From a virus: 64,000 bases of DNA. Every line of letters begins with the position of its first letter. Position 1 is the first letter of the stretch. The notes below the pieces were generated by a model. It saw only the letters and a program-made list of their open reading frames with translations, did not search any database and had not been told where the DNA came from. A program made the translations under genes and the position numbers. The stretch covers positions 1 to 64,000 of IMG/VR virus record IMGVR_UViG_3300032157_000001. The stretch is one strand, 5' to 3'. This document shows positions 1 through 64,000 of the stretch, in pieces.

Positions 1-1023
1 GAGATTGATGAAATGATGCAACAAGTTAATCAAGCTGAACAAATGCAACAACAAGCGCAACAATCAACTGCCGCACCATCACCGGTAGCATCAGCTACGG
101 TAGCAGCACCTCTTCAAAATGACCCTATGGCCAAAATGAAAGAGATGTACGAAGGGATGGGTAAATTTTTAAAAGAAATGGAAGCAATGAGCAGCAATCA
201 AGCAATGATGAATGAGTTTCATTCAAAAATGAGTGAAATGTATGGTGAATCATACAAGGCACAGATGGATGAAGCCAAACTAGGTGAACTTTTTTCAATG
301 TACAAGAAGGTGAAAAGCGGTAACGCCGGAGAGCCTGTAAATAGCATGAATGAGACAGCACCAGTAGCTGAGGTTGCAGTTGCGGAAACAACAGCACCTG
401 CAGTTGAAGAAGGACATGGTGTTTCTTTATCACATAACAAACACGCTGGTGAAGAACAACAACCACGTATTGAAAATGGTAAAGAGTATGCAGCACATAG
501 AATCAGAGTAGCTCTCCAAAAAGAGTCTATCGAGAAGAAAATGTCTGCTCTTCTTAAGGAGAACATGAACCTTACAAAGCAACTTAACAAAACCAAGACT
601 GAACTAACTGAGTCAAAAGGAAAAGCGACACAGGTTGAATCGATCAAGAAATTGAACGAAGACTACAAAGCTGCTCTTGAGAAATACAGAGGTCAGTTGA
701 AGGAGATGGCAGTGTTGAATACAAACATCTCTTATGTGAACAACCTATTGGTAAATGAAGGACTTGCTCTTTCAATGAAAGATAAGGAAGAGATCATCGA
801 GAAGTTTAAGAAAATCGGCAATATCGTTGAGTCTGAAAACACATACAAAAAGTTATTGCAAGATTTGAGTCAGTCAAAGAAATCAATCAAAGAGTCAGTT
901 GAGGATAAAGTAGCAAACATTGTAGAGAGTTCATCTGCAAAGAAACTTGAAGAATCAGTGAATGCTTCAACACCTGAAACAGAACATATCAATAAAATTT
1001 TGAAATATTCTGGTATAAAATAA
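1..1023 (+). CDS. prohead scaffold-like protein, 5' partial
   Basis: The reading frame is open from base 1, so the true start may lie upstream; the first in-frame ATG is at 13. The visible 336 residues are Gln/Ala-rich at the N-terminus, then strongly charged and predicted coiled-coil from about residue 150 to 300. Ser and Glu are abundant and no enzyme motif is visible. It ends 81 bases before the major capsid gene. In T4-like phages the gene before the capsid gene encodes the core scaffold (gp22), which is degraded during head maturation. The assignment rests on composition and position, not on a recognised sequence signature. A different core protein is possible. Confidence 0.6.
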   Translation, partial: EIDEMMQQVNQAEQMQQQAQQSTAAPSPVASATVAAPLQNDPMAKMKEMYEGMGKFLKEMEAMSSNQAMMNEFHSKMSEMYGESYKAQMDEAKLGELFSMYKKVKSGNAGEPVNSMNETAPVAEVAVAETTAPAVEEGHGVSLSHNKHAGEEQQPRIENGKEYAAHRIRVALQKESIEKKMSALLKENMNLTKQLNKTKTELTESKGKATQVESIKKLNEDYKAALEKYRGQLKEMAVLNTNISYVNNLLVNEGLALSMKDKEEIIEKFKKIGNIVESENTYKKLLQDLSQSKKSIKESVEDKVANIVESSSAKKLEESVNASTPETEHINKILKYSGIK

Positions 1024-1043
1024 GACTTTTGAAAAAGTGGAAT

Positions 1044-1051
1044 GTATTTAC
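1044..1051 (+). promoter_or_regulatory. late-promoter-like octamer, variant GTATTTAC
   Basis: It differs at the last base from the GTATTTAT octamer found before other virion genes. It lies 53 bases upstream of the major capsid start codon in an AT-rich leader. Confidence 0.4.
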
Positions 1052-1104
1052 ATACACTAAGGCAAATAAGAAATAAAATAAATATCCAAACATAAAAAAA
1101 TAAA

Positions 1105-2757
1105 ATGGGATTTTTAACAGAAAGCAAAGAAGTTGGTAACATTGGTTTAAAGCAACTTCGTGAACAAAGAGAACTTATCACAAACAGATGGGATAAAATC
1201 GGTTTGTTGAAAGGTCTTGAAGGCAACATCAGAGAAAACTGCGCACAGTTATTCGAGAATCAGTTGTCTTATATGATCAACGAGTCTACAGACTCAGCAT
1301 CAAGCGGTCAATTCGAAACCGTAGCATTCCCTGTAATCAGAAGAGTATTCGCAAAGCTTTTGGCTAACGACATCGTTTCTGTTCAGGCTTTGAACTTGCC
1401 AATCGGTAAGTTGTATTACATGAACCCACACGTTTCTGTAAGAACTAACACCAACGCTCACACATCTCCTGATGGTGCGTACTCAAATGCAGCAGCACTT
1501 GGTACAGGTGGAACTCAGTTCGAAACTCGTTCGTTGTACGATGCGTTCTACGCTTCTAGCTACGATCAAGAAGGAACTTCATTGTTCGACATTAGCAAGG
1601 GCAAGTTCACAGTAGTAACTGGTACTTGTACTCCTTCACCAGCTTACGTTCTTGGCGACAAGTATGTAACTGCAACTATCGCAGGTTTCTCAACAACCTC
1701 TCAAGGTAAGTTGATCGGCCCTGTGGGTGTGCCTATGGACACTGAAAGCTTCTTAGCTTCTTTGAACATCACATCAACTGTAACTTTCGCTGCAGTAGCT
1801 CCTTACACCGATGCTAACATCGCTGCAGGTGGCGCAATTCCTTACAACGTTAAGGTGCAAAAGTACGGTCAGGCTATCGTTGACAAGAACGGTAACTTGG
1901 TTATTGTAATCGACTTGACATACGGCGGAACAAACGGATACCAAGCATTGACTGCAACAACTCCTACTTTCAACTTCTCTTACAGAGTTTACTCTTCTTT
2001 GGAAGAAGATTCTGAAATGGCTGAAGTAACATTCGGTCTTGATGAAGTAACTGTTTCAGTTGAAACAAGAAAAATGAGAGCACAGTGGACTCCTGAACTT
2101 GCGCAAGACGTAAGTGCATTCCATAACATCGATGCAGAAGCTGAATTGACAGCATTGTTGTCAGAGCAGATGGCTGCTGAAATCGACAGAGAAATCCTCA
2201 GAGACCTTAGAAGAGGTGCTGCTTGGGTAGCTCGTTGGGACTACAATGGTTTGAGAAAATCATCAACCACATACTACGGAACTCAGAAGGATTGGAACCA
2301 AACTCTTATCGAGCTTGTGAACAAAATCTCTGCTCAAATCCACAAGTCAACTCTTAGAGGTGGCGCAAGCTGGATCGTAGTATCTCCTGAAATCAGTGCA
2401 GTATTCGATACATTGGAGTACTTCCACGTATCAAACGCCGCTCCTGAGCAGGATAAGTATAACATGGGTATCGAAAAAATCGGTAGCCTTAGCGGAAGAT
2501 ACCAAGTATACCGTGATCCATACTCACCAGCTAACACATTGTTACTTGGTCACAAAGGATCATCTATCCTTGAGTCTGGTTACATCTACGCACCATACGT
2601 GCCGATGCAATTAACTCCGGTTATGTACAACCCGTTCGACTTCAAGCCGATCAGAGGTATCATGACTAGATACGCGAAGAAATTCATCATCAACCGTTAC
2701 TTCGGTAAGATTTTGGCTGATGGATTAACAACCTTCGGAATTGGATTACTCCAATAA
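1105..2757 (+). CDS. 23: major capsid protein, T4 gp23-like
   Basis: This 550-residue protein builds the head shell. Three stretches match the T4 gp23 pattern: L-F-E-N-Q near residue 49, the E-L-A-Q-D...D-A-E-A-E-L block around residues 332-348 followed by E-I-D-R-E, and the C-terminal R-Y-Q-V-Y...Y-A-P-Y-V...T-R-Y region. T4 gp23 is cleaved by the prohead protease after an (L/I)-x-E site; I58-N59-E60 sits at a comparable place here and could be the processing point. The start is an ATG after an A-rich leader without a Shine-Dalgarno site. A strong hairpin terminator follows, as expected for a very highly expressed gene. Confidence 0.95.
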   Translation: MGFLTESKEVGNIGLKQLREQRELITNRWDKIGLLKGLEGNIRENCAQLFENQLSYMINESTDSASSGQFETVAFPVIRRVFAKLLANDIVSVQALNLPIGKLYYMNPHVSVRTNTNAHTSPDGAYSNAAALGTGGTQFETRSLYDAFYASSYDQEGTSLFDISKGKFTVVTGTCTPSPAYVLGDKYVTATIAGFSTTSQGKLIGPVGVPMDTESFLASLNITSTVTFAAVAPYTDANIAAGGAIPYNVKVQKYGQAIVDKNGNLVIVIDLTYGGTNGYQALTATTPTFNFSYRVYSSLEEDSEMAEVTFGLDEVTVSVETRKMRAQWTPELAQDVSAFHNIDAEAELTALLSEQMAAEIDREILRDLRRGAAWVARWDYNGLRKSSTTYYGTQKDWNQTLIELVNKISAQIHKSTLRGGASWIVVSPEISAVFDTLEYFHVSNAAPEQDKYNMGIEKIGSLSGRYQVYRDPYSPANTLLLGHKGSSILESGYIYAPYVPMQLTPVMYNPFDFKPIRGIMTRYAKKFIINRYFGKILADGLTTFGIGLLQ

Positions 2758-2781
2758 TCTGAGTGAATAGAAAAAACAAAC

Positions 2782-2810
2782 AAGGACTAGAGAAATCTAG
2801 TCCTTTTTTT
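2782..2810 (+). terminator. rho-independent terminator after the capsid gene
   Basis: A perfect 10-base-pair stem (2782-2791 with 2796-2805) is closed by a GAAA tetraloop and followed by a run of T. It lies 25 bases after the capsid stop codon and separates that gene from the next late promoter. Confidence 0.9.
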
Positions 2811-2831
2811 ATGTCCTTTGAGTCTTAAAAA

Positions 2832-2839
2832 GTATTTAT
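2832..2839 (+). promoter_or_regulatory. late-promoter-like octamer GTATTTAT
   Basis: Exact octamer preceded by an A run, ending 16 bases before the ATG at 2856. It is one of a set repeated before virion operons on both strands. Confidence 0.7.
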
Positions 2840-2855
2840 TGTAAACCATTCACCC

Positions 2856-3152
2856 ATGAAATTATATTTTTTAGCGGTCGCTTTAGCTAACATATACTTC
2901 CTTGCACAGGCAGGTATTGGTGAGAGTATTGTTGATGCTGGTGGAGCTATTGATAGTCTTCGTCAAAACAATGCTGTTGTTGGTATACTATATTTTATAG
3001 TTATTGTTCAGGCCGGTGTTATCGTTAAATTATGGTTGAAAGTAAACCAAATTTCTAACGACAGAATTACCGATCTGAAGGAGAGACTTAACTCTGAGGA
3101 AAAATTAAGACAGGAAATAAAGGATATTTACACTAAAATGAATTCAAAATAA
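2856..3152 (+). CDS. small membrane protein with C-terminal coiled coil
   Basis: 98 residues. Residues 1-20 are hydrophobic (signal peptide or first membrane segment), about 40-62 form a second hydrophobic helix, and 65-98 are charged and coiled-coil-like. No known domain is recognised. It is the first gene of a four-gene rightward cluster (2856-4305) of small membrane or exported proteins started by a late-type motif. Two hydrophobic helices, small size and late expression would fit a holin or an envelope-interacting protein, but nothing in the sequence proves a lysis role. Confidence 0.7.
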   Translation: MKLYFLAVALANIYFLAQAGIGESIVDAGGAIDSLRQNNAVVGILYFIVIVQAGVIVKLWLKVNQISNDRITDLKERLNSEEKLRQEIKDIYTKMNSK

Positions 3153-3156
3153 TACT

Positions 3157-3537
3157 ATGGATAGAAGTAAAATAAACAACATCGGGATTTTTATATTCGT
3201 TGGGTTTATTGCATGTTTTGCAGCCTTCAGCGGTTATGTGTTCTTCAACAACAGTTCGAACTTGGCAATTAATATTCGTTCAAATAGCGAACAATTGAAA
3301 AGAGATGGGGCAGTTAATGAGGCACTCACCAAACTTTTAGTGCACAAAAATGACACCATCTCAACTTTAGGAAATAAGCTTGAGTCAATCACTAAAGTTC
3401 AAAAGAAAGACAGTGTATCTATTGTTAAAAAAGACCTTGTTATCAAAAAGTTGAAGGATGAAAAAGATTCTTTGTTAAACGTCATCAAAGCATATAAGTG
3501 GAGCGATATTGAGCCGGTTAAGGATAAATTGAACTAA
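3157..3537 (+). CDS. membrane-anchored coiled-coil protein
   Basis: 126 residues with one N-terminal membrane helix (about residues 10-30) followed by a long charged, heptad-like region. The layout, a single anchor with a periplasmic coiled coil, resembles inner-membrane spanins in outline only; no family signature is visible. It starts 5 bases after the previous stop, and its stop overlaps the next start (TAATGA). The next gene encodes an exported protein, so an i-spanin/o-spanin-like pair is conceivable, although the partner lacks an obvious lipobox. Confidence 0.65.
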   Translation: MDRSKINNIGIFIFVGFIACFAAFSGYVFFNNSSNLAINIRSNSEQLKRDGAVNEALTKLLVHKNDTISTLGNKLESITKVQKKDSVSIVKKDLVIKKLKDEKDSLLNVIKAYKWSDIEPVKDKLN

Positions 3538-3977
3538 TGAAAAAACTCATTGTAACGATATTGTTGTTATTTGGATGCATTCTTTATAGTAATGCGCAGA
3601 TTTATTCCAAATCATTAAATCAAACTAACCCTGAAGTTGTTCAAATATTTAGTGATGTTTTCTATGGTGAAACAAATAGCCCATCATACATTCATTTTTC
3701 AATATACGTAACCAGAGAATTAAATGTAGATGATCCAGCATATGCATATAAATATCAAATCATGATTGTTAACCATTCATTGTATGCAAGAAAACTATCA
3801 TCTATATATATGTCTGGTATGAAAACGTTTGCCAATGGTGTGTTAATTAGTGGTGCATACCCTAACGGTTTTTGGGCAATAGTTCAACCGGAACAGCCAA
3901 CATCACTATATTGGTATAAAACCAACGCATCATCATTAAATTTCGGCATATCGTGGGAGAATATAGTATTTTATTAA
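3537..3977 (+). CDS. secreted protein with signal peptide, unknown
   Basis: 146 residues. A Lys-Lys start, a hydrophobic core over residues 4-18 and a N-A-Q cleavage context near residues 19-21 form a signal peptide typical of Bacteroidota. The mature part is rich in Tyr, Ser and Asn and looks beta-rich, with no recognised catalytic motif. The start overlaps the previous stop. Its role is unknown; late expression and export suggest action in the periplasm or at the outer membrane of the host. Confidence 0.7.
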   Translation: MKKLIVTILLLFGCILYSNAQIYSKSLNQTNPEVVQIFSDVFYGETNSPSYIHFSIYVTRELNVDDPAYAYKYQIMIVNHSLYARKLSSIYMSGMKTFANGVLISGAYPNGFWAIVQPEQPTSLYWYKTNASSLNFGISWENIVFY

Positions 3978-3978
3978 T

Positions 3979-4305
3979 ATGGCAAAAATAGACACAGAAT
4001 CAAACACAATAACTTTTGGTCTCAAGGAATTAATAACTTCGGCCTTGGCAATCATATTTGCCATGCTTGGATTATTCTATACTTTTTACAATATGGCGGT
4101 AAGCAACATGACTGAAAAGTATGAGATCAGCGTAAAAACTATGGATAAACTACAGACTGACATTGATCAAACTAGTGGTGATGTTTCTGACGTTCGTGAT
4201 ATGCAAATAAAATTGAATACCTACTTGGAGATTATCCTGAAGCAGACTATTGATAAGAAGACTCCCGTTGGTGAAACTAGTGGTGGAAATGGGTCTACTC
4301 AATAG
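3979..4305 (+). CDS. single-pass membrane protein, unknown
   Basis: 108 residues with one strong membrane helix at about 16-40, a charged, probably coiled-coil segment (45-90) and a Gly/Ser/Thr-rich tail. It is the last gene of the 2856-4305 cluster; its end overlaps the convergent helicase gene by 11 bases. It has one membrane helix and a cytoplasmic or periplasmic coil like its neighbours. No family is recognised. Confidence 0.65.
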   Translation: MAKIDTESNTITFGLKELITSALAIIFAMLGLFYTFYNMAVSNMTEKYEISVKTMDKLQTDIDQTSGDVSDVRDMQIKLNTYLEIILKQTIDKKTPVGETSGGNGSTQ

Positions 4306-5860
4306 CCATTTGAAATTCCCCGTCATCCACAGTCCAATCGTTATCATAAACTAACTCGTATTTCGCACGGGTTATTGCAATGTATTTCAAATTAAGTTCT
4401 TGTGTGTACTGCCAAGGTTGTGATCCTCTGAGTGGCATATCTTTCGGCATAATAATGAACACCCTGTTAGCCTCCAATCCTTTTGCTTTGTGCACAGTAC
4501 TCAGCACAATTCCGTGGTCTTTTTTTATCGCCACATCTTTATCAACCACATCTTTAAAAATATGATTGATTCTTTTTGAAAGCTCATTGATGTCAAGAGT
4601 CATTGACATTAAGAATCTCAAAATTTTGACCTTGTCACGGAGAGCAATATAGCCCAAATCTTCTTCATAATTTACGTTACCGTGTTTAATCAACCTTTCT
4701 TGGTAATCTTTAAGCATGTTGGTGAGAGAAGCATCTAATTGTGACATGCTTTTTTTACCCGCAGTGAAGTTGATCAACGATTCCCCGATGTCGCTACCAT
4801 TTATGTGTGCTTTTTTACCTTGTACAAGCAACTCAAAAAACATTTTAACCAAAGGGAATGTTTTTCTAGCAAGAATAAAATCACCAGCTTCAGCTTCGTC
4901 GACAGCACAACCAGTACGAACAATACCTTCCGGAGCATTGTCCATTGGTTTAATGTCAGTCACAATTTTATTAGCTTCTCTCACAATAGCTTTTGCACAT
5001 CTGAAGGTTGTCGTCAATGGTAGTACAATTGTGTTTGGCAATTTTGTGAGATTGTTAAATGAGAATGCATCAGACCCCGCAAACCCATAAATAGCTTGCA
5101 TGTCATCACCCACAAAAATCATACGACCAATAACTTTACCTGATTTGTCCTTTTTAATGGCTTTCTTTATAAGTTCATGCTGTGCTTTCGATAAATCCTG
5201 AGCCTCATCAACCAAAATAAAATCTTGTGGGAACATCCAAATTTTTGGATCAACGTAGGGTAGATAAATCATGTCGGTAAAATCCATACATGTTTTATCA
5301 TTTAACATTTCTTCCAATATTTTAAATAACCTATCTATATCCTGATTGTCGAATTTTACCTCATGTCTTTCACACAAGTCCGGAACATATTTTTTATTTA
5401 GAGTTAACGTGCTACGAAGAAGATTGATCATCTTCTTCATGTTACTAATGTATTGGGACAGATTGGGGATTTCGTTAACATTCCACGTCTTCAAATGCTT
5501 TGTGATATACTTGTCTGCTTTGTATATGTCAAGAACAATGTTTTTATACTTTCTTTTGATAGCAGAATATCCCAAGCCGTGGGTAGTATAGCAAAAAACA
5601 GACGATGGAAGTCTTGTTTTAAGTTCGTTTCTTATGTGAACATTGAAAGCAAGAAATGTCGTTAGGTCATTTGGCGGTAAAAGCTTACAAATTTCAACAA
5701 GAGTTGTTGTCTTACCGGAGCCAGCACGTGCTCTGATGATCAGATTACCTTCACCATCAACAACCCAATCATATATTACAACCTGTTCGTCAGTTGATAT
5801 TGGATTATATGGGTGTGCTCTAACAACGTTACTTACCTGTTGTGTCGTACCAGTGCTCAT
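4295..5860 (-). CDS. superfamily 1 DNA helicase (UvrD/Dda-like)
   Basis: A 521-residue ATP-dependent helicase for phage replication or recombination. From the chosen ATG the motifs are Walker A A-G-S-G-K-T-T (about 46-52), D-E-A-Q-D (218-222), G-D-D-M-Q-A-I-Y-G-F-A-G (251-262), an F-R-C motif, then S-T-V-H-K-A-K-G-L-E and Y-I-A-I-T-R-A-K near the C-terminus. The order and wording match UvrD/Rep-type SF1A enzymes. An upstream in-frame TTG at 5902 would add 14 residues but overlaps the preceding gene by 74 bases, so the ATG at 5860 is preferred. It is the last gene of a leftward group with the AAA ATPase. Confidence 0.92.
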   Translation of the reverse strand: MSTGTTQQVSNVVRAHPYNPISTDEQVVIYDWVVDGEGNLIIRARAGSGKTTTLVEICKLLPPNDLTTFLAFNVHIRNELKTRLPSSVFCYTTHGLGYSAIKRKYKNIVLDIYKADKYITKHLKTWNVNEIPNLSQYISNMKKMINLLRSTLTLNKKYVPDLCERHEVKFDNQDIDRLFKILEEMLNDKTCMDFTDMIYLPYVDPKIWMFPQDFILVDEAQDLSKAQHELIKKAIKKDKSGKVIGRMIFVGDDMQAIYGFAGSDAFSFNNLTKLPNTIVLPLTTTFRCAKAIVREANKIVTDIKPMDNAPEGIVRTGCAVDEAEAGDFILARKTFPLVKMFFELLVQGKKAHINGSDIGESLINFTAGKKSMSQLDASLTNMLKDYQERLIKHGNVNYEEDLGYIALRDKVKILRFLMSMTLDINELSKRINHIFKDVVDKDVAIKKDHGIVLSTVHKAKGLEANRVFIIMPKDMPLRGSQPWQYTQELNLKYIAITRAKYELVYDNDWTVDDGEFQMAIE

Positions 5861-6326
5861 TGTCGATGCCGTCTTTAAGTTCGTAGATTTTACCGTTTTC
5901 AATTACTAAGACCCTAAGACCTTCCTTCCTTACAAAAATTTCGTCACCATATATTATACCGTTGTAATTAAGTCCATGCAGTTCGTTGACTGTATCGACC
6001 TGTATATCGTATATCTGTGGATTAAGTAGGACATTTGTGTCATTTAAGAGTTTCATTTGCTCCTTGATGGTACTAGCAAATATATCACAAATTCTATCCA
6101 GTTCCAATTTGACTACTTTTAATCGTTCATATTCTTCGGCAGGTAATGGTCGTTTTATTGGATCAACGGTGTGGGATATTAGTGTGTTGGTAATTAAGGT
6201 TCTTGCCAACTCCAAGCCCATAAATTTGTGTTCGATCAAATCTAATTCCTTATCGGTCTTTTTAGATGGAGCAACATATGGTCTACCATACTCATTAACC
6301 CCAATAGTATATTCAAATGTGAACAT
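5829..6326 (-). CDS. hypothetical protein
   Basis: 165 residues, acidic, soluble, with a helical central part (about 30-100) and a C-terminal part with alternating hydrophobic residues that may form a small beta barrel. No domain is recognised. It starts 1 base after the BCS1-like gene ends and overlaps the helicase start by 32 bases, so the three genes are probably cotranscribed. Confidence 0.7.
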   Translation of the reverse strand: MFTFEYTIGVNEYGRPYVAPSKKTDKELDLIEHKFMGLELARTLITNTLISHTVDPIKRPLPAEEYERLKVVKLELDRICDIFASTIKEQMKLLNDTNVLLNPQIYDIQVDTVNELHGLNYNGIIYGDEIFVRKEGLRVLVIENGKIYELKDGIDNEHWYDTTGK

Positions 6327-6327
6327 G

Positions 6328-7482
6328 TCAAAAAATATTTTTTTCTAAAGTTGATATTGATATGTCGTCATCCAAATTAACCGATTCGAGTTTGAAGTTA
6401 GAATTATTTTGTTTGATATGTTTGACATACTCCATCTTCGTCTTCTTATCTGGTAATCCTATCTCCAACATCATATTAATACGACCATCACGTTTTAGTG
6501 CGGGGTCAAGTTTCTCAAGATGATTTGTTGTTATTATGAAAATAACATCATTGGGTGTGAATGAACCATCGAGAATGTTCAATAAACATGATAATGTGAT
6601 TTTTATTTGTGGTGTCTTTTCTTTATCCTCCGATGGATTGTTTGCTCTACTAATTTCTTCAAATAAACAATCAATGTCTTCAAATAAGATAATTGATTTT
6701 TGTGGTCTTCTTGCGATCAATGAGATTAGAGTTGAATCTGTCATATCTTTAGATACATTGATCGTGAGTACATCACGTTTAGTATGATTTGCAATTGCAA
6801 CCGATATGGATGATTTACCACTTCCAGCCACTCCATGAAAAAGGTATGTTCTTTTATATTTTAACCCCAATTTTTTATACTGCTCTTCAGATTTTGTGAA
6901 TTTATCAACATCATTAATGATTGCAGACTTTATTTCATCCTTCAAAAAAATGTTGTTAAATGTTTTGTTCAGAATATTTCCATACACCATTATCTCACCA
7001 TTGTTGTTAAAGTAGTAACGTATGTTGTTGTTAACATAATTAGTACGAATATGTGCAACGAGGTTTATCATCGTACTTCTTTTGAAGGCGAATAGGTGAA
7101 ATGATTGCTTATCATTTTTATACGGTGTATGAGAATTTGAAATTGTCATGCTTGTTTTGGATAACAAAATCCATCCACCATCAGGAGTCTTAAAAAGAAG
7201 AAGTCCCCGGCTGTAGAATAGTTGGATGTTCCGTGTAGTTTCTCCGTCGATGAAATTATCGTAGATCGTTCGGTAATAAGCGTTTTTGATTTTATTTTGA
7301 TGCTCAATCGTGATGAAATTCTGGATTGCGTAAAAAAATTGTGAGGATTCCTCTACCTTCAGTGTGTACAGGACATTATCAAGAATTAAATTCCAGACCC
7401 ACCCCAAAAATTGCTTAATATTTAGTGCAATTATTCCCACCAAACCCAACAATAGGGTTGTTGTCAATATTGTTTTATCCAT
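6328..7482 (-). CDS. BCS1-like membrane-anchored AAA ATPase
   Basis: 384 residues. An N-terminal membrane helix (about 5-30) is followed by a roughly 160-residue middle domain and a C-terminal AAA module. The AAA module has Walker A G-x-x-G-S-G-K-S-S (207-215), Walker B I-L-F-E-D-I-D (about 255-261), a T-T-N-H sensor and the D-P-A-L-K-R-D-G-R-I arginine stretch. This arrangement, and the T-T-N-H...L-D-P-A-L...G-R wording, is that of the BCS1 family, best known from mitochondria, where it moves folded Rieske protein across the inner membrane. Bacterial and phage relatives are known but poorly understood. Here it leads a leftward operon with an unknown gene and an SF1 helicase. The substrate is unknown. 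Confidence 0.85.
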   Translation of the reverse strand: MDKTILTTTLLLGLVGIIALNIKQFLGWVWNLILDNVLYTLKVEESSQFFYAIQNFITIEHQNKIKNAYYRTIYDNFIDGETTRNIQLFYSRGLLLFKTPDGGWILLSKTSMTISNSHTPYKNDKQSFHLFAFKRSTMINLVAHIRTNYVNNNIRYYFNNNGEIMVYGNILNKTFNNIFLKDEIKSAIINDVDKFTKSEEQYKKLGLKYKRTYLFHGVAGSGKSSISVAIANHTKRDVLTINVSKDMTDSTLISLIARRPQKSIILFEDIDCLFEEISRANNPSEDKEKTPQIKITLSCLLNILDGSFTPNDVIFIITTNHLEKLDPALKRDGRINMMLEIGLPDKKTKMEYVKHIKQNNSNFKLESVNLDDDISISTLEKNIF

Positions 7483-7488
7483 TTAGAT

Positions 7489-7496
7489 GTATTTAT
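7489..7496 (+). promoter_or_regulatory. late-promoter-like octamer GTATTTAT
   Basis: Exact octamer ending 15 bases before the ATG of the neck gene at 7512, in the divergent gap shared with the AAA ATPase gene. Confidence 0.7.
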
Positions 7497-7511
7497 GTAA
7501 AATAAACCATT

Positions 7512-8630
7512 ATGGCAGTAATAACCAAGGCAGAAAGAGAAAAATTGTACCTATTCGTCAAACATGAATTGGGTTATCCGATCAGACCGTTTGTACTTAA
7601 AGAAGAACAACTTGATTCCTTTTTGGAAATGGTTATTGAGGACTATAGTAGCTACGTCAACAATTGGTTGATCGAGCAGCAATGGGTTGCCCTCCAAGGA
7701 CTATCCGTAAACACTGCAGATTTCATAGAGGCCTATACAAGCAAATCTACGAGCTTTATGGACTCTTTTACCCATGCCTACTCTAAGCAGGTCGGATTGG
7801 GAATGCATGCTCCTGCGGGAAATACGTGGGAATTAAAGCGTGATTTCGTGACTATCTCTGCAGACACCCAACTTTACGTAATTCCGGCCAATAGAGAGCT
7901 TAATGAAATCCTCTGGACAACCCCTCCACAGATCGATAGCGGCCTTGTAGACCCATTTGCGCTTCAGAACTGGTCTGCATCCAACTTTGGATGGAGCTAC
8001 CTAGGAAGACCCGCACAATACATCCAGCCGACCTATTCCTTATTGCTTTCAGCACAGGACAGATCGACCAAAAGAAGAATTCTGCAGTCTGAATTAACAT
8101 ACCGTGTAACTGGTGGCCCTAACGGAACCAAACTTCTCTATTTGTACCCAATTCCGGGAGATAGATTTGAGATTTCAAACGGATTTTCAAAGCACTATGA
8201 AGGTAGCAAAGTTTGGTACTTCTATTACGACACCAACGACATGGGAAGAGACAAATGTCTTGAAGATAACAGCGATGTGATTAAGCTTCCTAGTGATGCT
8301 CCGATCAATGTAATCAAATGGGACAAATTGAACAGTGTTGCGAGAACCCAAATCAGAGATTTGTTCATTGCGAAATGCAAAATTGCTGCGGGTCAGGTTA
8401 TGGGCTTCTACAGTGGTGAACTTGGTTCAGCACAAAAAGAGTTGACTATGGACTACAGACATTTACTTGAGGAAGGTGCACAACTTAAGGAGGCAACGAT
8501 GACCGCGATCCTAGAATCATTAAATAAAATATCTCTTGTTCAATTAACCAGAGATAGAGCAGAGATAGCACAGAACGTGAATAAAGAAAGAGGATTCCAA
8601 CCTCCAATGTTCCCAATCATGACAGCTTAA
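7512..8630 (+). CDS. neck protein, T4 gp13-like
   Basis: 372 residues, soluble, with no membrane segment. It begins with a helical region, has a beta-rich middle (about 110-260) and ends in a helical stretch. It is followed after one base by a gp14-like gene, and a gp15-like gene occurs later; T4-like phages use gp13, gp14 and gp15 to close the head-tail connection. The assignment depends mainly on this pairing and on the late promoter. The residue pattern is only loosely recognisable. Confidence 0.6.
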   Translation: MAVITKAEREKLYLFVKHELGYPIRPFVLKEEQLDSFLEMVIEDYSSYVNNWLIEQQWVALQGLSVNTADFIEAYTSKSTSFMDSFTHAYSKQVGLGMHAPAGNTWELKRDFVTISADTQLYVIPANRELNEILWTTPPQIDSGLVDPFALQNWSASNFGWSYLGRPAQYIQPTYSLLLSAQDRSTKRRILQSELTYRVTGGPNGTKLLYLYPIPGDRFEISNGFSKHYEGSKVWYFYYDTNDMGRDKCLEDNSDVIKLPSDAPINVIKWDKLNSVARTQIRDLFIAKCKIAAGQVMGFYSGELGSAQKELTMDYRHLLEEGAQLKEATMTAILESLNKISLVQLTRDRAEIAQNVNKERGFQPPMFPIMTA

Positions 8631-8631
8631 T

Positions 8632-9171
8632 ATGGCAAAGAAAAAAGAACAAAATATTGATCTCGATCAGGAAAGATTTGGTCACTTCATGAGTGACAAC
8701 AGCTTCGACTTTGATATTATGTTGGGTAGAAATTTTCTTGAGACCGATTCACCGTTTAAGGTGAAGTACTATCGTATTGATGTTTTGAAATCAAAAGTTG
8801 ACGATCTTTATGGTGAATCAAAACCAGAAGACAAAAAATTCTTCAGTACTGTTGAGTTCCACGTCATGCTTGACATTGACGATGGTGATACCACATATTT
8901 CGGTGATGACGGTATACCTAGAAACGATTCGGGGCCATTAACATTCGGTATCTATATTCAAGAAATTGAAGAGAAGAAGGCCGAGATTATGAGAGGCAGC
9001 TATGTATCATTTAACTTCTCAGGTGCCAAGGAAAGATTCTTCGAGATTGTAGAGGCTGACAATGTGAGCGATTTGACATCCAGAACAATTGGCGGTTATA
9101 AACCGTACTGGAAAAAAATTGTTGCTATTCCTGTGAAGGAGGACGTTATTCCTTTCAGAACAAATATCTAA
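8632..9171 (+). CDS. neck protein, T4 gp14-like
   Basis: 179 residues, acidic. The centre reads as a beta-barrel-like protein with a short F-N-F-S-G...F-F-E-I-V-E segment comparable to the gp14 region that ends in F-E-I-x-W. It starts directly after the gp13-like gene (stop and start separated by one base) and shares its late promoter. It overlaps the convergent gene at 9168 by 4 bases. A head-tail connector role is inferred from pairing and size (T4 gp14 is of similar length). Confidence 0.6.
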   Translation: MAKKKEQNIDLDQERFGHFMSDNSFDFDIMLGRNFLETDSPFKVKYYRIDVLKSKVDDLYGESKPEDKKFFSTVEFHVMLDIDDGDTTYFGDDGIPRNDSGPLTFGIYIQEIEEKKAEIMRGSYVSFNFSGAKERFFEIVEADNVSDLTSRTIGGYKPYWKKIVAIPVKEDVIPFRTNI

Positions 9172-9464
9172 TCATTTTTTACTAAATGATCTTGACGTAT
9201 TCTTTCTAACTGTTCAACAATGTAATCGTGTTGTTGTTCTGACCAAATATTTAAATCTTTAGCATACTTCACGTACATATCGACCGTGAACTCAAGGAAT
9301 TCTAAATCTTTTGGAGCTATTTTTTCTGAAAGAAGCTTTTGAATTTCACCTTCGAGTTTTATTCTTAGTGCTTCCTTAGTTTTTTTCTCTTGTCCTAATT
9401 TATGATAAAAATATGCACAGCCGCATGCTAAGAGTATAGCGCATACTGATAATATTATCACCAT
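9168..9464 (-). CDS. small membrane-anchored protein, unknown
   Basis: 98 residues: one N-terminal membrane helix (about 2-20) followed by a charged helical domain. No family is recognised. It is the most downstream gene of the leftward operon that contains thymidylate synthase and the RNA repair genes, starting 13 bases after the thymidylate synthase stop. Confidence 0.65.
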   Translation of the reverse strand: MVIILSVCAILLACGCAYFYHKLGQEKKTKEALRIKLEGEIQKLLSEKIAPKDLEFLEFTVDMYVKYAKDLNIWSEQQHDYIVEQLERIRQDHLVKND

Positions 9465-9477
9465 TTTCTCTCATCCA

Positions 9478-10656
9478 TTAAGTTAATAACGGTGCTTCAA
9501 TCTTACCCAACGATTCATAATTCTCAACCTTACAATCTTCCAACGTAAAGTCTGTGATGTTTTTCACATCAGGATTGATAACCAGTTTGGCGTTACTTTC
9601 AAACAACTCGTAACCGGATTGTCCATCAAGCAATGTTTGAAGTTTATCTTCAACTCTTGAGAGCCACTTTGTTGCTGCATCGATGTGTGCATTGTATAAG
9701 TGACAGTCAACCATTTCACACGAAAGAATCATTGGTAGCATATTCACACACTGTGCAATCATCGACAAAAACAAAGCATATGATGCAATGTTATAGGGAT
9801 TGCCCAAGAAGAAATCATTTGATCTGATATTGACCAGTACTGAGATGTACCTACGGGGAACACCGAGTGCATCCAATCTTGTATGGATGTCCGTTAATGT
9901 TTCGTTTGTTATTTCAAGTTTGCGTTTTCCGAATTTATAGAACACAAATCTTTCAGCAAGCTCTTGTAATTCGGGTGTCATCAAATTATTATCCACAGCA
10001 TATTTGACACGCTTGTTCAAATCAATTGGCTGAGTGTAGAACTGCATGTAGTTGTGACATGATGGGAGACCAACATTACCGTCCTTAATGTCTGCGGGGT
10101 TGTGGGCAGTGATGATCATTCTACGATCATCCGGGTCTGATTTCAGTTTTGAAATTACATCATTCAATTGATCAACCTTACCACCGAAAGCTCTCCACTG
10201 ACGACCATAAACAATGTCAAGATCGCCGAATGTGTATTCTATATCCTGCACCCAATTTCTTCCGTCAGCAAGTTGACCTCTTTTAATCAAGTCAATTTTG
10301 TGACCAACTTTTACTTGTTCAATGAATTCGGCTTTCTCCATTACGGGAGCACCAAGGGGAACATACTTCTCATTATACCAACGGAAGGCATCATCATTCC
10401 AGATGTTGCATTTGTTGTCAACAAGAAACTTTATGTTTGTGTTACCGGCAATAAACCAAAGTAACTCAACGTAGATGTTCTTGAAAGAAGTCTGTTTGAT
10501 ATTCATGAGCGGGAATTCCGCTCTGAGGTCGACTTTCATTTTTTCTGAAAATCTGCTTCGTGCATCTCCAACACGGGTCTTTACTTCCTTGTCTGGATTT
10601 GTGAGTAATTCGGTAAGAGTTTCGTAGTATTGGAGTTGATACGGCTTAATTGTCAT
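9478..10656 (-). CDS. thyA: thymidylate synthase with an unusual insertion
   Basis: Makes dTMP from dUMP using methylene-tetrahydrofolate, supplying nucleotides for phage DNA. The 392 residues carry Y-G-R-Q-W-R (150-155), the nucleophile in L-P-S-C-H-N (C200), R-S-N-D-F-F-L-G-N-P-Y-N-I-A-S-Y-A (278-294) and a D-C-H-L-Y-N-A-H-I phosphate/dUMP-binding motif. Asn289, which selects the uracil ring, is kept; dCMP hydroxymethylases have Asp there, so this is not a base-modifying homologue. Between C200 and R278 there are about 58 more residues than in Escherichia coli ThyA. The start overlaps the preceding gene by 11 bases. Confidence 0.95.
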   Translation of the reverse strand: MTIKPYQLQYYETLTELLTNPDKEVKTRVGDARSRFSEKMKVDLRAEFPLMNIKQTSFKNIYVELLWFIAGNTNIKFLVDNKCNIWNDDAFRWYNEKYVPLGAPVMEKAEFIEQVKVGHKIDLIKRGQLADGRNWVQDIEYTFGDLDIVYGRQWRAFGGKVDQLNDVISKLKSDPDDRRMIITAHNPADIKDGNVGLPSCHNYMQFYTQPIDLNKRVKYAVDNNLMTPELQELAERFVFYKFGKRKLEITNETLTDIHTRLDALGVPRRYISVLVNIRSNDFFLGNPYNIASYALFLSMIAQCVNMLPMILSCEMVDCHLYNAHIDAATKWLSRVEDKLQTLLDGQSGYELFESNAKLVINPDVKNITDFTLEDCKVENYESLGKIEAPLLT

Positions 10657-11905
10657 AAAGTTGCTTTCGGATTGCGATAAGTTTATCGTTCAGATATTGA
10701 AAATCTGATTCGTCCGGCAAGCTACTATTTTTATACAATTCTTCCAAGGAATTAGCAATATTTTCAGCGTAAGCCATCGCTACGTCATATTCGACGTTTC
10801 CAAGCTTTATATCCATCAGGAATTGACGATCTTCAGTCCGTTTGAGGATTATACCCTTTCCTTCTGCGATCTCCCTAGCCACGCTCAGGAGCCTTACACA
10901 GTGGGATATGTTTTTGGTGTCATAATCCTGCTTAAGGTTGTTATTATGTCGTTCAGGGTTCCGTTTTTCGACCCAATCCCAATATTCCCGGTATTCTCTA
11001 CAATGTTGGACATAACCGTCCTTGTTGTATGTGAAATATCCAATAAATTCTATGTCGGGAGAAAATGTTGATCCTCTCCTATTGAGACCAACCATCGGTA
11101 AATCCATCCAATTTTTAGGTATTGATGACAACCGGATTTCATTGGAATTTTCCATTTCAATACCTTTGAATCCGTAACCCATTGGAAACCCATAGCTTCT
11201 TCGTTCCTCCTTTATGTTTTCAATGCTTATATCATCCATTCGTTGATCACCAAATAACATATGTGATGTCCTGTCGTAGTATAATGCATAACTATCCTTT
11301 GCATTAGTTAATGCAACGACACCACAAAATTTTTGATCGTACCCATTTTTACTTAGAAACGATCCAAGGCTTTTTGTTTGACCATCTACCATAGCATAGC
11401 AAAAATCAATTGGTGTTTTGCGCTCCGGCTCAACGGGATTAACGATCTTTTTATTCAGACCACGAGCTTTCTTTATTTGGGTTGTTGCGTAGTCTCCAAA
11501 TGTTTTAAAACATTTTTTTGAGAGAATTTTATTGATGTCGATTTCATCGATCAGGTGACTATTATGATTCCATCCAATTACATTATCCATATTTTGATAT
11601 GCAGCAAGCATTTCAAGAACGTTTGGATTTCCTACAGAGAGTAATTCAATAAATTTACCAACCTCCATGTAGGTGATGTCTTGATCAGTTGGTTTTGATT
11701 TTTCGACAACATGATTGTAACTATGATCAGCGCGATGGTGTAATGAATAGAAATCTTCTTTTGTTAAATGATAGATTCCATACACATCACGATCTGACTT
11801 GGGGGTGTGCAGGTTGAAGGCGTATGACCCAATAATAACCTCAGCCAACACTAAATTATTGGCCTTGATGAACTCTTGGGTGTATTTTTCCTTTAAATAG
11901 GGCAT
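10646..11905 (-). CDS. RlaP-like (PF10127-type) nucleotidyltransferase
   Basis: 419 residues. The N-terminus has the polymerase-beta-type signature G-S-Y-A-F (26-30) followed by S-D-R-D-V-Y-G-I (37-44), with a further acidic position near D75. This is the pattern of the RlaP group of predicted nucleotidyltransferases, named for linkage to RNA ligases. Here it is three genes downstream of a Pnkp-type RNA repair enzyme, which fits a role in RNA end repair, for example adding nucleotides to a damaged tRNA end. The substrate is not shown by the sequence. Confidence 0.78.
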   Translation of the reverse strand: MPYLKEKYTQEFIKANNLVLAEVIIGSYAFNLHTPKSDRDVYGIYHLTKEDFYSLHHRADHSYNHVVEKSKPTDQDITYMEVGKFIELLSVGNPNVLEMLAAYQNMDNVIGWNHNSHLIDEIDINKILSKKCFKTFGDYATTQIKKARGLNKKIVNPVEPERKTPIDFCYAMVDGQTKSLGSFLSKNGYDQKFCGVVALTNAKDSYALYYDRTSHMLFGDQRMDDISIENIKEERRSYGFPMGYGFKGIEMENSNEIRLSSIPKNWMDLPMVGLNRRGSTFSPDIEFIGYFTYNKDGYVQHCREYREYWDWVEKRNPERHNNNLKQDYDTKNISHCVRLLSVAREIAEGKGIILKRTEDRQFLMDIKLGNVEYDVAMAYAENIANSLEELYKNSSLPDESDFQYLNDKLIAIRKQLYDN

Positions 11906-11906
11906 A

Positions 11907-12299
11907 TTAGCTTTTTCTTATCAACATAACCTTGTCACTTACCTTATACGCAAGAACGGCTTCTTGGTTGTAGTGTGTGATGGTAAATTTGATGATTTTT
12001 TTAATGATCTTTTTTGAACATTTTACACGCACAGGAATGACTTTGTCCCTGTATAATTTCTCCTGTGAATCGTCTATCCATTCGCCCTTGGCGGTTTTCA
12101 TGATAGTTAGTCCACCAGCAAGAGATTTCACATACGCATCCCATTTTTTGTGATGATCATATGAGAATGGTTGTTCATTTCCAGAGGCTGGAACAAAAAT
12201 TTCCCACATTTTATCCTCTTTCTTAGCTTCATTTTTTGAGGCAACTAAACTACCAACAATTATGAAAAAAATTATTAAAATAACAACTACTGCAGTCAT
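11907..12299 (-). CDS. single-pass membrane protein, unknown
   Basis: 130 residues with an N-terminal membrane helix (about 3-22), then a basic, beta-rich soluble part with no recognised motif. The start overlaps the previous stop by ATGA, and the next gene starts after one base, so it is translated within the RNA repair operon. Its role is unknown. Confidence 0.65.
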   Translation of the reverse strand: MTAVVVILIIFFIIVGSLVASKNEAKKEDKMWEIFVPASGNEQPFSYDHHKKWDAYVKSLAGGLTIMKTAKGEWIDDSQEKLYRDKVIPVRVKCSKKIIKKIIKFTITHYNQEAVLAYKVSDKVMLIRKS

Positions 12300-12682
12300 G
12301 ATTTTTTCTTGATTATAGTTTTTAATTCATTTTCATATGCGACTTTTTCGCCATATGCTCTTTCGGCTTCGGGACTATTGAAAAGTTCACCAATGATGTT
12401 ACCTTTCCATCTTATGTTACTTTTGTATTCATCAACTTTTTCCACCATTCCACAATCATACAAAGCCTTGATCTCTGACTCAAATCGGAGTATGGGCCTA
12501 AAAGGTAATAACTCTCCATTGAATCTGGTTATTAATGTTCTGAAAAAATGTGCCAAGCTTATGTCGGGAGCATTTCTCCATATCCGAAAATGCCATATAC
12601 AATTACTCACATGTTGATGTGACATATGTTCATGTGAAACAACCTCACCAGAAAATGTCGTCTGTGTTATAGGTTTTTTCAT
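12296..12682 (-). CDS. hypothetical protein
   Basis: 128 residues, soluble, with a His-rich N-terminus (residues 17-31) and W and R residues in the first half. It could be a small winged-helix-like fold, but no family is recognised. It is linked to Pnkp by an ATGA overlap and to the membrane protein gene downstream in the same way. Confidence 0.65.
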   Translation of the reverse strand: MKKPITQTTFSGEVVSHEHMSHQHVSNCIWHFRIWRNAPDISLAHFFRTLITRFNGELLPFRPILRFESEIKALYDCGMVEKVDEYKSNIRWKGNIIGELFNSPEAERAYGEKVAYENELKTIIKKKS

Positions 12683-15390
12683 AACCTTGGATCAAGTTGC
12701 TTTTCTTTCTCTACTTCGATGATCATTTGTGCGAGCAATTGCTTGTATTCTTCATTATCGGTCGTTATTTTATTGTACGGTGTTCTGAGCATTTTCATCC
12801 CCAACTCGAATTCCTTTATTGAAGTCTGCAACTTTTTCTTAACACCCTTCTTCTTTATAAGCTTGTCGAATTTCTTTTCAAACTTATAGTTGTGTCCATA
12901 AACAATTGTTAGATAGTCTTCGTTTCTCACTTTGATATATGGAGCAATCCCCGGAGTGTACACCTTCTCTGGTTTGATAACAATACCCTCCATTCCCATC
13001 CTTCTGGTAATATGATCATAGAAGTTGTTGGACGTATTTAACGACTTACCAGCACCAGCCACATTGTTAAGTGATACGTGATAATCGTTTTCAGCTAGTT
13101 CATGTGACTTGAAATTCTTAAGTCTCTCATCCTCATCAAAATTAAGAACAGCAAATGGACGATCAGACACCATACGATACATGGCGATGTTACTTTCATT
13201 TTCAAAAAGAAACTCACTGTCATCATCCAATACAACTTTTAATATTGCGAATGGCTGAATATCAACTGCAGCAGATTCACTACCATGAAGTTCAAGCTGT
13301 GATTTGAAGTTGTTTGAGTACTTCATTTCTTCAGACAGACTCAAATGATTATAGTCATACAAATTCCGGAAGGTTCTTTCCTTGGTGTGTCCATACTTCT
13401 CGGTAAGAGCATCTTTCTTTTCATTCTTACGATCTTCCAAGTATTGTTGATAATCCTCTCTCTTTTTGAATGATTCGAGTATGTTTTCAAATCCATGCTC
13501 TTCAAGTAGTTTGGATTCACTCTCAACAGCAAGTGATACTGGTCTAAAGTGATTATCAATCAGTCCACCACCAATCAAATTCCAAGGTAAAATTTCCGCA
13601 TCCAAAATGATCAACTTGACGTTTTTGTTTACGAACACTTTAGGAAAAATGCGTTCAGCCAAATTAGCAATTACCGGACGCAACAATTCCATCACACTAT
13701 CCTTTACTCGGTAACCGTTTCTTGTTACCACATAAGATTGTGCAACGTCTTTGAAAAGATAAACGTTTCCGCGACTACCCATGTACTTCGGCTGCATGAT
13801 CAGACTCTTAACACCAGCATTTTTATAATACATGATCGCTTGGTTGAGCGATTCAAGAGTGTTATTCCCAACATCTTTGTCGGCAGGTGCCATCGTACCA
13901 GAAATAAAATTTACCTTTTCAAGACAAAGAAATTTAATGCGAGTCTGTTCTTTTGGTTCAAGTTCGCTCAGATCAAATCTTTTTTTTTCGATGAAAAGAG
14001 GAAATATTTCGCCAGTACTTTCACGTCTTGATTTCACCGACTTGAATCTTGGCTGACCTGAAATTGGTATTTCAATGGAAGTTAATTTACCACCTGCAAC
14101 ACAACCAGTATCAATCATAAACTTGTTGTTAAATTGAACAACATTCGGTAACATGACGTGTCCGACGATATGATATGGATTGTTGTAGCGTGACTCTTCT
14201 TTCATGAAGGCCATTTCCTTTTCTGCATTGGTTGTGAATTCTTCTTCTGTGTTGAACTCTCTTCTTCTTGCGAATCTGAAATTTCGTTGGTGTTTCAAAC
14301 AATGTCCTCTAACCTTACCCAAATACTCTATCTTGCAAGGAGCATGTGTTGCAATGAATCTATCCGTTGCATAGAAATCTTTTGATAGATCAAACAATTC
14401 AAAGAATTTCTCCTTAAGCTCAGGGTCGGCGTTAAATATGTCAACACTTTGAATGAAGCTTTTAATGAATTCTTCGCCCAATTCAGTGTATGGTTTTACC
14501 CCTTTCAAATAATTGAATACAAAATTCTCGTGATTTCCACGAACAAGGAATGCTTCGCCACTCTTCACCAAATAGTGAACAAAGTTAATCACTTCAGGGA
14601 TTTGATCGCCCTTATCAACCAAATCACCGATAAAGATAATCTTGGTATTTTGCAGGTTTGTCCGCACAGAGTTATCGTCTGTGTGAAATGTATAGCCGTG
14701 TTCCAACAACAACTCCATCAATTCATCATAACATCCGTGGACATCTCCGATGATAATGTAATTGCTATTTGGATTAAGAAAATGCTCACTAAATTTTTGA
14801 AAATTTTCAATTTCGATTACAATCTCAGAGAAGTTGATCGACTTAACTTTAGATTGGTTTGGGTATTCTTTTTTCGACAATTCGAAAAGTTTGTCTTTGA
14901 ATCTTCTGATTGAGTCGGACACTGCTTTTGTACGTGAGTGTTCTCCACCAAGATGTTTGAAGTAATCATCACGATTCTTGTAGTCGAAAACAATCAATTG
15001 CAGACTGTAGTTTGCATCGTTCGTAATCTGTGCGACTTCCTTGCGGAAATTTTCAGACATACCGGTTGTATCAACGATAATAAAGTCAGCGTTGACGGGA
15101 TATGACAGTACTGCAGCAAGTTTGGTTTTCAACATTGTGAAGGCTTGCTCACTAACAAAGTCCATATTTTTATCATCTTTCTCATCTACCATGCTGTTAT
15201 AATTAACACCAAGCATGTCACGGCGGAAATGATCTGACGATAGATGTTGAATATTCAGAGTCTTATAAATGTGGCGATTTTGTCGTTGTAATTGGGGAAT
15301 AAGTACCTTTTCGGCAAAGTAAGTTTTACCACATTCGCTAGGGCCAACGAACATTATTACGGTCTGTGGTTTAATTTTTATAGTATCCAT
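12679..15390 (-). CDS. pnkp: Pnkp: RNA 5'-kinase, phosphatase and ligase
   Basis: A 903-residue RNA repair enzyme with the module order of bacterial Pnkp (Clostridium thermocellum enzyme, 870 residues). The kinase module has a P-loop G-P-S-E-C-G-K-T (16-23). The metallophosphatase module has G-D-V-H-G (215-219), G-D-L-V-D-K-G (255-261), R-G-N-H-E (284-288) and a V-G-H near 410. The ligase module has K-Y-M-G-S-R-G with the predicted adenylated Lys535, D-A-E-I (597-600), E-G-I-V-I-K-P (801-807) and I-K-V-R-N (819-823). It heals and seals cut RNA ends; in bacteria the ligase needs Hen1, which is encoded upstream in this operon. The ATG at 15390 is chosen over one 96 bases earlier because it matches the family start and leaves the zinc-ribbon gene intact. 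Confidence 0.93.
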   Translation of the reverse strand: MDTIKIKPQTVIMFVGPSECGKTYFAEKVLIPQLQRQNRHIYKTLNIQHLSSDHFRRDMLGVNYNSMVDEKDDKNMDFVSEQAFTMLKTKLAAVLSYPVNADFIIVDTTGMSENFRKEVAQITNDANYSLQLIVFDYKNRDDYFKHLGGEHSRTKAVSDSIRRFKDKLFELSKKEYPNQSKVKSINFSEIVIEIENFQKFSEHFLNPNSNYIIIGDVHGCYDELMELLLEHGYTFHTDDNSVRTNLQNTKIIFIGDLVDKGDQIPEVINFVHYLVKSGEAFLVRGNHENFVFNYLKGVKPYTELGEEFIKSFIQSVDIFNADPELKEKFFELFDLSKDFYATDRFIATHAPCKIEYLGKVRGHCLKHQRNFRFARRREFNTEEEFTTNAEKEMAFMKEESRYNNPYHIVGHVMLPNVVQFNNKFMIDTGCVAGGKLTSIEIPISGQPRFKSVKSRRESTGEIFPLFIEKKRFDLSELEPKEQTRIKFLCLEKVNFISGTMAPADKDVGNNTLESLNQAIMYYKNAGVKSLIMQPKYMGSRGNVYLFKDVAQSYVVTRNGYRVKDSVMELLRPVIANLAERIFPKVFVNKNVKLIILDAEILPWNLIGGGLIDNHFRPVSLAVESESKLLEEHGFENILESFKKREDYQQYLEDRKNEKKDALTEKYGHTKERTFRNLYDYNHLSLSEEMKYSNNFKSQLELHGSESAAVDIQPFAILKVVLDDDSEFLFENESNIAMYRMVSDRPFAVLNFDEDERLKNFKSHELAENDYHVSLNNVAGAGKSLNTSNNFYDHITRRMGMEGIVIKPEKVYTPGIAPYIKVRNEDYLTIVYGHNYKFEKKFDKLIKKKGVKKKLQTSIKEFELGMKMLRTPYNKITTDNEEYKQLLAQMIIEVEKEKQLDPRL

Positions 15391-15409
15391 ATTATGTCTT
15401 GTACGTAAA

Positions 15410-15628
15410 TTATTGTTGCGGGGTTGTAACTTTAGCCAATTTTGAACAAAAAATTTTGCTTGCCAGACCACAAGTCTGACAAACATACATCCATTTCACG
15501 TAATACTGTGGGGTAAAAAGCCTTTTGGTGTTTCTTGGTGCTTCCATTTGAACAACACTGCCTTTACAGTCTCCACAAATTACGTCTGCCGGTTCAAACT
15601 CTGGTGATTGCAGTGGCGTTTCATCCAT
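15410..15628 (-). CDS. small zinc-ribbon protein
   Basis: 72 residues with two C-x-x-C pairs (C-G-D-C and C-Q-T-C) spaced as in a zinc ribbon. The ATG at 15628 overlaps the preceding gene by 8 bases; longer in-frame starts back to 15691 would overlap more. It lies 19 bases before Pnkp. It may bind nucleic acid or bridge proteins in the repair pathway, but no family is recognised. Confidence 0.65.
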   Translation of the reverse strand: MDETPLQSPEFEPADVICGDCKGSVVQMEAPRNTKRLFTPQYYVKWMYVCQTCGLASKIFCSKLAKVTTPQQ

Positions 15629-15896
15629 AAAGAAATTCCTCATTTTTATCGACAACCTGTTTGCAAAGCTTATAAAGTTGGTCATCTTCAAGTATGATAA
15701 ATTTGTAGTAAGAATTTGTCGTGCTCATTTGAGCATGAATACCACAACTCTGATCAATAAATGAGGAAATATATTGCAACCTGAGTTTTGCTTCTGCAGG
15801 TGTCATATGCCCCTCACCAACTTCAATCAATAGGTTCCTTAGATACCATTGAATTTGTGGTTCAATTATTTCTGATGGTATTTTTTGTGGTTCCAT
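15621..15896 (-). CDS. hypothetical protein
   Basis: 91 residues, helical, acidic, with no recognised motif. The start overlaps the end of the Mesh1-like gene by 35 bases and the end overlaps the zinc-ribbon start, so it is embedded in the repair operon. Its function is unknown. Confidence 0.6.
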   Translation of the reverse strand: MEPQKIPSEIIEPQIQWYLRNLLIEVGEGHMTPAEAKLRLQYISSFIDQSCGIHAQMSTTNSYYKFIILEDDQLYKLCKQVVDKNEEFLYG

Positions 15897-16407
15897 TTAT
15901 TTTCTTATCAATCAGTTTAATCAACTTCTTATGCGTCTTGGTTAGCTTCCTCTTTTTCAACTCACGAATGATGTAGTTTGTTTCAATAATTTTGTGAGTG
16001 TGTTTATTTGGATCAACATCTTCAAGATTATCAAGTCTGTCTGCAAGCTTTATGCGAAGTGCATAGGAACTCATTTTTCTCATCTTCTCAGCAAGATACA
16101 CAGCCTTTCCCACTCTCTTTACTTCAACAGGGTCTGATGTTAATTCCCCAACAAGAGATGATACAGAATGACCGAATTCCTTTGCAATTTCTTCCAGAGT
16201 AACTTCACAATCTTCTACAACATCATGTAGAACGCAAGCTATTGCGATAAGCGGAAAATTATTTGACTTTTTGATTTTACCTAAAGTGATAAGAACAGAA
16301 AGAGGATGAAGAATATAAGGTCTTCCATCATCTTTCCGGCGTTGTCCTTTGTGTTTCTCTGTAGCAAACAAAATTGCTTTCTCCAATAAATCAGAATTTA
16401 CTTTCAT
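15862..16407 (-). CDS. Mesh1-like HD-domain (p)ppGpp hydrolase
   Basis: 181 residues, the size of a stand-alone small alarmone hydrolase. HD-family residues are in place: K-H-K-G-Q-R-R-K-D-D-G-R-P-Y-I-L-H-P (18-35, H34), L-H-D-V-V-E-D (60-66, H61/D62 and E65/D66) and K-L-A-D-R-L-D-N-L (120-128, D123). This wording is that of the RelA/SpoT hydrolase domain and its Mesh1 relatives, which remove the 3'-pyrophosphate of (p)ppGpp. There is no synthetase domain. Its ATG overlaps the Hen1 stop by 4 bases. In a phage it would lower host alarmone levels. The exact nucleotide substrate is inferred. Confidence 0.88.
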   Translation of the reverse strand: MKVNSDLLEKAILFATEKHKGQRRKDDGRPYILHPLSVLITLGKIKKSNNFPLIAIACVLHDVVEDCEVTLEEIAKEFGHSVSSLVGELTSDPVEVKRVGKAVYLAEKMRKMSSYALRIKLADRLDNLEDVDPNKHTHKIIETNYIIRELKKRKLTKTHKKLIKLIDKKINGTTKNTIRNN

Positions 16408-17699
16408 CGCTTTGTAAAAATAACCGCTTGTGAAACATGAATACCATTTACACTGTCACCAACACCATGAAATTCGAACCCATATTTTTTGGCAATACCG
16501 TATTTACCAACAAAATCGATGACAAAATTTTTGAAATCGATCTCATTAAATTCAAATTTGTGATCAGCGTGTCTAAATCCTTGCAGGGCATAGAACTTAT
16601 TAAAGTCAGAGTTTGGTGTTGTGATTACAATTCTCTGAGCTTCTCCAATTTTGAAAAGACTTGCCATGAATTCTTCCACAGCATCAAATTCAAGGTGTTC
16701 TATTACTTCTGAACACACAACATCAAACGGATGTGTTTCATCTACAGAATTAATAAACGTATCAATTGAGTCATATATCGTTACGTTCTCGACACACTTT
16801 CTCTTGATGGTTTTTGCCAGCCCTTCGCGAACTTCGGGATCAATATCAATTGCATGAACATGTGCCACTTTCTTTGAGAAAGGTATTGTATATCGTCCTT
16901 CACCACATCCAACGTCAACGATGTTGAACATGAACTTAAGATTATCGTTTACAAATTGAATTCTCTGCTCGTGTGTGTCTCCGGGTTTGAAGACAATTTT
17001 TTGACGACTGCTCATCTCAAGATCAGTTTTATACTGCTTGAATAACGATGGCTTTTCATTGATTACACGAAGTTTAAACAGGTATCTGATGTAGTATTCT
17101 ACATCAAGATTGTTCATTACCTTCATGAATCTATCCACCAAACCTTCTTCGATGAAAAGATATTCATTATCGTTGATAAGTATTAAAAAGACTGAAAGCA
17201 ACGACAAATAATTGATCATGTCGTGCATTGTACGCTTCGTCTTTATTGTCAAACGATACTCATGGCCAACCAACTGCTCATAGGTCATTTCGATCCCCGG
17301 TATTGATTTGGCGAAAAACTCCAAGTATTTCGGGATACCCACGTGCACCATATTAACGGTCACGGTGTGCTCATAACCAGCAACATCTCGTGAACATTCT
17401 TTATAGCGATTGTTTTCAAGATGACCCAACAATTCTTTTATTGAATTGAAGATGAACATCGATGAATTGTATCGTGTTGGATTCAAGTACTCATACTCTT
17501 CGTCGGGGTGTGATTTGTATGACACTTCATCATCACCATCTCTGAAATAAATCACAAAAGTTTGTGGGTCTGACTTGGAATAAAATCCAAACAGATTACC
17601 GAACCGCAATGATTTTACAACCAGCGGTGTGGTTTCCGGATTCTTTTGGAGAATGTAGGACAGATCAGGATTTTCAGACTTTAATAAAATTAGTGACAT
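16404..17699 (-). CDS. hen1: Hen1 RNA 3'-terminal 2'-O-methyltransferase, bacterial type
   Basis: 431 residues. The N-terminal half (1-240) resembles the bacterial Hen1 ligase-activating domain (family-like start, L-N-P-T-R-Y-N-S-S-M-F near 72-82). The C-terminal half is a class I methyltransferase with D-V-G-C-G-E-G-R-Y (262-270), the metal motif E-V-I-E-H (E331, E334, H335), T-T-P-N-S-D-F-N (360-367) and R-H-A-D-H-K-F-E-F (376-384). In bacteria Hen1 methylates the 2'-OH at the break before Pnkp seals it, so the same site cannot be cut again. The ATG at 17699 fits the family start. The gene lies three genes upstream of Pnkp. Confidence 0.93.
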   Translation of the reverse strand: MSLILLKSENPDLSYILQKNPETTPLVVKSLRFGNLFGFYSKSDPQTFVIYFRDGDDEVSYKSHPDEEYEYLNPTRYNSSMFIFNSIKELLGHLENNRYKECSRDVAGYEHTVTVNMVHVGIPKYLEFFAKSIPGIEMTYEQLVGHEYRLTIKTKRTMHDMINYLSLLSVFLILINDNEYLFIEEGLVDRFMKVMNNLDVEYYIRYLFKLRVINEKPSLFKQYKTDLEMSSRQKIVFKPGDTHEQRIQFVNDNLKFMFNIVDVGCGEGRYTIPFSKKVAHVHAIDIDPEVREGLAKTIKRKCVENVTIYDSIDTFINSVDETHPFDVVCSEVIEHLEFDAVEEFMASLFKIGEAQRIVITTPNSDFNKFYALQGFRHADHKFEFNEIDFKNFVIDFVGKYGIAKKYGFEFHGVGDSVNGIHVSQAVIFTKR

Positions 17700-18669
17700 A
17701 GTATTGTAAAATATCTTCTTTGATTTTTTTCTCGTCTGTACCAAGGGCATAATTAACAAAATCTTTACCGCCCTTTAGATTTTTGAATTCTCCAATGAAC
17801 TGACCTAACTTCTTGCCGGAGATGTCCTGTATAATTTGCATCACAATTCTACCGTTGAACTTCTGTGAAGCCATTTCAAGATTCATCTGTAGTTCTTCAT
17901 GTGCTGCAACCTTATTCACCAAGTTTGACTTAGGGAACGCCTCTTGGATCATCGGTACATAAACTGATTTATCCTTATTGAATGGATAATTCTTTTCAAT
18001 TCCATTGTCGTGCAAATAATCCAAGAAGGTATTGAAGTCAGGTCGTTCGCCAGCACGTTTCCTCACGTTGAAATAGTCAAGCGAGTATGAATTCGAGCAG
18101 AAGTATTTGCTGCCGATCACGTAATCAAAAATATCCTGTAGGTCATCAAATCCCCTCTCCCATCTATCGCGATCAAGATCGATGAATTCAAATATCTTAC
18201 GCATATCACGAGTCAAGATAATTTCCTTGGAGATGTGATTGTTGAACCCACGAAGAACGTAGCTCAGGCCATGCTCACCATACTTCAAATTGAACTTATG
18301 AAACATTCTCCCGATCAAATTACCGAGGATGTTGTAGCACATGAATTGATACGTGGTTTCAAATCGCGCAGTACCAGCACAGAAGAAGTCAACTTGGAAG
18401 TCCATGTAGTGGAGTGAGGTAACGTTACGCACTTTCTTAAAGGGCGGGTTACCGAGATCATCCAGTACTGGCTGTAACCATTTTTTATTCACAAGGAAGC
18501 CAGCGTCCAGAATAATGTCCACGTCTCCGTAGTCCACCTTGTTCCGGTAGGGCTTGGGCATTCTATAGTAGTTACCAAAATGTTTATCCAGCACCGGAAT
18601 CAGTGTGGACACAATTTCGTCGTATCGCTCTCTACTTACCCTTTGAACTTTATATAGGTTTCCTCCCAT
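17674..18669 (-). CDS. polymerase-beta-type nucleotidyltransferase
   Basis: 331 residues. The signature D-Y-G-D-V-D-I-I-L (47-55) and a later F-Q-V-D-F-F (near 91-96) supply the three acidic residues of a nucleotidyltransferase active site. The rest is helical and unassigned. The gene precedes Hen1 and overlaps it by 26 bases. Together with the RlaP-like gene this makes two nucleotidyltransferases in one RNA repair operon; replacing nucleotides lost from a cleaved RNA is one possible role. It could act on a different substrate. Confidence 0.68.
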   Translation of the reverse strand: MGGNLYKVQRVSRERYDEIVSTLIPVLDKHFGNYYRMPKPYRNKVDYGDVDIILDAGFLVNKKWLQPVLDDLGNPPFKKVRNVTSLHYMDFQVDFFCAGTARFETTYQFMCYNILGNLIGRMFHKFNLKYGEHGLSYVLRGFNNHISKEIILTRDMRKIFEFIDLDRDRWERGFDDLQDIFDYVIGSKYFCSNSYSLDYFNVRKRAGERPDFNTFLDYLHDNGIEKNYPFNKDKSVYVPMIQEAFPKSNLVNKVAAHEELQMNLEMASQKFNGRIVMQIIQDISGKKLGQFIGEFKNLKGGKDFVNYALGTDEKKIKEDILQYYVTNFIKV

Positions 18670-18937
18670 ATGCTTCTACAATTTGGTCATAATGTTTTTC
18701 ACTCTCCGATGTCATTTGTTGATGTTCTTCTTTTATGAAAGGAAGACATGTTGATACAAAGGCACCCACCGTTGGCATACCGGTTTCTTTTAATTTTTCT
18801 CTCCACAGTGCTGAGGCTAACGACATCAGATGACCGTAACCAATTTTATCTCCAAGCTCTCTAACGATTTCGATTTCATTTGAAAGTTTATCTTGTACGA
18901 ATTTAGGATATGGTACTTTGTTCGTTTTCATTTTCAT
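18650..18937 (-). CDS. hypothetical protein
   Basis: 95 residues, helical, no recognised motif. It overlaps the genes on either side (35 and 20 bases), which suggests translational coupling. ATG codons at 18937 and 18931 are both possible starts. Confidence 0.6.
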   Translation of the reverse strand: MKMKTNKVPYPKFVQDKLSNEIEIVRELGDKIGYGHLMSLASALWREKLKETGMPTVGAFVSTCLPFIKEEHQQMTSESEKHYDQIVEAYGRKPI

Positions 18938-19205
18938 TTTCTTTATCGATTTCTCTTATGATTTTCCAAATTTCACCCATCGCTTCTTCTGGTGAAGCGT
19001 TCTTCTTTGTCAAGATGTCGTACTGATCACTCAGTTCTTTATTTTGATTAGCCAGATTTTGAACATTCTTTAAAGTCTCTTTTGCAAGAAATCCCTTATC
19101 AGCGTTGATCAAATTATTGGTGTAGTTCTGTTCATCTGCGTAAAACTCCAAACACTTTTTTAGAAGTGAGATTTGATTTTCAAGCATCTGTGGGATTACT
19201 GTCAT
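18903..19205 (-). CDS. coiled-coil protein, unknown
   Basis: 100 residues, highly charged and helical throughout, with an Asn/Gln/Lys-rich middle and a Glu/Asn-rich end. No family is recognised. The ATG overlaps the previous TGA. Confidence 0.6.
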   Translation of the reverse strand: MTVIPQMLENQISLLKKCLEFYADEQNYTNNLINADKGFLAKETLKNVQNLANQNKELSDQYDILTKKNASPEEAMGEIWKIIREIDKENENENEQSTIS

Positions 19206-19573
19206 ACTATTTCGTCAATTAAATCTAAACATTCATCCAATTCAGTTGACCGGATTGATTCTCCACCATCGTCGTCAGATTCTGTGATACTGTTGACCGG
19301 CTGAGATATTGTCACCAAAGTACTTGGTGTTAAATCTGGAAAGTGTTCAAGATAAACACTGACATTCTCCTTGAACTCGATATTGAATGTCATTGTGTTC
19401 TCTTTTGAGATGTGGAACTTAACATCGTGTGGTTTTTTTCTGAAAACTCGATTGATGGTGTCAAAAAAAGGTTCGTCAAGCATTTGAACTACCGATTTGG
19501 GTTTGCCCACAATTTGCTTACGAAAGTCCCTTATCAGGGTGCTTTTCTTAATATAACTCTCTTCCATATACAT
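19202..19573 (-). CDS. hypothetical acidic protein
   Basis: About 123 residues with a basic first half and a very acidic C-terminus (Asp/Glu from about residue 95). The ATG at 19573 is preferred; an in-frame GTG at 19606 would add 11 residues and an ATG at 19567 would remove two. No domain is recognised. Confidence 0.6.
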   Translation of the reverse strand: MYMEESYIKKSTLIRDFRKQIVGKPKSVVQMLDEPFFDTINRVFRKKPHDVKFHISKENTMTFNIEFKENVSVYLEHFPDLTPSTLVTISQPVNSITESDDDGGESIRSTELDECLDLIDEIV

Positions 19574-19605
19574 GATTTCTTTTGGGTTTATACGACAAAA
19601 ATACA

Positions 19606-19917
19606 CTAAATGTTTTGATTTTTGTCATTCTTCCCCGTTTTAAGGTTCTCTATTATTTGAACAATATCTTGTTTTTCGAAGTCATAAAGCTTGTATTCCC
19701 TCAAATAACGGTAGATTGTGGGCTTCTTTTTTATCTCAGTTATAAAAAATTTGCCCTGAGATTCCGCATTTTCAAAGTTGTTGTATAGCTCTTCAGTAAT
19801 ATTCGAGTAGGAATAAACCAGTCCATTATTGAAGAAAATGAACATGAATTTTTTGTCCGGATAGTAGTTTGATTTTGAGATGTTTGATGAGTCGAAAAAG
19901 GCCTCAATTAGTGTCAT
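19606..19917 (-). CDS. KTSC-domain-like small protein
   Basis: About 103 residues. The first 60 follow the short KTSC-domain pattern: an S-S-N-I start, a F-F-N-N-G-L-V-Y-S-Y strand pair and an A-E-S-Q-G-K-F-F turn. The ATG at 19917 begins just before the domain; an ATG at 19959 would add 14 charged residues. The molecular role of this domain is not established. It is the first gene of the long leftward operon. Confidence 0.65.
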   Translation of the reverse strand: MTLIEAFFDSSNISKSNYYPDKKFMFIFFNNGLVYSYSNITEELYNNFENAESQGKFFITEIKKKPTIYRYLREYKLYDFEKQDIVQIIENLKTGKNDKNQNI

Positions 19918-19967
19918 ATTATCTCGCTCTCTTTTGATTTCCTTTCTGTCCAATAACATCAGTTCCA

Positions 19968-19975
19968 GTATTTAT
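19968..19975 (+). promoter_or_regulatory. late-promoter-like octamer GTATTTAT
   Basis: Exact octamer ending 15 bases before the ATG of the gp15-like gene at 19991. Confidence 0.7.
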
Positions 19976-19990
19976 AGATAAATTTATTCA

Positions 19991-20752
19991 ATGGCATTAC
20001 CTAAAAAGAAATTAGACTTCATTCTCAATCCCGTCAAAATCGGGACTGAATATTTAAAGTATGGCATTGATCGTATTATCGAGTTGATGGTTAAAACTAA
20101 CCAGAAGACTAACTATTTCCCACGCACAATCCGATTAAGAGATTTGGATGCCGCTCTTTTCGATTTCGTTAAAAACAAAGATATGAAATTAGTACTGGAC
20201 GGCAAAGACGTACCGGCCTTTTATTTGACGAAGGAAAGATGGGGAGAATTCTCAAAAACATGGCAATATACCGATAACGACCAGAACGTTTTAACCCCTT
20301 TCATGACGGTAAGACGTACAAAGAAAGAACCCGGAACCAGAGTCGGTAAAAGATACATTGTTCCTCAACCTAGAAGATTTACTTTCATGGATGTTCCGAT
20401 CCTTGACGAAGGACAAGTTATTAACCTACGTTTCAAAATACCAGAACCTACTTTTGTTGACATGTATTATGAAGTGAGATTCTTCAGCAAATTTCAAAAT
20501 GATGCTAACGCATACGATGAACAGGTTCTTGATTTATTTGCAAGTAGACAAGCCTATTGCTGGATTAAGGGAACTCCTTTTGCTGTTCATTTGGAGAGTA
20601 ATGAAGAACAAAACATTCAAGACATCAAAGGCGATAGAATGTACGTGACTGTATACCAAGTTAAGGTGCTTGGCTTTATTCAAAACGAAAATAAATTCGA
20701 GATTGTGAAGACAACAAGAGCACCACAAATCAAAGTTACATCAACAAGATAA
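19991..20752 (+). CDS. 15: tail sheath stabiliser / tail terminator, T4 gp15-like
   Basis: 253 residues. The segment around residues 155-235 has the gp15 layout: a Y-Y-E-V-R-F-F-S-K-F strand, an N-D-A...Q-V-L-D helix, and a strand pair ending in K-V-L-G-F-I after D-R-M-Y-V-T. T4 gp15 caps the tail tube and sheath and joins the neck. It has its own late promoter and is separated from the gp13/gp14-like pair by the leftward RNA repair operon, an unusual split. The end overlaps the convergent exonuclease gene by 12 bases. Confidence 0.8.
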   Translation: MALPKKKLDFILNPVKIGTEYLKYGIDRIIELMVKTNQKTNYFPRTIRLRDLDAALFDFVKNKDMKLVLDGKDVPAFYLTKERWGEFSKTWQYTDNDQNVLTPFMTVRRTKKEPGTRVGKRYIVPQPRRFTFMDVPILDEGQVINLRFKIPEPTFVDMYYEVRFFSKFQNDANAYDEQVLDLFASRQAYCWIKGTPFAVHLESNEEQNIQDIKGDRMYVTVYQVKVLGFIQNENKFEIVKTTRAPQIKVTSTR

Positions 20753-21421
20753 TAGGTGCGAACCATTATTCATTGTTTCATAACGTTGTTCTTTTCTGAT
20801 ATGACTTCTTATTAAAAGAATTATATCCCATGCATCTTGTATTGCTTCGTGTGCAACAACATTTGGTAATGCTGCTCTTGTTTTACACAATTCTGTTGAT
20901 GGTGGCGATACATCCTTTTCCCAATCAATGAATGATAATGCGGGATCAAGATGTCTGTGATGAAGTTTAACTGTTCCACCTTTTCCTTGTAGAAACTTTG
21001 GAAGAACACCCAAAAATCTTTTATCAAACCCCGGATTTTTACCCGCGATAACTATTTGGTCGTGCATGCCGTTCCTAGCCAAAAATTGTTTGAAGTCATA
21101 CCCCAACTCATCTTCAAAACACCACGAGTCGTTAAATGTTTTTGTGGCGTGGAAAAGTTTGTTTATTTCCTTGTAGCCCCTTGGGTCGGAGAGATGTTTT
21201 GTGATAATAGCTATTGTATCCATCAATTTCTTATTGAGAGAACAAGCATATGATGAAAAAATATACTTGTCTTCACGGTTTAGAACAATACGTCTAAAAG
21301 ACTGAAGTTCCTCTAATGGTTTTGGATTATTTGAATCCTCTATGATTGCACCAAACTCAATCAACTGGTGTTGTTTCTCATCGAGACCCGTAGTCTCAGT
21401 ATCAACTGATACGTATATCAT
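20741..21421 (-). CDS. DEDD-type 3'-5' exonuclease
   Basis: 226 residues of the DnaQ/RNase T fold. Exo I is D-T-E-T-T-G (7-12), Exo II is in N-P-G-F-D-K-R-F-L, and Exo III is H-E-A-I-Q-D-A-W-D, a DEDDh arrangement. It could act on DNA or RNA; oligoribonucleases and proofreading subunits share this fold. Its promoter is inside the terminator hairpin of the neighbouring gene. Confidence 0.88.
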   Translation of the reverse strand: MIYVSVDTETTGLDEKQHQLIEFGAIIEDSNNPKPLEELQSFRRIVLNREDKYIFSSYACSLNKKLMDTIAIITKHLSDPRGYKEINKLFHATKTFNDSWCFEDELGYDFKQFLARNGMHDQIVIAGKNPGFDKRFLGVLPKFLQGKGGTVKLHHRHLDPALSFIDWEKDVSPPSTELCKTRAALPNVVAHEAIQDAWDIILLIRSHIRKEQRYETMNNGSHLLSC

Positions 21422-21422
21422 A

Positions 21423-21456
21423 AAAAAAGGCTAGAAGCAAATCTAACCTTTTTTTT
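21423..21456 (-). terminator. rho-independent terminator of the gene at 21476
   Basis: Read on the minus strand, a hairpin with A-run and T-run flanks and one mismatch (arms around 21430-21435 and 21442-21448) lies just after the stop codon of the upstream gene and ends in a T run at the exonuclease start. Confidence 0.7.
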
Positions 21457-21468
21457 ATTCTTTACAAA
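21438..21468 (-). promoter_or_regulatory. host-type (Bacteroidota) promoter for the exonuclease
   Basis: On the minus strand TTTG (21468-21465) is followed after 19 bases by TAGATTTG (21445-21438). This fits the Bacteroidota sigma-ABfr consensus TTTG-N19-21-TAnnTTTG. Transcription would start about 10 bases before the exonuclease ATG. Confidence 0.7.
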
Positions 21469-21475
21469 ATTTTAA

Positions 21476-22294
21476 TTAAGCTACTACTTGTCCTAGAATT
21501 TTTGGTATTACTGCTCTGGCTGCAGTGATCAATTCTGATGCCTTAACGCCAGTCAATCCACCTTCAACAGCAGCCAAACCTATGTTACCGGTATGTGCTG
21601 CATGTGATGCTCCAATTGCTCCTGCGCCACCCAACACAGCTACTAATGCATAGAATATACCCATGCTGATTTTGTGACGAGTTTCTGGTGTTGCATTTCT
21701 TGTCATTGGGCTAATTATTTTTTCAATTGTTCCAATGTATTTGTGATGTAAATGATCTGCAATGTGTGATACTTTTTCACCAAAACCTTGAATTGTTTGG
21801 TTGTCGAGTTTTTTACCTAAGAAAGCTGTTGCTTTTCCGATCAAGTTTGCAATTGCTGGTGCTGCTAATGCTCCACCCGCTATTGTTGCAAGAAGTGCTT
21901 CGTCTAATTCAGCTTCAGCAACTTGTTGTGCTGGTTGAGTACCTTGCACACTACCTTGTGCACCAGCTTGTCCTACTGGCTCAAGTTGACCATCTCTATC
22001 ACCTTGAGTTGTTGCAACCTGTTGTAGGTCTTGTGGAAGTTCTCTCATTATTTGATTCAATGCACTGTCAATTTCACGCTCAAAAGTAGCATCAACTTGT
22101 TGTGGATTTACTTGCTGAGGTGGTGCTACTTGACCTTGTGCTGCAGGAGCAGCAGCCGGGGCAGCAGGTGCTGCTGGTGTTACCTCACCGAGCGGAGTTA
22201 CCATTTCAACCAAAACTCTTTTGGTTTCGGGTATCTTGTAATCAGATACGGCTAATATTCTTTCGATTTGTTCGTTAATACTTTTTGGCTTCAT
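21476..22294 (-). CDS. probable virion protein with Ala/Pro/Gln linker and hydrophobic segments
   Basis: 272 residues. Residues 38-66 and 95-125 are low-complexity Ala/Pro/Gln/Gly linkers; 133-160 and 210-230 are hydrophobic and Gly/Ala-rich, and could be membrane-active. A late octamer lies upstream and a terminator follows, so it is a single late unit. The layout recalls proteins packaged in heads or ejected at infection, but no family is recognised. Confidence 0.65.
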   Translation of the reverse strand: MKPKSINEQIERILAVSDYKIPETKRVLVEMVTPLGEVTPAAPAAPAAAPAAQGQVAPPQQVNPQQVDATFEREIDSALNQIMRELPQDLQQVATTQGDRDGQLEPVGQAGAQGSVQGTQPAQQVAEAELDEALLATIAGGALAAPAIANLIGKATAFLGKKLDNQTIQGFGEKVSHIADHLHHKYIGTIEKIISPMTRNATPETRHKISMGIFYALVAVLGGAGAIGASHAAHTGNIGLAAVEGGLTGVKASELITAARAVIPKILGQVVA

Positions 22295-22313
22295 AGAGAT
22301 GACTGAATTATAG

Positions 22314-22321
22314 ATAAATAC
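22314..22321 (-). promoter_or_regulatory. late-promoter-like octamer GTATTTAT (minus strand)
   Basis: Octamer on the minus strand, ending 19 bases before the ATG at 22294. Confidence 0.7.
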
Positions 22322-22328
22322 TCAAAAA

Positions 22329-23105
22329 TTAGTCAACAGTAACGTATTCCCCGTCTATTGTAAAGGTATTTCCTGACGGATATGTCGGTTTTTCTACTGA
22401 AATTGAATCCACACTATCGTTGATAATTTCAACATAAGCAGGGTTGGTGATTTCATAAAATGTGAAAGTAGTCCCCGTGAACACGTATTTTTTCGTTGAG
22501 CCGGTAAATGTCAATTCTTGATATAGGTCGCTTTCATTCAATGTATTTCCAGTAGGAATAACTCTACTAAACGGATAGACAATACCAGATTTGGCTGAGT
22601 AAAAATTCATTTTCATGTATGCCTTGAATGTAGTACCCGTTATTGACTCAATAAAAAAATTTGGTATATGAATGTCTCCATATTCATAATTACCATTCCA
22701 TTTGTAAGCAGCACTAGATAGTCCATTGAAGTTGAAACCATTTAGATAGCCAGTATGAAGTAAGTTTTGTTCGTTCTCGATTGTGGAGTCAAATATTTTA
22801 TACACATAAAGACTATTCAAAAAGGCTGTTGATGTTGATGCTGTGAATTCATTTGGTGCAACTGATGTGACATATGTTGACGAGCCAGTGCTATAAAATT
22901 TTGCCGACATAAAATTCGACATGCCTAACGGTGTAAATCTTAGTTTCTCAGCATCAACACCATTGTTTATATTTTCAACAGTTTGTTCGGTTACTAAATT
23001 ATCAATATCCTCAGTCAATCCACCCAACATATATTCGGATTTCAAATTGATTTTGATATTTGCATCAGCATCTGCGGTCGATATTTGTATTTTTTGTCTT
23101 AACAT
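22329..23105 (-). CDS. probable tail or baseplate structural protein
   Basis: 258 residues, rich in Thr, Ser, Gly, Asn and aromatic residues, beta-rich with repeated S-T-G and S-G-N-T turns. No enzyme motif. It overlaps the 412-residue gene by 7 bases and shares its composition, so both are probably parts of one tail structure. Function unknown. Confidence 0.65.
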   Translation of the reverse strand: MLRQKIQISTADADANIKINLKSEYMLGGLTEDIDNLVTEQTVENINNGVDAEKLRFTPLGMSNFMSAKFYSTGSSTYVTSVAPNEFTASTSTAFLNSLYVYKIFDSTIENEQNLLHTGYLNGFNFNGLSSAAYKWNGNYEYGDIHIPNFFIESITGTTFKAYMKMNFYSAKSGIVYPFSRVIPTGNTLNESDLYQELTFTGSTKKYVFTGTTFTFYEITNPAYVEIINDSVDSISVEKPTYPSGNTFTIDGEYVTVD

Positions 23106-24337
23106 TTTTCACCAAGATCATTAAGATCAGTTGTGGGTTGAGTAAATAAGTCAGTGTTAGGCCCGAATGAAATTGTGTTGAATGCATTTGCCGTTGTTGG
23201 ATCATCCATATCAGTTGTCATTGGTAACACCAAGTTTGAAAAGATATAATGTCTCTTATTTATAAACGGATAGTTAACACCTCTTAATGAGATGGGATCG
23301 ATATACCCATTTTCAAGTAGATTCTCCCAAATATAATTTCCTTCGTCATCAACATTAATAGCGTAGTCTGGTATGTTGAAATCTATCTCGCTGGTGCCAC
23401 TTATATTGCCACTCAATATTTCATCGCTGAAATCTCTAATTTTTATAGGTATGAACGGATTATATTTTAGAGATATTCCAGTACCGGTTGTACCCGTGCA
23501 TGGAAAATGAACATAGTGTTCCGAACGCTGAAGAAGTACCTCTTCAAAGTTAGTGGGTAAATAAAAGACCCAATCTCCATCTACGATTGATCCACCGCTG
23601 TATATAACGTATGGTCTGGTAACACGAGTAGAGCTATCATAAGTATTTTGTGTTACTGTTTCACCACTTTTTTGTGGTTTAAAATTAGCAAAGAGATAAA
23701 GTTCTGTGATCGGTTTGCCGAAACTATCTGTTTGACCTCTTAAGTCGATTTCAAGATTAAAGTTAAAACCATAAACTTGGTCGTAGAATATGTTCTTGTT
23801 GTAACCAGATTTATAGATGTCGATGTCCGTTAAATTTGTCAGTATTTCATAATTCAAACGATATGTAGTGCCACTTATGAATGTGTTACCACTTTCTATT
23901 TGTGTGACTCCCGTAAGCTCTACATAAGGCCTTGTATCTACACTTCCACCAAAGGTTGTTCCACTTAAAGTACCACCAGTAACTTCAAAAAGATTTGCTT
24001 GGGGTCTGCATAAGTAGAAATCAAAACAATTCAATATGTTTCTCGTGATCCCGGACGCTTCCGCGCCTAACGATGGTCTTCTGAAGAAATTATTAACTCC
24101 GGTATATCCAGTACTGAGTCCATTCGCTAGAGACATGAAGTTAATACACCCATAAAAACGGTATACTTCACTTATCTGTCTTTCGTCGTTAAACAGGTCA
24201 GCTACGTTAATGGTTGATGTTTCATCATAAGGAAGAATTTCAACGGTGGGAGCCTTAAGACCAATGTTGAACTGTTCATCGGTATTAACAGCATCCACAA
24301 ATCTTTTTGACCCTAATTGAATCTGAATATCACTCAT
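23099..24337 (-). CDS. probable tail or baseplate structural protein
   Basis: 412 residues, beta-rich, with repeated G-G-T-L-S-G-T-T, S-G-N-T-F and C-T-G-T-T-G-T-G turns typical of large phage tail proteins. The start is the ATG at 24337, only 4 bases downstream of a late octamer; no later ATG is plausible for about 60 codons. It forms a two-gene late operon with the following gene. Confidence 0.7.
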   Translation of the reverse strand: MSDIQIQLGSKRFVDAVNTDEQFNIGLKAPTVEILPYDETSTINVADLFNDERQISEVYRFYGCINFMSLANGLSTGYTGVNNFFRRPSLGAEASGITRNILNCFDFYLCRPQANLFEVTGGTLSGTTFGGSVDTRPYVELTGVTQIESGNTFISGTTYRLNYEILTNLTDIDIYKSGYNKNIFYDQVYGFNFNLEIDLRGQTDSFGKPITELYLFANFKPQKSGETVTQNTYDSSTRVTRPYVIYSGGSIVDGDWVFYLPTNFEEVLLQRSEHYVHFPCTGTTGTGISLKYNPFIPIKIRDFSDEILSGNISGTSEIDFNIPDYAINVDDEGNYIWENLLENGYIDPISLRGVNYPFINKRHYIFSNLVLPMTTDMDDPTTANAFNTISFGPNTDLFTQPTTDLNDLGEKC

Positions 24338-24341
24338 ACCA

Positions 24342-24349
24342 ATAAATAG
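24342..24349 (-). promoter_or_regulatory. late-promoter-like octamer CTATTTAT (minus strand)
   Basis: Octamer on the minus strand, ending 4 bases before the ATG at 24337. If transcription starts about 6 bases downstream, the mRNA would be leaderless. Confidence 0.55.
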
Positions 24350-24366
24350 CCTTGAAAATTTTTTTA

Positions 24367-24374
24367 GTATTTAT
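24367..24374 (+). promoter_or_regulatory. late-promoter-like octamer GTATTTAT
   Basis: Exact octamer preceded by a T run, ending 5 bases before the ATG at 24380; divergent from the minus-strand octamer at 24342-24349. Confidence 0.55.
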
Positions 24375-24379
24375 TTAAG

Positions 24380-25225
24380 ATGCAGCCACCACACAAAACC
24401 TTTTTCCAAAAAATCGATAAGATATACCATTTCATAGTTGAAAGACCGATCCTAACATCGGCTGTTCTTCTCTTTCTATTGTCGTCAGTTGTTATCATTT
24501 CCAGTATTCCAAATTATTTAAATCGATTTGCCGAAATAAAGTATGATTTATTGATTGAAGGTCATGGAATGATGTTCGACATTGCACTGATCGGTATGCT
24601 CTTGTACTGGTTGAATGAAAACGGTGAGAGACGTACTCGCATTAGAATGTATCAGGACGAAATTGACGACTTTAGATTGTGGGAGTCCCCGGAAGCCGCT
24701 TTCCGTACCGTTGGTAATTTGAAGAGATTGAATCGTCACGGGATTTACAACATAAATTTGGTGAACTGTTACCTCTGTAACACCAATATCAACTATATCA
24801 ACCTAAAAAATTCAAATCTCAACTCCGCTTCAATATGCAATTCATCTCTTATAGACGTTGTACTGGAAAATGCACGTCTTAACCAGACCAATTTCGAGAA
24901 CTCGAACCTTAACTCAGCCAATATCAAGGGTGCATACGCTAGTGGAGCCATTTTTAAGGACTCATTCTTAATTAAGGCTGACTTCGAGAACGCATTTTTG
25001 ATTAAAACGAACTTCAACGGTGCCTATCTCATGGAAGCGAACCTTCGCGGTGCCTATCTCATGGGTGCTGACTTCGAAAATGCCAGTCTATATAAGGCAG
25101 ACCTCAGAGATGTGAAAGGTTTGACCATAGATCAGATCAAAAAGGCCAAAACTTTGTTCCTTACAAAGTTCGATGACGAATTTATTCGACAAAACCAAGA
25201 TTTTTTTGACAATTTCGTTGACTAA
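24380..25225 (+). CDS. membrane-anchored pentapeptide-repeat protein
   Basis: 281 residues. Two membrane helices (about 24-44 and 60-80) are followed by a short linker and, from about 125 to 245, a right-handed quadrilateral helix of pentapeptide repeats (A(D/N)LXX pattern, for example A-N-L-R-G, A-D-F-E-N, A-D-L-R-D). Such helices can mimic DNA and bind gyrase, but many serve as protein scaffolds. Membrane attachment favours a scaffold or envelope role here. The target is unknown. Confidence 0.9.
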   Translation: MQPPHKTFFQKIDKIYHFIVERPILTSAVLLFLLSSVVIISSIPNYLNRFAEIKYDLLIEGHGMMFDIALIGMLLYWLNENGERRTRIRMYQDEIDDFRLWESPEAAFRTVGNLKRLNRHGIYNINLVNCYLCNTNINYINLKNSNLNSASICNSSLIDVVLENARLNQTNFENSNLNSANIKGAYASGAIFKDSFLIKADFENAFLIKTNFNGAYLMEANLRGAYLMGADFENASLYKADLRDVKGLTIDQIKKAKTLFLTKFDDEFIRQNQDFFDNFVD

Positions 25226-25281
25226 CACAACTTTTTCGTGCTGAACTCCGTATAATACACTAAAAAGCACTTAAAAACATT

Positions 25282-25758
25282 ATGAAAACTATGAAAAGCC
25301 TTAAATTTCTTGCCATCGCATCACTTTTGATGATGACTGTCGCCCTGTTTAGCTGTGGTGACGAAAGCGAAGACCCCGCACCAGCAAAACCAACATCAAC
25401 AACATGGGAATTTGTTAGTGCTCAGGTAACTCCTTTGGGTTCAAGTACTGCGTTTACAAAAACGTTAGGTTCTTGTGCCGACACTGATGCTCCGACATTC
25501 AAAACCATCTCTTATACTTTTAATGACGATGGCACTGTAGTCGATAAGAGTGTTTGTGGTGTTGATCAAAAATATACCTATGTAGCACAACTGGTTGATG
25601 GAAAGCCGAGCATAATTGACATCTACGATCTGTCGGGTAAGACAAAACTTTTATATTACGACAAAATCGTTATCGATGAAACTGCAAAAACCGTAACGGC
25701 GAACCAGCAAACATTTGGAACTGCAAAAACAATCGTTGCTACTTTCAAACTGAAATAA
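25282..25758 (+). CDS. secreted lipoprotein, Bacteroidota type
   Basis: 158 residues. A signal peptide ends in the lipobox L-F-S-C at residues 22-25, and the mature N-terminus reads C-G-D-E-S-E-D, an acidic context like the surface lipoprotein export signal of Bacteroidota. A Pro/Ala/Thr linker leads to a beta-rich domain that resembles small lipocalin-like lipoproteins of this phylum, with two further Cys residues (C64, C92). In a lytic phage it may act as a superinfection-exclusion or late envelope protein. ATGs at 25282 and 25291 are both possible. Confidence 0.85.
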   Translation: MKTMKSLKFLAIASLLMMTVALFSCGDESEDPAPAKPTSTTWEFVSAQVTPLGSSTAFTKTLGSCADTDAPTFKTISYTFNDDGTVVDKSVCGVDQKYTYVAQLVDGKPSIIDIYDLSGKTKLLYYDKIVIDETAKTVTANQQTFGTAKTIVATFKLK

Positions 25759-25780
25759 GAAAGACCAACCCATATAATAG

Positions 25781-25805
25781 AAAGCCCCAATCGGGGCTTT
25801 TTTTA
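25781..25805. terminator. bidirectional rho-independent terminator
   Basis: A perfect 8-base-pair GC-rich stem (25781-25788 with 25793-25800) has A-run and T-run flanks. It separates the lipoprotein gene from the convergent structural gene, whose stop lies at 25803. Confidence 0.9.
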
Positions 25806-27785
25806 TATCACTACAATTCCGTTAGCAATTAAAAATTCAATGCAGTCCGATGTTCCAATTCCTCTATAAAAAAACGAACCAGTAGAAACAGAACTCTTCT
25901 TTGCATAATTACCAATGAGAGGATTTGTGTTAAAAGGTGGTGTTATGTTATTTATAAATCCCTTTAGTGTTGCAGCATTGTTAGCAATGTTGATAACATC
26001 TTCTCTAGGCACTTCAATAAATTTTGTTCTATGATAATCACCTCTCAATATATTTCTCGTATTAAAATCGGTGGCTAAAATCTTTTGTGCGTTGTCCAAG
26101 TAATAAAATCTTGTTGTGGGATTGAATGTTGCTGAGTCGTTACCATGTCTGTCCGCACTTTGATTTCTAATGAAGTAGGTGTTCTGTGGAAAATAGAGTG
26201 AGAAATTCATCCAATCACCACCAAAGGCCGTATGACCAGCATTTGTTGTCCCGGTTGAGGGGAATTGAAAGCTAGGGTTATCCGCATCAAATACAGGGTC
26301 AGTGACAATAACACCAACATTCCAAAAAGGATCGGCATTTAAATTATTTTTGAAATTATTGTCGTCATCATCTCTGTAGTCGAGATCGTGAAATTTTGCT
26401 ATACTATAAATTGTGGATGCCGTAAATAATGCATGTTCTTTTCTCCAATTAGTTGTGTTACCACCATCATCAAATTGTATGGCGTATGATTGTGGAATTT
26501 TCATTTTCCAGCGTTGACCTGAGAATGTGTGTCCATCAAATCTATCACCAGCAATATCATCGTATCCCGGTAATGGCAATTCGTCACCATATCTACAAAC
26601 AAACATACCTCTAAATTTAGTGAAGACACCATTCGGGTTGTTATCTTCAACCGGTTCATCGTTACCAAATTCATTTGTTATTACCTTATCTCTATTACAT
26701 GCAATTAACAAAACAAAATCACCATTTCTTATATATGATGTGTATTGACTTGTATCTAATTTAACAACATCAGTGAATGGGTCAAAATTTCCAGCAATAG
26801 CATCTGCATTACTGATCGTTGGTTTTATTGTGTATACATCGATTACTATTGTTCCAATTCTTTTTGTGGCAACAGATGTATTAGCTACAGCATCATCATT
26901 CATACGCCACATTTCTGCATCCTGATCACCAGAAGAATGATCATTTTGTCCCCACGTTGCTCTAAAATCATCAGTAAATGCTGAACCAAAAACAACAAAC
27001 GATGTTATCAATTGTGCACGAACTTTAAAGTCCTGACGAGTAATACCAATTTCAAAATTTGTATTGTCTCCCCAAAACGGTCTAATTTCTACTGCAATTT
27101 CTTGTGTCTCTACATTTGGTAATGTTTCAAGGTCGGTTGAAAATTTAACTCTGGTGCCGTTGTTAGTAAACAAGTTTGGTGAGTAGCCCAATTGAGTGAT
27201 CATCGTTCCGGGAGTCATTGAATACTTTCCAATGTCTGTAATGTCCACGGACATGTGCACTGTCTGATTTCCAACAGGAACTCCATAGATCATATAATCT
27301 CCGGACGTGTTCGTAACTGTGGTGAACTTGTAGTACTTTTCAAAAACCTCCATGAAGGTTTCGTTGGTCGTAACTTCTTCTTTAGTTGGAAAAGTACCGA
27401 CCGGAACAAGAGGTGCGTATTGCTCACCTATCAAAAAGGGGTTGTTAACTGCTACTCTTGGAAGAAGATTGTATCTAACATTATCACGGTTTAAATCCCT
27501 TGGAGTTGTATAAGGGTAGATTGCCGATATGTTGGCATTCATTTTATCTTCGTCAGTTATCGGTATGAAGATCGAAATTTTAGCGTTTGGAACACCAATA
27601 CCACCATTTGCAATTACACGGCCCACCAAAACCCCAAAATCAGAATTGAAGCTACCATATAGGTCTTTTTGACTGATTTTGAGAGAAAGTATTTCAAATT
27701 GATCAACATCTTGCTCTAGCTTAACTTTCAAGTATTTATCTCCGCCACCGGGGGTGGTTTTAATTCTGATTGATTTGTTACCCAT
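25803..27785 (-). CDS. large tail/baseplate protein with a carboxypeptidase-regulatory-like domain
   Basis: 660 residues, beta-rich. Near residues 52-80 (V-G-R-V-I-A-N-G-G-I-G-V-P-N-A-K-I) and again at about 161-185 (T-S-G-D-Y-M-I-Y-G-V-P-V-G) it has the two halves of a carboxypeptidase-regulatory-like beta sandwich, separated by an insertion. The rest has no recognised enzyme motif. It has its own late promoter. Such sandwich domains decorate phage baseplates and fibres and may bind cell-surface sugars. Role inferred from composition and context. Confidence 0.7.
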   Translation of the reverse strand: MGNKSIRIKTTPGGGDKYLKVKLEQDVDQFEILSLKISQKDLYGSFNSDFGVLVGRVIANGGIGVPNAKISIFIPITDEDKMNANISAIYPYTTPRDLNRDNVRYNLLPRVAVNNPFLIGEQYAPLVPVGTFPTKEEVTTNETFMEVFEKYYKFTTVTNTSGDYMIYGVPVGNQTVHMSVDITDIGKYSMTPGTMITQLGYSPNLFTNNGTRVKFSTDLETLPNVETQEIAVEIRPFWGDNTNFEIGITRQDFKVRAQLITSFVVFGSAFTDDFRATWGQNDHSSGDQDAEMWRMNDDAVANTSVATKRIGTIVIDVYTIKPTISNADAIAGNFDPFTDVVKLDTSQYTSYIRNGDFVLLIACNRDKVITNEFGNDEPVEDNNPNGVFTKFRGMFVCRYGDELPLPGYDDIAGDRFDGHTFSGQRWKMKIPQSYAIQFDDGGNTTNWRKEHALFTASTIYSIAKFHDLDYRDDDDNNFKNNLNADPFWNVGVIVTDPVFDADNPSFQFPSTGTTNAGHTAFGGDWMNFSLYFPQNTYFIRNQSADRHGNDSATFNPTTRFYYLDNAQKILATDFNTRNILRGDYHRTKFIEVPREDVINIANNAATLKGFINNITPPFNTNPLIGNYAKKSSVSTGSFFYRGIGTSDCIEFLIANGIVVI

Positions 27786-27806
27786 AGTCTACGGCTATTA
27801 TTTTTT

Positions 27807-27814
27807 ATAAATAC
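27807..27814 (-). promoter_or_regulatory. late-promoter-like octamer GTATTTAT (minus strand)
   Basis: Minus-strand octamer ending 21 bases before the ATG at 27785. It is divergent from the sheath-gene octamer at 27851. Confidence 0.65.
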
Positions 27815-27850
27815 AATTCTGAAAAAATAGTGATTTTGACGGATTAAAAA

Positions 27851-27858
27851 GTATTTAT
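27851..27858 (+). promoter_or_regulatory. late-promoter-like octamer GTATTTAT
   Basis: Exact octamer after an A run; it lies 60 bases before the sheath ATG, giving a longer leader than most. Confidence 0.65.
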
Positions 27859-27918
27859 TGGAAAAGTTTCAAACAACAAAACGAAATTATAACTATAAAT
27901 CTAAAATATCATTAACAA

Positions 27919-30642
27919 ATGGCAAATAACTTTGTATTCGTTAGTCCCGGAGTAAAATTCAGAGAACTAGACCTTTCATTCGTAACCAAAACAGTTGGTG
28001 TAACTACGTTGGGTCTTGTCGGTGAAACTCCTAAAGGGCCAGCATTTCAACCAGTAGCAATTGAAGATCAAGGACAATTTGAAGCTAGATTCGGCTCACA
28101 GTCAATTGATAAATTTCCAACTGGTGATCTTAAATTTCAATTGCCATATGTTGCAAACGCATACTTAGATAACTCTAACCAATTGTACGTAACCAGAGTA
28201 CTTGGTCTTTCTGGTTATCAAGCGGGTACTGCATGGGCTATCAAAATTAACTCAGCAGTAGACCTTTCTACTACTGGTGTTACTTCAACAGGTTCATCAA
28301 TTGCAGCATTTTCAAACAGCACTTATCTTGGTGTGACCATCACAAATACTGGTCAAACTGGTACAATTTCTACTGGTTTCACTAAGACCAGTCCAACAAC
28401 ATTTACTTCTATCGTAAGAGATTTCACTGTATTAACTTTGTTATCAGGTAGTGGTACTGTAAGTGTTATCACAACTACAATATCAGGTCTTTCACTTTCA
28501 GATTATGACAACACTGTTGTTGCTGTTGTAAGATCAAGAGCAACTGTAGAAGACATCGCAGATGCAGCACCGGTAACAACCTTTGACACAACTTCATTGT
28601 CTATCATATCCAACAGTACAATTGTTGGTGCTGGTGACTTGTTCGGTCAATTCACATTGAGAGCCGTTGGTACAACTACTGAAGACTACACAGTATCTTT
28701 GAATCAAGATTCAAGAGATTACATCGTGAACGTTATCGGTGATAAACCAAAAGGTAAAAACACTAAAATTTATGTTCAGTCAGTATTCCCTGATCTTATT
28801 AAGAAATTGGATGCTGATGGTGTAGCGTACAGCGTGTCATCAACATTGATCAACGCAACTACCGCACCATTCACCGACTACAGACAATCATTCAGAACTC
28901 CCGAAACTCCTTGGGTTGTATCTGAATTGAGAGGTAATGCTATCGAAAGATTGTTCAAGTTCGTTTCTATCTCTGATGGTGACGCTGCTAACAAAGAGAT
29001 TAAAATTTCTATTCAGAACGTTGATCCTATCAGCAGAGAATTCGATATTATCATCCGTGACTTCTTTGACACTGATGCAAACATCAATGTTATTGAATCA
29101 TATTTGAGATGTTCAATGCAAAAAGGTTTGAACAACTACGTTGGTGCTAGAATTGGTACTATCGATGGTGACTTCGATCTTCAAAGCAATTACGTGATGC
29201 TTGAGCTTGATCCTAACGCTCCTGATGATGCATTCCCATGCGGATTCGAGGGTTATGTGTTCTATGATTTTGCAATCTCTGCAACTTCAGCTTCATCTTC
29301 TGGACAAACTCCACAGATTTACTACAAGCAGTCATACTTGACTTCTGATAAAGTAAACAGAACATACTTAGGTGTTTCTGAAAGAGCATACGATGCTACG
29401 AACCTCCAAGGTACTGGTATCGATCAAAACTTATTCAACTTCATTGGCGTGGACATTAGTTCAAGCAATGGTAACGCAACAACAGGTTACATTAAGACAA
29501 AAGGTTTCCACTTAGATTCTGGTGCTACCGGAACATACTATGATGGTCAAACTTTGGTTGGTCAATTTGAAGTTGGTGCTGGTAGTTTCCAAACTGCAGC
29601 AGATGTAACTAATCCTTCTAATCCATACTCTGTAAAGGGTACACCTAAGTTCTCTTTCGTGCCTTACGGTGGTTTTGACGGATGGAACGAGCACAGAGTA
29701 ACAAGAAGCAACGGTGACCTTTTTGCTAAAGGTAAAATATTTGATGGAGTACCTGCAGGATTTGATCCTTCAAACGACTTCCAAGCTTGGGAAAATGCAA
29801 TCTCAACATTTGCTAACCCTGAGCAAATTACTATCAATTTGTTTGCAACTCCGGGTATTAACTTCAGTGATCAGTTATCACTTATCAATGAAGGTATCGA
29901 GTTGGTTGAATTGACTAGAGCGGATTCATTATATATCATTGACGCTCCTGATCTTCCAGACACCCCGTCTTTGGCTCAGGACATCGTTGACTTACTTGAC
30001 ACAACTGAAATTGATACAAGTTACGGAGCAATCTACTATCCTTGGATTCAAATCAGAGACACAACTAACAACCAGAACGTGTTTATACCACCGACTGCAC
30101 AAGTTGTTAAGTCAATCGCGTATAATGACAACGTTGCATTCCCTTGGTTCGCGCCAGCAGGTTTGCAAAGAGGTGTTACTGATGCTAAGAAGGCAAGAAG
30201 AAAACTTTCACAAACTGAAAGAGACACAATGTATGCCGGTAGAATAAACCCTATGGCAACATTCCCTGAAACAGGGGTTGCAATCTTCGGTCAAAAGACC
30301 TTGCAGAAAAAACAATCTGCTCTTGATAGAGTTAACGTAAGAAGACTTCTTCTTCAATTGAAGGTGTTGATTTCTAACGTAGCGATCAGACTTGTTTTCG
30401 AACAAAATGATCAAACTACTATCGATAACTTCTTGAACAAGGTAAATCCTATTCTTGAGACAGTTAGAAGAGAGAGAGGCTTGGAACAATTCCAAGTTAA
30501 GATGGATGATACAAACAATACTCCTGAGACAAGAGACAGAAATGAGTTGTATGGTGAAATAGCAATCGTACCTACCAAGTCGGTTGAATTCATTGGATTA
30601 CAATTCACAATCTCTCCTTCCGGAGCAGCGTTCTCGAATTAA
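27919..30642 (+). CDS. 18: contractile tail sheath protein, T4 gp18-like
   Basis: 907 residues (T4 gp18 has 659). The N-terminus V-S-P-G-V-K-F-R-E-L-D and the following V-G-L-V-G-E-T-P-K-G-P stretch are characteristic of sheath proteins, as is the conserved C-terminal part (about 740-907) with F-P-W-F-A-P-A-G-L-Q-R-G and a Y-A-G-R-I-N-P motif. An extra, variable middle (about 90-300) explains the greater length. It forms the contractile outer layer of the tail. It stands alone as a transcription unit with a late promoter and a strong terminator. Confidence 0.95.
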   Translation: MANNFVFVSPGVKFRELDLSFVTKTVGVTTLGLVGETPKGPAFQPVAIEDQGQFEARFGSQSIDKFPTGDLKFQLPYVANAYLDNSNQLYVTRVLGLSGYQAGTAWAIKINSAVDLSTTGVTSTGSSIAAFSNSTYLGVTITNTGQTGTISTGFTKTSPTTFTSIVRDFTVLTLLSGSGTVSVITTTISGLSLSDYDNTVVAVVRSRATVEDIADAAPVTTFDTTSLSIISNSTIVGAGDLFGQFTLRAVGTTTEDYTVSLNQDSRDYIVNVIGDKPKGKNTKIYVQSVFPDLIKKLDADGVAYSVSSTLINATTAPFTDYRQSFRTPETPWVVSELRGNAIERLFKFVSISDGDAANKEIKISIQNVDPISREFDIIIRDFFDTDANINVIESYLRCSMQKGLNNYVGARIGTIDGDFDLQSNYVMLELDPNAPDDAFPCGFEGYVFYDFAISATSASSSGQTPQIYYKQSYLTSDKVNRTYLGVSERAYDATNLQGTGIDQNLFNFIGVDISSSNGNATTGYIKTKGFHLDSGATGTYYDGQTLVGQFEVGAGSFQTAADVTNPSNPYSVKGTPKFSFVPYGGFDGWNEHRVTRSNGDLFAKGKIFDGVPAGFDPSNDFQAWENAISTFANPEQITINLFATPGINFSDQLSLINEGIELVELTRADSLYIIDAPDLPDTPSLAQDIVDLLDTTEIDTSYGAIYYPWIQIRDTTNNQNVFIPPTAQVVKSIAYNDNVAFPWFAPAGLQRGVTDAKKARRKLSQTERDTMYAGRINPMATFPETGVAIFGQKTLQKKQSALDRVNVRRLLLQLKVLISNVAIRLVFEQNDQTTIDNFLNKVNPILETVRRERGLEQFQVKMDDTNNTPETRDRNELYGEIAIVPTKSVEFIGLQFTISPSGAAFSN

Positions 30643-30659
30643 GAAAACCCCCAAATAGA

Positions 30660-30687
30660 AGAGCCTCATTCGTGAGGCTCTTTTTTT
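30660..30687. terminator. bidirectional rho-independent terminator after the sheath gene
   Basis: A perfect 9-base-pair stem (30660-30668 with 30673-30681) has a TTCG tetraloop followed by a T run; the convergent small gene also ends here. Confidence 0.9.
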
Positions 30688-30937
30688 ATTCTTCCAGTAG
30701 TGGAGGAAATCTTGATGATAAAATTTCTTTAGTTCGTTTATAGTTAGTTCTCAGAAACGTGTCGAATTCTATGAAATTGTCGTCAGTTAAGAAATAAACC
30801 CATGTGCAGTTGTCACGAGCATCATAAAAATCATATTCTTCAATCTTATATAAGCAAAATTCACTATCAACAAGAGTATCGGTTAAAGTAACCAAATTCT
30901 TCAAATTTAGGTCTGCAGATATGAAAATCGTCCTCAT
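30686..30937 (-). CDS. hypothetical protein
   Basis: 83 residues from the ATG at 30937; a TTG at 30979 would extend it by 14. Acidic, with many aromatic residues and no known domain. It is a lone minus-strand gene between the sheath and tube genes. Confidence 0.55.
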   Translation of the reverse strand: MRTIFISADLNLKNLVTLTDTLVDSEFCLYKIEEYDFYDARDNCTWVYFLTDDNFIEFDTFLRTNYKRTKEILSSRFPPLLEE

Positions 30938-31024
30938 ATCCAAGTTTCTGAAGGCCTGTATGTAATGGATGCTTTCCAACTAATTTTTATAAAGCAAGTA
31001 TAACGAAAATTTTCATTATCCACA

Positions 31025-31032
31025 GTATTTAT
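31025..31032 (+). promoter_or_regulatory. late-promoter-like octamer GTATTTAT
   Basis: Exact octamer, 58 bases upstream of the tube ATG at 31091. Confidence 0.65.
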
Positions 31033-31090
31033 GTGGGATAGCGATAAGCAGAAAAACAAGATAAACTAAAATTACAAAAAATATACGCAA

Positions 31091-31579
31091 ATGGCAGATT
31101 TATTAAGAGGCATACCTTTTGATTACGAACCAAAGAAGAAAAACAGATTCTTTGTTGAATTCGCAGACGAACTTGGTATTGAAGTTTGGAAGGTACAATC
31201 CATAGCCAGACCAAAGATGAACATTAACCCTGTTGAAATTCATTGGCTTAACGAGGTTAACTACGTTGCCGGTAAATACAAATGGGAAGCTGTTGAAGTA
31301 ACATTCATCGACACTATCGGCCCTTCGACATCAACAAAATTGATGGAGTGGGTTCGTCTTCACGCTGAATCTTTATCAGGTAGAATGGGTTATGCTGCTG
31401 GTTACAAAAAAACTGTTACCATCAAAGGTCTTGATCCTACCGGAGTTGAAGTTGAGAAGTGGGTTCTTCAGCAATGTATGATTACAAACATTGATTTTGG
31501 AGATAACGCACAAGACGACGATGAAGTACAAACCGTTACGTTAACACTTCAACCTTGGAGATGTATTTTGAACTACTAA
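31091..31579 (+). CDS. 19: tail tube protein, T4 gp19-like
   Basis: 162 residues, matching the T4 tube protein in size. The beta-barrel pattern of gp19 is visible: N-R-F-F-V-E-F near the start, then Y-K-W-E-A-V-E-V-T-F-I-D, and a C-terminal V-Q-T-V-T-L-T-L-Q-P-W-R. It builds the inner tail tube through which DNA passes. It is a single-gene unit between a late octamer and a terminator, close behind the sheath gene as in T4. Confidence 0.92.
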   Translation: MADLLRGIPFDYEPKKKNRFFVEFADELGIEVWKVQSIARPKMNINPVEIHWLNEVNYVAGKYKWEAVEVTFIDTIGPSTSTKLMEWVRLHAESLSGRMGYAAGYKKTVTIKGLDPTGVEVEKWVLQQCMITNIDFGDNAQDDDEVQTVTLTLQPWRCILNY

Positions 31580-31635
31580 TCGTAGTTTGGTCGTCACACA
31601 CCGTAAGATTTTTACCTTAGTTCTAATAAACAAAA

Positions 31636-31668
31636 AAGGCTGCATTGTGACTGCAGCCTTACTTTTTT
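31636..31668. terminator. bidirectional rho-independent terminator after the tube gene
   Basis: A perfect 9-base-pair stem (31636-31644 with 31652-31660) has an A run before it and a T run after it; it serves the tube gene and the convergent HTH gene. Confidence 0.85.
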
Positions 31669-31681
31669 CTTTCCACTTCTT

Positions 31682-31894
31682 TTAGGCTCTCGCCTTAGTG
31701 TACTTTGTTTCTCCGGTTCTTTTGTCAACCAATGATTTGATTTTAACCTTCTCATTGATAACCAAGTCCGAAATTGTTGCTCTTAGATTCTTTACGCCGA
31801 AACGGCTGTTCGCAACACTCATGGTGATGCCTTTTCCTGAATTAAGATAAGCCCATACCTTAGCTTTCTTCGTTTGATTTTTTGTCTTTGTCAT
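31682..31894 (-). CDS. small basic helix-turn-helix protein
   Basis: 70 residues, strongly basic. The centre (about 12-50) has a winged-helix/HTH pattern: an I-T-M-S-V-A-N-S-R-F-G-V helix pair followed by a L-R-A-T-I-S-D-L recognition helix. Similar small HTH proteins are frequent in phages. It may regulate transcription. It has a host-type promoter, so it may act early. Confidence 0.72.
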   Translation of the reverse strand: MTKTKNQTKKAKVWAYLNSGKGITMSVANSRFGVKNLRATISDLVINEKVKIKSLVDKRTGETKYTKARA

Positions 31895-31919
31895 AATTCT
31901 GTTTGTTGTTAGAACACTG

Positions 31920-31951
31920 TAAACTTAGCACACAGAATCGAGAAAAACAAG
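31920..31951 (-). promoter_or_regulatory. possible host-type promoter for the HTH gene
   Basis: Minus strand: CTTG, 20 bases, then TAAGTTTA. Each box has one mismatch to the Bacteroidota TTTG-N19-21-TAnnTTTG pattern. Confidence 0.4.
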
Positions 31952-31962
31952 CGTTTAGGGCA

Positions 31963-32688
31963 TTATCTTTCTAGTTGACCGGGAGAATAATCGGTCAATC
32001 GGCTCCAATTGGCATCAAAAATTTCGTCGGCCAGACCGTATTCGCAGGTCTCTTTTGCCGTGAAGTAGACATCCTCTTCCTTGTCCATTCTCAAACGAAT
32101 CCATTTTCTGATATATTGAAGGGTTTTGTTGCTCAATTTTCCTCTTTCCTTCATTGCCCTTGCGTAAATATCCATCATTGTCTTGTCCGCAACCCTTTTT
32201 TCAAACCTAACGGCTGATCTAACCTGTTTTACGGTTCCTTGCATTCCAAAACTTCCATCATGGAACATGAAGTGGCTATTGGGCATCATCACACGCTTGT
32301 TTCCAGCCTGAAAGATCAACGATGACATTGAACTGGCTTGTGTATAGCTTAGGATCGTAACGGGCCAAGGAAACGTTCTAATTGCATCGTAGATGGCCAT
32401 TCCTTCTTGCCAATCTCCCCCGCAAGTTTTCATATGAATTACCAGAGGTATTTCGGGGTTAACACGCATGCAAAGATTGATATTTCTGATGAAACGGTTG
32501 GCCATCACATACTCGACTCCGGGTTCAACACCACCATCCGCACCAGTACCGGTTGAATACCCCTCTACCCCGAAAAGGTAGATGTGATTTGACTTCAAAT
32601 CAAGATCATGCTCAAGCAAATAATGAAGGGGATCATCCTGCTTGATCTTTAATTTATGATCTAACTTGTAATTTTGTTGTACAGCCAT
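31963..32688 (-). CDS. ClpP-like serine protease
   Basis: 241 residues from the ATG at 32688; an in-frame TTG at 32733 lies within the promoter motif. The ClpP fold is shown by the K-T-C-G-G-D-W-Q-E-G-M-A-I-Y-D stretch (where ClpP has N-S-P-G-G), the nucleophile motif Q-A-S-S-M-S-S (S120) and the histidine motif N-S-H-F-M-F-H-D (H133), spaced as in ClpP. It carries its own late promoter and sits among tail genes. It might process virion proteins, substitute for a gp21-type prohead protease, or act with a host Clp ATPase. Confidence 0.85.
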   Translation of the reverse strand: MAVQQNYKLDHKLKIKQDDPLHYLLEHDLDLKSNHIYLFGVEGYSTGTGADGGVEPGVEYVMANRFIRNINLCMRVNPEIPLVIHMKTCGGDWQEGMAIYDAIRTFPWPVTILSYTQASSMSSLIFQAGNKRVMMPNSHFMFHDGSFGMQGTVKQVRSAVRFEKRVADKTMMDIYARAMKERGKLSNKTLQYIRKWIRLRMDKEEDVYFTAKETCEYGLADEIFDANWSRLTDYSPGQLER

Positions 32689-32732
32689 TTTGGGGGAGTT
32701 ACCAAAAATACGGATTATTTCTTTCTCTCCCA

Positions 32733-32740
32733 ATAAATAC
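32733..32740 (-). promoter_or_regulatory. late-promoter-like octamer GTATTTAT (minus strand)
   Basis: Minus-strand octamer 44 bases before the ATG of the ClpP-like gene at 32688, which supports that start. Confidence 0.65.
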
Positions 32741-32752
32741 TCAAAAAACCGC

Positions 32753-33604
32753 TTATAATGACTCGTTTTCGACCAATCTTGGGACGTAGTTGGTGTAGTC
32801 TATGCACTCCACTATTTTGTAGTTGTCGTTAACTTCATTGAACCAGACGACATACATTCCTTCGATTTTGATGTCGCAATTTCTCATGATGATGGCCTTA
32901 TATGTCGACAACTGTAATGAGTAAAGGTTGATGTGGGAATCTTCAAGTTTGAAGAGAGGGTATTTGAGTCTTTGATTGTACTGGTTTGTCGTTGTGAAAT
33001 CCTTATTGGTTTTCCAATCCCAAATTTGAAAGCATTGTTTCTTTACGTTCCAGAAGATGATGTCCATCATCCCGGCAAGTCCCCACAATTCATCGTAAAC
33101 AATAAATTCTGTTCTAATGGGTATCAGCTTGTTGAATGTATCGTCATAAAATTTGTCGACATAACCTTTAACGATTTCAAACTCTTCTCTGATGGTATAT
33201 CCCTCCATCTTTTTCATTAACTCCACATTATCCTTATAAAGGATTGGGTATGTCTTTAGGATTTCAATATTCTTAGCACCCAATTTTTTGTCAGTATCAG
33301 CTTGGCTGTATGCATATACTTTGTTATTGTATTTCAACTCAGCATAATTGTGTACAGCAGAACCTTTCACTGTGGATTTTACATTCCAAGCATCCCACAT
33401 CTCAAGTACTTCTTGTTGTGTCATTCCATACTCGGCAGCTTTAATCTCAGACCAGTAGTTTGATTCAAATGGTTCTTGGTATTTGTGTAGAACTGTTGTA
33501 ACCGAAATAAGATTTCTATCACCAAGATAATACTTGTGAATATCATCATAGAATTTAATCTTATTAAACTTGTGGAATAAATCTGCTGGAATCGGTATTG
33601 TCAT
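32753..33604 (-). CDS. PD-(D/E)XK nuclease
   Basis: 283 residues. The nuclease core is G-S-A-V-H-N-Y-A-E (about 81-89), then G-M-M-D-I-I-F-W and I-W-D-W-K-T (Asp ... D-x-K) and a following Q-L-S-T-Y-K-A-I-I helix, as in RecB/Cas4-like nucleases. It may trim or recombine phage DNA, or degrade host DNA. Its ATG overlaps the small gene upstream by ATGA. Confidence 0.8.
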   Translation of the reverse strand: MTIPIPADLFHKFNKIKFYDDIHKYYLGDRNLISVTTVLHKYQEPFESNYWSEIKAAEYGMTQQEVLEMWDAWNVKSTVKGSAVHNYAELKYNNKVYAYSQADTDKKLGAKNIEILKTYPILYKDNVELMKKMEGYTIREEFEIVKGYVDKFYDDTFNKLIPIRTEFIVYDELWGLAGMMDIIFWNVKKQCFQIWDWKTNKDFTTTNQYNQRLKYPLFKLEDSHINLYSLQLSTYKAIIMRNCDIKIEGMYVVWFNEVNDNYKIVECIDYTNYVPRLVENESL

Positions 33605-33726
33605 TCGTCTTGTTCGAACTTACTGTACTTGGGTTTTTCGATATTCTTTACCTTGATTTGCTTAACGTTTTTAGGTTCTCTCTTCGACTTATTGTCGTTC
33701 TTAGAGTCCTTCCAAGTTCTGCCCAT
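33601..33726 (-). CDS. small basic protein, 41 residues
   Basis: A short frame starting with ATG at 33726 and ending with TGA that overlaps the nuclease ATG (ATGA). It is very rich in Lys, Asn and Asp and begins M-G-R-T-W-K-D. The tight overlap suggests translational coupling to the nuclease. No family is recognised. Confidence 0.55.
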   Translation of the reverse strand: MGRTWKDSKNDNKSKREPKNVKQIKVKNIEKPKYSKFEQDE

Positions 33727-33737
33727 AAAAAACAAAT

Positions 33738-34622
33738 TTAATTAATTCTGATGTTATTTTGCAATAATTGAGTTAAATCAATTTTTTCAAGGTCTGCAAT
33801 GATCTTGTCTTTGTCTGCAGGAAGCCCCGAATAACCGTGAATGTGTTCAATAATTGCTCTTCTGAAAACTTCCAATACTCTAACCATTATGTCCCCCCTA
33901 AGCATTGGATGTGCTTCTTCGAAGACCCTGTTTATGGTCTCAGTATCGTATCCCGTGGCCGGGAGTTTAGGATTACCTTCATGAGATATGAAGGCAATTT
34001 TATTTGCAAGCTGGATAATTGAGGATTGTTTACCATCACTGGTTATATCCATCTGTATTGTCGCAGGATTGTTCTTGTTTAATATTAAAATATTATTGAC
34101 ATCATGTCTTCCCGCACGAATTAAAATCTGTTTTGGTTTCAACATCATTTCTGTGTTGTCTCTACCAATCAAACCAATATCCGCAATGTCGGGGAATACT
34201 CCAATAGCTTCGGGGTATTGAGATACTGCTTTGTCGGGTGCACCCAATGCTACGTTGGTTGTGTTCAACGCTGTTAAAAAACCATCACGTCCAATTTTTT
34301 GTAATTGTGAGATAACACTCCCCGCCCAATGTCTTCCTCTTTGTGGATAACGAATATCTTCAAGAAATACTCTTACAACTTCACCAACTTGAGGGTAGAT
34401 GTGTAAAAATTTAGGTATTGCGGGATACGCATATGGTAGATCGTCATTGAGGGTCTTATCGTCAAGATCAGCAATACGAACTTTAATTCTACCACCATCA
34501 CTAGGATCAACAATACTAACAACTTCACCATAGTACATGTTTTTTACTGGTGATTGATTGTTCGTTGCAGTATTATATGCTGGTGAACTTCTTTGTACGT
34601 ATTTTTTTTCGAAATTACTCAT
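33738..34622 (-). CDS. baseplate protein with gp5/VgrG-like OB fold
   Basis: 294 residues. Residues 28-104 form an OB-fold pattern (Y-Y-G-E-V-V-S-I-V-D, G-G-R-I-K-V-R-I, P-Q-V-G-E-V-V-R-V-F) like the N-terminal domain of T4 gp5 and VgrG proteins of contractile tails. No lysozyme domain is visible. It probably sits at the baseplate hub or spike. It is the fifth and last gene of a leftward late operon starting at 36929. Confidence 0.72.
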   Translation of the reverse strand: MSNFEKKYVQRSSPAYNTATNNQSPVKNMYYGEVVSIVDPSDGGRIKVRIADLDDKTLNDDLPYAYPAIPKFLHIYPQVGEVVRVFLEDIRYPQRGRHWAGSVISQLQKIGRDGFLTALNTTNVALGAPDKAVSQYPEAIGVFPDIADIGLIGRDNTEMMLKPKQILIRAGRHDVNNILILNKNNPATIQMDITSDGKQSSIIQLANKIAFISHEGNPKLPATGYDTETINRVFEEAHPMLRGDIMVRVLEVFRRAIIEHIHGYSGLPADKDKIIADLEKIDLTQLLQNNIRIN

Positions 34623-34801
34623 TACAGTACCATTTTACCAATTAGATGTGTATACTCTTCTTCAATTGAATTGAGTTCCGCTTCTTTCTGCTCTAAAACT
34701 ACAAGCAGATCGATAAGTTCTTTTTTCACATTCTCGTGCTTCACTTTAAGCGAATTAACTCGCGTTAAAATTTCCGTATCGGTTAAGTTTTTTGTTTCCA
34801 T
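34622..34801 (-). CDS. small coiled-coil protein, 59 residues
   Basis: A short frame between two baseplate genes: ATG at 34801 and a TAA whose last A is the first base of the next ATG (TAATG). It is helical with many Glu, Lys and Leu residues. It may be an assembly chaperone or structural peptide, but no family is recognised. Confidence 0.6.
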   Translation of the reverse strand: METKNLTDTEILTRVNSLKVKHENVKKELIDLLVVLEQKEAELNSIEEEYTHLIGKMVL

Positions 34802-34802
34802 T

Positions 34803-35210
34803 TTATTGTATTACACCATAACCTGTTGTTAAAGTAATTGTACTTCCGAACACGGTAACGGGGCCAGATGGTGAAGCACCAGCAGCACTTAATGTCGTTC
34901 CGGGAGGTATGGCTACTGTTAGCTTCGCATCCTCTTGGATTGCCTTAATTATTTCTTCAACCCTAATACGTTCCATTATTTCATCAGGTGATACTCCACC
35001 AGAAGGAAGAGTACCAATAGGAATACCAGCCTCACTCTTACGTTGGATGATAGTACTGGCTATTTTTATTGCTGAAAGTCCGGGACGAGTCTGTGCACCG
35101 ACCAAGATCAATGGTGTTGGTACTGTTGTGTTACCACCAGCATTTTGTAGCTTCAAAATTTTGTTGATGCCACTTAGTATTGACGAAAAGCTGTTGAAAT
35201 TAATTGCCAT
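34803..35210 (-). CDS. probable baseplate structural protein
   Basis: 135 residues, with a helical N-terminus and a Gly/Pro/Thr-rich C-terminus (T-L-S-A-A-G-A-S-P-S-G-P). No domain recognised. It begins just after the 435-residue gene and is probably part of the same baseplate operon. Confidence 0.6.
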   Translation of the reverse strand: MAINFNSFSSILSGINKILKLQNAGGNTTVPTPLILVGAQTRPGLSAIKIASTIIQRKSEAGIPIGTLPSGGVSPDEIMERIRVEEIIKAIQEDAKLTVAIPPGTTLSAAGASPSGPVTVFGSTITLTTGYGVIQ

Positions 35211-35211
35211 A

Positions 35212-36519
35212 TTACACGAGTGATTTGAGGATGTTTATAAATGCTTTGATCTTCTCCTGTAAAATTAATGTTGCTACCGGAACGATTAGTTTAATTAACT
35301 CTGCTTTTACTAGATTGAATATAAACTCATTCAGTGTACTTTCTGCAGTGTCTGACAAGCACTTGATTAAATTTTTCTGTTTCTTTATATCATCGGTCGG
35401 ACTGGTTAATGATCCACTAACATCGTCATTATTTTTCAGACCTCCAACTATTGCAAGTAATACTCTTATTTGTGGAGCGGCTGTTACCGATTCAATTATG
35501 ATTTGTTTTATGGTGTTGATGATTCGTTTAAAGAATCCATCTCGAATTGCGTTCTTGTTTACGGGATCGACCTGAGCCGGATTTTTACCAAAACTATTAT
35601 CTATTAGTCCTCCAAAATTCTTACCTATCGTAACCGGATTTGTTGTACCCGTGTTACCGGAAATAAGATTTTTTAAATCATCCATACTGACATTACTATC
35701 GATAATACTACACCCAACATCAACTTTAGCTTTACCAGTCAACATTTCATTAGCTACAACATCAACATTGAAAAGTTCATCCTGTGTCAAGTCCAAATCG
35801 TCACTACCTTCCGTGATTTTATTCAAGGTTGTTGTGAACATCACCTCACTTTTTAGTTGAGTGAGATTCTTATTTTGATTTGCAGAGACCGTACCAAATA
35901 TTGCATCGATCAACTTGGAGGTAAACTCCTTTTCGTTTATTATCGTCAAACCAGCAATGAAGGATTGAGTAAAACTACCTATGGTTTGACCAGAGGTAAC
36001 CGGTCTCACTTTTATCATATCATTTGATGAGTCGTAATTAAGAATCACCCCGGTACTGGCATTCGTCACGTCCGTTCCGGGATTCTGTACTGCGTTGTAG
36101 ATCGACTTATCGAAATTGTTTGCATTATCCCCATAGATCACGTCTCCCGTTGAGCTACTAGGGTCTGTTTTAAGCTTACCGTGGATGTCAATTGACTTCA
36201 TGGGTATATTATACCCCGAAGCAAAGCCCGTGGATAGAGGCTTATCTGAATTGTGTGTAACGGTTTGTTTATTTAAGCTTGTCTTTAGTTGTGGTTCGGA
36301 TTTACGAACGTAATCCGTCATGACCTGTCCTGTGGTTCTTTCAAGAGCTTGACTGCCCACCATTACGGTGAGCATGTCGAGCATAAATGGTACTGGTTCA
36401 TTCTTGTTGTTAAGTGAAAGCAAAGTAGTATTCGTATCGGGTAGTTCAACTCTCTTACCCATTGAGGTGAATACTCCGATCTGATTTATTATACCTTTCT
36501 TATCATCAACTAAACCCAT
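35212..36519 (-). CDS. probable baseplate structural protein
   Basis: 435 residues. Soluble until a hydrophobic helical C-terminal part (about 390-435). Ser, Asn, Thr and Asp are abundant in the middle, as in structural proteins. No enzyme motif recognised. It is co-transcribed with the 135-residue and OB-fold genes. Exact role unknown. Confidence 0.6.
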   Translation of the reverse strand: MGLVDDKKGIINQIGVFTSMGKRVELPDTNTTLLSLNNKNEPVPFMLDMLTVMVGSQALERTTGQVMTDYVRKSEPQLKTSLNKQTVTHNSDKPLSTGFASGYNIPMKSIDIHGKLKTDPSSSTGDVIYGDNANNFDKSIYNAVQNPGTDVTNASTGVILNYDSSNDMIKVRPVTSGQTIGSFTQSFIAGLTIINEKEFTSKLIDAIFGTVSANQNKNLTQLKSEVMFTTTLNKITEGSDDLDLTQDELFNVDVVANEMLTGKAKVDVGCSIIDSNVSMDDLKNLISGNTGTTNPVTIGKNFGGLIDNSFGKNPAQVDPVNKNAIRDGFFKRIINTIKQIIIESVTAAPQIRVLLAIVGGLKNNDDVSGSLTSPTDDIKKQKNLIKCLSDTAESTLNEFIFNLVKAELIKLIVPVATLILQEKIKAFINILKSLV

Positions 36520-36521
36520 TA

Positions 36522-36929
36522 TTATTCTGTAGTGTTGTTAGCTTGGTTTTTCTCCATCGCCTTTTTAGCTTCTTCAATCATTGCCATGATTGTGTTCTTT
36601 GAATCATCACCCAAAGTAACTTGATCTCCATTACTGCTGTTTCTTGATGCTTCAGCTTCACCCGCAGCTTTCTTGTCGAAAACTATATCCTTCAAAATTT
36701 TCAATAAAGCGATTTTTTGGTCGTTGGTTCTTGCTATAGAATTCATCAAGTTTACGATTTCTTTACCCATAGCGGCCACATTACCTTCATCTTTAACCAT
36801 TGGCCCCCATACGCTGAGTATAGCCATTACTTGAGCTTTAAAATTGTGTGAATCATTGTAGATTTCCTGATAAACCTCATTGAGACTTTCCTCCGTGAAC
36901 TTTATCTGTTTTCTTTTTATTCTTGCCAT
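36522..36929 (-). CDS. hypothetical late protein
   Basis: 135 residues, helical, basic at the start and Asn/Ala/Lys-rich at the end. It is the first gene after a late octamer and leads the baseplate operon, so it may be an assembly protein. No family is recognised. Confidence 0.6.
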   Translation of the reverse strand: MARIKRKQIKFTEESLNEVYQEIYNDSHNFKAQVMAILSVWGPMVKDEGNVAAMGKEIVNLMNSIARTNDQKIALLKILKDIVFDKKAAGEAEASRNSSNGDQVTLGDDSKNTIMAMIEEAKKAMEKNQANNTTE

Positions 36930-36943
36930 AATTTAAGTTTCAT

Positions 36944-36951
36944 ATAAATAG
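36944..36951 (-). promoter_or_regulatory. late-promoter-like octamer CTATTTAT (minus strand)
   Basis: Minus-strand octamer ending 14 bases before the ATG at 36929; it lies in the gap after the gp55-like gene. Confidence 0.65.
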
Positions 36952-36964
36952 TACTACTTTGAAA

Positions 36965-37735
36965 TTAGTACTCGTCACTAAAAAACTCACTTTTTTGAAG
37001 GAAATACAACTCTTTGAATTGACGCATAGACGAGCGGATTTCTTTGGTTGAAAGATTCGTCTGTTCTTTTAAATAGAAGAGGATTTTATTCTTTGCAAAG
37101 TTGTTCGATATTTTTTTGTTGTAGACTCCGATCTCGGTCTCTTCCATGAACAGGGCTGGCCAGTTAGCAAGAACTTTGATGATCGCCTCTCCCACAACGA
37201 TTTCATTCTTTTTGAGAGCCTTATCTGTGTCTATTTTGGTTCTGATTTTTTCGATGATAACCAGTATCAATTTTTCTTTGGTGTCGTGATCGTCAGACGA
37301 GTCCATTTCATAAGTATAGTCGGCATTGTTTTCAACCTCATCATGAAAATCCTCAAATGGCAAATTGGTGATTCTCTCATTAAAAGTTTTCTTGCTCCAA
37401 TCCTTATAAAAATTACGGATTATCGTCTGACAATAACTAAATGCTTTATTCTTAATTCCTGCTTTGTTGTAAGAGTTCTCTTTGAACCCGACCATCTTTT
37501 CAATTAGGTGCGACCAAGCATTATGCTCAACCTCAGTAATGTCGTAATTACCGATATGAATCGGATAACGTCTGAGGATTGACTCAATCATTGTTTTGAA
37601 CGGCTTATGAAGTATATCATTATACAACTTATGACGTAACTCAGTGGAGTCAGTACGTATGTAATCTATCAGAGCTTGTTCTTCACGTGCTCCAAAATAT
37701 GGTTCTTTAGTTTCGACTTTCTTTCTCTTACCCAT
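36965..37735 (-). CDS. 55: late-transcription sigma factor, T4 gp55-like
   Basis: 256 residues, longer than T4 gp55 (185). It is helical, with a sigma-region-2-like segment: F-K-E-N-S-Y-N-K-A-G-I-K-N-K-A-F-S-Y (about 89-106) followed by C-Q-T-I-I-R-N-F-Y-K-D-W-S-K-K, comparable to the gp55 stretch F-D-E-T-K-Y and its following helix. The protein would direct host RNA polymerase to late promoters. The octamer before virion genes is a natural target. It belongs to a leftward cluster with PhoH and glycosyltransferases. Confidence 0.82.
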   Translation of the reverse strand: MGKRKKVETKEPYFGAREEQALIDYIRTDSTELRHKLYNDILHKPFKTMIESILRRYPIHIGNYDITEVEHNAWSHLIEKMVGFKENSYNKAGIKNKAFSYCQTIIRNFYKDWSKKTFNERITNLPFEDFHDEVENNADYTYEMDSSDDHDTKEKLILVIIEKIRTKIDTDKALKKNEIVVGEAIIKVLANWPALFMEETEIGVYNKKISNNFAKNKILFYLKEQTNLSTKEIRSSMRQFKELYFLQKSEFFSDEY

Positions 37736-37766
37736 TTACAGATGTGCATAGAATATTTTTTTTATG

Positions 37767-38615
37767 TTATGCTACTACTGCAGGTTCTTCAACTAATGAT
37801 GATGTGTCTATAACTCTATCTGTGAAGAAATGACATTCCTTCTTCGCAGTTTCAAACCAAAATCTTCTTTCCTTCATTGGCATTGATGTTCCGTAACCAA
37901 CAAAGAGACTTCCCGGTCTATTAATTACGTGCTTATACCCAAACTTCGGCATTGAATAGATTTTATTGCCGTTTTCCAGAAATCTGAGAATGAACTCATA
38001 TGTAAACGCCAACTTAATGTTCGACTTAAGACCACCAGATGATTCAAAATCTGCTTTCTTGATTACTGATCCACCAATTGTGTAGAATGAGAACTCATTC
38101 AATGATCTTGTGTTCAAGAAACCTAATGTTCCGTTTTCTCCCACATAACCCTTTGACCAAATTGTTTGATTCACAATTTGAACAAGGCTCCCCGTCTTAT
38201 CATCCACTTCAACGGTGAACGGTAGGAACATACTAACGTCAGGAAATACTGTGAGATGCTTAACGACATTTTTAAAGAAAATAGTTGCATACTCATCATC
38301 GTATTCAAGAATTGAGAAATACTCTGTGGGTACATTCGCAGCACCCAAATTTACTTGACTGCAGAAATCGGTCTTACCCTCATTTTTGATCGGAATGACC
38401 ATCAACGGTTTTACAGTTACGTCAGTGGGTGATGTGAATTCCTTGACGAAATCCAAAAGCCCCCTCTGTTCTGCAACATGAGTATACACCAACACAATAG
38501 GTATTGGTGCGTCAAATCCAACTTGCGATAATATCGAAGCGAATCCCTTTCTAAGGTATTGTGCGACTGTGTCGTTAAATTCGTGTACTGGTAGTACGAT
38601 TGAAATGTTTGTCAT
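37767..38615 (-). CDS. GT-A type glycosyltransferase
   Basis: 282 residues. It starts with a S-I-V-L-P-V-H-E-F strand typical of family 2 enzymes and has an E-Y-D-D-E-Y acidic metal-binding motif near residue 118. It probably transfers a sugar from a nucleotide sugar to protein or DNA. It is close to a GT-B enzyme, suggesting the pair acts together. Substrate unknown. Confidence 0.72.
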   Translation of the reverse strand: MTNISIVLPVHEFNDTVAQYLRKGFASILSQVGFDAPIPIVLVYTHVAEQRGLLDFVKEFTSPTDVTVKPLMVIPIKNEGKTDFCSQVNLGAANVPTEYFSILEYDDEYATIFFKNVVKHLTVFPDVSMFLPFTVEVDDKTGSLVQIVNQTIWSKGYVGENGTLGFLNTRSLNEFSFYTIGGSVIKKADFESSGGLKSNIKLAFTYEFILRFLENGNKIYSMPKFGYKHVINRPGSLFVGYGTSMPMKERRFWFETAKKECHFFTDRVIDTSSLVEEPAVVA

Positions 38616-38622
38616 GATATGT

Positions 38623-39195
38623 TTATTCTTTTATTAATACTAATGTAATACCTCTAATTATTGGTTCGGAGTTTTCAACATCCATGATGTTATAGTGCAC
38701 TCGGTATGATAAGTTTCTACGCACCTCGCTAAATTTTGTGTTTAATTTATCTACTGTGTAGTTGAATAATTCAGTTGCATGTTTTATGTCTTCTGAATTA
38801 TAACGATTCTCTTCCAGAATAACTAGAAGATTCCCATCCCAAGGAGGATGTTCTATACTAGCCAATCTTTTTTTGTGATTTTGTTTTACAATCTCATTTA
38901 TCGCAAAAAACTCATCCTCAATTTCTTCAATTATTGTGTCCTCAATCTCTAATCTGTTTTCCTCTTCAATAATTTTTAGTCTTTCTTCAAGTACTGGAAG
39001 ACTTGTCTTTACCCTTTTTGATCGTGCCAGTATTTCATCAAACAATAGTGTGGGCGATTCTTCCAATTCAACATCGGCATAATCAAATACTTCCCTCCTA
39101 TATGAAATCAACTCACCAATATCATGTTTATCACCCTGATAGTTAAGCTCATTGTAGAGTCTATCCATAAACGCAAGTCTTAGGTTATTATCCAT
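38623..39195 (-). CDS. hypothetical coiled-coil protein
   Basis: 190 residues, very rich in Glu and Leu with coiled-coil character from about 70 to 130. It lies between the two glycosyltransferase genes and overlaps the GT-B gene by 8 bases. No family recognised. Confidence 0.6.
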   Translation of the reverse strand: MDNNLRLAFMDRLYNELNYQGDKHDIGELISYRREVFDYADVELEESPTLLFDEILARSKRVKTSLPVLEERLKIIEEENRLEIEDTIIEEIEDEFFAINEIVKQNHKKRLASIEHPPWDGNLLVILEENRYNSEDIKHATELFNYTVDKLNTKFSEVRRNLSYRVHYNIMDVENSEPIIRGITLVLIKE

Positions 39196-40360
39196 TCAGT
39201 ACTTGGTTCGCCATCTCTGTTTGATTTGATGCTGCAGTTTCTCTTGACTTAAGTGTCTCAAGAGTCGCTTCGAATTGTTTCAATCTATCTCCAAACAATC
39301 CATCATAGATGGTTGTTAATTGTTTTGTAGCCACTTCGGTTGTATAGTTTGAAGAGATTTCATCCATTGTGGTGAAAAGTTCTTCGGGCACTTCGTCATC
39401 AAGAAATTTTCTCAATGAATCAGCAAGTAACGCAGGAAGCGCATATAAATCTGACGACCAAACTCCCGAATTCGGTACAAACTGATCATCTTTGATGATG
39501 TATTCTGGTGTAATATCTGGCTTAAGACAGATCGGTATTGTTCCAACACGCATACACTCAAGGGGGAATTGGGCGTGTGATGCAAGTCTATCAATCCAAA
39601 GGGCTGCAAAGTTTCTATCTAACTTATCCGCAAAATCCTTTCTTCTCAAGAACTTTGGTGGTTTAGATTCAGTTTGCATTGGCTCAAATGTCAACCATCT
39701 AAACTGAGGAAATTTCTGATAGAATAATTTAACGACCTTTTCAAGATCATTTTCGTTTCTAACGAAAACCGATACCACAGGTCTCTTTACGAGAGCCTTC
39801 TTTTTGAAATAGTCTGGTACTGATACGTTATAGACTCTAACGTTGTACTTTCCATTAGTGAAGAATTCGTTAATGAAAAGTTGCATAATGTTACTGGTTG
39901 TGATAACATCCTTGATTCCAAAACTAGACCAATCAACCCCCGGAACCAAAGCTCTGAGTGCGTTATCAATTGATTGAAGTAACACAACCCTCATACATGG
40001 GAGATTCTTAGTTCTCTCCATTACGTTTGTGAAGATTTCTGGAATGATAAGTAAATCCTCCGGAGACACAGTTAACTTAACAGTGTCCATCGCAACATGT
40101 GGAAACTTTGTTAGTTCCGGTTCGATGAAATCGGGAACTTGTGACTTCTCACTTTCAAGAAGTATCTTAACGTCATATCCCATGTTTTTCAAAATCGACG
40201 CATGAAAATAGACTTCGTATACAGCACCAGAAGGTGTTGCACCAAGATCAGGTACGAAGAACATGATTTTGTTCTTCTTATTTTTCAATATATCCATCGA
40301 CAATGTGATTTTCTCAATGTCTGTTAGACTTTCTCTATCGATTACAACTTCGTTTGCCAT
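39188..40360 (-). CDS. GT-B type glycosyltransferase
   Basis: 390 residues. The N-terminal domain (about 30-180) and the C-terminal domain (about 195-330) look like the two Rossmann halves of a GT-B enzyme. A-S-H-A-Q-F-P-L-E-C-M-R-V-G-T-I-P-I (around 260-277) resembles the donor-binding E-x-x-x-x-G-T-P-x region. A further roughly 50-residue tail follows. It may glycosylate phage proteins or DNA. Confidence 0.7.
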   Translation of the reverse strand: MANEVVIDRESLTDIEKITLSMDILKNKKNKIMFFVPDLGATPSGAVYEVYFHASILKNMGYDVKILLESEKSQVPDFIEPELTKFPHVAMDTVKLTVSPEDLLIIPEIFTNVMERTKNLPCMRVVLLQSIDNALRALVPGVDWSSFGIKDVITTSNIMQLFINEFFTNGKYNVRVYNVSVPDYFKKKALVKRPVVSVFVRNENDLEKVVKLFYQKFPQFRWLTFEPMQTESKPPKFLRRKDFADKLDRNFAALWIDRLASHAQFPLECMRVGTIPICLKPDITPEYIIKDDQFVPNSGVWSSDLYALPALLADSLRKFLDDEVPEELFTTMDEISSNYTTEVATKQLTTIYDGLFGDRLKQFEATLETLKSRETAASNQTEMANQVLNG

Positions 40361-40384
40361 TTATTCTCTGGTATTATTTTAATG

Positions 40385-41134
40385 TTAGTTTATAATTGCT
40401 TTGAATGCATCGTTTTGTAAAACTGTCACCGACTTGTCTTCATTTACCACTGAAGTAAATAAATCTTGAAGGTTGATGACTTTAAGGTCACCAGTTTGAC
40501 TGGTGTTATGTGGTCTTGCAAGAACGACAACCCTTTTATCTACGGGTGTTGCACTGATGATCCTAGGATCGGTTGTTATTACTATATCGACCTCACGCCA
40601 TATGTCTTCTGGCTTTTCGGGGAAAATATATTTTCTAATATTGGGTCTGATCTTCGATAAGAAAAACAACGATGGAGAAATACTCTCTTCTTTCTCACTA
40701 GAGAACAACACAATATCAATCTCATTATTATATGCTTCTTTGAACATACGTAAATGAATGTCAAGTCCCCTATAAAGTGTTGGAGCACTACCGAAGATTT
40801 CAACAAGAAAATCTTCGTATAGGAATTGATTGAAAATTTCATCTGCAGTCTTTTTTTCTGATCTCTTTCTGAAAGCCATGTGATCAACCGGAGCTTCACC
40901 GGTTTCTTTATCAACGATATACTCCACGGGAGAAATATCATCTGGTAGTTCTTCATTGAGATAATTATTTTCAAAGACGGTGTCCTTGAATTCATAGTGC
41001 TTGCGTAGATCATACGTATCGAAAGGCATTGATATACCTTCCTCACCAAATTCCTGTGCGTAGAATCTATCAAACTGAATCCACTTACTTCTAACGACCT
41101 CATCAAGGTCAATTCCTACGATTTTCTTTGCCAT
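40385..41134 (-). CDS. HAD-like hydrolase, unknown substrate
   Basis: 249 residues. The start I-V-G-I-D-L-D-E-V-V (5-14) carries the D-x-D-x-(V/T) nucleophile motif of the HAD family, and a later V-D-I-V-I-T-T-D-P-R can be the acidic motif. 5'-nucleotidases and sugar phosphatases share this fold. It may work with the nearby glycosyltransferases or on nucleotides. Confidence 0.55.
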   Translation of the reverse strand: MAKKIVGIDLDEVVRSKWIQFDRFYAQEFGEEGISMPFDTYDLRKHYEFKDTVFENNYLNEELPDDISPVEYIVDKETGEAPVDHMAFRKRSEKKTADEIFNQFLYEDFLVEIFGSAPTLYRGLDIHLRMFKEAYNNEIDIVLFSSEKEESISPSLFFLSKIRPNIRKYIFPEKPEDIWREVDIVITTDPRIISATPVDKRVVVLARPHNTSQTGDLKVINLQDLFTSVVNEDKSVTVLQNDAFKAIIN

Positions 41135-41135
41135 T

Positions 41136-41531
41136 TTATTTTTTCTTGTTTTTATGATTTGATATTGGGACGATAATCATACGATTCTCATCAGTTGTTA
41201 TTAATATGTCACAAATTTCGTTAACACCATCTGTCAAATAAATGGGGTCGATATACACATTTAAATTTCCATCATCTTCTTTGTTAAGATGATTTTTAAC
41301 TTCTTGGAGTTTCATCGTTGGTGCATCAGGAACCACATATTCACCCGATTCTTGTTTCTCTGCGTAATCTTCCATGTGTGGTAGAAATGTGAAATTCAAT
41401 TCAACGTCACAATTAACCAACTTTGAGATTTTGGTGATGTAGTTATCAATTTTATTGCTAATCACAGGATCGGCAAGTTTCTTACTGACTTCTTCGTATC
41501 TCTTTCTATAAAATTCCTCTTCGTTATACAT
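41136..41531 (-). CDS. hypothetical protein
   Basis: 131 residues, soluble and acidic, with a beta-rich C-terminal half. It overlaps the 96-residue gene by 8 bases. No domain is recognised. Confidence 0.6.
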   Translation of the reverse strand: MYNEEEFYRKRYEEVSKKLADPVISNKIDNYITKISKLVNCDVELNFTFLPHMEDYAEKQESGEYVVPDAPTMKLQEVKNHLNKEDDGNLNVYIDPIYLTDGVNEICDILITTDENRMIIVPISNHKNKKK

Positions 41532-41814
41532 TTTCTTCTCCGTTGACGATTAATTTATTTAAAGATTCGTTGAATTCAACCATCAGTGCTTCATGTTCTT
41601 TTATTAACTGTTCATCAGTAACATAAACCGGATTGATACATTCCAGTCTGGTGTTACCATCTCTGTTTGGAAGAATAATTACTTCACAATTGTTTCGTTT
41701 GATGAAATCAGGATCAAAAAACCTATGTTTTATACTATTAACATATTCTTCAATATGTCTCGATTCCATTGTTGCAACGTCAAGATAAAATACAAGTATC
41801 TTTTTTTCGTCCAT
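41524..41814 (-). CDS. hypothetical protein
   Basis: 96 residues beginning with a strand (V-F-Y-L-D-V) and a helix. No family recognised. It starts one base after PhoH ends, so it is in the same operon. Confidence 0.6.
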   Translation of the reverse strand: MDEKKILVFYLDVATMESRHIEEYVNSIKHRFFDPDFIKRNNCEVIILPNRDGNTRLECINPVYVTDEQLIKEHEALMVEFNESLNKLIVNGEENV

Positions 41815-41815
41815 T

Positions 41816-42559
41816 CTAAATCTCTTTAAATTTAGCCTCTATGGTTTTGATAATTGGATTTCTGCAGTTTTCTTCATCTGCATTCATCTGCACACATTCA
41901 ATATCCGGAACATCTTTAAATATTCTGAACACCACATCCAGAGAACTATCTTTTTTATTCTTCAAATCTATCTGATTTGAGTCACCAAGACAGATAATCT
42001 TACAATCTTCACCAATTCTGGTTAGAAGAGTTCTTGCGTTGTCAACAGACACGTTTTGAATCTCATCCATGATAACTATACAGTTGTCAAGGTTTGTCCC
42101 TCTAATGTATGCTAACGGCAAGAATCTAATGATACTCGAATCAAACAATGCATTTACATTTGTGTTACGAAACAACTTGTTTGCATTGTTCTTGAAACTT
42201 TCCATGAATGGATCAATCTTTTCACGAAGATCACCCTTTAAGAACCCCACCTCTTCACCTTTTAATGTCGTTACCGACTTCACCAAGTAAATTTTGTAGT
42301 AGTTATTTGCTTTATCCTTCAATAACGACAAAGCCATGAAGATCGAGCATATTGTCTTTCCGGAACCAGCACCACCATTACAGATAGTGATCTGATTGTC
42401 CTTGATTGACCTGAGTAAGTTTATTTGACTATTGTTTTTGGCTTTTAACTTGACGTTCTCGGAGATAATTCCTCCAATCTTTTCTTTTTCACGAGCATTG
42501 ATGTCTGCTTTCGATATTTCTAACTCTTCAGTACCTCTCTTAGATTTAGTCTTGGCCAT
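41816..42559 (-). CDS. phoH: PhoH-like ATPase
   Basis: 247 residues with the PhoH order of motifs: I-C-N-G-G-A-G-S-G-K-T (Walker A, about 58-68), a K-S-V...G-F-L-K-G-D-L segment, I-V-I-M-D-E-I-Q-N (Walker B) and C-L-G-D-S-N-Q-I-D. PhoH proteins are frequent in large phages; their role is thought to be RNA or nucleotide metabolism but is not settled. It is the first gene of the leftward cluster ending with gp55. Confidence 0.9.
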   Translation of the reverse strand: MAKTKSKRGTEELEISKADINAREKEKIGGIISENVKLKAKNNSQINLLRSIKDNQITICNGGAGSGKTICSIFMALSLLKDKANNYYKIYLVKSVTTLKGEEVGFLKGDLREKIDPFMESFKNNANKLFRNTNVNALFDSSIIRFLPLAYIRGTNLDNCIVIMDEIQNVSVDNARTLLTRIGEDCKIICLGDSNQIDLKNKKDSSLDVVFRIFKDVPDIECVQMNADEENCRNPIIKTIEAKFKEI

Positions 42560-42662
42560 TTACAATTTTTCAAACTTCTTCATTTATTTCAAGAACTTCC
42601 TACATCCTTATACAAGAAAGTCGGACAAATCTTGAATTTTAACGAAAAATATTTTCGGAACT

Positions 42663-42670
42663 GTATTTAT
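42663..42670 (+). promoter_or_regulatory. late-promoter-like octamer GTATTTAT
   Basis: Exact octamer, 31 bases before the ATG at 42702. It lies in the divergent gap with PhoH. Confidence 0.65.
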
Positions 42671-42701
42671 TTATAATAAATCATAAAAATTTATCATATC
42701 T

Positions 42702-43697
42702 ATGGGACAGCAAAAGCCAAAACAAAATAAAGAAATTATCGATCCGGTGGAGCAAGCAGCACTAAAAAATGCTATGAATAACTTCTATGCGGCTAGACAA
42801 AATGATACTCAAGAGATCATCAATAAGAATACAAGCACACCACAAGGAACTCCCCTTGTAACGCAACCACCAGTACAACAACAAGTACAAATGAGTGGCT
42901 TCCAGACTCCGGAAGACTTCGAAAAGAATGTATACAAACAAGCGATCACAAATGTTGATCCGAATCTTAACGTAGAATTCGAAATCATAAAGTTCCCATC
43001 AAAAGGACAATTCTACCCATCAAGAGTATCTGAAGTTGTCGTTGAAAAAATGACATCTCTTGATGAAGACGTTCTTGCAACGACATCTCTTATAGAGAAC
43101 GGAACAGTACTGGACGTATTGATCAAAAGAAAGATCAAAACTCCCGGTATTAACACCGATGAACTTTTAGTTGGTGATAGAAACGCAATTCTATTGTTCT
43201 TGAGAGCTTCTTCATATGGACATGAGTATGATGTTAGAGTGGTTGATCCAAGAACCGGTATCCCTTTCACATCACAAGTAGACTTGACGGCATTGAAACC
43301 AAAGGAAATGGTTGCACAACCCGACGAAAGAGGTGAATTCTCTCTTCAACTTCCCGTAAGAAAGGTGATGGTTAAGTTCAAGATACTGAACTTCAGAGAA
43401 ATTCAACACGTCTTAAAGACCGCTGAAGCAAAACAAGCCGCATACAATACTGAGTATTCTGAATTTGGATCACTCAAGTTAAAAGCTGAGGTCGTTGAAA
43501 TCGAAGGTAATCGTAATAAAGACTATATCGTTCAATTCATTGACGCTCTACCAGCTAGAGATTCAGCTAAATTGAAACAATCGGTTAATGACGTTACTCC
43601 CGACATCGACATGAATTATGAATTTGCTGCTACTGATGGCTATAAGTTCAAAGCTAAAGTATCAGTGGGCGTAGATTTTTTTTTCCCCTTCATTTAG
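42702..43697 (+). CDS. tail assembly/baseplate chaperone, T4 gp26-like
   Basis: 331 residues. The Gln-rich N-terminus (1-70) is followed by a domain with F-P-S-K-G-Q-F-Y-P (98-106), M-T-S-L-D-E-D, L-I-E-N-G and V-G-D-R-N-A-I-L (about 159-166), a pattern shared with T4-type gp26 baseplate proteins (PF12322). It stands where tail assembly chaperones usually stand, right before the tape measure. The frame ends just after a run of nine T; a -1 shift there adds 73 residues. A C-terminally extended product of 403 residues is therefore likely. Confidence 0.75.
   Translation: MGQQKPKQNKEIIDPVEQAALKNAMNNFYAARQNDTQEIINKNTSTPQGTPLVTQPPVQQQVQMSGFQTPEDFEKNVYKQAITNVDPNLNVEFEIIKFPSKGQFYPSRVSEVVVEKMTSLDEDVLATTSLIENGTVLDVLIKRKIKTPGINTDELLVGDRNAILLFLRASSYGHEYDVRVVDPRTGIPFTSQVDLTALKPKEMVAQPDERGEFSLQLPVRKVMVKFKILNFREIQHVLKTAEAKQAAYNTEYSEFGSLKLKAEVVEIEGNRNKDYIVQFIDALPARDSAKLKQSVNDVTPDIDMNYEFAATDGYKFKAKVSVGVDFFFPFI
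43676..43684 (+). other. slippery T9 site for -1 ribosomal frameshift
   Basis: Nine T in the zero frame read GAT TTT TTT TTC, containing the heptamer T TTT TTT, ideal for -1 slippage. The zero-frame stop comes 10 bases later; the -1 frame is open across the site to 43912. A homopolymer sequencing error (ten T) is the alternative. Confidence 0.75.
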
Positions 43698-43912
43698 CGG
43701 ATAAGTACAAAAGGATGATCACCGATGAGGTGTTCAATCTGAGTAGACACGGAAATATTGGCTCCATAAATGAAGTAGCAGCTATGCCAACGTGGAAAAG
43801 ACGATACTATCTGTATCGTGTTAGTGATGAGCTTGAGAAGCAGAAAGAGGCTATCGAGAAGGCACAACGTAAGCACCAAACCAGTACTGGATTCAGTAAA
43901 AAACGTAGGTAA
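43676..43912 (+). CDS. -1 frame extension of the tail chaperone (gp51-like)
   Basis: Read in the -1 frame from the slippery site, 78 codons continue as F-F-F-P-L-H-L-A-D-K-Y and then a helical domain with H-G-N-I-G-S-I-N-E-V-A-A-M-P-T-W-K-R-R. An ATG at 43715 could also start a 65-residue free protein, but it has no leader. Size, position and the helical M-P-x-x-x-R motif recall T4-type gp51 baseplate hub assembly factors. It is most likely produced as a fusion with the preceding protein. Confidence 0.7.
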   Translation, partial: FFFPLHLADKYKRMITDEVFNLSRHGNIGSINEVAAMPTWKRRYYLYRVSDELEKQKEAIEKAQRKHQTSTGFSKKRR

Positions 43913-43914
43913 TA

Positions 43915-43922
43915 GTATTTAT
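43915..43922 (+). promoter_or_regulatory. late-promoter-like octamer GTATTTAT
   Basis: Exact octamer ending 15 bases before the tape measure ATG at 43938. Confidence 0.7.
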
Positions 43923-43937
43923 TGAAAACCCGTTTGG

Positions 43938-46454
43938 ATGGCAAAGCAGAACCAAAAAGATTCCGGTAAACCACTATCAACCAAAGCCCTTGAAAAAAAG
44001 GCAGCGATACTCAAAGAAATTAACGAAAGTTTAGGTTTCGAGAGTAATTTCCAGCGTGGTATTGCCAACACGGAAGCCGAAAGACTTGCAACAACCAGAG
44101 AACTTGAACTTTTAGAAAACAAGTTGAATCGACACGTCAGTGGTCGTCAGAAGTTGGGTGCTACCGCACTTACAAATCTTAAACAACAAATTACTGCAGC
44201 AAAGCAGTATGAAAAGTCCCTTAACAATCAAATAAAAAAATATAAGGAGCAACAATCTGTTGTCGAAAAGACAACTGCTAATTTGAGACAATGGTCTAAT
44301 TCAAACTTTGGTATTGGTGCCGCTCTTGGATATTTAATGCAATCTGATAAAGCCATCAAGAGTTTAAATCTTGAGTTGGGTTTATCAGCACAAAAATCTG
44401 AAGTATTAAGACAGAATCTTACTGAAGCTTCAACGTATGCCGCTAAAATGGGTGTATCGATTGAAGAGATGGGTAAGGCACAAGCTGCTTTCTCAGAAGA
44501 AACAGCACGTACCGCAGCCCTTACGGCTGAAGAATATAAAAATATTGTCAACATCGGAAAAGGCACAGCCCTTGGTGTTGAGCAAGCCGGTAAATTAACA
44601 GCACAGTTCGATTTACTTGGTGTAAGCATTCAAAGCTCAGAAAGATTTGTACAGGGTGTCGTTGATTCTTCTGAAAGATTAGGTATTAACGCAACCAAGG
44701 TACTGAAGACCTTAAGTTCAAACATGAAGACATTGAATACCTTCTCATTCAAGAATGGTATCAAGGGCATGGCTGAGATGACTCAGTACTCTGAGAAATT
44801 CAAATTAGACATCAACGATTCAATTAACTCAGCTAAGTTAGCAAGAAGTCTTGAAGGTTCAATCGAAATGGCTTCACAATTAAATGTGTTGGGTGGGGAG
44901 TTTGCAAAGACTGATCCTTTCGAAATATTATATCTTTCAAGAAATGATCCGGCCAAGTATGCTAAGAAGCTTACTGAATTAACAAAGGGTATGGCCACTC
45001 TTCAAAAAACTGAAACCGGTTTCCAATTCGACATAACAGCACAAGATCAAGACAGATTAAAGCAAGCTGCAGATGCTCTTGGTGTATCCTATGAAAACTT
45101 AGCAGAATCCGCACGTAAAGTAGCACAAGTACAACAAGTCAGAAAAGAAACTCTTGGTCTTAATTTAACAAAAGACGAAAAAGAATACATCGAAGGTATT
45201 GCAAAGTTCGACGACAAGTCGGGTAAATTCTTTGCAACAATTAACGGCATGCAAAAGAATTTATCACAACTTTCTGCTGCCGATATTAAAGCAATGAAAC
45301 AACAAGAGAAAACTCTTGAGGCTCGTGCATTAGATTCACAAACTTTTGATGAAGCTTTCAAGAACACAATCATGGAAATGAAGAGTGTTTTATTACCAGT
45401 ACTTCAAGGTATAAACTATATACTTAAAGGTCTGACAAGCTTTAGAGATTCCTTTGGTGATACCGGAGTTAAGATCGCTGGTGGATTCCTTCTTGCTGCA
45501 ACAACATTAGGTGGTGCATTTAAGATCGGTAAAAATGTTCTTTCTGGTGCTGCTGGTTTAATGAGTAAGTTAGCATCTGGTGCTGGAAGCATGCTTGGTG
45601 GTGGAGGCGGTGGTGCTGTTGGTGGTGCAGCAAAAGGTGCTGGTGGGGCTGGATCAGCCGCATCTATAGCATCCGTTGGTGTCGCTGCTGCTGGTATTGG
45701 TGCGGGTGTTGGTGCCGCAGCATTAGGTATTTCAAAACTTGCAGAAGCTTTCAAAGAACTTGATCCAAAACAAATCGAAGGCGTTAATTCAGCAATAAAA
45801 GCATTAGGTTTAACTTTTGCCGGAACTCTTGTTGCCGGTTTGATTGCAATTAGCATTGCTGGCCCCGCAGCTACAGTTCCTTTACTTGCGTTGGGCGCTG
45901 CTGCATTGGGTATTGGTGCTGGTATTGGTATCGCAGCTTACGGTATTGGTGAAATGGCAAAGGGACTTACTGATTTAACTGCAAATGCAAATGGTCAACA
46001 ATTATTAGGTATTGCTGGCGGAATTGCAGCTATAGGTGCAGCAACATTAAGTTTGGCTGCTGGTGGGGTATTGGGTGCAATTGGAGGTGCGGGAGCTTTA
46101 GGTATGATCCTTGCAATTTCTTCACAAGCAGATAATTTACAAAGAGTTGGAGATGCATTCAAGAATATGGGTGTTGTTCTTAATTCGAGTGCTGATCAAT
46201 TTGAGAGAGTTGAATCTGCCATATTAAATATTGCTAACGCCAAACTTGATTCAAATGGACTGTTTGCTGAATTAAAGAACTTATTGTCTAAACCATTGAA
46301 AGTTGAATTTGCTGATAAGAATGTCGCTATCAAATCTGACATTACTCTTGAGATCAATAGAGAGAGATTGGTTAAGGTTCTTGATATTGGTAGAGAAGCT
46401 GTTGTTCAAACAGTAAGACATCAACAAGGTAGTGGTTCTGCTAAGAGTCTATAA
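43938..46454 (+). CDS. tail tape measure protein
   Basis: 838 residues. Residues 1-130 are charged coiled coil; 130-490 are helical; 500-720 are hydrophobic, Gly/Ala-rich segments typical of the membrane-active part of tape measure proteins; the end is helical. It follows the frameshifted tail chaperone, the classical order. At about 0.15 nm per residue it would set a tail of roughly 125 nm, an estimate from the general rule. T4 uses gp29 in this role. The 3' end overlaps the convergent HNH gene by 34 bases. Confidence 0.85.
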   Translation: MAKQNQKDSGKPLSTKALEKKAAILKEINESLGFESNFQRGIANTEAERLATTRELELLENKLNRHVSGRQKLGATALTNLKQQITAAKQYEKSLNNQIKKYKEQQSVVEKTTANLRQWSNSNFGIGAALGYLMQSDKAIKSLNLELGLSAQKSEVLRQNLTEASTYAAKMGVSIEEMGKAQAAFSEETARTAALTAEEYKNIVNIGKGTALGVEQAGKLTAQFDLLGVSIQSSERFVQGVVDSSERLGINATKVLKTLSSNMKTLNTFSFKNGIKGMAEMTQYSEKFKLDINDSINSAKLARSLEGSIEMASQLNVLGGEFAKTDPFEILYLSRNDPAKYAKKLTELTKGMATLQKTETGFQFDITAQDQDRLKQAADALGVSYENLAESARKVAQVQQVRKETLGLNLTKDEKEYIEGIAKFDDKSGKFFATINGMQKNLSQLSAADIKAMKQQEKTLEARALDSQTFDEAFKNTIMEMKSVLLPVLQGINYILKGLTSFRDSFGDTGVKIAGGFLLAATTLGGAFKIGKNVLSGAAGLMSKLASGAGSMLGGGGGGAVGGAAKGAGGAGSAASIASVGVAAAGIGAGVGAAALGISKLAEAFKELDPKQIEGVNSAIKALGLTFAGTLVAGLIAISIAGPAATVPLLALGAAALGIGAGIGIAAYGIGEMAKGLTDLTANANGQQLLGIAGGIAAIGAATLSLAAGGVLGAIGGAGALGMILAISSQADNLQRVGDAFKNMGVVLNSSADQFERVESAILNIANAKLDSNGLFAELKNLLSKPLKVEFADKNVAIKSDITLEINRERLVKVLDIGREAVVQTVRHQQGSGSAKSL

Positions 46455-46903
46455 TCAAAAATCATTCGATTTCCTTTACTGCAATTACATTTTTGACAAA
46501 GTACTTGCATGTTTTCAAACACTAATTGGAGTTCTGGATACCTTGATCTTGGTTTGATATGATCAACGTGGAGACTACCTTCTGATTCACCACACTTCAT
46601 GCATTTTCTTCCATATACGTTCAGAACTGTTTCTCTTAATTTTCTCCACTCAGGACTTGAATAAAATTCCAAATCCTTATAAAAAAGAGGTAACGCTCCA
46701 CTATTGTACATCTCAACGATCCAATCATTATAATTTTCTGAATATTTTTTATTTACATTAAAAATAACACAAAACATTTTCAACATCTCTTTTTTCTTCA
46801 ATATTGGGTAGGATGGAATTATTTGATTATCAATAAGATAATACCTAATTCTTCTCATTGCTGTCTTAAGATGGTTATTGTATATTGATGTCCTTAAACT
46901 CAC
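46421..46903 (-). CDS. HNH homing-type endonuclease
   Basis: 160 residues. The HNH core is in the C-terminal half: S-P-E-W-R-K-L-R, C-M-K-C-G...L-H-V-D-H-I-K-P, and L-C-Q-K-C-N-C-S-K-G-N, with two C-x-x-C zinc pairs. The N-terminal half is unassigned. As a free-standing minus-strand gene among late plus-strand genes, with a host-type promoter, it looks like a mobile endonuclease acquired independently. Confidence 0.9.
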   Translation of the reverse strand: MSLRTSIYNNHLKTAMRRIRYYLIDNQIIPSYPILKKKEMLKMFCVIFNVNKKYSENYNDWIVEMYNSGALPLFYKDLEFYSSPEWRKLRETVLNVYGRKCMKCGESEGSLHVDHIKPRSRYPELQLVFENMQVLCQKCNCSKGNRMIFDYRLLAEPLPC

Positions 46904-46920
46904 ACAAATTCGTTAGTTAG

Positions 46921-46950
46921 CAAATATAATCATTATCACCACATCTCAAA
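46921..46950 (-). promoter_or_regulatory. host-type promoter for the HNH gene
   Basis: Minus strand: TTTG (46950-46947), 18 bases, then TATATTTG (46928-46921), a perfect TAnnTTTG box with spacing one base short of consensus. Transcription would begin about 10 bases before the ATG. Confidence 0.5.
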
Positions 46951-46994
46951 ACCATTTGGTAATTTCACCAGAAATACATTCATTTGCTTTTCAG

Positions 46995-47270
46995 GGTTTG
47001 TTTACGGATCGTTAAGCCCCACACCAATTTGGTTGGTGAGAAAAAACAAACCAGTTGAAGTAGACTAAATGTGTATGAATGGGGGTACACATTGATCGTA
47101 TGAAGAAGTTCAAATCTTGGCAATGACCATCACCCGTCAACCAAGTCCGTGATACACCTTCTTGGTGTTAATTTACAAACAGACTTCTTCTAACGCCATT
47201 ACGGGATATGGATGTCTATTGGTCAGCTAGAAGAACAATATCCAAAGATTCTTATTGTTCTTATCCAGTG
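46995..47270 (+). ncRNA. candidate large structured RNA in a gene-free stretch
   Basis: From 46904 to 47397 there is no credible gene. Perfect stems follow one another: 9 bp (46995-47003 / 47044-47052) enclosing 6 bp (47022-47027 / 47033-47038); 8 bp (47068-47075 / 47086-47093); an 8 bp stem (47102-47109 / 47183-47190) enclosing two hairpins (47116-47120 / 47141-47145; 47154-47158 / 47164-47168) as a three-way junction; and 10 bp (47231-47240 / 47253-47262). Possible extensions with G-U pairs favour the plus strand. Structure may continue to about 47340. No known RNA family is recognised. Confidence 0.6.
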
Positions 47271-47370
47271 AAAAGTAGTTTGTTTATAGCAATAATAGCT
47301 GTATTAACGCTACGCCCTTCAGGGGTATCACGGGATAGGGGTTCCTGTGTATATACTTATCTAAAGTACA

Positions 47371-47378
47371 GTATTTAT
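47371..47378 (+). promoter_or_regulatory. late-promoter-like octamer GTATTTAT
   Basis: Exact octamer ending 19 bases before the baseplate ATG at 47398, at the end of the gene-free stretch. Confidence 0.7.
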
Positions 47379-47397
47379 AAGCAAAATCCATCGTTAA

Positions 47398-50355
47398 ATG
47401 GCAAATATTGCTACAAATGCTACGTACAACAACATGCGTGAGTTTCTTCAATCAAGAAACCTATATACGCCAAATAGCCCGTATGAGATCGACAATCCCA
47501 AGCTTGTAACGGCAATAAATTCCATTTCACAGATATTTAACCCAACAAAGTCTTTTGACGTATCAAATACTATTTTTGGTAGATTAATCGGCCCAAACAC
47601 ACCAATTGCTCAGATTGGTATTCAACAATTAGGTAAGCAGTTTGCTCAAACTGTAACACAAAATGCATTGACTGCCGGACTCCCATCGTTGAACTTCAAC
47701 AATCTTTTTGATGGTAATCCTAACACAAAACTTTTGACGAAAAGAGTTGACTATAGAATAACTCGTGATGAACATAACACCACGGTCGAAGATATTATTA
47801 ATAGGGTTTCTGGTACACAGAGAATTACTTTGCCATATGCGTTGAATCCTCCGTTGCCACCAAACATGTATTCTGAAGGTTCGTTAAATAACATTGCCGA
47901 CAACAACACATTGATTAGAAATACTGGTAAAGGTGTATTACATTTTATGTATGATGCCATTAACAGAAACTTATACAAGCCAAGTAACTCAACCTTCATT
48001 GCAACAACAAACAGTCAACCGGGATTTGCAGTGATACCCGCTGGCCCTGAATGGGAGACTAGATTATATTTTCCTAATCAACCGACAGACGAATTCCCCG
48101 ATCCAAATTTTGCAAACTATGATTTGACACAAATGCAAATGAGTGATCTTAGATCGATTGAAGGTAAGGACAATTTATCTTATGGTTCTAAAGAAGTTCA
48201 AAGTAGATTTGGTAAATCTCAAAAGTCTGCTGCAAACACAGCCCAAAATTTACCAAATCAAAAACAAGCTGTAGACTTTGAATTCATTAACGATGCTTAT
48301 GGATTTGGAAATTCTAATCCGGACAATCAAGTTGTTTGGGGCAGAGATGGTGTCAGTACTATGTCAAGTAAATTTGGTGTTAGAACCGGTATGCTTGCGT
48401 ATACAAGAGCACTTCTTACTGCTAGAGGCTCAAACTCTTCTATCGACCAGACAAAAACAAAATGGTATGATAAGGATGGTCAGCCAATGTATAATGGTTC
48501 TCCATTAACCAGAGATAACGATGGTAACATCAGAACAGAAAGACAATCAAACATTCTTGACCCATACAACACTTACGATAAAGCAATTCGTTTTGATGGT
48601 AATAGCATATATGATGCTCCACCACAATCAGTAATTAACAAATATGTAATTCCAAAAATGCATCCGATTTTCAATAGAGAAAAGGGTGCTATCGACAACA
48701 CAAACATGATGTTTAGTTTGGAAAATTTGGCGTACAATCTTAATTCGTCTGGACACCTTGGAGATATGCAAGGCACAAAGGTTCCATTATCTGAAGTTGG
48801 CCCTAACATGGGTAGATTGATGTGGTTTCCACCTTATGGTATTCAACTAAGCGAAAGTGCTATTGCAAAATATGATTCAAACGTCTTCATTGGAAGAGGT
48901 GAACCGATTTATACTTACAGCAACTCTGAACGTATAGCAAGATTAAGTTTCAAACTTATTATTGATTATCCACCACAAATCAAAGGACATAACCACGGCG
49001 AGATTTCAAAGTTTTTTGCTTTTGGAGGTATTTTGAGTCAGTCCGATCTTAATAACGTGGATATTCCCGGTAAGCAAGCTGAGAACATCATGTTGCAAAA
49101 TGAGAAGGATAGAATCAATCCAACAACAAAGCAAGAAACTCAGCCAGTACGTAGTGGGGACTATGCGAGATTTCACTTCCATAATGATGGTGATGATGTT
49201 CAATTTGATATAGACGCTGGTTATGAAATGGGAGACGGTGTACAAGGTATTGATGGACAATATGATTTTGGACTCAATGCGGGGTTTGAAGATAACGTAA
49301 ATGATTTTATTACAAACGTTTTGAAAGAGGCTAATGAAGATGATTACAAATTAATCTCGTTGACTATTTTTGGGTCAGCAACAAAACTTTATAACCAAAA
49401 ATCAAAACAGTACCAGTACAATCTTGCTCTTTCAGAAAGAAGAAATCAATCCTTAAAAAACTATTTGAATGCAGCATTTGCTTTAGCTTATAGTGGTAAA
49501 ACAATGGAGCAGGTTGGTATCACTATCACAACAAAACCGTTGGGTTCTGTAAATGGTAGTGATAGAGGTGCTGAAGCCCAATTCATGAATGAGCAGGGTA
49601 TCAAGGCAGAAAGAAACTCATACGTTCATTACGAAAGAAGTAAGAAGATAGTAACTAAGGACGTTCCTTTGAGTCAAGAAGAGATTGAACGAAGAGCAAT
49701 TCTCCAACAACAAATAGATAAGAACACAAAGTTAATTGCTGCAGCACAAAGCTTCCAAGAAACAGACGGGTTGTTTGTACTGATTGACAAGACTGATAAA
49801 ATGAATGTGGGTTTTGAATCTGTTGAGAGACGTAAACTTTCTCCGGTATTCCATTCTCAAACACCAGAAGACTTCCATAGAAGATTAACCTTCTTACAAC
49901 AATGTACCAGACAAGGTAATTCTACGGTATCTGAAACGACTGAGAACAACAATATTCCGGTCGCAAGAAATTCTGTTTTCGGCAGACCTCCGGTTTGTGT
50001 ACTTAGACTTGGCGATTTCTTCCACACAAAGGTTATTATCGATAGTATCGATTTTGATTATGCTGATTCTCCTTGGGATATGAATCCTGAAGGTATGGGT
50101 ATGCAATACATGATTGCCGACATCAGTATGACCATGCGTGTGATCGGTGGACAATCCTTGAAGGGTGCGATAGATGTGCTTCAGAACGCAGAGAGCTTCA
50201 ACTACTATGCGAACTCAACGTACTATCCTGTTGGTGTCTACAAGACAGCTAGAAAAGCTGAGAGTGCTCAATATCCAGACAAGGCAACTACTGATAGTCA
50301 GATACAGACCAGTACTCCGAATAACGGTAACACAACCCCAACAAATCCTAACTAA
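47398..50355 (+). CDS. large baseplate protein with embedded OmpA-like domain
   Basis: 985 residues. The C-terminal part (about 815-920) has a baseplate/tail-tube-junction pattern: F-L-Q-Q-C-T-R-Q-G, F-G-R-P-P-V-C-V-L-R-L-G-D-F-F and W-D-M-N-P-E-G-M-G-M-Q-Y-M-I-A, close to large-phage baseplate proteins of the gp48/gp54 type. Around residues 650-700 there is an inserted OmpA/MotB-like segment (I-F-G-S-A-T, N-L-A-L-S-E-R-R-N-Q-S-L-K-N-Y-L), the peptidoglycan-binding fold. It may help the tail engage the cell wall. It is followed after 2 bases by a LysM-like baseplate gene. Confidence 0.78.
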   Translation: MANIATNATYNNMREFLQSRNLYTPNSPYEIDNPKLVTAINSISQIFNPTKSFDVSNTIFGRLIGPNTPIAQIGIQQLGKQFAQTVTQNALTAGLPSLNFNNLFDGNPNTKLLTKRVDYRITRDEHNTTVEDIINRVSGTQRITLPYALNPPLPPNMYSEGSLNNIADNNTLIRNTGKGVLHFMYDAINRNLYKPSNSTFIATTNSQPGFAVIPAGPEWETRLYFPNQPTDEFPDPNFANYDLTQMQMSDLRSIEGKDNLSYGSKEVQSRFGKSQKSAANTAQNLPNQKQAVDFEFINDAYGFGNSNPDNQVVWGRDGVSTMSSKFGVRTGMLAYTRALLTARGSNSSIDQTKTKWYDKDGQPMYNGSPLTRDNDGNIRTERQSNILDPYNTYDKAIRFDGNSIYDAPPQSVINKYVIPKMHPIFNREKGAIDNTNMMFSLENLAYNLNSSGHLGDMQGTKVPLSEVGPNMGRLMWFPPYGIQLSESAIAKYDSNVFIGRGEPIYTYSNSERIARLSFKLIIDYPPQIKGHNHGEISKFFAFGGILSQSDLNNVDIPGKQAENIMLQNEKDRINPTTKQETQPVRSGDYARFHFHNDGDDVQFDIDAGYEMGDGVQGIDGQYDFGLNAGFEDNVNDFITNVLKEANEDDYKLISLTIFGSATKLYNQKSKQYQYNLALSERRNQSLKNYLNAAFALAYSGKTMEQVGITITTKPLGSVNGSDRGAEAQFMNEQGIKAERNSYVHYERSKKIVTKDVPLSQEEIERRAILQQQIDKNTKLIAAAQSFQETDGLFVLIDKTDKMNVGFESVERRKLSPVFHSQTPEDFHRRLTFLQQCTRQGNSTVSETTENNNIPVARNSVFGRPPVCVLRLGDFFHTKVIIDSIDFDYADSPWDMNPEGMGMQYMIADISMTMRVIGGQSLKGAIDVLQNAESFNYYANSTYYPVGVYKTARKAESAQYPDKATTDSQIQTSTPNNGNTTPTNPN

Positions 50356-50357
50356 TT

Positions 50358-50672
50358 ATGCCACAGCAAGATTACGATAGATACCAAATTTTGAAAAACA
50401 ACGATGGAAGCATCGATATGACTCCCTTTGTTGAAATTCCCGTAAGTCCCGGTGACAAATATGAAGAATGGAGAGATGGGTTTAGCAGAATGGATGTAAT
50501 GTCTCAACGTTACTACAACAATCCGTTCTATGATTTCTTCATAATGTACGCCAACCCTCAGTTTATTAGCGAGTTTGATATACCCGATGGTACAGTAATA
50601 CGAATTCCATTCCCTTTGGATCGTGTTAAGCTCATATACGAAAATAGTTTGACAGCGATTAGGGAAATGTAA
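50358..50672 (+). CDS. LysM-like baseplate protein (tail protein X / gp53-like)
   Basis: 104 residues. M-D-V-M-S-Q-R-Y-Y-N-N-P-F-Y-D-F-F (near 48-64), followed by A-N-P and I-P-D-G-T-V-I-R-I-P, is the layout of short LysM-like baseplate proteins: a helix with Y-Y-x-x-P, then I-P-x-G-T-x-x-x-I-P. Part of the baseplate wedge or hub. Read with the preceding gene from one late promoter. Confidence 0.75.
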   Translation: MPQQDYDRYQILKNNDGSIDMTPFVEIPVSPGDKYEEWRDGFSRMDVMSQRYYNNPFYDFFIMYANPQFISEFDIPDGTVIRIPFPLDRVKLIYENSLTAIREM

Positions 50673-50675
50673 ATT

Positions 50676-50683
50676 TTATTTAT
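50676..50683 (+). promoter_or_regulatory. late-promoter-like variant TTATTTAT
   Basis: Variant octamer ending 14 bases before the ATG at 50698. It would start the glycan-modification operon. Confidence 0.5.
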
Positions 50684-50697
50684 TATGTTTGCTGACT

Positions 50698-51408
50698 ATG
50701 GATAAACGGCTCTCCGTCATATTTAGCAGTCATCTTTCTGAGAAAGAAAACAACGAGTTTATTGAACACGTGAAACTCACTGCGGGTGATGTTGATCTCT
50801 ACGTTCATTGTATCGAAAACAAAAGACAGTATTCACTAACTGAAGCATACAACCTTGGCTGGAAAGCCATCGATGATCTTGGTCGTGGAAACGGTGCTAT
50901 TGTATTTTGTCACAACGACATTATGTTCAGAACAATGGATTGGGGCAAGATCATCGTACAGATGTTGGCTGCTTCGAACTATTCAATTATTGGTGTGGCC
51001 GGTACGACTGTTTTAAACGAACATGGTTGTTGGTGGCTGACACAGGATGGTAAGGAAATGAATAGATCAAAAATGGTTGGTCGTGTGTGGCACACAGATG
51101 GAATGAAGGATTGGGAAAGTGTTTACACAGAAAAAATCGGAGGAATAAAACAGGTTGTTATTGTTGATGGTCTGTTTTTTGCCGTTGATGGAAGTGCAGG
51201 ACTGAATAGATTTGACGAATCCTTCAAAGGATTTCACTACTACGACTTGAGTTTCAGTTTTGAAAATTATCTTGAAGGATTTAATGTTGGTGTTACTGAT
51301 CGAATTAGTGTTATGCACAAATCAGTTGGACGTACTAACGAAGAATGGGAAAATAACCGCATTCAATTTGCGGAGAAGTATAAGGAAGAATTGCCCGTTA
51401 GAATATAA
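50698..51408 (+). CDS. StrF-like family 2 glycosyltransferase
   Basis: 236 residues from the ATG at 50698; a TTG at 50689 is less likely. F-C-H-N-D-I-M-F (about 71-78) is a GT-A metal motif, and the C-terminus F-H-Y-Y-D-L-S-F-S-F...V-M-H-K-S-V-G matches the StrF-like glycosyltransferase type. First gene of a rightward operon of sugar enzymes. Confidence 0.8.
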   Translation: MDKRLSVIFSSHLSEKENNEFIEHVKLTAGDVDLYVHCIENKRQYSLTEAYNLGWKAIDDLGRGNGAIVFCHNDIMFRTMDWGKIIVQMLAASNYSIIGVAGTTVLNEHGCWWLTQDGKEMNRSKMVGRVWHTDGMKDWESVYTEKIGGIKQVVIVDGLFFAVDGSAGLNRFDESFKGFHYYDLSFSFENYLEGFNVGVTDRISVMHKSVGRTNEEWENNRIQFAEKYKEELPVRI

Positions 51409-51433
51409 CCTTATTTTGTGTACTTATGATTAG

Positions 51434-52099
51434 ATGATTGAGATTGATAAGTTGTATGAAGATTTTGACGACACATTGCCCGTCTCTTTCATCGTACCGT
51501 TAAGCCCAAAGAGAAGACATTTCTTCGAGAATTTTGTAAGACCTCTTCTTGAGGCAAACAGACCAGCAGAGATTATTGTCAATGACAATCCGGGAGGCGC
51601 ACCCAAAAAGCGTAATGAAGGATTCCAAAAATCAACACAACCATTTGTGTTTTTCTGTGATGACGACATCCTTCTCCCAAAAGACACTCTAAAAAATTTA
51701 CTAGAGCTTCTTGAAAAAAATCCAAACAAAGGATATGCGTATTCCGGATACCACGGCATAGTAATGTATCCACATACCCACCCTATGCGTGGGAATTTCA
51801 AAATACAATCAACACCATTTTCTGCACAGCGACTCAGACAAGGAAATTTCATCTCAACAATGAGTTTGGTGAGAAGAGACTGTTTGCCAGATCAACAAAA
51901 ACCATTTGATGAAACATTGAAACGATTACAAGATTGGGATTTGTGGTTAACAATGTTAAAAAATGGTCATGAGGGAGTAATGCTTCCGGGCGATGAAAAT
52001 ATGTACCATGCGTATTATCTTGATGAGGGTATAACATCAAATGGAAATAACGAACAAGAAGGACTAATGGTTGTTCTTAAAAAACATTCGCTGATCTAA
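51434..52099 (+). CDS. family 2 glycosyltransferase
   Basis: 221 residues. V-S-F-I-V-P-L (17-23), F-F-C-D-D-D-I-L-L (73-81) with the D-D-D metal site, and a Q-D-W-D-L-W-L (166-172) catalytic-region motif are typical of GT2 enzymes. The stop overlaps the next ATG (TAATG). Confidence 0.88.
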   Translation: MIEIDKLYEDFDDTLPVSFIVPLSPKRRHFFENFVRPLLEANRPAEIIVNDNPGGAPKKRNEGFQKSTQPFVFFCDDDILLPKDTLKNLLELLEKNPNKGYAYSGYHGIVMYPHTHPMRGNFKIQSTPFSAQRLRQGNFISTMSLVRRDCLPDQQKPFDETLKRLQDWDLWLTMLKNGHEGVMLPGDENMYHAYYLDEGITSNGNNEQEGLMVVLKKHSLI

Positions 52100-53178
52100 T
52101 GAATATCAAGAAAGAAATAAAACGTAAAATAGATCAACATAAATATCAAGCTGGTGGTGGGCCAATTCTACCAATAAAAAAAGTGGATGTTAAACCCAAA
52201 CAAAATCCAGTAAACAAACCATCAAGGTCTACATTACCGCAAAAAACAAATCCACAACCATTTACTCCTGTTCCTAAGAAGGCTGGCGAAATAAAAGATA
52301 AACCAATTATGAAAAGTCAATTTCTAGCACAATCAAAAGCATTCATACCTCCCGCACATAAGGCAGCGCCGCCAGTAAAGGATTTACCTGTTGAGTTGAA
52401 AGATTATGGGCCTTATGTTAAAGAAGAGAATGTTGATTATGATGTGGTAATTTGTGTCACATCATTTGAACGATACAAAAAGGTCAGACGAATCATCAAA
52501 CAACTTCACACACAAGAATCAAAGTATACTTTCAAGTTCTGTATGATAAATGATGCGTCTTTAGATGAAAGATATAAAACACTCAAAACCGAATTTCCAA
52601 ATATAGTTTATTTAGAGAACGATGTAAATGGGGGAAAAGTAAACTATTGGAGAACCGTAAATAAATTATGGGAGGTTGGGGGAACATTCAAATCACATGG
52701 ATTTCTCCAAATTGATGATGATTTTATTTTGTGTGATAATTTTCTTGATAGATTAATGGATGCATTCTTTTCAAAAAAAGAAGAGAATAATGGATTTATG
52801 GTTTTTAGTTATCACATCTATGGTTATGACAGGAACAAGCCCCAAGCTGATTGGTGGTATAATGGAGTTTCCATAGCAATTGATGGAGGAACGTTGTTTG
52901 ATGCAAGATTTGTCAAAATGTTCAATTATCATGTAGAGATTGGAGAAAAATTGATTGCAGCACACACAAGCACTTTTGTGTGGGATACTATAGTCCAACA
53001 CATTAGAAATTTTGGTGTTAGAGTATATAGATTACCAAACTCATTAGCTTGGCACGATGGAAACTTTGATTCAAAATTAAACGAACAGGCTAGAAGACAT
53101 AAAAAATCATATACTAAAAATTTCATTGATGGTAGTGAGAAATATGATTTAGATAAAGAGGTTGACTATTATGATTAG
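52099..53178 (+). CDS. family 2 glycosyltransferase with Pro/Lys-rich N-terminus
   Basis: 359 residues. The first 110 are Lys/Pro-rich and look disordered, possibly a tether. The catalytic domain begins at V-V-I-C-V-T-S-F-E-R-Y and has L-Q-I-D-D-D-F-I-L (about 202-210). The end overlaps the next gene. Confidence 0.85.
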   Translation: MNIKKEIKRKIDQHKYQAGGGPILPIKKVDVKPKQNPVNKPSRSTLPQKTNPQPFTPVPKKAGEIKDKPIMKSQFLAQSKAFIPPAHKAAPPVKDLPVELKDYGPYVKEENVDYDVVICVTSFERYKKVRRIIKQLHTQESKYTFKFCMINDASLDERYKTLKTEFPNIVYLENDVNGGKVNYWRTVNKLWEVGGTFKSHGFLQIDDDFILCDNFLDRLMDAFFSKKEENNGFMVFSYHIYGYDRNKPQADWWYNGVSIAIDGGTLFDARFVKMFNYHVEIGEKLIAAHTSTFVWDTIVQHIRNFGVRVYRLPNSLAWHDGNFDSKLNEQARRHKKSYTKNFIDGSEKYDLDKEVDYYD

Positions 53179-53896
53179 TGTAATTCTTAACGTATATAAG
53201 CGTGGTGATAAGCTGGAACAACAGATTGAGGCGATAAAAAATCAATCGATAAAGATTCCGAGTGAGAATATTCATGTGTGGTACAACAAAAGTGATGTAC
53301 GTCAGGAATTACCGAAAGATAAGGACATAAAAGTCTATATCTGTAATTGGAACACTAAATTTCATGGTAGATTTACAGTACCTCTTTTGTGTAAAACAAA
53401 ATATGTTGCAATATTTGATGACGACACCTTACCATATAAAGACTGGTTAAAGAATTGTGTTGAATCAATGGAGAAAAAGGAAGGATTGTATGGTGCTAGT
53501 GGTATAGTACTTAACACACCAACATCATATGCAAATCATTACAAGGTTGGATGGAATGGCCAACACCATGAAACGATAACACAAGTAGACTTGGTTGGGC
53601 ATTGTTGGTTTTTCAAACAAGAATGGACGAAATACCTTTGGTTAGAGCCTCCAATATCGTGGGATAATGGTGAAGATATAATGTTTTCATATTTGCTGCA
53701 GAAACACGCAAACATTAACACCTATGTTCCTCCGCATCCGGAGAATAATAGAAATGTTTGGAGTTGTATACCAGAACATGGTAGAATTGTTGGTGCTGAT
53801 GATCACGCATCATACAAGATGGGTTCTCATCTACCATTGAGAGACTCAATTGTTGTTGAATGTATAAAAAGAGGGTGGAAAATCGTAAAGAGATGA
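53171..53896 (+). CDS. family 2 glycosyltransferase
   Basis: 241 residues from the ATG at 53171; the in-frame TTG at 53162 is less likely. I-S-V-I-L-N-V-Y-K-R (2-11), A-I-F-D-D-D-T-L-P (near 80), and N-G-E-D-I-M-F (near 160) are GT2 motifs. It overlaps both neighbours, indicating coupled translation. Confidence 0.85.
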   Translation: MISVILNVYKRGDKLEQQIEAIKNQSIKIPSENIHVWYNKSDVRQELPKDKDIKVYICNWNTKFHGRFTVPLLCKTKYVAIFDDDTLPYKDWLKNCVESMEKKEGLYGASGIVLNTPTSYANHYKVGWNGQHHETITQVDLVGHCWFFKQEWTKYLWLEPPISWDNGEDIMFSYLLQKHANINTYVPPHPENNRNVWSCIPEHGRIVGADDHASYKMGSHLPLRDSIVVECIKRGWKIVKR

Positions 53897-54540
53897 AAAT
53901 AGTGTTTTGTCATAACGTTTTTATCAGATACAAGACATTGTTTGATACATTAAAAATTGAGAAGCAATTGTTTCCCGATTCGCAATCTGTTGTCGCATAC
54001 AATGACATAATGCCACCAGATTATGTGAAGAAGTTCAAGGACGTTGAATTTATTCCGTTTCATGGAAAGTCACATAAAATAGGTTGTGCAAATGGATGTA
54101 TCACTGCAATCAAAGCGGCATTGAAATATGAACCGGACGTTATTATCTTTTCACATGACGATGTGTTCATCAATGATAAGTATATTGATGTTGTTAACAT
54201 GAACATCAGTAAAATACTCGGATGGCATTTGGATTTTATATGTAGAAGACCTGCGGAGGGTTATGGAAAAAACTATTTCATGATGGAATGCTTCTTTATT
54301 TCAAAAAATGCCGCAAAAGAATGTTTTGAGAATAGACCTCTCTTTCAATCAGAAGAACAAATACCAACAGACATCAGAGGATCAATTTCACCAGAAGTTT
54401 TTTTACATGATGCAGTGAACATGTTTGGTGTTAAATCATTGGTACATAATTATGAACATAAGCTAGAGGGTTATAACGACACTTTAGGAAAAATAATGGG
54501 ATTTCATCATTTAAATGCAGGTAAACGAGGATGGTCATGA
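53893..54540 (+). CDS. GT-A-like glycosyltransferase, divergent
   Basis: 215 residues from the ATG at 53893, which overlaps the previous TGA. F-S-H-D-D-V-F-I (about 85-92) is a candidate metal-binding D-D-V motif. The rest is divergent from known families. Operon context supports a sugar-transfer role. Confidence 0.6.
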   Translation: MKIVFCHNVFIRYKTLFDTLKIEKQLFPDSQSVVAYNDIMPPDYVKKFKDVEFIPFHGKSHKIGCANGCITAIKAALKYEPDVIIFSHDDVFINDKYIDVVNMNISKILGWHLDFICRRPAEGYGKNYFMMECFFISKNAAKECFENRPLFQSEEQIPTDIRGSISPEVFLHDAVNMFGVKSLVHNYEHKLEGYNDTLGKIMGFHHLNAGKRGWS

Positions 54541-55175
54541 CACCACAACAAGAAAAAGAAGATTTTATAAAAACGTATTTCTCAAGTATGGAGAAATTAT
54601 TTGGGATAACGATGAATGATTTTTTGAAATATTACGAAGAATCGAAATATAGTGGTTATCCGGAAGAACCCGGAGGTTCTGCTTGGAAGAGTGAAGGTAA
54701 ATTTATCTACGTGATGATCAGACACGTAAAACCAAAACGTATTCTTGAGATAGGAAACTATCTTGGAAGAGGGACGACTAATCATATTCTGCAAGCAGTT
54801 GATGGAAACGGTGTTGGAGAAGTGACTCTACTTGACATAGTTGAAAGACTTGAATATAGTAAATTACACAGCAAGAACTTCAATAGGGTTATTGATGACT
54901 CATTGAAATATTTAGACAAGCCTTTTGATTTCGATATGATCGTTCAGGATGGTAATCACGAGTATGGGCATGTGAAGAAAGAACTTGAGTTGATGGAAAA
55001 ACATGCACAGAATGATTTCTGGATGTGGGGTCATGATTATTTTACTGTAAGACCTCCACAATGTGAGATTGCAAGATCATGGGCAGATGCCAAAGTCACA
55101 AAGTTCAATCAAAGAACGATGTTAAAAGACAGTATCAGCAATTGTGGATTTATTGTCTCAAAATTTGAAAAATAA
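54537..55175 (+). CDS. class I SAM-dependent methyltransferase
   Basis: 212 residues from the ATG at 54537 (ATGA overlap). I-L-E-I-G-N-Y-L-G-R-G-T-T (about 69-81) is the SAM-binding loop, with V-Q-D-G-N-H-E-Y downstream, as in Methyltransf_24-type enzymes. It may methylate sugars in the operon's product. Confidence 0.78.
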   Translation: MTPQQEKEDFIKTYFSSMEKLFGITMNDFLKYYEESKYSGYPEEPGGSAWKSEGKFIYVMIRHVKPKRILEIGNYLGRGTTNHILQAVDGNGVGEVTLLDIVERLEYSKLHSKNFNRVIDDSLKYLDKPFDFDMIVQDGNHEYGHVKKELELMEKHAQNDFWMWGHDYFTVRPPQCEIARSWADAKVTKFNQRTMLKDSISNCGFIVSKFEK

Positions 55176-55897
55176 TGAAAACATTCAAGGGTGATTTTGA
55201 TTTTTTCGTAAACCTGATTAAGACCGATGTTTCGTTCTCTTTATCAAGGTGGGGTGATGGTGAATTGAAAATATTGGAGAACAAACCATTAGACCTAAGA
55301 TCGAAAGGAGACGGAGAATTCAGACATGATCCAAACGATCCACAATGTCTTAAGATGAGAGAGATACTAATGAAATCATATAAACATCATGATTCAGATT
55401 ATTACATTGGGGTGGCATGTAGATGTTGTGTTGGATATGAAAAATTCAATTACATGAAAACGTTATCAGGTCAACCGGAGTCTAATCTTACTTGGGCCAA
55501 CATTTTTGTAAATTCAAACTACAAGCATTTTTTGACAGATTTCATTTCGGCTCTCCAAGGGAAGAAGGTTATTTTGGTTGCAAATAAGAATAGTAAGCTT
55601 GATAACCTTCCATTTAAAATTGAAAAATTCTATCCTGTGTCAACGGATGCGTGGATAACTAATTACGAGTTGTCACAACAACTTCAAATGGAGATTGGTG
55701 AGTTTAATGTGAAAAACCATATATATTTATTTGCTGCGGGGCCGTTTGCAAATATTTTAACGTATGAGTTGTGGAATTACAGTAAAGAAAATACTTACAT
55801 CGATATTGGTTCAACGCTAGACAAAATTTTAGGGTTAATAATCACAAGGATGTATTTGCAGGGTGCAGATACTTTAAATAAAGTATGTGTATGGTAA
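55175..55897 (+). CDS. GT-D fold glycosyltransferase
   Basis: 240 residues. The N-terminal S-L-S-R-W-G-D-G-E-L (22-31) is the hallmark R-x-G-D-G-E motif of GT-D enzymes (DUF1792 type). It starts with TAATG overlap to the methyltransferase gene. Such enzymes add glucose or related sugars to glycans on surface proteins of bacteria. Confidence 0.8.
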   Translation: MKTFKGDFDFFVNLIKTDVSFSLSRWGDGELKILENKPLDLRSKGDGEFRHDPNDPQCLKMREILMKSYKHHDSDYYIGVACRCCVGYEKFNYMKTLSGQPESNLTWANIFVNSNYKHFLTDFISALQGKKVILVANKNSKLDNLPFKIEKFYPVSTDAWITNYELSQQLQMEIGEFNVKNHIYLFAAGPFANILTYELWNYSKENTYIDIGSTLDKILGLIITRMYLQGADTLNKVCVW

Positions 55898-56523
55898 TTG
55901 ACGATCATAGTTGGTGGCATAATCCACAAAACCCAAATGCTTTTCGCATAGCAAAATTGGATGAGGATTATCCAGAATCTTATTTTAAAGGATATGGAAG
56001 TGTTGCCACTGATGATAACATTGCTGCTTATTGTAATTTTGTTTCAGAATACTATACTAAACTGACAAAAAAACAACTTTCATCGATTATAGAATACGGT
56101 AGTGCTTCTGGATTATTTTCAAAAATATTCAAAGAAAGGGGTGTTAGAATTACAAGTATTGATGGTTCCAGCAAAGCCACAAGTCGGGAGAGAAGAGATT
56201 TTAGGAGAGTGTTCACACAAAATAAAACCAAACAGTATGATATTGCACTTTGTACAGAAGTGGCAGAGCATATTGAACCCCCATTTGCGGGGATATTGGT
56301 TTATAATTTAGTAAATGAATCGAATATAATTTGGTGGTCATCAGCGGAGAAAGCAGCAGCACCGCACGTACATCATCCAAATGAACAACCATTACAGTAT
56401 TGGAAAAACATATTTGATTTCTACGGGTATAATTGTTTTATGTTACCGGATGAGGTTTATGATGCGTGTGCTGCAAGAGGTCGTTGTATTTTTTATAACA
56501 AAATTTCATATGATAGATTTTAA
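55885..56523 (+). CDS. class I SAM-dependent methyltransferase
   Basis: 212 residues. I-I-E-Y-G-S-A-S-G-L-F-S-K is a variant SAM-binding loop, followed by I-T-S-I-D-G-S and C-T-E-V-A-E-H-I-E. An ATG at 55891 is an alternative start. It overlaps the GT-D gene by 13 bases and the next by 14. Confidence 0.75.
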   Translation: MCMVIDDHSWWHNPQNPNAFRIAKLDEDYPESYFKGYGSVATDDNIAAYCNFVSEYYTKLTKKQLSSIIEYGSASGLFSKIFKERGVRITSIDGSSKATSRERRDFRRVFTQNKTKQYDIALCTEVAEHIEPPFAGILVYNLVNESNIIWWSSAEKAAAPHVHHPNEQPLQYWKNIFDFYGYNCFMLPDEVYDACAARGRCIFYNKISYDRF

Positions 56524-57157
56524 CAAGTATAAAAACGATGGATGGGGTCTCTCAAGAAGAGAGTTTGAACTTCTCTATGATGAGTTAAGGAAATACCCCA
56601 AATCAGAAAATCAGAAAGTATATAATGTCGTTGAATTTGGTTCTGGCAGGTCAACCGAATTTTTGATAGATAGCATGCGTGACATTGGGATGCATATGGA
56701 CATAACTTCTTTTGACGATTCAAAAGAATATGCATTCAAAGGTAATCATTTGAGTCTGACGCTGAATATAACATCCCTTGTAGATTGTGAAGACCATGTC
56801 TTTGAACAGATGTTCAAAGATAGATATTATGATTCAACAAAAATGAAGGATAAAGCAACACCAGTACATACCAGACAGAAAAATACGTTCTACAAAATAG
56901 ATAAGACTATGCTTCCGAGTAAAGTTGACTTATTGATTGTAGATGGCCCACATGGTAATGGAAGAAGCTTGGCATATCTTCATTGTATGGATTTACTTAT
57001 TGATGGATCGTTGGTTTTAATTGATGATGCATCACATTATCCTTTTTATGATCATTTGAAAATGTTGTGTGAGACAACAGTTATCGCTGAACAGCATATT
57101 CGAGAAAATAAGTGGGATTTGGGTGGAGATTTTGTTTTTTGTAAAATTAAAAAATAA
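56510..57157 (+). CDS. SAM-dependent methyltransferase-like protein
   Basis: 215 residues from the ATG at 56510; earlier in-frame ATGs lie inside the previous gene. V-V-E-F-G-S-G-R-S-T-E-F (about 35-46), L-L-I-V-D-G-P-H-G-N-G and L-V-L-I-D-D-A-S-H-Y are Rossmann-fold motifs of methyltransferases of the Methyltransf_24 kind. Substrate unknown. Confidence 0.72.
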   Translation: MIDFNKYKNDGWGLSRREFELLYDELRKYPKSENQKVYNVVEFGSGRSTEFLIDSMRDIGMHMDITSFDDSKEYAFKGNHLSLTLNITSLVDCEDHVFEQMFKDRYYDSTKMKDKATPVHTRQKNTFYKIDKTMLPSKVDLLIVDGPHGNGRSLAYLHCMDLLIDGSLVLIDDASHYPFYDHLKMLCETTVIAEQHIRENKWDLGGDFVFCKIKK

Positions 57158-57161
57158 GAAT

Positions 57162-57773
57162 ATGTACGTACCGGAAGATTATTGGAAAAAAGAATTAGGT
57201 GGGGAATATGCATGGAAAGAACATGCGAGATCATCACCACAATTGAGACATTCAATTGATAGAACAAGAACATTGATATTACCCGAACTCTTAAAGAGAA
57301 AAAAGGGTAATGGTGGGGTGTTGGATGCTGGTTGTGGATCGGGATATGCGATCAAAACTTTCAATGAATCAAAGGCGTGGGATAGCTACTATGGCGTAGA
57401 TTTCCAACAACACAGAATTGATTTTTGTAAGGAAAATTATGCTCATACAGACATAAAATTTGTGTGTAGTAATCTGAATACACTCCCAATACCAGATAAA
57501 TCCATATCGACAATTTATACCGGAGCCGTACTGATGCACATTCCAATTGAAAACAAGAAGAAGGTAATTCAAGAATTTAAAAGAATTCTAACGGATGATG
57601 GATTTTACTTTGGACATGAGGTTGTAATAGACAATCAAGAAATATCTGATCATGGACATGTTGTCAATACCAATCTTAAATGGTTGAAAGAACAATTTGA
57701 TCCTTTTGATGTTGAGGTTGTGGTTCTACATTATGATACTTATGATTTTCAAATAATCTATGCACACAAATGA
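57162..57773 (+). CDS. class I SAM-dependent methyltransferase
   Basis: 203 residues from the ATG at 57162. L-D-A-G-C-G-S-G-Y-A-I is the SAM-binding loop, followed by Y-G-V-D-F and a L-P-I-P-D-K-S-I-S-T-I-Y segment as in Methyltransf_11/25 proteins. Probably O-methylation of a sugar. ATGA overlap with the next gene. Confidence 0.85.
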   Translation: MYVPEDYWKKELGGEYAWKEHARSSPQLRHSIDRTRTLILPELLKRKKGNGGVLDAGCGSGYAIKTFNESKAWDSYYGVDFQQHRIDFCKENYAHTDIKFVCSNLNTLPIPDKSISTIYTGAVLMHIPIENKKKVIQEFKRILTDDGFYFGHEVVIDNQEISDHGHVVNTNLKWLKEQFDPFDVEVVVLHYDTYDFQIIYAHK

Positions 57774-58714
57774 AAGTAGCACTGCATACAAATCAATTGT
57801 CGCTAAGAGGAACAGAAGTTTCAATGTATGATTATGCAAAGTATAACGAAGACCTACTTGGGAATCAAAGTATTATTGTAACTAAAGACCCGAAGATTCA
57901 AAAATTTACCGATCCTTTGGCGGTAGAGAAGTTTTGTTCGAGATTTCCTGTACATTTTTACAGAACTGTAGACGAGCTTCAATCAATTTTAGATTCAGAA
58001 AAGGTTGATGTGTTCTACGCTCAAAAGGCCGGAATGGTGGACGATATTGTTTCTAAAAATTGTAAGACTGTCGTTCATGCGGTTTTCCAGTATGAGCAAC
58101 CTCACGGTAATGTTTATGCATATATTTCCGAATGGCTGAGTAATTTGTATGGAAATAGACATCCCTTTGTTCCATACATGGTTGATCTCCCAAATGAAAA
58201 TGGTGACTTGCGCAAAGAATTAGGGATACCCAAAGACGCTGTGGTTTATGGTAGACATGGTGGGTATGAAACGTTTGATCATATGTTCGTTAAACATACA
58301 GTGCTTAAAATAGCCGAAACCAATCCAAACATCTATTTTATTTTTATGAATACAGAGAAATGGTTCACCAAACCGTTAGAAAATATCATCTTCATAGAAC
58401 CCACAAGCGATCTAATTAGAAAAACCCAATTCATTAATACTTGTGACGCTATGTTGCATGCGAGAATTAATGGAGAATCTTTTGGTCTTGCTGTTGCTGA
58501 ATTCTCAATCAGAAACAAACCAGTACTGACACACAGATTTGCTAGAGACACAGCACACATTGCAATGTTGGGAGATAAAGGTAGATATTATAGTGATGCG
58601 AAGTCGTTAGAGTTATTACTTTTACAAAAATGGGATAATACAAAAGATTGGAACGCATACAGTGCATACTCCCCGGAGAATGTGATGCAAAAATTTAAAT
58701 CTGTGTTCCTTTAA
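57770..58714 (+). CDS. GT-B glycosyltransferase (family 4-like)
   Basis: 314 residues. The N-terminus has M-K-V-A-L-H-T-N-Q-L-S-L-R-G-T-E (glycine-rich loop), and the C-terminal half has R-I-N-G-E-S-F-G-L-A-V-A-E-F, the E-x-F-G-x-x-x-x-E signature of retaining GT4 enzymes. The start overlaps the previous TGA (ATGA) and the stop overlaps the next ATG (TAATG). Confidence 0.85.
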   Translation: MKVALHTNQLSLRGTEVSMYDYAKYNEDLLGNQSIIVTKDPKIQKFTDPLAVEKFCSRFPVHFYRTVDELQSILDSEKVDVFYAQKAGMVDDIVSKNCKTVVHAVFQYEQPHGNVYAYISEWLSNLYGNRHPFVPYMVDLPNENGDLRKELGIPKDAVVYGRHGGYETFDHMFVKHTVLKIAETNPNIYFIFMNTEKWFTKPLENIIFIEPTSDLIRKTQFINTCDAMLHARINGESFGLAVAEFSIRNKPVLTHRFARDTAHIAMLGDKGRYYSDAKSLELLLLQKWDNTKDWNAYSAYSPENVMQKFKSVFL

Positions 58715-59436
58715 TGCCGATAAGTAAAAAACATAATCTATTGTTTATACATAATCCAAAATGTGGCGGTAGTTCAATAGAACAATATTTTGGAATGTCA
58801 AATAATCATAATGTTGCAAACAGGGAAACATTGTTTGGGTTAGGAAATATTCCAAAAATTAATGATGAGAAAGGGGGGAGAAGGAGAATACAAATGATGC
58901 AGAATAATTTTATTGCACGTAATGTACCGCTCCAACATTTAACCCCAACACAGATGATCGATTATGGGTTTATTACAAGACATGATTTTCTAAAATATGT
59001 TAGTTTTGTGTTTGTTAGAAATCCTTGGGACAAATTAATTTCTTCCTATAAATCGTATCATCATAGACTATATCCTAACTTTGATAAGTTTTTGGAGTGG
59101 GTTGTTAAAATTGTAGAACACGAAAAAACAGATGAATTTTTTATCTACAAAGATGGAAGGGAAACGGTTAACACACATTTTAAAGAACAATATAAGTATT
59201 TGAATTACCATGATGAACGATTAGTCAACTACGTTGGAAGATATGAAAATTACGAAGAAGAAATAATTGAATTGTGTGAAATAATTGGAGAGGATTATAG
59301 GGGGATTGGTAAATTAAATATTACTAAAAATAAAGATCATTACTCAAATTACTATACAGATGAACAAAGGGATTTGGTTGGCGACATCTATAAAACCGAT
59401 ATTGAATTATTTGATTATAAATTTGAAAGAGTATGA
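58714..59436 (+). CDS. sulfotransferase
   Basis: 240 residues. L-L-F-I-H-N-P-K-C-G-G-S-S-I (9-22) is the 5'-phosphosulfate-binding loop and V-F-V-R-N-P-W-D-K-L-I-S-S-Y (98-111) is the 3'-phosphate motif of PAPS-dependent sulfotransferases (Sulfotransfer_2 type). The C-terminal H-Y-S-N-Y-Y-T-D-E-Q segment is also typical. It would put sulfate on a sugar hydroxyl using host PAPS. Rare in phages and a clear hint that the operon makes a decorated glycan. Confidence 0.88.
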   Translation: MPISKKHNLLFIHNPKCGGSSIEQYFGMSNNHNVANRETLFGLGNIPKINDEKGGRRRIQMMQNNFIARNVPLQHLTPTQMIDYGFITRHDFLKYVSFVFVRNPWDKLISSYKSYHHRLYPNFDKFLEWVVKIVEHEKTDEFFIYKDGRETVNTHFKEQYKYLNYHDERLVNYVGRYENYEEEIIELCEIIGEDYRGIGKLNITKNKDHYSNYYTDEQRDLVGDIYKTDIELFDYKFERV

Positions 59437-60224
59437 GTGCTAAATTTGCAACACACGTTTTATTGTTTGGACAAGACAAATGGATCATGCGCAACATAGA
59501 GAATGCATATCCGCATGTCGATAAAATTTATGTTGCTCACAGTCCACTACCTTGGGCCTACAATAAAAGTGCACGTGAGAAATACACAGACAGTTTCGAC
59601 TTAGGGTTGTTGGCGAAATCGGAATTTGCTGATAAGATTACTGTGATAAGTGGAGTGTGGGATACGGAAGAGGCACAAAGAAATGCGTGTGTTGATCAAG
59701 CCATTAAGGATGGAATGGATTATCTAATCATTCATGATGCTGACGAATTTTACTTCCATGAAAATTTTAAGATGATCATAGAGTTCATTGAAAAGCACCC
59801 GAACTTTGAACTTTATAAAATTGGGTGGTTTTGTTTTTGGAAGAGTTTTAACTACATTCTTCTTGGTGAAGATGGGAAGAAGTTAATAGGTTATCCTGAA
59901 TTTGCAATAAATCTAAAGGCTGACGTTAAATTTCAATCTAAAAGACGACCATTTACTCCAAGAATGGCTATAAAATCTGCTGTTATTCCAGCCGATGTTG
60001 GTGTTTGCTATCACGGATCGTATGTATTAACAAATGAGGAAGTCTATCAAAAAATCAATACGTGGGGTCATGCTAATGACTTTGATAGAGAAAAGTGGTA
60101 TAAAGAGATTTGGCTGAAATGGACACCTCAAATGAAAAACTTGCATCTTGTTTCTCCCGCAGCATGGTCACAGGCTGTGCATTTTGATGGTGCGTTACCT
60201 GAAGTGATAAAAGATTTAAAGTAA
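59433..60224 (+). CDS. family 2-like glycosyltransferase
   Basis: 263 residues. An N-terminal Rossmann-like strand series leads to Y-L-I-I-H-D-A-D-E-F-Y (91-101), the D-x-D metal motif of GT-A enzymes. The ATG overlaps the previous stop region. The family is related to glycosyl transferase 92/DUF23-type enzymes in layout, but this is not certain. Confidence 0.75.
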   Translation: MSAKFATHVLLFGQDKWIMRNIENAYPHVDKIYVAHSPLPWAYNKSAREKYTDSFDLGLLAKSEFADKITVISGVWDTEEAQRNACVDQAIKDGMDYLIIHDADEFYFHENFKMIIEFIEKHPNFELYKIGWFCFWKSFNYILLGEDGKKLIGYPEFAINLKADVKFQSKRRPFTPRMAIKSAVIPADVGVCYHGSYVLTNEEVYQKINTWGHANDFDREKWYKEIWLKWTPQMKNLHLVSPAAWSQAVHFDGALPEVIKDLK

Positions 60225-61250
60225 ATGTTACTGATTGCATATGGAACAAGACCAGAATGGCTAAAGATAAAACCGATAATAGATGCACTTAATGAAAAGA
60301 AGTGTGTATATAAAGTTTTATTCACCGGTCAGCATGTCGACATCGCACCAAAAGATGCAGACTTCAAAATAGATTTATCAACGAACAACTCCAATAATGT
60401 CGATAGACTAAATTTCGTTCTGAGCAAGTGCATTGAAGAAACGGCAAAAATTTTAAACACTTCTTCAGAAATAACACACGTAATGGTTCAGGGTGATACA
60501 ACATCAGCCCTTGGTGTTGCAATGGCAGCTTTCAATATTGGTGTAAATGTCATACATCTTGAAGCGGGGTTAAGAACTAACGATCTTGAAAATCCATTCC
60601 CTGAAGAAGCCAACAGACAGATGATCTCGCGAATTTCAAAAATTCATCTTTGTCCAACACTATATAACAAAGTTAATTTAGAACACGAACAAGTTGGTGG
60701 CGATAAATATGTCGTTGGAAATACGGCTCTTGATAATCTTCATAGTTATCTTCCTCTTTGTGAATATGAGAATATTGTACTGGTTACACTTCACCGAAGA
60801 GAAAACCACAATACGATTTATTCATGGTTTACAGCCATAAACAAAATGGCCGCAAAATACGCCGACCATGTGTTTATACTGCCAATGCACCCCAACCCAA
60901 ATGTTAAGAAATATGTCGATATTTTGACCAATGTGAGGGTTTTTGCCCCTCTTTCACACCCCGACTTGCTTAATATTCTTGTAAAGTGTAAATTTGTCAT
61001 AACCGACAGTGGAGGCATTCAAGAAGAATGTTCCTTTTTGGGCAAAAAAGCAATTGTTTGTCGAAAAGAAACAGAACGACCTGAAGCAATTGGATATACA
61101 ACACAATTATGTGAATCGCCGGAAGAATTGGAATTAATGGTGAATGAAGTCATGCATAATTATGAAATAATTGATCATCCTTGTCCCTTTGGTGATGGAC
61201 ATTCAGCAAAAAAGATCGTTAAGCTTTTGAAAGAAAAAATTAGGTTATGA
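60225..61250 (+). CDS. wecB: UDP-N-acetylglucosamine 2-epimerase
   Basis: 341 residues. Motifs of the WecB/MnaA family are all present: G-T-R-P-E (7-11), V-Q-G-D-T-T-S, H-L-E-A-G-L-R-T, P-F-P-E-E-A-N-R-Q-M, T-L-H-R-R-E-N, T-D-S-G-G-I-Q-E-E and E-T-E-R-P-E. The enzyme interconverts UDP-GlcNAc and UDP-ManNAc in the cytoplasm, giving the phage its own supply of an activated amino sugar for the transferases upstream. Confidence 0.93.
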   Translation: MLLIAYGTRPEWLKIKPIIDALNEKKCVYKVLFTGQHVDIAPKDADFKIDLSTNNSNNVDRLNFVLSKCIEETAKILNTSSEITHVMVQGDTTSALGVAMAAFNIGVNVIHLEAGLRTNDLENPFPEEANRQMISRISKIHLCPTLYNKVNLEHEQVGGDKYVVGNTALDNLHSYLPLCEYENIVLVTLHRRENHNTIYSWFTAINKMAAKYADHVFILPMHPNPNVKKYVDILTNVRVFAPLSHPDLLNILVKCKFVITDSGGIQEECSFLGKKAIVCRKETERPEAIGYTTQLCESPEELELMVNEVMHNYEIIDHPCPFGDGHSAKKIVKLLKEKIRL

Positions 61251-61720
61251 ACAAGTACGAAGACAGAGCGATGCAGATAAGTTTGTATTCCGAAATTCTT
61301 GAACCAAGAATAAGAACAACAAAAACTGATGTCGCTCGGTTTTATGAGGATATTTTTCTATCGCTAGTTAAGAATGATGGTGCAACAAGATTCTATGGAG
61401 GAAGAAACGACCAATATCTTGACATGAATAACTATACGTGGATTCAATATGAAAAGTATGCTGATGGTAGAATTTGGGTGTCATCTAAATTTCTTAAAAT
61501 AGATCAAGCTTTTGGGTTAACAAAAAAGCAAAGTGAAAGGCTCGTTCGTAAGTACGCGAATAAGTATCTTGGTATATCAAGATTCAAATATATGGGTTAC
61601 ATTCTTGATCATAATGCTCCGGACTATAGATTTGATATATTAGGAAATGATGAAGAGATTTACATACCAGTACGTGGTGCCGCACAAATGGCAGTAAGCA
61701 CTGAAATATTTGTTGAATGA
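61247..61720 (+). CDS. hypothetical protein
   Basis: 157 residues, soluble, rich in Tyr, Arg and Lys. No recognised domain. The ATG overlaps the epimerase stop (ATGA), so it is part of the same operon. Confidence 0.65.
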   Translation: MNKYEDRAMQISLYSEILEPRIRTTKTDVARFYEDIFLSLVKNDGATRFYGGRNDQYLDMNNYTWIQYEKYADGRIWVSSKFLKIDQAFGLTKKQSERLVRKYANKYLGISRFKYMGYILDHNAPDYRFDILGNDEEIYIPVRGAAQMAVSTEIFVE

Positions 61721-62352
61721 TTGAGATTGGAAAAATCGTCTACAGCGATAAATTAGTAAATCATAAGCCTCTTCCATACGTTGTATACCACAAGTATGAA
61801 CCAAATGTTCATGTTGCTAGAGTAAAGAATTACTCCACACTTATTGTTGGTTGGAAATTGGTCAACGAGATTATTCCAAAATATCCTCACGACATTCTTG
61901 AGCGTGAGATAGACCTTAAAAGAAAAGACAAATACTTTTGGGAATTCTCTTTTGATGAGGATAACGTACAGTACACCCAAGGCCTTGAGGCATTCATTAA
62001 GAAACTTCCATATCTCTACATCTCAAAATTTGAGTATAAAAATGCAGACCCAATATTCAATGGCTTATTTACATTGGATGATCTTGATAAATTTTTACCG
62101 TCTGATGGGTATCTCTACGTTTATAAAAATGAGATAGCATATTATTTCGATTATGCTGAAAGCAGGATTTATGGGATTAAGTTATCGGTGTATGAATACA
62201 TGGGGGTTCCAGTACCCGCAGTTATAGATCGTTTGGTGAAGAAATCTAAGCGTCATTTTCTTGACGATTCCACTGAGTATCAGAAGTATTACAAGCATTT
62301 TCCGGAGTTTGGACTTTTAAAACGTAGCATGGTTGTTTTCTTGTTTTCATAG
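61717..62352 (+). CDS. hypothetical protein
   Basis: 211 residues, rich in Tyr, Phe and Lys, beta-rich, no known motif. Last gene of the glycan operon by ATGA overlap; a late octamer overlaps its stop. Confidence 0.65.
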   Translation: MIEIGKIVYSDKLVNHKPLPYVVYHKYEPNVHVARVKNYSTLIVGWKLVNEIIPKYPHDILEREIDLKRKDKYFWEFSFDEDNVQYTQGLEAFIKKLPYLYISKFEYKNADPIFNGLFTLDDLDKFLPSDGYLYVYKNEIAYYFDYAESRIYGIKLSVYEYMGVPVPAVIDRLVKKSKRHFLDDSTEYQKYYKHFPEFGLLKRSMVVFLFS

Positions 62353-62359
62353 TATTTAT
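62352..62359 (+). promoter_or_regulatory. late-promoter-like octamer GTATTTAT
   Basis: Exact octamer ending 13 bases before the ATG at 62373. Confidence 0.7.
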
Positions 62360-62372
62360 ATGAAAAATTACT

Positions 62373-62552
62373 ATGGAAAACATGGAAAAGAAGCAGTCTG
62401 CGTTAGAGAAGTTTTTGGGCATCGGTAAGAAGTCCTCAAAAGGTAACGACAGCAAAAAGGTCATTCTTGACGAAAGAGAAGGGTTGATTGAAAGAGTTGA
62501 CAAGGTTTTGATCACAAAAGACGGCAAGCAATTACTTAGAGAACAATACTAA
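62373..62552 (+). CDS. small basic late protein, 59 residues
   Basis: ATG at 62373, 13 bases after a late octamer, TAA at 62550-62552. Lys-rich, helical; a second ATG at 62382 is possible. It leads a rightward virion-type operon. Similar small basic proteins occur in T4-type prohead core operons (gp67/gp68), but no sequence match was made. Confidence 0.6.
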   Translation: MENMEKKQSALEKFLGIGKKSSKGNDSKKVILDEREGLIERVDKVLITKDGKQLLREQY

Positions 62553-62565
62553 AATCAATCCGGAG

Positions 62566-63348
62566 ATGGGCGATTTCAAGAAAAATATAATTGACAGAAT
62601 CAATTACGTGTCTGGCTATGTGATAAATGAAACGCCAAAGTATAGACCGTTAATTGATGATAGTTCGTTTGATTCTGCACCGGAAGGGTGGAATATGAAA
62701 GAAGCAGAAGGTGATCCTACAGCACCAGAAGCTGGCTCTCCCGAATCCCTATTACCAGCAACGCCAGTAGCCCCAACGTCAGGTGCCACCGATCCAACAG
62801 CAGCCACTCCCGCAGCAGCAACGCCTCCTGCACCAGCAGCACCTGAGACACCATCTATTGCACCAGAATTACCAGCAGTAAGCCCAACACCCCTTGACAC
62901 ACAAGCTGGCGATACACAAGGTGGTGATCCGACAATTGGGTCATCGTTTGGTCTTGACGGGCCGACTAAACCAACCACTCAAGACACAGACCAACTACAA
63001 AACGAATTGATGAGATTTCAGTTGGATGCGATGAAGAAGATGTCTCAGAAGATTGATCAACTTGAAGGCGTTATCGACAGTCTCAATGCACAACAAGCAC
63101 AACTCTATAAAGAAGTTGACAATGTTAGAGACCCAAGTGATGTGGAGAAATTTGCAAACAGAAAAGATGACAGCAGCCCATACTATTTTAATTTGAACGA
63201 TATGTGGAATGGTAACACATTCCAAGCAAGAATGGACAATTTCAATTCAAAAGGGATTGTCAAGACTAACGATGGGTTTGTGGCTGATTTTGATCAACTA
63301 CCAAAGATGACCTCTTATCAACTTAAAGATTCTTTCGAACAAATCTAA
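62566..63348 (+). CDS. probable virion protein with Ala/Pro/Thr-rich linker
   Basis: 260 residues. Residues 1-45 are compact, 50-140 are a long low-complexity Ala/Pro/Thr/Asp stretch, 143-195 a coiled coil, and the end is globular. The mix of linker and coiled coil resembles prohead core or fibre-connector proteins. No family recognised. The next start overlaps its TAA. Confidence 0.6.
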   Translation: MGDFKKNIIDRINYVSGYVINETPKYRPLIDDSSFDSAPEGWNMKEAEGDPTAPEAGSPESLLPATPVAPTSGATDPTAATPAAATPPAPAAPETPSIAPELPAVSPTPLDTQAGDTQGGDPTIGSSFGLDGPTKPTTQDTDQLQNELMRFQLDAMKKMSQKIDQLEGVIDSLNAQQAQLYKEVDNVRDPSDVEKFANRKDDSSPYYFNLNDMWNGNTFQARMDNFNSKGIVKTNDGFVADFDQLPKMTSYQLKDSFEQI

Positions 63349-63770
63349 TGAAATTCTTCAAACAATACGGCAGCAAAGAACGTCTCTTCGAGATGATGAA
63401 CAATGTTAATAAAATCGCATTGAATGAAGCTGATGATGATTCTGGATTATCATACGATCCAACACATCCCGCAAATAGACCACAAGTAGAATACCTATCA
63501 ATTGAACAGATATTCGATAGAATGGTTGAGAAGTTTAAAGGAAAACCAGAGATGCCGTCTAAATGGGATGTAATGCCTTTTGGTGATTACGAAAGCATGT
63601 GGGACGAAGCAATACTAGCTTGGAAAATCGGAAACAATCAACCAATTACCGATCAGGATTATAGCGGTGTTGGTGATTTTGCTGCAAAATACGCTAGAGA
63701 GAAATACGGTAATACAAACGAAAATACACCACCACCAATTGCTGGTCTTTCTATCGGTGGAGTTCAATAA
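63348..63770 (+). CDS. probable virion protein
   Basis: 140 residues, acidic, rich in Asn, Asp and Pro, no known domain. TAATG overlap with the previous gene suggests that they are made together. Confidence 0.6.
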   Translation: MKFFKQYGSKERLFEMMNNVNKIALNEADDDSGLSYDPTHPANRPQVEYLSIEQIFDRMVEKFKGKPEMPSKWDVMPFGDYESMWDEAILAWKIGNNQPITDQDYSGVGDFAAKYAREKYGNTNENTPPPIAGLSIGGVQ

Positions 63771-63783
63771 CTGCAAAAGCTAA

Positions 63784-63791
63784 GTATTTAT
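63784..63791 (+). promoter_or_regulatory. late-promoter-like octamer GTATTTAT
   Basis: Exact octamer ending 15 bases before the ATG at 63807. Confidence 0.7.
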
Positions 63792-63806
63792 AGAAAACTT
63801 AGCCAA

Positions 63807-64000
63807 ATGTCTATTTTCAGATCATATTTCGAAAAGAACAACACATTAATAGAGGGCAACCAAACCAACAATTCCCAAAATCCGGTTGGTGAAATATCTT
63901 ATGGTACTCCCGATGCTCTTAAAACCAGAACCATCTTTAAAATTGATTTGAATGACCTGTATGTTAAATTGGTCAATGAAGGCATTGATGAACAAAACAT
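63807..64000 (+). CDS. virion structural protein, 3' partial
   Basis: 64 codons are visible before the window ends. It begins M-S-I-F-R-S-Y-F-E-K and has T-I-F-K-I-D-L-N-D-L-Y-V-K-L, a pattern (K-x-D-L-x-x-L) seen in large-phage structural proteins of tail or fibre type. Late promoter directly upstream. Function uncertain because most of the gene lies outside. Confidence 0.6.
   Translation, partial: MSIFRSYFEKNNTLIEGNQTNNSQNPVGEISYGTPDALKTRTIFKIDLNDLYVKLVNEGIDEQN

Follow-up and report, generated by a model that had tools for sequence, protein, structure and literature searches.

The window analysed here is the first 64 kb of a 371.5-kb IMG/VR phage record (IMGVR_UViG_3300032157_000001), which belongs to a jumbo phage. 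It carries a leftward operon encoding Hen1, Pnkp, a zinc ribbon, a predicted alarmone hydrolase, and two nucleotidyltransferases, and the coordinates, domains, and motifs of these genes agree with the first-pass annotation. Listed in the direction of the operon, its genes are as follows.

17674-18669, minus strand: NTase2, a pol-β-fold nucleotidyltransferase (phrog_24943; triad D49/D51/D94; AF2 and Foldseek)
16404-17699, minus strand: Hen1, a predicted ligase-activating PF22032 N-domain joined to a predicted SAM-dependent RNA 3′-ribose 2′-O-methyltransferase (PF22032; 4xrp)
15862-16407, minus strand: predicted HD-domain small alarmone hydrolase, MESH1-like (HD_4; MESH1 structures)
15621-15896, minus strand: small ORF, with no homologue seen at this site in four relatives lacking Hen1
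15410-15691, minus strand: zinc-ribbon protein (sub-threshold Pfam zinc ribbons), for which an internal ATG is probably the true start
12679-15390, minus strand: Pnkp, a predicted 5′-OH kinase, calcineurin-type 2′,3′ phosphatase, and Rnl-type RNA ligase
12296-12682, minus strand: backbone ORF 12296, which directly follows the zinc-ribbon gene in relatives L222 and L223, where Pnkp is absent
11907-12299, minus strand: putative SAM-lyase-like PII/CutA-fold protein with an N-terminal TM helix, a backbone gene (PF23780; AF2; Foldseek)
10646-11905, minus strand: RlaP-family pol-β nucleotidyltransferase with a GS..SDRD motif (PF10127; phrog_388)
9478-10656, minus strand: thymidylate synthase (ThyA; PF00303, 4.5e-63), the end of the conserved backbone operon

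The genes are tightly packed throughout, with overlaps of 26 bp (NTase2/Hen1), 4 bp (Hen1/HD, Pnkp/12296, and 12296/11907), and 11 bp (RlaP/ThyA). Promoter-like sites in a scan occurred at chance level and terminator-like sites slightly above it, and neither was used. The operon's neighbours are structural and metabolic genes, with no recognisable anti-defence cluster around them.

Hen1 is a protein of 431 amino acids in which a Hen1_N domain (PF22032; 5e-59, 200 bits against a cut-off of 27) precedes a SAM-binding methyltransferase domain. Its best match in the PDB is Capnocytophaga gingivalis Hen1 (CgiHen1; 4xrp, 3e-32), which aligns over residues 4-430. The claimed metal site (E331, E334, H335, within EVIEH) is present, as is a probable fourth ligand, H380 (within RHxDH), and all four residues are invariant across 111 Hen1 relatives. 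The protein had been described as a full-length bacterial-type Hen1; the length and the N-terminal domain were borne out, but it is of the Capnocytophaga type and not canonical. PF12623 was not matched, although the same profile recovered Deinococcus gobiensis Hen1 at 1.5e-107, and the TIGR04074 score was 93 bits against a cut-off of 340. Phylogeny gave the same picture: the window protein groups with CgiHen1 in a PF22032 clade that takes in Bacillota and many viruses, and a 100/100 branch separates this clade from canonical Hen1. A PADLOC call of Hen1 as "mad2" was rejected as generic methyltransferase similarity.

Pnkp (903 amino acids) combines three domains with intact active residues in one chain, as had been proposed. 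The kinase has a P-loop (GPSECGKT, residues 16-23) together with D53 and R56. The binuclear metallophosphoesterase (PF00149; 1.8e-13) has GDVHG at 215, GDLVDKG at 255, GNHE at 285, H349, and H411. The ligase (PNKP_ligase, PF16542; 6e-32) retains Lys535 within QPKYMGSRG and carries an insertion module, and the ligase region aligns with C. gingivalis Rnl (CgiRnl; 4xru, 8e-55) over its full length, the insertion module included. As with Hen1, the canonical equivalog was not recovered (TIGR04075; 227 bits against a cut-off of 750). Across 104-111 relatives, the principal catalytic residues of the four repair domains hardly vary. Profile and residue evidence thus supports a complete predicted enzyme set for healing, methylating, and sealing RNA.

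The operon was compared with those of related phages. Four close relatives (L149, L150, L222, and L223) keep the order NTase2-HD-ZnR-x-x-RlaP-ThyA but have neither Hen1 nor Pnkp: the site of each is empty, and Hen1 was not found anywhere in the whole 366-kb L149 record. No remnants of either gene were detected by tblastn at the empty sites of the four relatives, where the best match (E 0.008, antisense) was attributable to chance. The first-pass annotation had treated the island as one unit. A single mobile cassette is ruled out, because NTase2, HD, ZnR, 12296, 11907, RlaP, and ThyA keep their order without the pair. Instead, Hen1 and Pnkp are optional additions, lying at two different points of a backbone operon that close relatives possess without either gene. 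That the pair occupies two sites in the window lineage, yet both are absent in all four close relatives, argues that Hen1 and Pnkp work together. The backbone tree is (L007,(L150,(L149,(window,(L222,L223))))). The pair occurs only in L007 and the window, whose Hen1s are sisters, so this topology requires either two gains or three losses. The L007 Hen1 is the nearest to that of the window (48% identical) and occupies the corresponding locus in a related phage, suggesting that the pair has persisted over a long divergence. More widely, the viral Hen1 examples found number about 30 and show at least five different gene arrangements; Hen1 lies within 10 kb of Pnkp or a ligase at about 28 viral loci and at 80 of 80 bacterial loci.

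Two nucleotidyltransferases had been correctly recognised, and both are part of the phage backbone and not of the Hen1-Pnkp pair, since the close relatives keep them without Hen1 and Pnkp. NTase2 matches phrog_24943 (9e-29), and its triad (D49, D51, D94) is invariant in 35 aligned sequences. The AF2 model (pLDDT 94) has a PolX-like palm bearing the DxD and third Asp, followed by a C-terminal helical domain; Foldseek returned pol μ/λ/β with a probability of 1.0, at a TM-score of about 0.35 that covers the palm only. RlaP is identified by PF10127 (4.6e-14, 53 bits against a cut-off of 23), phrog_388 (5.6e-42), and its GSYAF..SDRD sequence, and its orthologues in L149, L222, and L223 are 67-72% identical. 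The suggestion that these enzymes add back nucleotides is plausible from sequence and gene context: RlaP accompanies Hen1-Pnkp in operons of unrelated bacteria, in the order Hen1-RlaP-RlaP-Pnkp in D. gobiensis and Hen1-Pnkp-RlaP in Asticcacaulis and Enterococcus. NTase2 adjoins Hen1-Pnkp in loci L014-L019, and elsewhere among phages its neighbours include a CCA enzyme, tRNA arrays, or PNK. The HD protein matches HD_4 (4.9e-17), has HD..ED and KLADRLDN (KxxDRxxN) motifs, and finds its best PDB matches in MESH1 structures (3nqw/3nr1/5vxa; 2e-17 to 4e-16), consistent with the proposed alarmone hydrolase; its substrate may be ppGpp or tRNA-CCA-PP. For the zinc ribbon, the CxxC...CxxC pattern is present but Pfam matches fell below threshold; its orthologues in the four relatives have 65-68 amino acids. 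Among the other backbone genes, 11907-12299 narrowly missed the PF23780 cut-off (3.7e-6, 27.4 bits against 28), and its AF2 model (pLDDT 84) resembles CutA1 in Foldseek (3.7e-5). ThyA is 61-69% identical in L149, L222, and L223.

Methylating repair kits of this kind have been described before, in bacteria and a small number of phages, and the window holds a divergent PF22032/Rnl-clade version. In C. gingivalis Pnkp1-Rnl-Hen1 (4xrp/4xru; PMC4411300), the ligase and Hen1 align full length and the heal-methylate-seal chemistry is alike, but Pnkp1 is a separate T4-like protein, whereas the window protein fuses kinase and ligase with a calcineurin-type phosphatase. Canonical Pnkp-Hen1 (Anabaena, Clostridium thermocellum; TIGR04074/TIGR04075) shares the kinase-metallophosphoesterase-ligase order in one Pnkp, has Hen1 in the same operon, and often has RlaP as a neighbour; it differs from the window system by the PF12623 domain, the bit scores, and the branch described above. 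The Bacillota systems (Paenibacillus, Bacillus, Listeria) also have a fused Pnkp (861 amino acids) beside a Hen1 that is 34-38% identical, but they are chromosomal with Hen1 and Pnkp adjacent, and RlaP, NTase2, and HD were not found within 8 kb. Presence in a phage is not new either: Xanthomonas jumbo phage XacN1, published in 2018, combines Hen1 repair genes with dozens of tRNAs, and tRNA repair was proposed for its Hen1/PNKP (PMC5852040). Its kinase (ORF199), Hen1 (ORF198), and ligase (ORF197, named PNKP in that paper) are separate proteins. In the literature searched, phage Hen1 appeared only in that one short XacN1 passage, without follow-up. A Hen1 repair set also occurs on an extrachromosomal Borg element, which has an archaeal host and whose set is described as the three-protein Pnkp1-Rnl-Hen1 form (PMC11208441). 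Phage T4 heals and seals cut tRNA with Pnkp and Rnl1 but has no Hen1 and no methylation. The methylating pathway had been contrasted with the T4 scheme, but it does not take the place of that scheme, and the phage has genes of both kinds: the same genome encodes a T4-type PNK (PF25109 phosphatase-kinase), Rnl1 (PF09511), and two Rnl2-like ligases, while RtcB gave no match. The divergent methylating kit is an addition to a phage already equipped with 49 tRNA genes and an older T4-type kit.

We consider it probable (about 0.72) that the pair heals, methylates, and seals tRNAs cut by host RNases, beside the T4-type route. As predicted from the domains, the Pnkp kinase would phosphorylate the 5′-OH of the cut RNA and its metallophosphoesterase would take off the 2′,3′-cyclic phosphate, after which Hen1 would 2′-O-methylate the new 3′ end. 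The CgiRnl insertion module is unlocked by Hen1 (PMC4411300); by analogy, the Hen1 N-domain may keep the Pnkp insertion module in an open state and so allow sealing by Pnkp, which would give RNA that should no longer be cleavable by transesterification at the repaired site. Likely substrates are tRNAs, the phage's own and the host's, cut in their anticodon loops by host defence RNases, which would make the role one of counter-defence. RlaP and NTase2 would probably add back nucleotides lost from the ends, and the separate PNK/Rnl1/Rnl2 pathway would operate in parallel. Against this reading stand that second repair route, scores far below the NCBIfam cut-offs for Hen1 and Pnkp, and a close relative that manages with 55 tRNAs and without the pair.

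An extension of this reading, possible but tentative, makes the operon an integrated rescue of tRNAs with several lesions: HD would remove the 3′-CCA pyrophosphate added by toxSAS defence toxins, the nucleotidyltransferases would refill ends, and Hen1-Pnkp would reseal and immunise. It draws on phage SSU5, whose small alarmone hydrolase undoes the pyrophosphorylation of tRNA by FaRel2 (PMC11559606), on the MESH1-like window protein, and on the co-occurrence of HD, NTase2, and RlaP in the four relatives; however, the role of the HD protein may be no more than (p)ppGpp breakdown, and the protein's L149/L150 counterparts are only about 25% identical. It is improbable that the pair primarily serves the phage's own RNA metabolism, resealing or methyl-marking RNAs that the phage cuts or processes, or shielding phage tRNAs when host RNA is being broken down by an RNase of the phage. 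The 49 tRNAs and the operon's structural and metabolic surroundings would suit such a role, but neither an anticodon nuclease of the phage nor a tRNA intron turned up in a non-systematic search, and the close relative with 55 tRNAs has a similar tRNA number without the pair. That Hen1 and Pnkp are recent, intact passengers of little benefit, as their patchy presence and redundancy with the T4-type PNK, Rnl1, and Rnl2 might suggest, is very improbable given full-length, catalytically intact proteins embedded by short overlaps and the persistence implied by the L007 locus.

A divergent Bacillota clade is likewise missed by the NCBIfam cut-offs. A broader picture, which we regard as unlikely though conceivable from the gene content, is a modular tRNA-rescue station against RNase nicks, missing nucleotides, and toxSAS 3′-CCA pyrophosphorylation, in which the optional Hen1-Pnkp would make mended tRNAs permanently resistant and the T4-type route would handle other breaks. 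Operons that are closely related but differ in carrying the pair amount to a natural experiment, through which one can test whether it is methylating repair, and not T4-type repair or spare tRNAs, that determines whether a phage survives tRNA-cutting defences.

The window is the start of a 371,504-base IMG/VR virus record, and its genes for a T4-like major head protein, a tail sheath, a helicase and DNA metabolism identify a jumbo myovirus-type phage. The closest head proteins in the phage collection searched are those of Flavobacterium phages (31% identity), a similarity that faintly hints at a Bacteroidota host. The leftward operon described in the first-pass annotation was confirmed, and its gene ends mostly overlap. 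In order of transcription it comprises:

17674-18669, minus strand, nucleotidyltransferase NTase2
16404-17699, minus strand, Hen1
15862-16407, minus strand, MESH1-like HD hydrolase
15621-15896, minus strand, 91-aa ORF
15410-15691, minus strand, zinc ribbon
12679-15390, minus strand, Pnkp
12296-12682, minus strand, ORF 12296
11907-12299, minus strand, ORF 11907
10646-11905, minus strand, nucleotidyltransferase RlaP
9478-10656, minus strand, thymidylate synthase

ORF 11907 encodes a small protein with an N-terminal TM helix and a predicted CutA-like fold. It has a borderline match to SAM lyase (PF23780; 27.4 bits versus a cut-off of 28) and a SAM-using methylase as neighbor; relatives that lack Hen1 also have this protein, as do further viral contigs (L225-L235).

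The Hen1-Pnkp set is real, intact and functionally coherent. The N-terminal half of Hen1 matches Pfam Hen1_N (PF22032; 5e-59), the C-terminal half contains methyltransferase domains, and the alignment with CgiHen1, from the Pnkp1-Rnl-Hen1 complex of Capnocytophaga gingivalis, spans the entire protein. Pnkp contains P-loop kinase, calcineurin-type phosphatase and PNKP_ligase domains; its ligase part aligned with the full length of CgiRnl (8e-55) and with only a short C-terminal stretch of the Clostridium Pnkp ligase (about 1e-11). Alignment of 104-111 relatives revealed complete conservation of the Hen1 metal site (E331, E334, H335, H380), and the kinase P-loop Lys, phosphatase metal ligands and ligase Lys535 of Pnkp were conserved except in a few rows, which were gapped or aberrant. 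None of the losses that would have argued against the original assignment (Lys535, the P-loop or the Hen1 metal site) was seen, and homology supports the predicted enzymology well.

Close relatives provide natural empty sites. L222 and L223, phage records with about 50-85% protein identity across the operon genes, retain the order NTase2, HD hydrolase, zinc ribbon, ORF 12296, ORF 11907, RlaP and thymidylate synthase, and both lack Hen1 and Pnkp. A small unrelated ORF occupies the Hen1 position between NTase2 and the HD gene, and the zinc ribbon and ORF 12296, between which Pnkp lies in the window, overlap. Both genes are likewise absent from the operon in L149 (366 kb) and L150, and a search of the entire L149 record gave no Hen1 match. 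Elsewhere, Hen1 and Pnkp are neighbors or nearly so in almost every genome; in the window they occupy two sites three genes apart, yet are jointly present or absent across relatives, a pattern that favors their working as a pair. The more distantly related L007 has Hen1, kinase and MPE::ligase (MPE, metallophosphoesterase) genes at the same locus, adjoining the 18903 orthologue, and the L007 and window Hen1 proteins are sisters in the tree (support 100/99). The variable part of the L149 operon also encodes a Bax1-I (BI-1 family) membrane protein (12232-12912).

The label "bacterial-type Hen1" did not hold in its canonical sense. The canonical N-domain, PF12623, gave no match in the window Hen1 and matched the D. 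gobiensis control at 1.5e-107. NCBIfam scores were 93 bits versus a cut-off of 340 for TIGR04074 (Hen1) and 227 versus 750 for TIGR04075 (Pnkp). In the Hen1 tree, the window protein grouped with those of Capnocytophaga and Bacillota and with every viral sequence included, and canonical Hen1 split off with 100/100 support. In the Bacillota members (Paenibacillus, Brevibacillus, Bacillus, Listeria), a fused kinase-phosphatase-ligase adjoins Hen1. These Hen1 and Pnkp proteins (L066-L145) also score far under the NCBIfam cut-offs, so public annotation likely misses them; on a Paenibacillus plasmid they are labeled merely class I SAM-dependent methyltransferase and AAA family ATPase. A Paenibacillus plasmid also encodes a Thg1-family tRNA-His guanylyltransferase (L242 7936-8263) immediately downstream of its Hen1-Pnkp genes. 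The family is rare, as only 2 of 300 Bacillota genomes drawn matched Hen1_N, one of them the center genome. The sampled Bacillota proteins form a single shallow clade within far deeper viral diversity, but because the bacterial side of the tree is the best 80 of 177 loci, transfer between bacteria and viruses may have run in either direction.

Searching viral contigs and phage records turned up about 30 viral loci in which a ligase or Pnkp lies near Hen1, in at least five layouts: (i) Hen1 with fused kinase::MPE::ligase, the commonest; (ii) Hen1, kinase and MPE::ligase (L007, L010); (iii) kinase::MPE, ligase and Hen1 (L021); (iv) a ligase with a Hen1::T4-type kinase::HAD phosphatase fusion (Vibrio phages RYC and sm033, viral contig L024); and (v) kinase, Hen1 and ligase (XacN1, RAS14). 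The fusion is a single polypeptide (L005 10001-12151, L006 9998-12175, L024 10001-12127) with a separate Rnl ligase adjacent, so that the equivalent of the three-protein Capnocytophaga set is built from two proteins. Some Hen1-bearing IMG/VR contigs may be prophages or plasmids rather than lytic phages; the L008 Hen1 places within the Bacillota clade. Phage PNKP/Hen1 was already connected with tRNA repair in XacN1 (PMC5852040), and a putative Pnkp1-Rnl-Hen1 set has been described in Borgs (PMC11208441); a jumbo-phage survey covers RNA ligases and RlaP and names neither Hen1 nor Pnkp (PMC7824862). This kind of gene set is known from phages, and the window carries a variant of it. XacN1 ORF197 (L003 11293-12507), named PNKP in the 2018 publication and annotated as metallophosphoesterase in GenBank, matches the ligase domain only; ORF199 encodes the kinase, and the immediate repair cluster showed no phosphatase.

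The methylating pathway had been contrasted with the T4 scheme, but the same genome (G000, the whole record) also encodes T4-type repair: Rnl1 at 191.7 kb, next to a tRNA cluster at 188-190 kb; an Rnl2-like ligase at 172 kb; and, inside the main tRNA array (312-349 kb), two further genes, for an HNH-Rnl2 fusion (at 330 kb) and for a T4-type kinase-HAD phosphatase (at 335 kb). The genome has 49 tRNAs, and RtcB was not found in it. Among 17 further Hen1 virus records that were tested, 4 also contain Rnl1. The methylating pathway is thus an extra layer beside T4-type repair, not a replacement. A microbial-type PARG protein accompanies the HNH-Rnl2 fusion and T4-type PNK within the array (about 330-336 kb; L215, L219). 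At 117 kb (L221 28-2619), an 863-aa protein combines a CCA-type PolyA_pol domain with extended N-terminal regions resembling other enzyme domains and is possibly a polyvalent protein.

The suggested nucleotide add-back is plausible for RlaP and NTase2, as a role independent of Hen1. The RlaP family (PF10127) was proposed to restore nucleotides ahead of sealing (PMC7824862), and RlaP genes neighbor Hen1-Pnkp in Asticcacaulis, Enterococcus and Deinococcus, the last with two copies. NTase2 is a distinct phage family with a predicted PolX-like palm and an invariant triad; its gene sits immediately upstream of Hen1-Pnkp in the L014-L019 group, neighbors a CCA-enzyme gene in a single Pseudomonas phage, and follows a tRNA array, with PNK nearby, in Stenotrophomonas phages. 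The closest match of the HD protein is MESH1. In Salmonella phage SSU5, a small alarmone hydrolase strips tRNA of the modification made by toxSAS FaRel2 (PMC11559606), so for the window HD protein a part in tRNA rescue would, by analogy, be as reasonable as alarmone clearance. Hen1-Pnkp itself may act in counter-defense, a role made testable by the natural pairs of phages with and without it.
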